From Methanobacteriota archaeon (GTDB lineage Archaea > Thermoplasmatota > Poseidoniia > Poseidoniales > Thalassarchaeaceae): 27,334 bases of DNA. The position numbers were made by a program, and so were the translations under genes. Location of the stretch: assembly GCA_002720055.1 (NCBI GenBank), contig PBGH01000019.1, positions 1 through 27,334 on the forward strand. Reading direction: 5' to 3'. Numbering within the stretch: the stretch's first letter is position 1; each line of letters begins with the position of its first letter. Below the pieces are notes generated by a model, which saw nothing but the letters and a program-made list of their open reading frames with translations, had not been told where the DNA came from and ran no database searches. This document shows, in pieces, positions 1 through 27,334 of the stretch.

Positions 1-485
1 GCAATCAGATAGCACATCTCGTCGAAGTAGGCACGAGCATCGGCCTCGCTTGCGAAGTAGCCATACTTCCAGCCCCAGTAGGTCCAGGTCCCTGCAAGTC
101 GACGAAAGAGCTGCCTTCCATCGGTCTCACCACCCATTCTTTTGTTAGCTCCAGCTTTCTGAAGTCTTTCATGATCCGGCTCACTCCGCTGTAGCCAGAC
201 AGGTACCCCCTCCTCAGGAACGTTCCGAAGATACTTCGGAACACCGGCCTTGCGCATATATTTCTGCGCGCAGACTTTCCCAGGGATTCCGGAGAATCCC
301 GATGGCAACTTAACCCCATTGATGGAGTCAGCAATCGAACCATCCGGATTTCTAATCTCAACGTCCATATCAATCCATTCAAAGGACTCAAACGGATCCT
401 GGCCGGCGGAGGTGAACCTCCGCTCTATGACCAGTCCAGTCTCAGAGTCAGCTTTGTCTTTGGATGCCTTGATTTTAGTCTGCAT
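1..485 (-). CDS. nrdJ: Class II (adenosylcobalamin-dependent) ribonucleotide reductase, N-terminal part
   Basis: Reduces ribonucleotides to deoxyribonucleotides with adenosylcobalamin as radical source. The frame is open from the ATG at 485-483 to the window edge, so only about 161 N-terminal residues are visible and the 3' end is outside. The peptide has the family's N-terminal pattern: an ERRFTSAGQDPFE stretch near residue 21, then a CAQKYMRKAGVPKYLR segment (the family's 'QKY.R' region) and near the end GTWTYWGWKYGYFAS followed by EADARAYFDEMCYLI, which matches the conserved 'WG...GYF.....A..F..EL..L' block. The start is firm: an in-frame TGA lies two codons upstream and a GGGAGA SD-like motif lies about 8 nt before the ATG. 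It lies downstream of the OsmC gene on the same strand, about 160 bp away. A cobalamin adenosyltransferase gene at 11078-11689 could supply the cofactor. Catalytic cysteines lie outside the window, so the class call rests on N-terminal similarity. Confidence 0.82.
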   Translation of the reverse strand, partial: MQTKIKASKDKADSETGLVIERRFTSAGQDPFESFEWIDMDVEIRNPDGSIADSINGVKLPSGFSGIPGKVCAQKYMRKAGVPKYLRNVPEEGVPVWLQRSEPDHERLQKAGANKRMGGETDGRQLFRRLAGTWTYWGWKYGYFASEADARAYFDEMCYLI

Positions 486-533
486 TGTTCAGTCTCTCCC
501 AGTATTTGTAGTCAGGATTGGTCCCGCCTGTGC

Positions 534-548
534 AAGGGAGTTGCCCTT
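534..548 (-). promoter_or_regulatory. Small hairpin in the nrdJ leader
   Basis: A 5-bp inverted repeat (AAGGG at 534-538 and CCCTT at 544-548, 5-nt loop) lies about 50 nt upstream of the nrdJ start, in the probable 5' untranslated region. It is short enough to be chance. AT-rich TATA-like sequence lies further upstream at about 573-600, but no single box stands out. Confidence 0.2.
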
Positions 549-606
549 CCGAATGGGGGGTGTTTAATGATTAGGATAAAACCCGACATCATAAAGAGTA
601 TTTTTG

Positions 607-613
607 TAAAAAA
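607..613 (-). terminator. U-rich terminator candidate after the OsmC gene
   Basis: The minus strand reads a run of six T residues (plus-strand A run at 608-613) about 30 nt past the OsmC stop codon. Archaeal transcription commonly ends on such U-rich tracts without a hairpin. Nothing else supports it. Confidence 0.3.
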
Positions 614-643
614 GGTTCTAATTCCAATCTCTAAAACTCAAAG

Positions 644-1078
644 TTAACCAATCATCTCCAAAGACCAATCCAGACTCGCTCCTGAGCGAGTAATCATGAT
701 ACCTACACTGCAATATTTCTGATGACTACTTTCAATTAGCCTTCTAACAAGTGATTCTGGGACTCCTCCTTTGACGATATACCTCATCATTACAGATGTG
801 AAAACTTTCGGCGACTCATCCGCTCTTGTGGCATCAATCTCAACTCTAATGAATTCCAGATTCTTCTTCCGATGCTTAAGTCCGTCGATAAGATCAATCA
901 GTGAACATGCCGCGTGTCCATGGGCTACCATTTCCATGGGACTAGGTGAATCCGATCCATAGATTTCAAATTGTTTTCCTCCACCTGTTGTCCCCACATA
1001 TCCCCCCTCATCAGTCCAAGTAACCTCTCCTTTCACAAATCCCCGTGGAAAGCAACCCCCTTCAAGGGTTGGCTTCAT
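644..1078 (-). CDS. OsmC/Ohr-family protein (thiol peroxidase-like)
   Basis: A 144-residue protein of the OsmC superfamily, whose members reduce organic hydroperoxides or act on disulfides using two cysteines. Visible hallmarks are an N-terminal beta-rich segment with [12 protein letters not shown], an [15 protein letters not shown] helix carrying Cys58 (the family's '.AAC...' position), and a late HQKYCSVG segment carrying Cys123, the usual second cysteine. Length is typical for the family. The sequence resembles the YhfA/OsmC-like branch more than classical Ohr, but the subfamily is not certain. It is divergent from icd with only 22 bp between start codons, so the two promoters must overlap each other or the coding starts. 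It lies upstream of nrdJ on the same strand. A role in peroxide defence in a respiring marine archaeon is inferred. Confidence 0.85.
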
Positions 1079-1100
1079 CTATGTCACTCTAGTCGGAGCA

Positions 1101-2342
1101 ATGAGAATTATGTCTGAAGGCGAAATGATAACTATCTCAGAAGGAAAATTGCAAGTACCAAGTCACCCTGTAATCCACTATATAGAAGGGGATGGCATCG
1201 GAATCGATATCACTCCTGTGATGAAGAAAGTAGTCGATGGTTCTGTCGAAATGGCTTATGGCGGCAAGAGACAGATAACATGGGTCGAAACATTGGCCGG
1301 GCAGAAAGCATTCGATGCTACAGGTGAATGGCTCCCAGAGGAGACCAAAGAGGCTATGAGAGACGGCCTAATTTCAATCAAGGGCCCCCTAACGACTCCG
1401 GTTGGAGGAGGAATAAGGAGTCTGAATGTGGCATTAAGACAGCAATTGGACCTCTTCGCCTGTGTTAGGCCAGTAAGATGGTATGAAGGAACTCCAAGCC
1501 CTGTAAAACAACCCGAGACAGTTGACATGATAATTTTCAGAGAGAACAGTGAAGATGTATATGCAGGTATAGAATGGGAAGCAGGAAGTGATGAAGTAAC
1601 CAAAGTAATCAATTTTCTAAAAAATGAGATGGGCGTCGAAAAAATTAGGTTCCCAGAAACATCAGGGATAGGAATCAAGCCCGTAAGCAGGGAGGGAACA
1701 GAAAGAATAGTCAGGGCAGCCATAAACTACTCCATAGAAAACGATAAGCAAAGCGTTACATTAGTGCACAAAGGAAATATCATGAAGTTCACAGAAGGAG
1801 GGTTCAGAGACTGGGGATATGAGTTGGCTAAGTCGGAATTCGGAGCTAAAGAATTGGACGACGGACCTTGGTGCACTTTTGAAAATCCAATCACTGGAAA
1901 TATTATCACCGTTAAGGACGTGATAGCTGATGCAATGCTTCAACAGGTTCTGACACGCCCTAGTGAGTATGATGTTCTGGCGACAATGAACTTGAACGGA
2001 GATTACATTTCAGACGCTCTGGCAGCTCAAGTAGGTGGAATAGGGATTGCACCGGGTGCAAACATAAATTATGATACCGGAGTCGCGATTTTTGAAGCAA
2101 CTCACGGCACAGCTCCCAAGTATACGGGACAGGACAAAGTAAACCCCGGAAGCCTAATTCTATCGGCTGAAATGATGCTCAGACATATGGGCTGGGAAGA
2201 AGCTGCAGATCTAATTGTCAAGGGAATGGAAGGAGCGATTTCAGCTAGAAAGGTTACCTATGACTTCGAGCGTTTAATGGATGACGCAACTCTGCTTTCT
2301 TGTTCCGAATTTGGGAATGCAATAATTTCATACATGAATTAG
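1101..2342 (+). CDS. icd: NADP-dependent isocitrate dehydrogenase
   Basis: Oxidatively decarboxylates isocitrate to 2-oxoglutarate in the TCA cycle, in the cytoplasm. The 413-residue protein follows the Escherichia coli Icd type closely in length and order: IEGDGIG near residue 29, the substrate-loop [13 protein letters not shown] (equivalent to the E. coli Ser113 region), [26 protein letters not shown], and a C-terminal coenzyme region. The residues that specify NADP in the E. coli enzyme (Lys344, Tyr345, Val351, Tyr391, Arg395) are all present here as Lys340, Tyr341, Val347, Tyr387 and Arg391, so NADP use is well supported. The start is uncertain within a few codons: ATGs at 1101, 1110 and 1125 are in frame. 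Only 22 bp separate it from the divergent OsmC start, so a start at 1110 or 1125 or a leaderless transcript is possible. Confidence 0.95.
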
Positions 2343-2431
2343 GTACTTTATCAAGAAGAGATTTTGCCAAACTAAGAAAACTACACTAGGTATCTATATT
2401 ACTACGTGTAGCAAACTGGCACACTCGTTGG

Positions 2432-2441
2432 TTTAATTAAA
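2432..2441 (+). promoter_or_regulatory. TATA-box-like element for the beta-oxidation genes
   Basis: The AT-rich string TTTAATTAAA, inside a longer AT-rich stretch to 2449, is centred about 24 nt before the thiolase ATG at 2461. Archaeal TATA boxes sit about 25-27 nt upstream of the transcription start, so the transcript would begin at or next to the ATG (a leaderless mRNA). This fits the absence of an SD motif before this ATG, whereas the downstream fadN and fadE do have SD motifs. Confidence 0.5.
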
Positions 2442-2460
2442 TCTAAATTACGGAAACAGC

Positions 2461-3594
2461 ATGGGATCGGTGATTGCAGGATACTACAGGTCTCCGTTCA
2501 CAAGGGCAATGAAGGGAGATTTAGCGAGAGTAAGACCAGATGACATAGCAGCAGAGGTTGTGAACTCACTAATTTCGAATCTCAATCTTGATCCCAGTCT
2601 AGTGGAAGACATAATCGTAGGGACAGCCTTCCCTGAAGGAGAACAGGGCTTCAATCTCGCTAGAATAATCTCATTTTTGTCAGATCTTCCGGAAAGTGTC
2701 CCAGGAGTAACCATTAACAGATTCTGTGGCTCGAGCATGCAGGCCATTCACGATGCTGCTGGCAGAGTAGCTATGGGTTCTGGTGAAGCATTCATCGCCG
2801 GGGGCGTCGAGTCAATGTCTAGAATCCCTATGACCGGCTTCAACCCAATGCCAAATCCGAAGCTTAGCGAATCTTCACCCGAGGTTTTCACATCAATGGG
2901 CATCACCGCAGAAAATGTCGCGGAGAAGTACGATATTAACCGCAGTGCGCAAGAAGAGTTTGCTGTAGAAAGTCACTCCAAGGCTTCAAAAGCAGCTGAA
3001 GAAGGACACTTTTCTAACGAAATCATACCCATAGAATCCACGAACGGGACGGTTAAAGAAGATGGATGCATCAGGCCAGGGACAAACTTGGAATCACTAT
3101 CCAAGCTGAGGCCTTCCTTCGATTCTGAAGGATCAGTAACCGCTGGAACCTCTTCTCCTCTGACGGATGGGGCGGCGTTCGTTTTGGTTTGTTCGGAGTC
3201 GTTTGCTATAGAAAATGGGATAAAACCACTCGCTAGGATTCTTTCAACCGCAGTAAGTGGATGCGCCCCCGAATTAATGGGAATAGGTCCGGTAGAAGCT
3301 TCAAGAAAGGCTCTCGATAGAGCAGGCCTAAAGCTGGAAGATATTGATATTATAGAACTCAATGAGGCATTCGCAGCCCAATCGCTGGCTGTAATCAAAG
3401 AGTTGGGTCTTGATAGATCTAGAGTAAACTTGGATGGAGGGGCCATAGCTCTCGGTCACCCATTGGGCGCTAGCGGGGCTAGGATTACAGGTAAGGCCGC
3501 AAACCTTCTCCAAACTAACAATGGAAGGCTAGCACTTGCTACTATGTGCGCAGCGGGTGGACAGGGAATTGCCACTATACTAGAGAAATTTTGA
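2461..3594 (+). CDS. fadA: Acetyl-CoA acyltransferase (thiolase, FadA-like)
   Basis: Catalyses thiolytic cleavage of 3-ketoacyl-CoA to acetyl-CoA and a shortened acyl-CoA, or the reverse condensation. The 377-residue protein has the complete thiolase signature: acyl-accepting Cys89 in NRFCGSSMQA, GGVESMSR near residue 114, NEAFAAQ, His333 in GHPLGASG, and Cys363 in CAAGGQG. Length is slightly below the usual 390. It is the first gene of a tight run: 13 bp to the dehydrogenase/hydratase fusion, which is followed by acyl-CoA dehydrogenase after 10 bp. The same three activities form the fadNAE operon of Bacillus subtilis, in a different order. This context favours a degradative thiolase over a biosynthetic acetoacetyl-CoA thiolase. 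A TATA-like box lies 24 nt upstream. Confidence 0.93.
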   Translation: MGSVIAGYYRSPFTRAMKGDLARVRPDDIAAEVVNSLISNLNLDPSLVEDIIVGTAFPEGEQGFNLARIISFLSDLPESVPGVTINRFCGSSMQAIHDAAGRVAMGSGEAFIAGGVESMSRIPMTGFNPMPNPKLSESSPEVFTSMGITAENVAEKYDINRSAQEEFAVESHSKASKAAEEGHFSNEIIPIESTNGTVKEDGCIRPGTNLESLSKLRPSFDSEGSVTAGTSSPLTDGAAFVLVCSESFAIENGIKPLARILSTAVSGCAPELMGIGPVEASRKALDRAGLKLEDIDIIELNEAFAAQSLAVIKELGLDRSRVNLDGGAIALGHPLGASGARITGKAANLLQTNNGRLALATMCAAGGQGIATILEKF

Positions 3595-3607
3595 GAGGGG
3601 TTTTTCG

Positions 3608-5968
3608 ATGTCTGAGTCAGTTCTAGAACTAGATGATACAATAGACAGGGTGGCTGTGATTGGTAGTGGAGTAATGGGGGCTGGCGTCGCAGCCCACTGC
3701 GCGAATGCAGGATGCGACGTAATCCTCCTCGACATTGTTCCTGATGGTGCGGATGATAGAAACCTAATTTCAAAAAAAGCGATACATGATATGATAAAAT
3801 CAGATCCCGAGATGTTGATGCACAAATCATTCGCTAAACGAATAACTCCTGGGAATTTAGAAGATGATCTACAAAAACTGAAGCACTGTGATTGGGTAGT
3901 TGAAGCGATAGTAGAACGCCTAGATATCAAGCAGTCACTTTATGAAAAGATTTCCCAATATATTGGCCCTAAGACAATCGTATCATCGAACACATCAACC
4001 CTTCCTAGATCTTCACTAATCGAAGGAATGTCCGATGAAATGGCAAGTAGATTCCTAATCACTCACTTCTTCAATCCACCAAGATACCTCCCTCTTCTTG
4101 AGGTGGTTTCGGATGCCCAGGTCGATCAAAATATCACTTCAAGATTGGTAGAATTCGCAGATAAAAGACTAGGGAAGCGTGTGATTCATTGCAATGATAC
4201 TCCAGGTTTCATTGGCAATAGACTGGGAGTCTTCTTCATCCAAAGAGCACTAAGTGCCGCGATTGAACATGACCTAACTGTAGAGCAAGCCGATGCAATG
4301 CTAGGGTTGCCGATAGGTGTTCCAAAAACCGCAGTTTTCGGATTAATGGACCTAGTAGGAATCGACTTAATTCCCCATATAATGGCAAGCATGCTAGAGC
4401 ATCTTCCAGACGACGATCCTCTACACAATTTTGCTGGATACGGTAAAGAAATCATAGAACAAATGGTCGCAGAAGGATATACCGGTCGGAAGAGTAAAGG
4501 AGGTTTCTATCGTCTAAACAAGGAAGGCGGAAAAAGGATAAAAGAGGCTAGAAATCTGAAAACCGGTGGATATGCCCCAGCGGATAGGAGAGCTGGATTT
4601 CCTTCTGCTAAATTGGGGAAACAGGGCTTAGCTAGAATAATGGACAGTCCAGATGAGGGAGCCGCTTTCGTTGAAGACGTATTACTCGATACTCTTTCCT
4701 ATGCCGCATCCATAGTCCCAGAGGTTAGCGACGATATCTATTCCATTGACGGAGCAATGAAAGTCGGATACAATTGGAAGAAGGGACCGTTCGAGATGAT
4801 TGATTCCATCGGCGTGAAAGACTTTGCAAAAAGACTAGAATCCTCAGGTAGAGAAATCCCATCTCTAGTAAAAAAGGCAGCTTCTAATGGCTCATTCTAT
4901 TCTATGGTTGATGGGGAAATAATGCGATTGACCCCCGAAGGATCAAAGGTGGTAGTTCCAAGGCCAAAAGAAACAATTACGGTTTCTGATTTGAAGAGTA
5001 AAGGCAGTCCATTACGGCGTAATCCATCTGCAAGCATTTGGGATATGGGAGACGATATCCTTCTTGTTGAGTATCACTCAAAGATGAATGCAGTTGACCC
5101 CATGACAATTGAAATGCTGAAAGAAGCAGTTAGCATGGCGGAGAAGGAACCATGGAAAGGCATAGTAATTGGAAACGATGGTAAGAACTTCTCAGCAGGA
5201 GCAAATCTGGGACTTGTACTCTTCGCGGTTAATCTCTCTGCGTGGAACGAAGTTGAGGGATTCATTAGATCGGGTCAGGAGGCATATCAGGCGCTCAAGT
5301 ACTGTAGTGTTCCTGTAGTAGGGGCGTCTGCAGGCTTGTGTCTGGGTGGAGGAGCAGAGGTGCTATTACACTGCGACTCTATCCAAGCGCACTCAGAGTC
5401 ATACATCGGCCTGGTTGAAGTCGGGGTAGGAATCATTCCGGCATGGGGGGGGTGCAAAGAGATGCTAGCCCGGATAAGAGAGTTTAACCTAGCTCCAGGA
5501 GGCCCGATGGGGCCAATTATGAAAGCCTTCGAAATAATTGGAACTGCTCAGGTTGCCAAGTCAGCCGATCAAGCACGATCAATGGGATTCCTAGGTCCAG
5601 ATGACAGTATTTCTATGAATAGAGATCATCTACTCGCAGATTCTAAAATGAAAGCTCTGACAATGTCAGAGGGGTATAAACCTCCCAAACCACACAGTTT
5701 CAATCTACCCGGACAAACAGCGAGAATAGCTCTTGAAATGGCAGTTTTCGATTTAGAAAGATCAGGAAACGCAACACCTCATGACGTAGTAGTCACCTCT
5801 GAACTAGCAAAGGTTCTATCAGGGGGATCAGCAGATTTAACGGATAACACAACTGAAGAGGAGATATTGACCCTAGAACGAGAGTCAATAGGTAGACTAG
5901 GAAGACAGGAAAAAACGATCCAAAGAATGGAGCACATGCTTCAAACAGGAAAGCCACTAAGAAACTGA
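3608..5968 (+). CDS. fadN: 3-hydroxyacyl-CoA dehydrogenase / enoyl-CoA hydratase fusion (FadN type)
   Basis: A bifunctional beta-oxidation enzyme that hydrates enoyl-CoA and then oxidises 3-hydroxyacyl-CoA with NAD+. The 786-residue protein carries the dehydrogenase first: a Rossmann loop GSGVMGAG at residues 19-26, catalytic His153 in THFFNP with Glu165 in LLEVV, then GFIGNRLG leading into the C-terminal dehydrogenase domain with GRKSKGGFY. The crotonase domain follows from about residue 490, with SAGANL, GLCLGGGAEVLL and GLVEVGVGIIP. Its two catalytic glutamates, Glu584 and Glu604, keep the 20-residue spacing of rat crotonase Glu144/Glu164. This order and length match Bacillus FadN (about 789 residues), and are the reverse of E. 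coli FadB. A GAGAGGGG SD overlaps the end of the thiolase gene. All key residues are present, so both activities are expected. Confidence 0.94.
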   Translation: MSESVLELDDTIDRVAVIGSGVMGAGVAAHCANAGCDVILLDIVPDGADDRNLISKKAIHDMIKSDPEMLMHKSFAKRITPGNLEDDLQKLKHCDWVVEAIVERLDIKQSLYEKISQYIGPKTIVSSNTSTLPRSSLIEGMSDEMASRFLITHFFNPPRYLPLLEVVSDAQVDQNITSRLVEFADKRLGKRVIHCNDTPGFIGNRLGVFFIQRALSAAIEHDLTVEQADAMLGLPIGVPKTAVFGLMDLVGIDLIPHIMASMLEHLPDDDPLHNFAGYGKEIIEQMVAEGYTGRKSKGGFYRLNKEGGKRIKEARNLKTGGYAPADRRAGFPSAKLGKQGLARIMDSPDEGAAFVEDVLLDTLSYAASIVPEVSDDIYSIDGAMKVGYNWKKGPFEMIDSIGVKDFAKRLESSGREIPSLVKKAASNGSFYSMVDGEIMRLTPEGSKVVVPRPKETITVSDLKSKGSPLRRNPSASIWDMGDDILLVEYHSKMNAVDPMTIEMLKEAVSMAEKEPWKGIVIGNDGKNFSAGANLGLVLFAVNLSAWNEVEGFIRSGQEAYQALKYCSVPVVGASAGLCLGGGAEVLLHCDSIQAHSESYIGLVEVGVGIIPAWGGCKEMLARIREFNLAPGGPMGPIMKAFEIIGTAQVAKSADQARSMGFLGPDDSISMNRDHLLADSKMKALTMSEGYKPPKPHSFNLPGQTARIALEMAVFDLERSGNATPHDVVVTSELAKVLSGGSADLTDNTTEEEILTLERESIGRLGRQEKTIQRMEHMLQTGKPLRN

Positions 5969-5978
5969 GGAGATAATA

Positions 5979-7784
5979 ATGGTAGTTTGGACCCCACCCG
6001 ATAGAGATTACGAATTTCTATTCAACGAGGTTTTCGATGCAATCCACTCAATCGAAGGTCTAGGCTTCGACGACTTCGATAAAGAATCTCTTTCAATGAT
6101 GATTGAAGGATGGGGGAATCATACTAGGGAAGTTTGGCTTCCAATAAACAAAATTGGAGATAGTAAGGGACTAACTTTTGAAGATGGAAGGATAACCATG
6201 CCTCCTGAATTCAAGGAAGCATATCGAAGAGGAGTCGAGGAAGGGTGGTTTGGTACGGCCTCTAAGCCAGAGCATGGTGGAATGGGTGCTCCCTTATTTT
6301 TCCAATCTGTCACTTGGTCCGAATACGGTACATCTACTTGTATGGCGCTAAGCGTTTTTCCAGCTCTATCTACAGGAGTTTACGAGGTTCTGAGCACGCA
6401 TGGGAGTGAAGATCTCGTAGATTACTATGCAAGCAATCTTGCTTCTGGTAAATGGAGCGGAACTATGTGCCTGACCGAACCTCATGCTGGAACTGATTTG
6501 GGAATGATCACCTCCAGAGCAGAGCCAGAAAAGGACGGATCTTACAGGATATCTGGAACTAAAATTTTCATCACAGCAGGGGAGCATGATATGACGGATA
6601 ACATCCTGCATTTGGTATTGGCAAAGGCTCCCGGAGGTCCAGATGGAACCAAAGGAATATCACTATTCTTAGTTCCTAAGTATCTTCCATCAGAGTGGAA
6701 AGAGGGAGGCTTGGCTGGTCTAAGCGAAGACCTAGATTCCACAGAGAATGGAGTAACCTGTTCCGGTTCAGAGGAAAAGATGGGCATACATGCAAGTCCG
6801 ACATGCGTGATGAATTTCGACCAAAGTGTGGGTTGGCTGGTAGGACCTCTCCATGAGGGAATGCCGCTGATGTTCGAGATGATGAATAGAGAGAGATTAG
6901 CCACCGCGATGATGGGGCTTGGTTTGGGCGAAATATCCTATCAAAACGCTCTTTCTTGGGTAAAGGACAGGAGACAGGGTAGAGATCTGAGCGGAGTTCG
7001 TGACCCTAACGAACCCGCAGACAGTATACTTGTTCATCCGGATGTACGGAGAATGCTCCTTGAAGCTAAAGTAAACAATGAGGGATGTCGTGCTCTAGCA
7101 GCATGGTCAGGAATTCTACTTGATCAGATGCATAGCGAAAATCCTGAGATCTCAGAACCAGCAAAGGCACTAGTCGCGCTTTTTACACCTATTGCAAAGG
7201 CTCATTTTACGGATTTGGGTTGTGAGACAGCCGATACGTGTATGCAGGTGATGGGAGGAGCGGGCTACTGTTCCGAGTATGGTGTCGAACAATTCTATCG
7301 TGATGTCAGAATTTCCAAAATCTGGGAAGGAACAAATGGAATTCAAGCACTGGATTTAGCAGGTAGGAAAATCACTCAAGACTTTGGAAAGAACCTTCGT
7401 TACCTCATGTGGCCTCTAAGCGAATTTATCGAGAACAATAGGGAAGACCCTGACATGGAAGAATTCAACAGACCACTATATCAGGGAGTTAAGGGATTAC
7501 AGCAACTCACTTTGTTAATGGTTTCTCAAGGTGCTGCAAACCCACTATTCCTAGCTTCCGGGGCCACGGATTACTGTAGATATTTCGGGAATGTACTTCT
7601 TGCATATATGTGGGCAATAATGGCCAAAGTGTCCCTCGAGAGAAAGGGAGAAACATTCTATGATGCTAAACTGGCTAGTGCCCGCTTTTTCTTTTCGAAA
7701 ATATTTCCAGAGACAACCAGTCTGGCAGCTAAAATCCAATCTGGACAAAACCCTCTCATGGAATTCACAGAGGCGATGCTTTGA
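5979..7784 (+). CDS. fadE: Acyl-CoA dehydrogenase (FadE-like, about 600 residues)
   Basis: An FAD enzyme that introduces the trans-2 double bond in acyl-CoA, the first step of beta-oxidation. The 601-residue protein is longer than the usual 380-residue dehydrogenases and matches the large subfamily (Bacillus subtilis FadE, Mycobacterium FadE5-like) with an extra C-terminal helical region. Visible motifs are TEPHAGTDLG with ISGTKIFITAGEHD, KMGIHASPTC, NRERLATAMMGLG, VMGGAGYCSEYGVEQFYRD and KIWEGTNGIQALDL, in which Glu450 is the expected catalytic base. The start at 5979 is set by a GAGGAG SD overlapping the TGA of fadN. The next gene begins at or a few bases after its stop, suggesting co-transcription. 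The electron acceptor is not in the window; an ETF system elsewhere is expected. Substrate chain length cannot be read from the sequence. Confidence 0.93.
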   Translation: MVVWTPPDRDYEFLFNEVFDAIHSIEGLGFDDFDKESLSMMIEGWGNHTREVWLPINKIGDSKGLTFEDGRITMPPEFKEAYRRGVEEGWFGTASKPEHGGMGAPLFFQSVTWSEYGTSTCMALSVFPALSTGVYEVLSTHGSEDLVDYYASNLASGKWSGTMCLTEPHAGTDLGMITSRAEPEKDGSYRISGTKIFITAGEHDMTDNILHLVLAKAPGGPDGTKGISLFLVPKYLPSEWKEGGLAGLSEDLDSTENGVTCSGSEEKMGIHASPTCVMNFDQSVGWLVGPLHEGMPLMFEMMNRERLATAMMGLGLGEISYQNALSWVKDRRQGRDLSGVRDPNEPADSILVHPDVRRMLLEAKVNNEGCRALAAWSGILLDQMHSENPEISEPAKALVALFTPIAKAHFTDLGCETADTCMQVMGGAGYCSEYGVEQFYRDVRISKIWEGTNGIQALDLAGRKITQDFGKNLRYLMWPLSEFIENNREDPDMEEFNRPLYQGVKGLQQLTLLMVSQGAANPLFLASGATDYCRYFGNVLLAYMWAIMAKVSLERKGETFYDAKLASARFFFSKIFPETTSLAAKIQSGQNPLMEFTEAML

Positions 7785-7798
7785 TCTCTGAGAAGAAT

Positions 7799-8830
7799 AT
7801 GGAAAACTCTAATCTGATTAAGGGAAACTCTTCATCCTACCAATCGACTCCATCGGATTTCACGCCTTCTATACCTGGCTTCCTTCTTCTAGTCATTCTT
7901 TGTGAGCTTCTAGTGTTCTTATTCATCCCACAGGCTTCTTCATACGGCTTATTCTGGCTTTCCATAGGAATTACAGCTCCATTCTTTGCATGGTTCTTGG
8001 TTTATTGGAGGGTATATTTGTCTGTGTTCGTTACAAAGCAGTCAGATCCCGCACCCCGACTTGATGCTCGATGGTCGCCTTTCAAGTTCAATGGCTGGGC
8101 GAATGAAATACTCAAGGCATATATCATGGAATCAGAAGAGGAAAGTGAGGACCTGCTTCTGTATCTCCATGGGTACAGCTCCAGCATGTTCAAGGGTGAA
8201 ACGAGAGCTACGCATCTGCAAAGTATGAGCATAAATATCGTCAGCCTCGACCAGCGGGGTTTCGGAAACCAAGGAAAAAGGAAAGATTGGACACTGCTAA
8301 AGGTCCTGACTGATATCGAGGGCCTACTCATATCGATACCAGAGGTACTCGGGTTTACCCCAAGGAGACTATGGATTTATGGCCACTCTATGGGGGGCCT
8401 TCTAGCCATACGCCTTTCTTCTCACCCTTCTGGCTGGTGGGCCCAATCACTTAGAGGAATTATTCTTGAATCGCCGGTGGCATCATTCCCCAAGATCATC
8501 GATAATTTACTTCCTGGCAGAGCAGTCATGGCCAAGCCATGGGTAAGGCACATTCTAAGGAGAGAACATGAGCGAATTCATCCAGATCTAAGTATTAGGT
8601 ACGCAAATGCCCAGCTTCCTTATTGTGGTATCCCTAAAGTACCCATCCTCGTCATTCAGTCGGAAAATGACGAGGTCCTTGGAGATGACCACTTTGAATT
8701 GATAAAATTGCACTTACAGGAAAACTCCGAGATCCATGTAATAGACATGCCTCATTCGTCACAATTTGATCTTGATGAGAGGAAACAGGTAGTTGAAAAA
8801 TGGATGAGAAAACGACTCCTCGAACCCTGA
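7799..8830 (+). CDS. Membrane-anchored alpha/beta hydrolase (serine esterase/lipase-like)
   Basis: A 343-residue protein with two hydrophobic helices near the N-terminus (about 24-43 and 50-74) and a soluble alpha/beta-hydrolase domain. The catalytic triad is readable: Ser197 in GHSMGG, Asp291 in QSENDEV and His319 in MPHSSQFD; LHGYSSS at 123-129 is the oxyanion-hole region. It resembles BAAT/monoglyceride-lipase-type hydrolases, but the substrate is unknown. A short helical hairpin anchor suggests action at the membrane. The gene directly follows fadE, so releasing fatty acids from lipids for beta-oxidation is a reasonable inference, not shown. An alternative TTG start at 7781 would overlap the fadE stop by 4 bp and has an AGAGG motif 7 nt upstream; the ATG at 7799 was preferred as the commoner codon. 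Confidence 0.82.
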   Translation: MENSNLIKGNSSSYQSTPSDFTPSIPGFLLLVILCELLVFLFIPQASSYGLFWLSIGITAPFFAWFLVYWRVYLSVFVTKQSDPAPRLDARWSPFKFNGWANEILKAYIMESEEESEDLLLYLHGYSSSMFKGETRATHLQSMSINIVSLDQRGFGNQGKRKDWTLLKVLTDIEGLLISIPEVLGFTPRRLWIYGHSMGGLLAIRLSSHPSGWWAQSLRGIILESPVASFPKIIDNLLPGRAVMAKPWVRHILRREHERIHPDLSIRYANAQLPYCGIPKVPILVIQSENDEVLGDDHFELIKLHLQENSEIHVIDMPHSSQFDLDERKQVVEKWMRKRLLEP

Positions 8831-8848
8831 TAAAAATGAAATGATAGT

Positions 8849-9508
8849 ATGGAAGAGGCCAGAGAGAAGATGATGGAAATTTTCAATCGTGCATTACTTT
8901 CCGAAGAACCACTATCATGGTTCGAGGAACTTTACAGCGATTCAAAAAGAGATAGAGAGAAAATTCCATGGGACTGGACAGAGCCACACCCGTTCGTAGT
9001 AGACTGGGCTAAAGAAAACAGGCCAGTAGGAAAAGCACTAGTCGTAGGATGTGGATTAGGAGAAGATGCAGCATTCCTGAGCTCTTTGGGGTTGGAAGTA
9101 ACTGCTTTTGATATTTCTGAAACGGCGGTTGCTTGGGCCAAGCAGATCCATCATGAATCTAATATAGACTGGGCGGTCGCAAACCTTCTCGAACTAAGTG
9201 ATTCATGGATGGGCGCTTTCGACCTGGTTCTCGAAGTTCACATCATCCAAGCAATTCCAAAGCAAATTGCCGAACTAGCTTCCAATAGACTAGCACCACT
9301 AGTTTCCGATTCTGGCTTTCTAGTTTGTATCGGCAAGCTTGCCGAAACTAAAGAAGGTCCAGAAGGACCTCCATGGCCCCTCTCGATGGAAGAGATTGAG
9401 AACATAGGAAAGGACCTGGAAAAAGTCGAAATTCATACTTCGATAATCCCCGGTAAGGAATCAACCAGATACAGGGCGGTTTGGAAAAGATCTTCAAATT
9501 CAAGTTGA
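8849..9508 (+). CDS. Class I SAM-dependent methyltransferase (TPMT-like)
   Basis: A 219-residue cytoplasmic methyltransferase. The SAM-binding Rossmann motifs are clear: motif I ALVVGCGLGEDAAFL at about residues 64-78, an acidic motif II residue in VTAFDIS, and FDLVLEVHIIQAI as the motif IV/V region. The N-terminal WFEELYSD..., PWDWTEPHPFV and the C-terminal GPPWPLSMEEI resemble the thiopurine S-methyltransferase/TehB-like group, which methylate thiols, selenium or tellurium compounds and other small molecules. The substrate cannot be named. It lies 18 nt after the hydrolase gene and probably shares its transcript. The convergent DHH gene ends at 9576, and the T-rich sequence at about 9562-9590 may stop transcription. 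Confidence 0.82.
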   Translation: MEEAREKMMEIFNRALLSEEPLSWFEELYSDSKRDREKIPWDWTEPHPFVVDWAKENRPVGKALVVGCGLGEDAAFLSSLGLEVTAFDISETAVAWAKQIHHESNIDWAVANLLELSDSWMGAFDLVLEVHIIQAIPKQIAELASNRLAPLVSDSGFLVCIGKLAETKEGPEGPPWPLSMEEIENIGKDLEKVEIHTSIIPGKESTRYRAVWKRSSNSS

Positions 9509-9575
9509 AAAAAACATCACATGAAGTTTTAGACAGTACAAGCGTCCTTTCCACTCTATTGCATTTTAATATAAT

Positions 9576-10553
9576 CTATCTCTTTGACCACATTTTCTGC
9601 CAAACGTCGATGTTCCTTTGGATATCATCTTCTGATACCTGCCTATTCTCTACACCATGCCGGCCAATGGGCTGTATTCTACATCCACAAGCATTTGCAT
9701 GACCCCCTCCGTCGGGATCTAACAGAGTTGCCATTAGAGTTAAATCGAAAATTCCACCACTAGTGTGGAGAAAAGAATTGGTATAGAAGGAGGCTGATAC
9801 AGGGTATTTCTCCTTATCATCGAACGAAGCACCTATATCTCCATGAATTACAATACAAGCATCACATCTCTCACCGGCCATTGCAGTAATCTGATATCCA
9901 TTAGATCGTAATCCTAAATTTTCCAGCCTAACTATTGCTAGACGATCTTCAACCCTAAGATTCTCCTCTATCTTCTTCCTTAGAGCCTCTATCCTAATGC
10001 CCGTTTTCTTCAACAAGGAATTGAAGTTTGACTGTCCTAGAATATCTTCAACAGAGATACCTCTCTGCAGACTCTTCAGAATTGAATTTGCAACATACTC
10101 CCCCTCATCAATTAGTCTACTGAGCCATAATACGGGAGAATCCGAAAGGTACTCTTCTCTAGTTATTCTTCCACTATCTAGCTTATCTACCCACTCAATC
10201 AGCTCCTTCATATCCGAGAGATCAATATGCTCAGAAAATAACTCAAAAGCAATCCTTGCTGCAGAAGGGTAGTCCTTCCAAATTACTACCGCCCCTTCAT
10301 CCGAAAAACTCGATTTATTTGACTGATGATGGTCAATACTCAATCCACAATTGGGATGGCCGGGCAAATCACATATTGCCGTATATCTATCAATTAGCCC
10401 GTCATATACGCCTGCTCTAAGCTGCCCAGGGTGGCCAAAAAAGACCTCCGCCTCGGACCACCATCTTCTTAGTATAGCCGCGGTAACTACTCCATCCAAA
10501 TCTGAGTCAGTAACAATCCTATGAATTTCCAAATCAATTGGTCGGACTGTCAT
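9576..10553 (-). CDS. DHH/DHHA1-family phosphoesterase
   Basis: A 325-residue member of the DHH superfamily, metal-dependent phosphoesterases that include RecJ, nanoRNases and cyclic dinucleotide phosphodiesterases. Motif I is TDSDLDGVVTAA (residues 15-26, with Asp16, Asp18 and Asp20), motif II is around Asp62 in CDLPGH, and motif III is IDHHQSN (Asp74-His75-His76). The C-terminal DHHA1 domain shows GGGHANACGCR near residue 282, close to the canonical GGGHxxAAG. The domain pair and length are like stand-alone archaeal DHH proteins rather than full RecJ, which is longer. Likely substrates are short oligonucleotides or dinucleotides; this is a family-level inference. It is transcribed alone, convergent with the methyltransferase and divergent from the Nudix gene (89 bp between starts). 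Confidence 0.85.
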   Translation of the reverse strand: MTVRPIDLEIHRIVTDSDLDGVVTAAILRRWWSEAEVFFGHPGQLRAGVYDGLIDRYTAICDLPGHPNCGLSIDHHQSNKSSFSDEGAVVIWKDYPSAARIAFELFSEHIDLSDMKELIEWVDKLDSGRITREEYLSDSPVLWLSRLIDEGEYVANSILKSLQRGISVEDILGQSNFNSLLKKTGIRIEALRKKIEENLRVEDRLAIVRLENLGLRSNGYQITAMAGERCDACIVIHGDIGASFDDKEKYPVSASFYTNSFLHTSGGIFDLTLMATLLDPDGGGHANACGCRIQPIGRHGVENRQVSEDDIQRNIDVWQKMWSKR

Positions 10554-10642
10554 ATGTATCCGACCTATATCACCTCAATGGTGATTTCCATAGTCAAACA
10601 ATATCTCGGAAGGTTTTCATTGATTGCTGTACATGAACGGTT

Positions 10643-11077
10643 ATGCAGAGCAAACCAGACACCATGGAGACTTCATGTGGATTCATATTGTTAAATTTCG
10701 ATAGCATTCTTCTTCTACAATATCCGCAAGGTCACTGGAGCTTCCCGAAGGGCCACGTAGAAGAGGGAGACTCCGATCACCACTTTACTGCAAAAAGGGA
10801 ATTGAAAGAGGAGACAGGGATTTCGGACGTCACAATTGACAACGGATGGAGCGAAAGGACAGAGTATACATTTACTAGGAAGGGCAGAAACGTCCCTAAG
10901 CAGGTTTTCTGGTATCTTGCCAGGACAGGCGAGATCGACGTCTCACTCTCACATGAGCATACGAATTACCTCTGGCTTCAAATTGATGATGCAGAGGGGC
11001 AAATTACTTTCCAACAGGAAAGGAAACTACTGATGTCGGCAAAAAAATATCTGCAATCAGAAGGCCAAATCGTCTAA
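10643..11077 (+). CDS. Nudix hydrolase (Ap4A hydrolase-like)
   Basis: A 144-residue Nudix protein that would hydrolyse a nucleoside diphosphate linked to another group, such as diadenosine tetraphosphate. After an N-terminal strand (ETSCGFILLN) comes WSFPKGHVEEGD and then KRELKEETGI, which is the Nudix box. The start MQSKPDTMETSCG... could also be the ATG at 10664. FPKGHVE is characteristic of the Ap4A hydrolase/NUDT2-like branch. Compared with the consensus G-x5-E-x7-REUxEExGU, the spacer has one extra residue and Asp replaces the first Glu, an odd variation. The REUxEE metal-binding core is intact. Its stop codon abuts the convergent stop of the cobalamin adenosyltransferase gene with no gap. 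Confidence 0.88.
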   Translation: MQSKPDTMETSCGFILLNFDSILLLQYPQGHWSFPKGHVEEGDSDHHFTAKRELKEETGISDVTIDNGWSERTEYTFTRKGRNVPKQVFWYLARTGEIDVSLSHEHTNYLWLQIDDAEGQITFQQERKLLMSAKKYLQSEGQIV

Positions 11078-11689
11078 TTATTTCTCTCTCTTTCCTAATG
11101 GAGTCCACAAAGACTCCTCCTCCCCAGTATTCTTCGATATCCATCTAGCTAAGACAAATAACCAATCTGAAATTCTGTTTAGGTAGCAAATAACCTCTTT
11201 GCGCACGGAGTCATCACCTTCCAAACTCCTTAGATGACAAGCCTCTCTCTCAGCCCTTCTAGCAACGGTCCGTGCGATATGAAGGAAGGCTACTGGAGCA
11301 GATCCCGTAGGTAGAATAAATGACTCTAGTGGATCCAACTCTTCCAGCCAGCTATCCATCTCTTCCACTAGTCTATCACACTCATCAATTCCAATCAGAG
11401 ACATCTGCTTAGGAAGCTTCCCAGGGGTGCAAGCACACTCCCCACCTAGATCGAAGAGCTCTTGCTGTACCCTCATCAGAGCCTCCTCAGCATCGCCCGG
11501 ATTATGGAAACGAGTAATTCCAGGCATCCTTCCAAACTCCATTCTTACTACCCCGATTTGAGAATTCAACTCATCTACCGTTCCGAAGAGCTCAACTCTT
11601 GGATTCTCCTTTCCAACCTTCTTCCCATCTAGTAGCGAAGTCTCTCCGCCATCACCAGTACCAGTGTGGACTCTACTTATCCGGACCAT
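11078..11689 (-). CDS. pduO: ATP:cob(I)alamin adenosyltransferase, PduO type
   Basis: Transfers the adenosyl group of ATP to cob(I)alamin to make adenosylcobalamin. The 203-residue protein shows the PduO/MMAB features: N-terminal ATP-binding HTGTGDGGETSLLDG (8-22), FGTVDELNSQIG (35-46), the conserved arginine helix RTVARRAER (140-148) and the C-terminal YLNRISDWLFVLARW (169-183). Many homologues have RTVCRRAER, so Ala replaces Cys here. It is the last gene of a minus-strand run, 40 bp after the membrane protein gene. Functionally it fits the class II ribonucleotide reductase gene at the left end of the window and any other B12 enzymes in the cell. It converges on the Nudix gene with touching stop codons. 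Confidence 0.93.
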   Translation of the reverse strand: MVRISRVHTGTGDGGETSLLDGKKVGKENPRVELFGTVDELNSQIGVVRMEFGRMPGITRFHNPGDAEEALMRVQQELFDLGGECACTPGKLPKQMSLIGIDECDRLVEEMDSWLEELDPLESFILPTGSAPVAFLHIARTVARRAEREACHLRSLEGDDSVRKEVICYLNRISDWLFVLARWISKNTGEEESLWTPLGKREK

Positions 11690-11729
11690 GTTAGTGCGAG
11701 AAGGTCCGCGTTTTCAAAAGTACTCAGCA

Positions 11730-12425
11730 TCAACTAGAATTCTGAAGGCCATTCTCTATGGCCTCAATCCACGAATCATCTACTGTACCCCAACCTCCGA
11801 GACTCTCAAGCTCAACCAGACTTTCTTCCTCTTCCTTTGAGTTCCCTAAACTTCTATGAATGAGAAATAGAGCAGCATAGCTCATCGAATTTATCCATTG
11901 ATCCTCCATATCCCAAGATTTTTCAAAATGGGAGATTGCTCCATTTGGACCTAGAATAAGACCTCTATGAATTTGCCTGATTCCAGATTTCGACCATGCA
12001 ATGCCCGGAACTCCGATTACTAGCCCCCTAAATGCCAAGTACATTTCAACCGAGACCATAGTGCTTGCCAAAACAAAAGAACCAATCTGCTCTGACTGAC
12101 CAGCAAATTCCCACCTAGAAGAAAGAAGACTGATCCCCCCTAGACAGAATAACACTCCTGCGAGGGGGGCCACAATCACATCTGTCTTGTTCCTACTCAT
12201 ATCCCTAATTCCAGCTATAAGAAAAACACCTCCCAAAAATACTGAAATTGAGGCTGGCAAATCCTGCCCCGATCCCTGTGGACTAGTACTTGAAATCCAC
12301 AATAAGAGACCAGAAATAAGTACAGCCCAACCAAAGCGTGAACCTTTCTCGGGGAACGGCTGAAGCCTGCTGAGATAAATGCTGAATATACCAAGACCTA
12401 GGAATAGAATCAACCAGAACATCAT
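11730..12425 (-). CDS. Multi-pass membrane protein of unknown function
   Basis: A 231-residue protein I do not recognise. It opens with MMFWLILFLGLGIFSIYL and has about five hydrophobic segments (roughly residues 2-18, 33-46, 57-73, 83-101 and 112-130), followed by a soluble C-terminal region of about 85 residues rich in Glu and Ser (for example GNSKEEEESLVELE). The frame stays open upstream to 12545, but the ATG at 12425 is preferred because it falls one base after the stop of the upstream gene and starts directly in a membrane helix; a longer start would overlap that gene by 119 bp. The near-contact implies translational coupling with the upstream 106-codon gene. No catalytic motif is visible. 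Confidence 0.65.
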   Translation of the reverse strand: MMFWLILFLGLGIFSIYLSRLQPFPEKGSRFGWAVLISGLLLWISSTSPQGSGQDLPASISVFLGGVFLIAGIRDMSRNKTDVIVAPLAGVLFCLGGISLLSSRWEFAGQSEQIGSFVLASTMVSVEMYLAFRGLVIGVPGIAWSKSGIRQIHRGLILGPNGAISHFEKSWDMEDQWINSMSYAALFLIHRSLGNSKEEEESLVELESLGGWGTVDDSWIEAIENGLQNSS

Positions 12426-12426
12426 C

Positions 12427-12747
12427 TCAATCTTCCACCTTACTTCCCCATCCAGCTTTCCAAAAATCTTCGTTATCCAGTAGAAGTAGCCACTCTGAAT
12501 CATTTGCCGATAGAAGTAATTTGGCCCTTCTTTCCAGACCCACAAATAGAGAGTCTTCCAACTCCCCTAGAGAATATGATTTTTCCCATTTCTCCTTCAT
12601 ACTTGTGACTTCTACTTGCCCAACTTCCCTATCATTGAACCCCTTCTCGCAAGCCTCTCTGAGATCCTGGATCCACATCTTTGAACCTCTGATATGGGGT
12701 TCATTGTACGCAACCCTTCTCTCTTTTCGGAATGGCCACCACCTCAT
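12427..12747 (-). CDS. Small hypothetical protein, coupled to the downstream membrane protein
   Basis: A 106-residue soluble protein without recognisable motifs. It begins with a basic, Trp-containing stretch (MRWWPFRKERR), then a charged region with KEKWEKSYSLGELEDSLFVGLERRAKL and a C-terminal LLLLDNEDFWKAGWG. A start at the internal ATG of MWIQDLREACEKG (residue 24) is also possible. The stop codon lies one base before the ATG of the membrane-protein gene, so both are likely made together and may form a complex. It is divergent from rlmH. The coding call rests on the operon-like arrangement and the neat stop/start junction, so it is less certain than its neighbours. Confidence 0.55.
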   Translation of the reverse strand: MRWWPFRKERRVAYNEPHIRGSKMWIQDLREACEKGFNDREVGQVEVTSMKEKWEKSYSLGELEDSLFVGLERRAKLLLSANDSEWLLLLDNEDFWKAGWGSKVED

Positions 12748-12823
12748 AGTAACGAAGCTACGTGTGAGGAAGGAGTCTTGATGCTTTGTGAACCCATAAG
12801 TGCCAAAACCCCTCCGGATTATT

Positions 12824-13258
12824 ATGGGAAGGCTGGTGGTTCACCTGGATGAATCGCCTAAAGATAAATCAATACTAAAAATTTTGAAAGATTTCGAGAA
12901 GAGATTGATTTCCAGGGGAATAACCTTGCAAATGCATAATTGTAAAAATGACAAAACAGATTATGAGCATAAGATTGCATCTCTTTCAGGTAAGATCAAC
13001 GTCTTGGATGAAACCGGGATCCGGATGTCCAGCCAAGAATTCGCAGATTGGTTGAAATCTACTCAAGTAGAACGAGAAAATACTCATTTGGCAGTAGGCC
13101 CACATAACGGTTTCAGCAAGAACTTGAAAGACTCAGCGGACAAAATCATTTCACTTTCAAGTTTGACCCTTACCCATGAGATGTCAGCAATATTGCTCAT
13201 GGAGCAGCTATACAGAGGAACCGAGATAATCCGTGGCAGTCCCTACCATAGGGAGTAG
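12824..13258 (+). CDS. rlmH: RlmH-type 23S rRNA pseudouridine methyltransferase (SPOUT)
   Basis: In bacteria RlmH methylates pseudouridine 1915 of 23S rRNA (helix 69) at N3, at the subunit interface of the 70S ribosome. The 144-residue protein matches the family over its length: an N-terminal strand GRLVVHL, KINVLDETGIRMSSQEFADWL (RlmH 'LD..G...SS..FA..L'), the SAM-binding knot loop THLAVGPHNGFS where bacteria have a GGPEG loop, LSSLTLTHEMSAILLMEQLYRG, and the diagnostic C-terminus PYHRE. An upstream GTG at 12800 would add eight residues; the ATG at 12824 was chosen because it begins at the first strand. GPHNG in place of GGPxG is a notable change in the cofactor loop. A perfect hairpin overlaps its stop codon. 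Confidence 0.87.
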   Translation: MGRLVVHLDESPKDKSILKILKDFEKRLISRGITLQMHNCKNDKTDYEHKIASLSGKINVLDETGIRMSSQEFADWLKSTQVERENTHLAVGPHNGFSKNLKDSADKIISLSSLTLTHEMSAILLMEQLYRGTEIIRGSPYHRE

Positions 13259-13271
13259 GAAACTCCCTATG
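13247..13271 (+). terminator. Perfect 10-bp hairpin across the rlmH stop codon
   Basis: CATAGGGAGT at 13247-13256 is the exact reverse complement of ACTCCCTATG at 13262-13271, with a 5-nt loop (AGGAA). The rlmH TAG stop occupies 13256-13258. It sits between rlmH and the giant gene in the same direction. There is no following U-tract, so it may be an RNA-stabilising 3' end or a protein-binding palindrome and not a classical terminator. Confidence 0.5.
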
Positions 13272-13319
13272 ATACGATTGCCTAGTTGTGATACTCAATC
13301 AGGCGTTGCGAACAATCCC

Positions 13320-13326
13320 TTCATAA
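13320..13326 (+). promoter_or_regulatory. Promoter-like motif upstream of the giant surface-protein gene
   Basis: TTCATAA followed by ACACAC lies 57 nt before the ATG at 13377. A near-identical string (TTCATAACAC) lies 52 nt before the L18e ATG. If it acts as a TATA-type box, transcription would start about 25 nt downstream and leave a short leader. That leader contains GGTGA at 13366-13370, an SD 6 nt before the ATG. Confidence 0.35.
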
Positions 13327-13376
13327 ACACACGAAACAACGTGATCACTCCACCCTCGGGTATCCGGTGATTTCAA

Positions 13377-16300
13377 ATGAACATAAATAACGAGAAAAGT
13401 ACGAAAAAGACAGTATTAGTTGCAATCTCATTAGTTGCATTGATGGTTCTTAGCACGCAACTAAGCATCTTTAACGACGGAAAAAAAGATACAGAAGACC
13501 AAAAGCAGATCGAAATCACCAAGCGAACTGCATTTCAGCAAATTGAACAGATTCCTGGAGCTAATCTAGTAGAAAATCAACTTCAATCAGTGCAATCCAT
13601 TCCTTTCTTCCATTCTCCATTTCTAGATCCGTTCTACAATGATCCCGCAGCAATTTATGGTAAGGTCTCGGATATCACAGCTCTGACTCTGGATCCTAGC
13701 TATGGTTTCTTTCTAGAAGAGACAAATACCGATGATCACGATAACGACGGAATAGATGATTTGAATGATCTTGATGATGACAATGATGGGATAAACGACC
13801 TAATTGAAAGGTTTGATGGCTGCTATGGCACTGATCCATACGATCATGATAACGATGGAATACAGGATGAGTTTGACTGGGACGATGACAACGATGGCAT
13901 TCTAGAAGGACCAATTGACTACTCCCAAGGACAAGATCCCTGGAACGTCTCTTCGGATAGACATGTTCTGCCTAACGTCACCCATCCTTGGACTGGACAA
14001 CCAGTAGGGGTAGATTATCTTGTAGATCAGAATCCTATGGATCACGATAACGACGGTATTCCAGATGAGGATATCGATGGATCAGGCAGAGGGTCTTATG
14101 ATGAGGATGATGACAATGATGGACGTATTGACCAGTTCGTTTGGCCATGCGATTTCGATGGAGATGGAATTCAGGATTACTTCGATTTAGATGACGATGG
14201 AGATGGAATTTTGGATATCAATGATATCCATCCCTGGGACCCAGAACAGACCTCTAATATCTCTCAATCTCCGGGTATTCTGTGGGACGATTGGGTTCGT
14301 TGGGATGCAATAGATTACGCACAGTACGTGGATGGAGTCGATTACGTAGCAATGCATGCTCTCCAGCATCCTCGTGATCAGGCCTTCACAGACATACTAG
14401 ACGGAGATCTTGATGGGGACGGAATTCCAAATTTCCTTGACCCAGATAATGATAACGATGGCTCTCCAGACTCATCTGATACAGATGACGATAACGACGG
14501 TCTAGCTGACATGTACGATGTCGATGATGACAACGATGGCATTCCCGATGAGTGTCGCCAACTTGACACCAACGGAGACGGACAGGGCGACTACCCAACT
14601 CAATCATTCAACAATGCAGTACCTTCGATTGAGACGCCTGGAGAGGATTGTGAAATAGACTATGACGGAGATCTCGATGATGATCGCTTCCGAGCGATCG
14701 ATAAGGACTATGATTTGGTCTGGGACTGGTTAGATCCAGATTTGGGGGGAACTACAACTCCCGACAACCCGACCCCACTCGGTGATGGAAACAACCCATG
14801 GGACTTAGACAACGATGGACTAAGGAATGAGGTTGATCCATACCCTCTCAACGATTCTGCGGAGGTAGTTACCTGGGATTGCGCTAGTGTGGCAAACCCA
14901 AACCCTCAGCAGCCAAGTGATAACTGTGTTCTATGGAGAACATCATACACGGGGTTCAATGATTGGGATGGAGATGGAGTGAACAATTGGGTTGATGTCG
15001 ATGATGACAATGACGGCATCCTAGACTGGCTAGACATAGACGAAGACTGTGATTTGGATAATGATGCCGATTTACACGAGCTGAACGGGTCTATGTTCAG
15101 AGACGATGGACCCAATGATATCGATACAGACATCGATGGTGATGGGCTTCAAAATGATGAAGATTGGGACGATGATAACGACGGTATCAACGACTTCTTT
15201 GATCCTGATGATGGAAACTGCGGAGTCGTCGATATCGACAACACTGACAATTTCTGGGGCAACAGTTGGCCCCAAGGAGACGGTGATGCTATCGATGGTT
15301 CTACTGACAGCCAACTGTATGCAAATCTAGATTCTACTTATTGGAATATCACATGGGGTTTCAATCCATTCAATATTGATAATAGCTTCATGCTTGATTA
15401 CAATGGGTATGATGAAAGCTCCTTCCCACCAACTCCTGGTAAAATACCTGAGATGTATTGGTTCCTTCTGATGAAGTGGAGTCCATACAATGGCGGCAAT
15501 TTCTTCGACATAGACATCGATGGAGACTCGCTAATTAACGGTATTGACGTAGACCAAGATGCAGACGGTTTGCCAGACTGGTGGGACCAGGACGAGGGTA
15601 ATGATGGCGTATTGGATGTAGATGATGTCAAGATGGGCGGCTCTCTAGATGGCAACTCTTGCGGCCCTACCTTCGCTGCACTAGTGGTGCAGACACCGGT
15701 TCCTGGAGAAATCCAATGTGGGCATTACTACGCATACTTGTACAAGTTCCCCCTTCTGACCCCTACTCAATCGAGCGGCCAGGTATTTACTGTTCCATAC
15801 AGCTCTAGACCAGATTCTGTTTGGGATGACGGTGCATACAATGGTGACAACCACCCAACTGGGGACGGAAAATGCGACAATAACTGCTTCTACTTCACAT
15901 TTGACCCTCAAAGCAATCCAACCCCTTCGGTAGCCTATAGCTACAACCAAATTAAGAATAATAGAGATCTATGGATTGCTTATCTAGGAGTTACTGAATT
16001 CCAATTCTTCCAATGGACTTCCGATGTCAACAACAACTTCTTCCCTGACGAAATAGCAGACGAATTGGATGATTTTGAAGACCCAGATATAGATTGTGGT
16101 CAACCTATGCCTACCGTTTCTTGGGTCCCCAATTGTATGTACAACAATACCAATGATCTCGATGACGATTGGGATATCGTATACGATCACTTCGACGTCG
16201 ATGACGACAACGACGGGACATGGGATTTCTTGGAATTAGATTTTAACGACGATCTCGACGATGACTCTTCTATTGAGGAACCATACTACTTCACTGGGAG

Positions 16301-19300
16301 CAACTGTGAGGATAACGACGATGACGGCTTAGACACCGATCCAGATGAAGACGGAATCTATCAAGCCGTCTGGGATCGAGGGGTTCTAGGCCAGGGATTA
16401 CTATTTCCAACGTATTATGACGTAGACAATGACAATGACGGAGTTCCAGATGGCGAAGACCCGGACGACGATAACAACGGGATCCCCGATGAAGTCCAAG
16501 AGGCTCCTCCTTTCGGGTCGGATGCAACACCATCTTGTTTTTCAGGAGAGGAGCAGAGCCCATGGGATCATGATAACGACGGAATCCTAAACTGGGCTGA
16601 CAATGACTGGGACGGAGACGGAATACCAAACTCAATTGAACTCCTGAATCTTATTGATCAGCGAGGAACAGCCGACCCTATAGATGATATATGCTGCTTG
16701 AATTTCCCGATAGCTCCATGGGACCATGACAATGATGGCATCAGAGATGATTTTGACGATGACGATGATTACGATGGAATGAAGGATGAGGACGAAGTGA
16801 TGCTTTGGCCATCTAGATTCGGATTGGAATCTACAAATCCTTGGGATCATGATGACTTTGGTGGAGGAGTAGGTATAGCCAATCCAGCAAACAACACTAC
16901 TGGCCCTGACTACTTCGACGTCGATGACGACGGCGACGGACGGGTGGATCTTGATTGGAACAATCCCTCTGATGGAAATTGGGCTAATCCTTCAAATAAG
17001 ACCGAAGACGCGTCTGGCTGGAGCTCCGACTGGGATGCAGATAATGACGGAATTCTGGATGACGATGATAAGATTCCGACAAGGATTACTCTGTATTCCA
17101 AACCTGTTCTGTGGCTTGACGAAAATCGACCTGCAATATTCAATGGATCTGTTTTCTGGCTAGATGATACCGGATTCGTTCCTGCACCCGATTTACCGGT
17201 ACAAGTCCACATCAGGTATATCGAAAATGGGACATCTGTAATCGAGACAATAGATGTTCTTACGGATGAAAATGGGGAGTATATTGTCGGACAGTTCCTC
17301 TTCCCTGAGGACATACAAGTAGGTCCGAACACCACTTACGAAGTCTACTCAGAGGTCACCGAGATGTTCGTTCATGATTACAGCTCTACTTTGACAGATA
17401 CTGACGGAGATGGAATTGGAGATACAGGCTTCCCAGTGGAGGTTAGGGCTAATACAACAATAGGGTTTGTTGCCGGACAGAGGTTCAGAGCCGATGAGCA
17501 ACCTCTGAAGCTTGACTTCAAAGTTCACTACACCGCAGATTACAATCGGGGTATCTTCGATAATAGACTACCTTTCGCTCCGATCTCATTCACCATCAGT
17601 GATCCGGGAACTCAGTTCGGCAATATCACCGATCCAACAGTTTACGACGGTTATGGAAACGGGTACAGAGCAGACTCAGGCGGATGGGTCTCACTTTCGT
17701 ACAATCAGTCTGCAGATAATTGGGAGCAGGTACAATGGAACTCTCTTTTGGATAATGGTCTTGGCATCCCTACTGGTGGTTATGAGAGAATTAGTTGGAC
17801 AGAATGCCAATCCAATATTCCTGGTGAACACGCTGTAATAGAAAGCCCATATCAGTACAAGAACACAACCCTACCAGTAGGTGACTACAGCTTCGTTGGA
17901 TTCTCCAGGCCAGATCTAGGAGGATGTTTTGATGGATCATCTGAGTGGCCATGGGAGCATTTGGAGGGTTCGAAGACAGATACATTCTACATCCGTGCAA
18001 TGCACAGAATGTATGTCGAGGCCGAGATGTATGCCTCATCATTCAGACCAGTTTATTTCTGGGACGCAACCCAGTTCACCGGCTCGTCATTCGGCGCGTG
18101 GAGGGCACTATTTCACGCACCATCTCTGGTTAACGCCGGTATAACCTTCGCTGAGGCAAGCCTGGGCAAATCATACCCTATTCTGTGGGACGGGACACAA
18201 GTCGGACTTGATGAAATAGCCGATGGTGCTCTATCTCCATTCCTGTCCTCCAATGGTACTCACTGGACAATTTCCATGCAGAATGGAGCAGATTTCGACT
18301 CTCCTCCTTGTGGACCAGTCGATCCGTTGACTTCGTCTACTAGTGTGAGATGTGAGATAGTTCCTGAGATGTTCACAGGTGAGACGTTCAGAGTAATTGG
18401 ACACGTATGGAACCGGACCCTTGATCCTTGGACCCAGGATGCGATAGCCCTTCAGGTCGATATTGACAACAACGGAGTTTTCGCAGGCAGCCTCGAGACC
18501 GCGTTTTCAAGACGACCTAGCATGGTGGAGGGAATGGCTACTTTCGACTACAATTGGACCTGGTACTCTCAATACCCTGCAGGAACATTCGGAGTTAAGG
18601 CCGACTTCACCCTTTCCGATTACTACTTCACTGGCGATCAGGCACAGGTTCTCGCTGCAACTGGAGCATATGGCAATGTTTCAGTGATAGGTACTACTGA
18701 CTTCCAGCTGAATACCATTCCACGACTATATCGCGGTCAGAATACTACTGTGGAGGCTCGACTGATCGATAATGCATACCAACCGGTTAGAGAGGTTCCG
18801 ATTAACTGGACGTGGTCTGAAGACCTATCCAGCGGCGTAGCAATCACCGACAATAACGGAGTTTTCAGAGTAAACCTCACTGATATAGATACATTGGGGA
18901 ACTTCTCACTAGGATTTACATATTTGGGAGATTCTCTAAGACAAGGAAACTCAGCTGAAGTAAGCCTGTGGGTTGTTTCTAGAACATTCATCAATGTTCA
19001 GAATACAAGCTCAAATATTGTGTCAAACGGAGACCTCTGGTCATTTTCGGCTGCCGTCACTGACGATGCCAGAACACCATTTGAGAAAGACGCAGGACTA
19101 GGACTGAACGGATGTGCTGGAGAACTGAATGATGATGGATATGGCGTAGGGGGGAACATTACAGTAATTTTTGAGGGAATAGACTTCGAAGATAGAACCC
19201 ACAGACAAATTGTCAACGTTACATGTCCCAATGCAGGGTCAATCTCATACAGGACTTTCTTAGATCCTCAGCTTCTCAAAGACGATCCCTTCTCTTACTT

Positions 19301-21305
19301 GCCCGATGGATTCGGCCCTGTAAACGTCATAATCAGATTTGAGGAGAACCTCCCACATGAGGGATGCGAGCCTATCGACGCTGCAATGCTGACTACCTCG
19401 GGAGCATGGGATCCGTGTGTAATAATCCAGAACAGCGACCACTTCCGAAGAGTACTACAATTCCAAATCGACGGCTTTAGCCTAATTGGAAACACAGAAT
19501 TGGATGTCGAACAGCAGATTGTCTACACCTCCGAAATAGATCCCGACACCGGTCAAATCTTAGAGAAACCTATGATTGTGTCTGGACAGCTTAGAGATGA
19601 GTTGGGCGGCAATCTCACGAACCGGCAGATTCGGGTCACATACGAGATGGGATCAATGATTTTCGATCCTTTAGAGAATAGGATGAAGTTTAGAGCCGGA
19701 GATGCTGGAATCGAGGCATGTATTCCTGGTGCTACCAACGAAAATGGACTCTTCGACATCAACTGCCCACTAACCGGAGTAGATGCCGGGATGGCAAAGG
19801 TGAAGGTTGAGTACAATGCATGGGACCCTTTGAATAACGATCGATATAGATACAAAAACAAGACGCAGACGATGTTCTTCCCTGTATTCTCAAATTCGAC
19901 AATAGAGGTTTCGGAAGTCGGACCATTTAGATCAGATTATCTGACATACACGTTCCCGAATGGATCTACTTTTGATGTATTATACCTCAAAGAGGCTTTC
20001 CATATCAATGCCAAACTCTCTCAGTCAAATGGCAAGCCAGTAGGAGGAAAATGCGTCAACATCTATCTGGATCCAGAAATCAATACTCGACCTATTGCTA
20101 CGGCATTCACGACTGATGGTACTGGGGAATTCATTTGGTACTCCGCAGATCCAGACGATAACCCAAGTAGAAGGGGGGTTGAGCCAAGTGGAAACAACCT
20201 CGAGGGATTCAGAACTGTCAGAATCGCATATGAACCTGAGAAGTACGTTCCAGGGGGGTGTGATTACGAGGCTTTAGAGCCTAATCCAGTTCTCAACAGT
20301 TCGATAGCAGACGTCCAGGTTCTTGTAAGAAGTAAAGTCGATATCCTACTCAAGGAACACTGGTCAAGTCCTACTGGATATCTCGAGGGTGAGATGATTG
20401 CTGGAGAGGTGTCTATTCTGCGAGATAGACTCGATTTGACAGTCGAGGGACAGAGAGTTGAGTTCCATCGTCAGTTCTGGAACGGATCGGGATGGCAGAC
20501 CGAAAGGGTAGAGATATTGATTACCAACGAAAGAGGCTCTGCAAATTTCTCCTTCCCATACACAGGAGAAGTGATACCGGGGCACCCTGAGTGGACTGCA
20601 GAGGGAGGAAAGTGGAGAGTATTGGTACACTTCGAGTCTGCAGATGCAAACAAGCCATATTTCGTGGAGCAATGGCTAAACAGTACCCCCGAAATCCAAC
20701 TCGGAGCCGCTTCTACAGCCGGTAGTAGCGGAATTTGGACTACGCAAGTTATACTCCTTGTAGGAATCTCACTTTCTGGAGTTTTGTTGGCTGGTGCAGT
20801 GATGTACAACAACTACCGAGAAAGGAGGAAGGTCGAGGTGCTCAGAGGAATCCTCACTGATGCGCTGATGTCCTTGAAAGCTTCAAACAACTACATCGAG
20901 GCGATATTCTCCTGTTACAAGGATCTAATCAAGTACTTCAGAATGAGAGGAGCTATGAAGAAGGTTTTCGAGACTACTAGAGAGTTCGAAGAAGTAATCA
21001 ACAAAATGTTAGGAGGAATAGTGCCACCCGAGGAACTTGATATGTTCTTCTCGATCTTCGAGGAGGCAAGATACTCAGACCATGATATCGGTTCCGAAGA
21101 TAGGGATAGGGCAATACAGATTTTCCAGTCTATGATCGGTAGGATGAACAGATCATTGGGTGATAGCTTACTATCTAGGAGTTCAGCGAATGAGTCTTAT
21201 CTATACGGGCCTTCAGTGAAGGCAGGACAATTCGTCGATGCTGATGGAAACATTAGGTTTGCAGGCATTGATGACTCTGTTGACGATGAAGGGTTCAAGA
21301 TTTGA
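13377..21305 (+). CDS. Giant membrane-anchored surface protein with calcium-binding (TSP3-like) repeats
   Basis: A 2642-residue protein. Residues 12-31 form a hydrophobic signal/anchor segment after a Lys-rich start. Residues about 119-1232 hold some 35 Asp-rich repeats of the DxDxDGxxD kind (such as DDDNDGI and DHDNDGI), typical of thrombospondin type 3/calcium-binding repeats, interrupted by Trp/Pro/Cys-containing inserts. Residues about 1233-2450 are beta-rich with many Asn-x-Thr/Ser sequons and segments like DENGEY, DNNGVF and NENGLF, suggesting serial Ig-like or carboxypeptidase-regulatory-like domains. A single membrane helix spans about 2458-2477, followed by basic RERRK and a 165-residue cytoplasmic tail that resembles DUF4129. 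The extracellular part thus faces out. Likely roles are a calcium-stiffened stalk, adhesin or polymer-binding protein; no catalytic motif was seen. An SD (GGTGA) supports the start. Acidic composition is unlike the neighbours but suits seawater. Confidence 0.9.
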   Translation: MNINNEKSTKKTVLVAISLVALMVLSTQLSIFNDGKKDTEDQKQIEITKRTAFQQIEQIPGANLVENQLQSVQSIPFFHSPFLDPFYNDPAAIYGKVSDITALTLDPSYGFFLEETNTDDHDNDGIDDLNDLDDDNDGINDLIERFDGCYGTDPYDHDNDGIQDEFDWDDDNDGILEGPIDYSQGQDPWNVSSDRHVLPNVTHPWTGQPVGVDYLVDQNPMDHDNDGIPDEDIDGSGRGSYDEDDDNDGRIDQFVWPCDFDGDGIQDYFDLDDDGDGILDINDIHPWDPEQTSNISQSPGILWDDWVRWDAIDYAQYVDGVDYVAMHALQHPRDQAFTDILDGDLDGDGIPNFLDPDNDNDGSPDSSDTDDDNDGLADMYDVDDDNDGIPDECRQLDTNGDGQGDYPTQSFNNAVPSIETPGEDCEIDYDGDLDDDRFRAIDKDYDLVWDWLDPDLGGTTTPDNPTPLGDGNNPWDLDNDGLRNEVDPYPLNDSAEVVTWDCASVANPNPQQPSDNCVLWRTSYTGFNDWDGDGVNNWVDVDDDNDGILDWLDIDEDCDLDNDADLHELNGSMFRDDGPNDIDTDIDGDGLQNDEDWDDDNDGINDFFDPDDGNCGVVDIDNTDNFWGNSWPQGDGDAIDGSTDSQLYANLDSTYWNITWGFNPFNIDNSFMLDYNGYDESSFPPTPGKIPEMYWFLLMKWSPYNGGNFFDIDIDGDSLINGIDVDQDADGLPDWWDQDEGNDGVLDVDDVKMGGSLDGNSCGPTFAALVVQTPVPGEIQCGHYYAYLYKFPLLTPTQSSGQVFTVPYSSRPDSVWDDGAYNGDNHPTGDGKCDNNCFYFTFDPQSNPTPSVAYSYNQIKNNRDLWIAYLGVTEFQFFQWTSDVNNNFFPDEIADELDDFEDPDIDCGQPMPTVSWVPNCMYNNTNDLDDDWDIVYDHFDVDDDNDGTWDFLELDFNDDLDDDSSIEEPYYFTGSNCEDNDDDGLDTDPDEDGIYQAVWDRGVLGQGLLFPTYYDVDNDNDGVPDGEDPDDDNNGIPDEVQEAPPFGSDATPSCFSGEEQSPWDHDNDGILNWADNDWDGDGIPNSIELLNLIDQRGTADPIDDICCLNFPIAPWDHDNDGIRDDFDDDDDYDGMKDEDEVMLWPSRFGLESTNPWDHDDFGGGVGIANPANNTTGPDYFDVDDDGDGRVDLDWNNPSDGNWANPSNKTEDASGWSSDWDADNDGILDDDDKIPTRITLYSKPVLWLDENRPAIFNGSVFWLDDTGFVPAPDLPVQVHIRYIENGTSVIETIDVLTDENGEYIVGQFLFPEDIQVGPNTTYEVYSEVTEMFVHDYSSTLTDTDGDGIGDTGFPVEVRANTTIGFVAGQRFRADEQPLKLDFKVHYTADYNRGIFDNRLPFAPISFTISDPGTQFGNITDPTVYDGYGNGYRADSGGWVSLSYNQSADNWEQVQWNSLLDNGLGIPTGGYERISWTECQSNIPGEHAVIESPYQYKNTTLPVGDYSFVGFSRPDLGGCFDGSSEWPWEHLEGSKTDTFYIRAMHRMYVEAEMYASSFRPVYFWDATQFTGSSFGAWRALFHAPSLVNAGITFAEASLGKSYPILWDGTQVGLDEIADGALSPFLSSNGTHWTISMQNGADFDSPPCGPVDPLTSSTSVRCEIVPEMFTGETFRVIGHVWNRTLDPWTQDAIALQVDIDNNGVFAGSLETAFSRRPSMVEGMATFDYNWTWYSQYPAGTFGVKADFTLSDYYFTGDQAQVLAATGAYGNVSVIGTTDFQLNTIPRLYRGQNTTVEARLIDNAYQPVREVPINWTWSEDLSSGVAITDNNGVFRVNLTDIDTLGNFSLGFTYLGDSLRQGNSAEVSLWVVSRTFINVQNTSSNIVSNGDLWSFSAAVTDDARTPFEKDAGLGLNGCAGELNDDGYGVGGNITVIFEGIDFEDRTHRQIVNVTCPNAGSISYRTFLDPQLLKDDPFSYLPDGFGPVNVIIRFEENLPHEGCEPIDAAMLTTSGAWDPCVIIQNSDHFRRVLQFQIDGFSLIGNTELDVEQQIVYTSEIDPDTGQILEKPMIVSGQLRDELGGNLTNRQIRVTYEMGSMIFDPLENRMKFRAGDAGIEACIPGATNENGLFDINCPLTGVDAGMAKVKVEYNAWDPLNNDRYRYKNKTQTMFFPVFSNSTIEVSEVGPFRSDYLTYTFPNGSTFDVLYLKEAFHINAKLSQSNGKPVGGKCVNIYLDPEINTRPIATAFTTDGTGEFIWYSADPDDNPSRRGVEPSGNNLEGFRTVRIAYEPEKYVPGGCDYEALEPNPVLNSSIADVQVLVRSKVDILLKEHWSSPTGYLEGEMIAGEVSILRDRLDLTVEGQRVEFHRQFWNGSGWQTERVEILITNERGSANFSFPYTGEVIPGHPEWTAEGGKWRVLVHFESADANKPYFVEQWLNSTPEIQLGAASTAGSSGIWTTQVILLVGISLSGVLLAGAVMYNNYRERRKVEVLRGILTDALMSLKASNNYIEAIFSCYKDLIKYFRMRGAMKKVFETTREFEEVINKMLGGIVPPEELDMFFSIFEEARYSDHDIGSEDRDRAIQIFQSMIGRMNRSLGDSLLSRSSANESYLYGPSVKAGQFVDADGNIRFAGIDDSVDDEGFKI
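13731..17072 (+). repeat. Array of Asp-rich calcium-binding repeat units (coding)
   Basis: About 35 degenerate units encoding DxDxDGxxD loops occur within the giant gene, recurring as GATGATGACAATGATGG- or GATCATGATAACGACGG-like DNA strings. Units often occur in pairs with 12-13 residue spacing (for example around residues 122-150), as in thrombospondin type 3 repeats, and are separated by longer non-repeat inserts. One more isolated unit (TDTDGDGIGD) is encoded at 17394-17423, beyond the array. The repeats vary in codon use, so the array is old and not a recent tandem expansion. Confidence 0.88.
20855..21155 (+). other. DUF4129-like cytoplasmic domain of the giant protein
   Basis: Residues about 2494-2593 after the transmembrane helix form a helical domain. 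The pattern CYKDLIKYFRMRG, then ETTREFEEVI, then FFSIFEEARYSDHDIGSEDRDRAIQIF matches the layout of DUF4129, whose usual form is 'aYr.ll..L...G......T..Ef...v......l..lt..fe.arYg......ed...a...l'. DUF4129 is known as the C-terminal tail of membrane transglutaminase-like proteins; its function is not established. The match was made by eye. Confidence 0.55.
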
Positions 21306-21332
21306 TTAATTGTACTTTAACGATTCTGTACT

Positions 21333-21346
21333 GCCCCCTATGGGGC
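21333..21346 (+). terminator. Short GC hairpin after the giant gene
   Basis: GCCCC at 21333-21337 pairs with GGGGC at 21342-21346 around a 4-nt loop (CTAT), 28 nt past the giant gene's stop and before the ribosomal promoter. It could mark the transcript end, but the stem is short and no U-run follows. Confidence 0.3.
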
Positions 21347-21356
21347 GCCCGCAGGA

Positions 21357-21363
21357 TTCATAA
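21357..21363 (+). promoter_or_regulatory. Promoter-like motif upstream of the ribosomal gene cluster
   Basis: TTCATAA followed by CACGG lies 52 nt before the L18e ATG and repeats the motif found 57 nt before the giant gene. A start of transcription near 21385 would leave a leader of about 25 nt with a strong SD (GGAGG, 21396-21400). Confidence 0.35.
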
Positions 21364-21408
21364 CACGGACTTTGGTGGCCGCGCTACCCAACCACGGAGG
21401 CGCAAGTA

Positions 21409-21774
21409 ATGGGCAAGCCCGACAGAAAGACAAATTCGACTCTAGTATCTCTTATTGGCGATCTAAAGGAACATGGCAGATCCACAGGTTCTGCCATATG
21501 GAGGGACACTGCTACCAGACTGTCCTCTAGCCGAAAGAACTGGGCAGAGCCCAACCTCAGTCACATCTCTAGGAACTCCTCAAAAGAAGAAACCATCCTA
21601 GTGCCGGGTAAGGTTTTGGGTAGTGGCGAGATTAGCGGAGGCCAGACCGTAGCTGCATTCAGCTTCAGTGATGGTGCAAAGACAAAAATTGAGTCTTCAG
21701 GCGGACGAACGCTGAGCATTAGGGAACTGATGGAAGAGAATCCTAAGGGAAAGGGGGTGAGAATTCTTGTCTGA
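21409..21774 (+). CDS. rpl18e: Ribosomal protein L18e (eL18)
   Basis: An archaeal/eukaryotic large-subunit protein of the L15/L18e fold, absent from bacteria, which marks the genome as archaeal. The 121-residue protein shows KTNSTLVSLIGDLKEHG at the N-terminus, the central LVPGKVLGSGEISGGQTVAAFSFS (family 'v.vpGkVLg.G.l...v.va...fS'), and a C-terminal [27 protein letters not shown] lies 8 nt before the ATG. It heads the conserved archaeal order L18e-L13-S9-RpoN. Its last 8 bases overlap the L13 start. Confidence 0.95.
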   Translation: MGKPDRKTNSTLVSLIGDLKEHGRSTGSAIWRDTATRLSSSRKNWAEPNLSHISRNSSKEETILVPGKVLGSGEISGGQTVAAFSFSDGAKTKIESSGGRTLSIRELMEENPKGKGVRILV

Positions 21775-22249
21775 ACAAACGATGGTGTACGACGCTACTG
21801 ACAAGATTCTTGGTAGGTTAGCCAGTCAAGTTGCAAAGCAAATGATTTCAGCAAGAAAGTCCGGTACACAACAGCGTGTAATCATTATCAATGCCGAGGG
21901 AGCAATAGTATCTGGTCCAAAGTCAAAGGTACTCAGTGATTACAGGGCAAAATACAACTTGAATCACGCTCGAAAGGGTCCATTTTTCCCCAGGATGCCT
22001 GACAAGATTATCAAGAGAACTGTACGAGGAATGCTTCCTTATCAGAAGAATAGCTCAGGAAGAGGGGCACTCAGAGACCTCCGAGTAATGATTGGTACCC
22101 CGTCTAACCTGAATGGCGATAATCTTCCAGAAGGCCACGAGTGGGGATCTACAGAGAAAATAGATAGAAATGCTCCGAATAAGTTTGTCAGCCTCGGAGA
22201 GATAAGCTCTCATCTGGGAGTCGACTCATCGAGATGGGAGGGACAATGA
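21767..22249 (+). CDS. rpl13: Ribosomal protein L13 (uL13)
   Basis: Large-subunit ribosomal protein. The 160-residue sequence has the typical start [38 protein letters not shown], and the archaeal-type signature [29 protein letters not shown]. The TTG at 21767 is chosen because GGTGA at 21756-21760 is correctly spaced (6 nt) ahead of it; an ATG at 21782 would begin MVYDATDK. It overlaps the L18e gene by 8 bp, and S9 starts one base after its stop. Confidence 0.95.
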
Positions 22250-22250
22250 T

Positions 22251-22688
22251 ATGGCCAAGAAGAAGGGTAGCAAGGTTGTGAACACTAGCGGAAAGAGAAA
22301 GACCGCTATAGCTCGAGCGACTCTAAAGGCAGGGAAGGGACGTGTAAGGATTAACGGTAAGCCTATCCACATAATGGAACCAGAGCTAGCTCGGAGAAAG
22401 GCGCTTGAGCCAGTCAGAATCGCTGAAGCTATGAACAGAATTGACAGAGTCGATATCTCAGTCGATGTCAAGGGAGGAGGACAAATGGGACAAGTCGATG
22501 CAATCAGGACTGCGATCGCCAGAGGACTAGTGAAATTCAACGATGGTGCTGAGGGAGACGACGAGGAACTCAGAGACGAGTTCATCAGGTTCGAAAGGAA
22601 GATTCTCGTAAATGATCCTCGCAGGAAAGAACCCAAGCATCAAATGGGTCGCGGTGCTCGCAAGAAGTGGCAGAAGTCGTACAGGTAG
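22251..22688 (+). CDS. rps9: Ribosomal protein S9 (uS9)
   Basis: Small-subunit ribosomal protein whose C-terminal tail reaches the P-site tRNA. The 145-residue protein shows [28 protein letters not shown], then [23 protein letters not shown], and the basic C-terminus with [24 protein letters not shown] ending, as expected, in a basic-aromatic-Arg tail. A GGGAGGG SD inside the end of L13 precedes the ATG. Its stop codon overlaps the SD of rpoN. Confidence 0.96.
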
Positions 22689-22696
22689 GTGAAAAG

Positions 22697-22903
22697 ATGC
22701 TGATACCGGTTAGATGTTGGAGTTGCGGAAAGGTCATTGCTCACAAGTATCAAGAATTCAGAGAAGCCGTAGACGAGGGTAAGGACGCAGGCCAAACACT
22801 AGACGAATTAGGCTTTGCACTCTATTGCTGTAGAAGGATGTTCGTAGGTCATATCGATCTAATTGATGAAGTGGCACCATTCAGTATCGATAGGCAGCAC
22901 TGA
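22697..22903 (+). CDS. rpoN: DNA-directed RNA polymerase subunit N (Rpb10)
   Basis: A small zinc-binding subunit of archaeal RNA polymerase, homologous to eukaryotic Rpb10. The 68-residue protein starts MLIPVRCWSCGKVIA, with zinc ligands Cys7, Cys10, Cys44 and Cys45 (CWSCG and YCCRRM). An open frame extends ten codons upstream, but the ATG at 22697 is right: family members begin at exactly this motif, and GGTGA at 22688-22692 overlaps the S9 stop at proper spacing. In many archaea rpoK, enolase or S2 genes follow; here a tRNA gene does. Confidence 0.96.
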   Translation: MLIPVRCWSCGKVIAHKYQEFREAVDEGKDAGQTLDELGFALYCCRRMFVGHIDLIDEVAPFSIDRQH

Positions 22904-22950
22904 GACCCGTCAGGGCTTTGACTGGTAGCCTCCTCGGTTAAATCCCAAAG

Positions 22951-23028
22951 GGGCCTGTAGGTTAGTTTGGCCTATACTTCGCGGCTGGGGGTCGCGCGAC
23001 CCAGGTTCAAATCCTGGCAGGCCCACCA
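22951..23028 (+). tRNA. tRNA-Pro (anticodon GGG)
   Basis: A complete cloverleaf can be folded by eye. The acceptor stem is GGGCCTG (22951-22957) with CAGGCCC (23018-23024), discriminator A and an encoded CCA. The D arm has A14, G18G19 and A21, with one U-U mismatch. The anticodon stem is CGCGG/TCGCG around loop CTGGGGG, giving anticodon GGG at 22987-22989 and G37, as expected for proline. The T stem is CCAGG/CCTGG with loop TTCAAAT. No intron is present. It is 47 bp after rpoN with no clear promoter of its own, so it may be processed from the ribosomal transcript. Confidence 0.95.
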
Positions 23029-23080
23029 TACTGTCGATCAAAAAAGGTCAGTTTGAAGTCTACCGGCCCTTTGCACAATC

Positions 23081-25192
23081 ATGGATGTCGAAGCCCGGTC
23101 GAATGATGCCTCACTAGCCAGAATAAAGTGGCTTGCTGAGCAGCTAGAAATCCATTCAGATTTATATTACAACAAAGCAGATCCTATAATTTCAGATTCT
23201 GAGTTTGATGCCTTAAGGGACGAGTTGCAAAACCTCTCTCCCGACCATCCACAACTCAGCATAGTCGGATCTGATCCTCCACCTGGATCTGAAAAGGTGG
23301 AACACCTATTCAGAATGATGAGCTTAGATAAGGCTAACTCGGATGAAGAGGTAGCCCACTTCGTTTCGGAGACTACTGCTAAGGGAAGAAGATTCGTCTG
23401 TCAGCCGAAACTAGATGGCTCCGCACTCTCGCTAGAGTACAGAAGGGGAAGATTGACCAAGGCAGCAACTAGAGGCAATGGAAAAAGAGGAGAAGACGTC
23501 ACAGCAAACGTTCGAAGAATGATAAACATCCCAGTAAAGCTCGATTGGGAGGGAGACTGTCATGTCAGAGGAGAGGTGGTAATGCCTCTCGAGATATTCA
23601 AAGAAAAGTACTCACATGTAGCTCCAAATCCTAGAAATCTCGCAGCTGGAGCTCTTCGACAGAAACATGTCGATGCAGGTAAGGGCAGCCCTGAGGACTT
23701 GGCATTCATAGCATACGGAGTAGAATTCCCATCCGAGAAAAACCGACATCCTGACAGCCCAGAGCCACCTCACTTCAAACTAGACTCCGAAGTCATCTCA
23801 TGGATAGAAAAAATGGGCATAGATATAGCCGGAAACACCGTGGTTTCCGGTGAAGACGATACCTCAACAACCAAGGCAATCCTCTCCATAACTAAGGAAT
23901 GGTTCGAATCAAGGGATTCAGCAGATTGGGAGATGGACGGGGTCGTGATTAAACTCGACCGCCTTGACAAAAGAGAACTACTTGGCCAAACTGCTCATCA
24001 CCCGAGATGGGCGTTGGCTTGGAAGTTTCCTCCCGAGGAAGCTATTACTGTTCTGATGGAGGTGTACTGGCAGACTGGAAGGACGGGAAATGTAACGCCT
24101 GTATCCAGAGTGGCTCCAGTAGTAGTTTCTGGGGTAACGGTAGAGAACACAACTCTCCATAACAAGGGGGAGGTGGAAAGGCTTGGAATAATGCTCGGCG
24201 ATAAAGTGAGGTTAGTACGCAGGGGAGACGTCATCCCAAAGATCACAGAGGTTCTAGGTCCAGCCAGTCAGATAGATTTGGATGACAGGTTACATGCAGA
24301 TGGAACTGAATTCACAGAAGAAATTCCTAGCAGATCCACCATTGAGGCCCCCGTAAATTGTCCACGATGTAGTGGTGAACTGGAGGAAGAAGGAGCATTC
24401 ATTCGATGCATAAATATCGACTGTCCAGCTCGCTTGGAGAGAACTATACTATACTGGTGTAGAAAGTTAGGAATGGATGGGATTGGAGAGAAGCTTGCAG
24501 AGCAACTCTGCTCTTCGGGAATGGTTTCTAGTCTTGCGGACCTCTATCGTCTTGAGGATAGGAAGACAGAGCTAATCAGTCTGGACAGGATGGCAGAAAA
24601 ATCTGTAAAAAATGTTCTAAACGAGCTTAGGAATACAAGGAAAATGACCCTAATCGAATTTATTTCGGCACTTGGATTGCCTAGGATAGGTCCAGAGATT
24701 GCTACATTGGTCTGCTCAGAGGTGAAGACATTCGAAGAGCTGATCAAGATGATCGATGAAAGGGATGAAGCAATACAGAGATTGGTGTCTATAGACAGAA
24801 TTGGTGAGACTGTAGCACAACTCCTCCTAGATGGAATATCAGATAGGCGCGACTCCATACTGGATCTATACACTCAAATAGAGATAATCGCAGGGAATCA
24901 ACTTAATTCAGAAGGACCACTATCTGGAAGTACATTCTGTATTACGGGCACTCTTACCCGACCTAGGAAGGAAATAGCATTGTCAATAAAGTCAGAGGGG
25001 GGAAAGGTAGTTTCTTCGGTATCTGGAAATCTAAACTACTTGGTAGCGGGAACCTCAGCCGGATCTAAGATGGACAAGGCCAGAAGGCTGGGAGTAAGGG
25101 TGATCTCAGAAACTGAACTTGACGATCTACTTGGCGGGACAATTTTAGAAGATCTCCCCGATGAGAGACAGACAACTCTAGGAGAGTTCTAA
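23081..25192 (+). CDS. ligA: NAD+-dependent DNA ligase (LigA)
   Basis: Seals DNA nicks using NAD+. The 703-residue protein is complete. Domain Ia has SDLYYNKADPIISDSEFD (26-43), adenylation uses Lys110 in KLDGSALSLEY, followed by TRGNGKRGEDVT, MDGVVIKL (285-292) and HHPRWALAWKFPPEE. After the OB fold (TGRTGNVTPVSRVAPV) comes a four-cysteine zinc finger (Cys427, 430, 443, 448), an HhH region (LGLPRIGPEIA, IDRIGETVA) and a BRCT domain at about 614-686. The tail ends RQTTLGEF, a PIP-box-like sequence. NAD+ ligase is the bacterial type; most archaea rely on ATP-dependent ligase, though haloarchaea also have LigA. Bacterial origin by transfer is inferred. It starts 52 bp after the tRNA and its stop overlaps the convergent PAC2 gene by 4 bp. 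Confidence 0.96.
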   Translation: MDVEARSNDASLARIKWLAEQLEIHSDLYYNKADPIISDSEFDALRDELQNLSPDHPQLSIVGSDPPPGSEKVEHLFRMMSLDKANSDEEVAHFVSETTAKGRRFVCQPKLDGSALSLEYRRGRLTKAATRGNGKRGEDVTANVRRMINIPVKLDWEGDCHVRGEVVMPLEIFKEKYSHVAPNPRNLAAGALRQKHVDAGKGSPEDLAFIAYGVEFPSEKNRHPDSPEPPHFKLDSEVISWIEKMGIDIAGNTVVSGEDDTSTTKAILSITKEWFESRDSADWEMDGVVIKLDRLDKRELLGQTAHHPRWALAWKFPPEEAITVLMEVYWQTGRTGNVTPVSRVAPVVVSGVTVENTTLHNKGEVERLGIMLGDKVRLVRRGDVIPKITEVLGPASQIDLDDRLHADGTEFTEEIPSRSTIEAPVNCPRCSGELEEEGAFIRCINIDCPARLERTILYWCRKLGMDGIGEKLAEQLCSSGMVSSLADLYRLEDRKTELISLDRMAEKSVKNVLNELRNTRKMTLIEFISALGLPRIGPEIATLVCSEVKTFEELIKMIDERDEAIQRLVSIDRIGETVAQLLLDGISDRRDSILDLYTQIEIIAGNQLNSEGPLSGSTFCITGTLTRPRKEIALSIKSEGGKVVSSVSGNLNYLVAGTSAGSKMDKARRLGVRVISETELDDLLGGTILEDLPDERQTTLGEF
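25169..25189 (+). other. C-terminal PIP-box-like motif of LigA
   Basis: The last seven codons encode Q-T-T-L-G-E-F (residues 697-703) directly before the stop. Archaeal PCNA-interacting peptides follow QxxLxxF(F), often as QxTLxxFF at an extreme terminus. The second aromatic is missing because the protein ends. It follows an acidic/charged linker after the BRCT domain. Confidence 0.5.
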
Positions 25193-26007
25193 CCATACAT
25201 TCCAGTAGGTGCACCGCTAGTATCTTGAGATGGATTTAGATGAACTGCCATCATATCCCTAATCTGTCCCTCAATTCTCTGGGCCTCTTCCATTAGAGGT
25301 TCTGGATCTAAATGAACAGCAGGAAGTAGACCATCCATACGCCCGATTATTCTAGCCGCAGCTCTAGCATCAGGAATTACTCCCTGTCCGATCTCACCAT
25401 CAGATTCCGCTAGAATGGCAAGAGCATCAATCCGGCGCCTTCTACATTCTCCCATCATTACTCCCGTCATCCCTCCCACCAGTCCTTGTTTTAGTAGAGG
25501 TACTCCGATGTCTTTCAGCAGATCGTGACTAGACTCTTTTGACCCAATTCCTAGCATAGATTCCATTCCCTCGTCTTCATCGAAGATACTGTGACTACTG
25601 TCAATTCCATGAGCGAATGAATCAACCAAGATAGTCGAACTAACTCCCGAAGAGACGATCCAGTCAATCAATCCAGTAGATAGAGGGAGAATTAGCTCCG
25701 ATGGAATCTGAATCTCTGACGCAATCAGAACAACCTTATCACACTGATCCATATTACATATTGGCTCACCCGCATAAAATCTGATTGGAGGCAAAGGCTT
25801 ACCTTCCTGAACTAAACATACTGGAGGGAGTTTTGGATGGCGAACTCCCCCTACAAGTTCTAACTCTAGCTTTTCCACCAAAAAATGAGCTACAATACTA
25901 CTCACGAAACCAACCGATGGGAAACAACTCACCAGTAAGGCTCCAGAAGAGTTGACTCCCTCGTCTACTTCGACCATCGGACCTTCCGTCATGATTCGAG
26001 AAATCAC
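25189..26007 (-). CDS. PAC2-family proteasome assembly chaperone-like protein
   Basis: A 272-residue protein of the PAC2 superfamily, which includes archaeal and eukaryotic proteasome assembly chaperones. Visible features are the N-terminal LLVSCFPSVGFVSSIVAHFLVEKLELELVGGV (family 'G.p.vGlvG..aa..li..l...'), VVLIASEIQIPSE, a Gly-rich VGGMTGVMMGECRRRRIDALAILAES segment, and PDARAAARIIGRMD. The C-terminus ends MYG, which fits the hydrophobic-Tyr-any (HbYX) motif that docks into the 20S core particle. An ATG at 25992 (MTEGPMVEVDEG) is an alternative start and would leave more room for divergent promoters. It converges on ligA with a 4-bp overlap. Confidence 0.8.
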   Translation of the reverse strand: MISRIMTEGPMVEVDEGVNSSGALLVSCFPSVGFVSSIVAHFLVEKLELELVGGVRHPKLPPVCLVQEGKPLPPIRFYAGEPICNMDQCDKVVLIASEIQIPSELILPLSTGLIDWIVSSGVSSTILVDSFAHGIDSSHSIFDEDEGMESMLGIGSKESSHDLLKDIGVPLLKQGLVGGMTGVMMGECRRRRIDALAILAESDGEIGQGVIPDARAAARIIGRMDGLLPAVHLDPEPLMEEAQRIEGQIRDMMAVHLNPSQDTSGAPTGMYG

Positions 26008-26055
26008 TCAATGGTGTTAACCGTTGCCTCCCTCTCGGTTCAGATTGACGTAGTC

Positions 26056-27219
26056 ATGGCCGCCGAGAAAGAAAGCCAATCGAATATCCATCAGGTTTCA
26101 CCTTCATCCTGGAATAGATTCGAGGAATGCCCCAGAAAGTATTGGTTATCGCGACAAAGTCTCCCGAGAAAAGCCAGTATGCCAGCTTCAATGGGCAATG
26201 CGATTCACAATTCGTTTGAGGAAATTTGCAAAACCGAGATTTCCAAAGAATTCGACTATGAGAAGGGATGGTTCGTAGAAATTGTCAGGAGAACTCTAGA
26301 CAAACATTGGGAGATCGAAAGAGATTTGTTCATGGAGGCACCAAGACATCCTAGATGGAAGTCAGAACTATACCAAAAGGCCCTCGAAGGGTTAGTTGGG
26401 AGTTTGAAAATCCTGTTCAAAAGGACAATTGGCGAAATTAGTGATCTTTCTGAACTAGAAGCTTCAGATTGGGCTGAAACTCAAAGTAACATCCTAGCCA
26501 ATGAGGCTACATTAACCTCAAATTGCGGTAAGCTAATGGGGCGATTGGATTTGCTAATCTCGATTAAAAAGTCTGGAAAACCAGATGAATGGATTGTTGC
26601 CGATCTGAAAACTGGAAAACCACCCGTGACCGAATTAGATCCTAAAGTCAGCAGACAACTCAGATTCTATCGAGATATCCTAAAGCAGAACGAAACTGAA
26701 CACCCTATCGTAGTAGCAGAAGGATGGTATTCAGCAAATCAGACTATTCATACAGCAGAAGGACCATCAGTTATTGAAGAAGCATTGGAGTCATGGGAGA
26801 GGATGATCCCCACTCAAGAACCACTCTTAGCAACCCCTAGCCAAGAATCATGCTCTTTCTGCGAGTGGAAGTCTTGGTGTCCGAGTTGGTGGGTGGCAAG
26901 GATGGACGGCGAAATTCCTTCAGGAGGGATGTTCATAGACGAGGTTGTTAATTTGGTTAGATTAGACTCCCAATCCGGGGCTGCACTTTTCCAAAGGGCT
27001 CCACCATCTGGAAAAAACGGAGAGTTAGCAAAATCAAACCATAGATTCGGAGCTATTCTAAAAGATGGTGCACTAGAACAAATGAAGAAAATCATACATT
27101 CTATCGTAGACGACCCCATATTCCTGGGCAGTGCTAGAGTGTCGGGGAAAGTATTGCATCTTGGGGATTGGTCAGAGATTCTACCATGGTCTCCTTTGCT
27201 AGGGCCTGTATCCAAATAA
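26056..27219 (+). CDS. PD-(D/E)XK nuclease with Fe-S cluster cysteines (Cas4/RecB-like)
   Basis: A 387-residue protein of the RecB/AddB/Cas4 nuclease family, likely acting on DNA ends. SPSSWNRFEECPRKYW supplies Cys25, and SCSFCEWKSWCPSW supplies Cys266, Cys269 and Cys275, together the four ligands of the family's 4Fe-4S cluster. Catalytic residues are His51 in MGNAIH, Asp165 in GRLDLL, and Asp183/Lys185 in ADLKTGK, with QLRFY (201-205) as the following Q-x3-Y motif. About 105 residues follow the last cysteine and form an extra domain of unknown type. An upstream in-frame ATG at 26011 would leave only 3 bp to the divergent PAC2 gene, so the ATG at 26056 is preferred. No CRISPR or cas genes are nearby, so repair or recombination is the likelier role. 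Confidence 0.85.
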   Translation: MAAEKESQSNIHQVSPSSWNRFEECPRKYWLSRQSLPRKASMPASMGNAIHNSFEEICKTEISKEFDYEKGWFVEIVRRTLDKHWEIERDLFMEAPRHPRWKSELYQKALEGLVGSLKILFKRTIGEISDLSELEASDWAETQSNILANEATLTSNCGKLMGRLDLLISIKKSGKPDEWIVADLKTGKPPVTELDPKVSRQLRFYRDILKQNETEHPIVVAEGWYSANQTIHTAEGPSVIEEALESWERMIPTQEPLLATPSQESCSFCEWKSWCPSWWVARMDGEIPSGGMFIDEVVNLVRLDSQSGAALFQRAPPSGKNGELAKSNHRFGAILKDGALEQMKKIIHSIVDDPIFLGSARVSGKVLHLGDWSEILPWSPLLGPVSK

Positions 27220-27334
27220 ATCCAATATTTTCTCGGATGAACCCCGAAACTCTTCTGGGAAAGAACCCATTATTTTCCACAGAAGTAGGAGAGTTGCACC
27301 AGCATCGGCATCAGCACTATGTGCCCTTTCAAGC
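27199..27334 (-). CDS. DEDDh 3'-5' exonuclease (DnaQ/RNase T-like), C-terminal end only
   Basis: An open frame enters from the right edge and ends at the TAG at 27201-27199, giving 44 residues. The start lies outside the window. The first residues read LERAHSADADAGATLLLL; HxAxxDA is the Exo III motif of DEDDh exonucleases (His and the last catalytic Asp), normally followed by a helix and then the end of the domain, as here. The remaining 27 residues form the tail. It overlaps the end of the nuclease gene on the other strand by 21 bp. The call rests on one motif. Confidence 0.55.
   Translation of the reverse strand, partial: LERAHSADADAGATLLLLWKIMGSFPEEFRGSSEKILDLFGYRP

Follow-up and report, generated by a model that had tools for sequence, protein, structure and literature searches.

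A putative PCNA-docking tail on the bacterial-type NAD-dependent DNA ligase of marine Poseidoniales

How could a DNA ligase of bacterial type be fitted into the replication machinery of an archaeon? The question is raised by a gene in a 27,334-nucleotide contig of a Thalassarchaeaceae archaeon (hereafter the window, meaning this whole stretch of DNA), whose product is a complete LigA ending in a short peptide that resembles those by which archaeal proteins bind the sliding clamp PCNA. The evidence presented below makes it very probable that an ancestor of these archaea acquired a bacterial-type LigA, that the ATP-dependent replicative ligase was lost, and that, behind its BRCT domain, LigA has a flexible linker leading to a PCNA-interacting peptide at the C-terminus. 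On the best reading of these sequences, LigA would join Okazaki fragments on PCNA.

The ligase and its terminal peptide

The features of the gene that bear on this question are as follows:

23081..25192, + strand: ligA, NAD-dependent DNA ligase, 703 aa plus stop (Pfam and NCBIfam matches)
23408..23410, + strand: codon of K110 in the KxDG motif (invariant across 37 aligned LigA)
24908..25132, + strand: BRCT domain, residues 610-684 (PF00533, 46.5 bits against a cut-off of 21.3)
25133..25168, + strand: linker, residues 685-696 (GTILEDLPDER region; 12 residues, charged; pLDDT under 50 for residues 687-703)
25169..25189, + strand: C-terminal PIP-like peptide QTTLGEF, Q697-F703 (sequence, relatives, and similar ends of FEN1 and the RFC large subunit, RFC-L)

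The full domain set and the KxDG motif identify the protein as an NAD-dependent DNA ligase, LigA, with the corresponding predicted activity. Pfam matches cover the N-terminal NAD-binding, adenylation, OB, HhH and BRCT domains, the C4 zinc finger falls slightly below its Pfam cut-off (21.7 against 25.8 bits), and the NCBIfam LigA model TIGR00575 scores 531 bits against a cut-off of 444. In an alignment of 37 LigA, 7 of them bacterial, K110, D112 and G113 of the KxDG motif are invariant, as are the zinc-finger cysteines 427, 430, 443 and 448; we take K110 to be the lysine that is adenylated. The closest relatives fetched are 93% and 91% identical to the window protein across 703 residues. A preliminary description of the locus had named a full LigA domain set including BRCT, a charged linker and a terminal RQTTLGEF, and both the domain searches and the translation agree: the codons at 25169-25189 (CAG ACA ACT CTA GGA GAG TTC) encode QTTLGEF, preceded by R at 25166-25168 and followed by the stop codon at 25190-25192. 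In an AlphaFold model based on 37 sequences (mean pLDDT 81.2), residues 687-703 have pLDDT values under 50 and are devoid of secondary structure, which is how a docking peptide on a flexible tether would be expected to look.

The PIP-box consensus is given as QxxI/L/MxxFF/Y (PMC2737543), and the very C-terminus is described as the location of archaeal PIPs (PMC6881253). The window peptide has Q697 at position 1 (Q in 101/129 relatives), L700 at position 4 (L, and never I, M or V, in 121/121 aligned tails) and the aromatic F703 at position 7, and it forms the terminal, disordered last seven residues of the protein. As the preliminary description had pointed out, the final aromatic is missing, since the chain stops at position 7; with position 8 empty, the peptide falls short of a canonical PIP and is therefore classed as PIP-like with a single aromatic. 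Among 77 curated PIP motifs, 34% lack the Q and 43% lack one of the two aromatics (PMC6881253). From its sequence, the best reading of QTTLGEF is that a bacterial-type ligase here bears a single-aromatic PIP, which would bind PCNA.

Conservation and origin of the tail

The preliminary description had proposed comparing LigA C-termini from related archaea and from bacteria, and this comparison was carried out on both sides. A search with the window protein found 22 archaeal LigA loci, each of which ends in the motif, and among 120 listed homologues 119 have it within their last 12 residues. Among 129 related archaeal LigA with a complete C-terminus, whose common ancestry means that these counts are not independent events, the tail is kept in 122 in a loose form ([STNI]Lx[DER][FYWH] in the last 16 residues) and in 101 in a strict form (Qxx[LIMV]xx[FYWH] in the last 12). 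The 129 tails comprise the 22 loci, L031-L059 (29 less the open-ended L046), 80 further loci less 7 duplicates, and 6 others; five of the 122 LigA-bearing genomes (G025, G047, G069, G148 and G150) were left out because a contig end cuts the gene. One LigA outside the 129 (L354, genome G063) has the strict end QPTLFDY. Two of the tails, L013 and L014, come from a single genome: in assembly SP3092, two separate contigs each encode a LigA, and both proteins have the same tail, perhaps reflecting two strains in one bin.

Tail-bearing relatives diverge to about 50% identity with the window LigA, and the 122 proteins with a tail have between 34 and 65 residues after the BRCT G[ST]K motif; a variable linker with a constant end indicates that linker and motif are decoupled. 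In 121 aligned tails, L occupies position 4 throughout, position 6 holds D/E in 119, position 3 S/T in 117 and position 1 Q in 101, with variable residues at positions -9 to 0 ahead of the motif; the alignment demanded [LIMV] at position 4 and [FYWH] at position 7, so that constancy at these two positions is partly by construction. Another 20 of the 129 have no Q but retain [TS]Lxx[FYW] within their last 12 residues, often as TLFDY, and one of these does contain the strict motif, only farther from its end. Across 40 distinct DNA tails, picked by QxxLG[ED][FY] and hence constant at those positions partly by construction, six codons are used for L and four for G, indicating conservation of the peptide despite change in the DNA.

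The ligA gene and a convergent PAC2-family gene (25189-26007, - strand) overlap through their stop codons by four bases, 25189-25192, an arrangement that may favour TTC as the last sense codon of ligA (31/40 tails). Conservation of the tail imposed by this neighbour was rejected, because the neighbour's stop codon alone touches the motif, at its last base.

The tail is absent in 7 of the 129 related LigA. Five of these (L092, L134, L138, L348 and L352) end in MLQP right behind the BRCT domain and form one clade (support 1.0) nested among tail-bearing LigA, so a single loss is the simplest account of them. PF01068, the ATP-dependent ligase family, was not found in the genomes that encode them (G113, G061, G044, G085 and G126), which are partial. 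A tail-less clade with no detected ATP ligase implies that the tail is not strictly required, and it is likely helpful to LigA, not indispensable. In the other two, QKSLMDF lies in another frame just past the stop (L071) and SVLAEF comes after a stop codon (L087); these interruptions could be either real or assembly errors.

Among 63 bacterial-type LigA, the strict motif was found in none and the loose motif in one, where the match lies inside the end of the BRCT domain. This set (68 loci less 2 open-ended and 3 duplicates) consists of samples of two phyla, 7 loci found with the window protein, and the LigA L030 from an archaeal genome; 35 of the 63 sequences were included in the LigA tree. 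Two of the 63, L278 (QLDIFSP) and L290 (QIKLF), end in QxxLF and by sequence look like beta-clamp-binding peptides. The remaining 61 have no clamp-like end, and for this reason we favour a gain of the peptide after transfer.

These two sequences nevertheless bear on a different history, in which the donor LigA already carried a bacterial beta-clamp peptide (QL[SD]LF or QxxL(x)F) that was later retuned to PCNA, so that the tail was inherited; the present function would be unchanged. QxxLF is also contained in 29 of the 129 archaeal tails, the LigA of Helicobacter pylori reaches its own beta clamp via a peptide near BRCT (PMC4976356), and a ligase of marine group II has been placed near the spirochaetes (PMC1684257), a group outside the sampled LigA. 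Against this, 61 of the 63 bacterial-type proteins lack such an end, and the commonest strict archaeal form, with G at position 5 (41/101) and the aromatic kept at position 7, fits a PIP and not QxxLF. We therefore regard inheritance from the donor as rather unlikely and gain after transfer as the preferred account.

One stretch among the viral contigs fit a search pattern, and none of these contigs encoded a relative. Plasmid records yielded 218 with a LigA match, all under 60% identity, and those listed (40 rows from ten genera, with 74 further genera unlisted) are bacterial.

DNA ligase content and a second type of tail

Ligase content was read from the genomes of relatives, all of which are partial. 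Of 145 genomes searched in the class, 122 gave a LigA match, 18 a match to PF01068, 2 (G034 and G047) both and 7 neither. A LigA match is absent from 16 of the 18 genomes with PF01068, so that in these partial genomes the two ligases are nearly exclusive within the class. The preliminary description had suggested looking for an ATP-dependent ligase beside LigA; in 21 genomes close to that of the window (partial, 0.8-1.6 Mb), PF01068 was found in none. The LigA of G034 (L030) is 33% identical to the window protein, has no tail, and may come from contamination or represent a separate gene. A 2014 paper lists marine group II without an ATP ligase and with an NAD ligase from bacteria (PMC4153887, Table 3, by the column as it stands in the flattened text).

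This pattern bears on the proposal that LigA, while docked on PCNA, has an accessory role in repair, with an unseen ATP-dependent ligase performing replication. The genomes are incomplete and a divergent ligase could escape PF01068; in Haloferax, ATP- and NAD-dependent ligases share the essential function (PMC7776575); and a sister lineage whose LigA end in [TP]LD[EK]F[IVF], described below, has a PF01068 match in 7 of 8 genomes. Nonetheless, the absence of PF01068 from all 21 close genomes, its presence in only 18 of 145 across the class, 16 of these without a LigA match, and the marine group II entry in PMC4153887, which in the table as given lists no ATP ligase, make an accessory role quite improbable.

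The ATP ligases of basal genomes of the class (L060, L061, L062 and L063) contain an internal PIP-like QQ[PS]LFxxPLT. The Pyrococcus ligase likewise has an internal PIP, and since QQ[PS]LF resembles it by position, the ATP ligase that was replaced probably docked on PCNA as well, as judged by this analogy. In these basal genomes the ATP-dependent enzyme also has a PIP-like peptide, but an internal and not a terminal one, and it differs from LigA in its unrelated domain order and its ATP cofactor.

A search of 292 genomes from across the phylum, the class of the window included, found LigA in 156. The other archaea of the phylum contributed 29 LigA tails (30 loci less one open-ended, chosen as best-scoring and not as a random sample), with 0 strict and 5 loose matches, and in the tree these LigA sit outside the clade of the window, separated by an edge with support of 1.0. 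Eight of the 29 (L239, L240, L243, L244, L247, L251, L253 and L259) end in [TP]LD[EK]F[IVF], without a Q, preceded by a charged linker of varying sequence; together with the tail-less L254 they make up a nine-member clade (support 0.992). By its sequence, this end is possibly a second, Q-less PCNA peptide. A PF01068 match was found in 7 of the 8 genomes encoding these LigA, and was absent from 16 of 19 searched genomes whose LigA lacks the [TP]LD[EK]F[IVF] end. The former count indicates that the second tail, should it be a PIP, does not go hand in hand with losing the ATP ligase, and the latter that a tail-less LigA is probably able to serve as sole ligase.

Tentatively, then, bacterial LigA in this phylum could have been fitted with PCNA-docking tails at least twice, the first of which rebuilt the docking of the replaced ATP ligase and made LigA the main lagging-strand ligase; we hold this broader scenario to be possible but doubtful. 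The first gain would be that of the window's order (QxTLGEF, QxSLFDF and relatives) and the second that of the [TP]LD[EK]F[IVF] clade, and the first tail would stand at the other end of an unrelated enzyme compared with the internal QQ[PS]LF of the ATP ligase. The five MLQP-ending LigA and the 16/19 and 7/8 counts argue against the stronger proposition that LigA could take over only with a tail.

The clamp, its other partners and known systems

The peptides by which other proteins of these archaea would bind PCNA were compared with the LigA tail. The preliminary description had stated that archaeal PCNA partners commonly carry such peptides at a terminus, and this holds in the class examined here. 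FEN1 has a strict end in 32 of 34 proteins of the class (from 54 loci less 2 open-ended, or 52, 34 of them in the class), including QTSLFSF, QATLGDF, QFTLGDF and, in four close relatives of the window, QPSLFDF; the two non-strict FEN1 end in RPTLFDF. The RFC large subunit has a strict end in 22 of 24 (26 loci less L185 and L188, in which there was no closed ORF with a Walker motif), including QSTLDSF, QPTLDRF and QFTLDSF, with QKSLFDF or QRSLFDF in two genomes that keep the ATP ligase and the non-strict ends QMKLF and QTTLF in the remaining two. The corresponding Pyrococcus RFC peptide is QATLFDF. In G020 and G021 all three proteins can be compared within one genome, with LigA ending in QSTLGEF, FEN1 in QPSLFDF and RFC-L in QSTLDSF. 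Most FEN1 and RFC-L ends of the class likewise lack an aromatic at position 8, stopping after the first aromatic or adding a non-aromatic residue, which answers the worry over the missing second aromatic in LigA.

PCNA was found in 26 of 29 genomes, and the solved sequences nearest to it are 3HI8 (E 1.2e-25) and Archaeoglobus fulgidus PCNA (1RWZ). A model of a homologue from 29 sequences reached a mean pLDDT of 77.7 (the other four models, 58-67) and superimposes on 1RXM, A. fulgidus PCNA with a bound FEN1 peptide, with a TM of 0.88. The PCNA of these archaea is an ordinary one. With the PCNA residues that line the peptide pocket placed as is usual for the clamp, the Q of the LigA tail would occupy the Q-pocket, and the L and F would fill the hydrophobic pocket beside the interdomain connector loop. 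FEN1, docked on the same ring by a similar peptide, would cut the flap and leave a nick, which the flexible linker would let LigA reach and then seal; we infer such a hand-off from FEN1 to LigA.

Short terminal motifs can serve several partners, and the conserved end might instead bind something other than PCNA, such as a repair protein or a protease adaptor. The same pattern, however, is present in FEN1 and RFC-L of the same genomes, archaeal homologues of which bind PCNA by this means according to the PDB titles of 1RXM and 1ISQ, and a different partner accordingly seems about as improbable as an accessory role for LigA; PCNA remains the favoured partner.

The preliminary description had also warned that a seven-residue match could be chance, and this caution stands for a single peptide, which is weak evidence alone. 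Inside neighbouring ORFs the strict motif occurs at about 0.00057 per residue, giving an expectation of about 0.0034 per terminal window, and it was found near the end in 1 of 226 neighbouring ORFs (mechanical ORFs of overlapping homologous loci). Chance or drift in a disordered tail is nevertheless contradicted, and has next to no probability, given that 122 of 129 relatives (101 of them in strict form) retain the end after linkers ranging from 34 to 65 residues, whereas shuffling the last 40 residues of each tail for 500 rounds gave a mean of 0.446 strict matches and a maximum of 4 of 129. The sole match in the 226 ORFs is a chance QNPLMEF five residues before the end of an acyl-CoA dehydrogenase encoded in the window at 5979-7784 (+ strand).

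Several known systems resemble parts of this arrangement. The ligase of the marine euryarchaeal fosmid HF70_B12 is likewise a LigA and was judged laterally acquired (Poidevin and MacNeill 2006, PMC1684257); by its description, it very likely belongs to the same family as the window LigA, and the words PCNA and PIP do not occur in that paper, so that no tail is described there. LigN of Haloferax volcanii is likewise a bacterial-type LigA in an archaeon and covers the essential ligase function (PMC7776575, PMC1684257), but there an ATP-dependent ligase is retained alongside. A. fulgidus FEN1 (1RXM) and the Pyrococcus furiosus RFC large subunit (1ISQ) likewise have a C-terminal QxxLxxF-type peptide, in those structures on the clamp; here, in contrast, the carrier is a bacterial-type enzyme and position 8 is empty. 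H. pylori LigA also attaches to a sliding clamp through a short peptide close to BRCT, but the clamp is the bacterial beta clamp and the peptide, QEFIRSLF at residues 554-561, is not described as a terminal tail in the relevant passages (PMC4976356). The LigA of Mycobacterium tuberculosis is reported not to bind its clamp directly (PMC3335792).

The ligase replacement itself is already known: papers of 2006 and 2014 had described a LigA in marine group II with no ATP ligase beside it (PMC1684257, PMC4153887). A search of the open-access literature returned no report of the LigA tail, and subscription papers could contain one. Within that literature, what is new is a clamp tail that is near-universal in the order and absent from the bacterial-type LigA examined, together with its match to FEN1 and RFC-L, its one loss and its possible second appearance. 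If binding holds, a bacterial core replication enzyme would have been wired into the archaeal clamp system via a seven-residue adaptor that can be read from sequence, and the result would be an NAD-dependent ligase that PCNA may stimulate. Whether clamp docking enables takeover by a foreign ligase, or merely improves it, becomes a testable question, and the same order supplies tailed, Q-less and tail-less LigA for comparison. Marine group II is described as among the most abundant microbes of the surface ocean (PMC10160649).

Three further genes in the window were noted. A 325-aa protein (9576-10553, - strand) contains DxDG and IDHH motifs by eye (DHH-like), with no Pfam or NCBIfam match at E 0.001. 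A 2642-aa protein (13377-21305, + strand) has many DxDxDG-type acidic repeats and a hydrophobic stretch near its C-terminus, and its only match is a weak one to Big_1, below the cut-off. Finally, a 402-aa PD-(D/E)XK nuclease with a sub-threshold match to Cas4 is encoded at 26011-27219 (+ strand).
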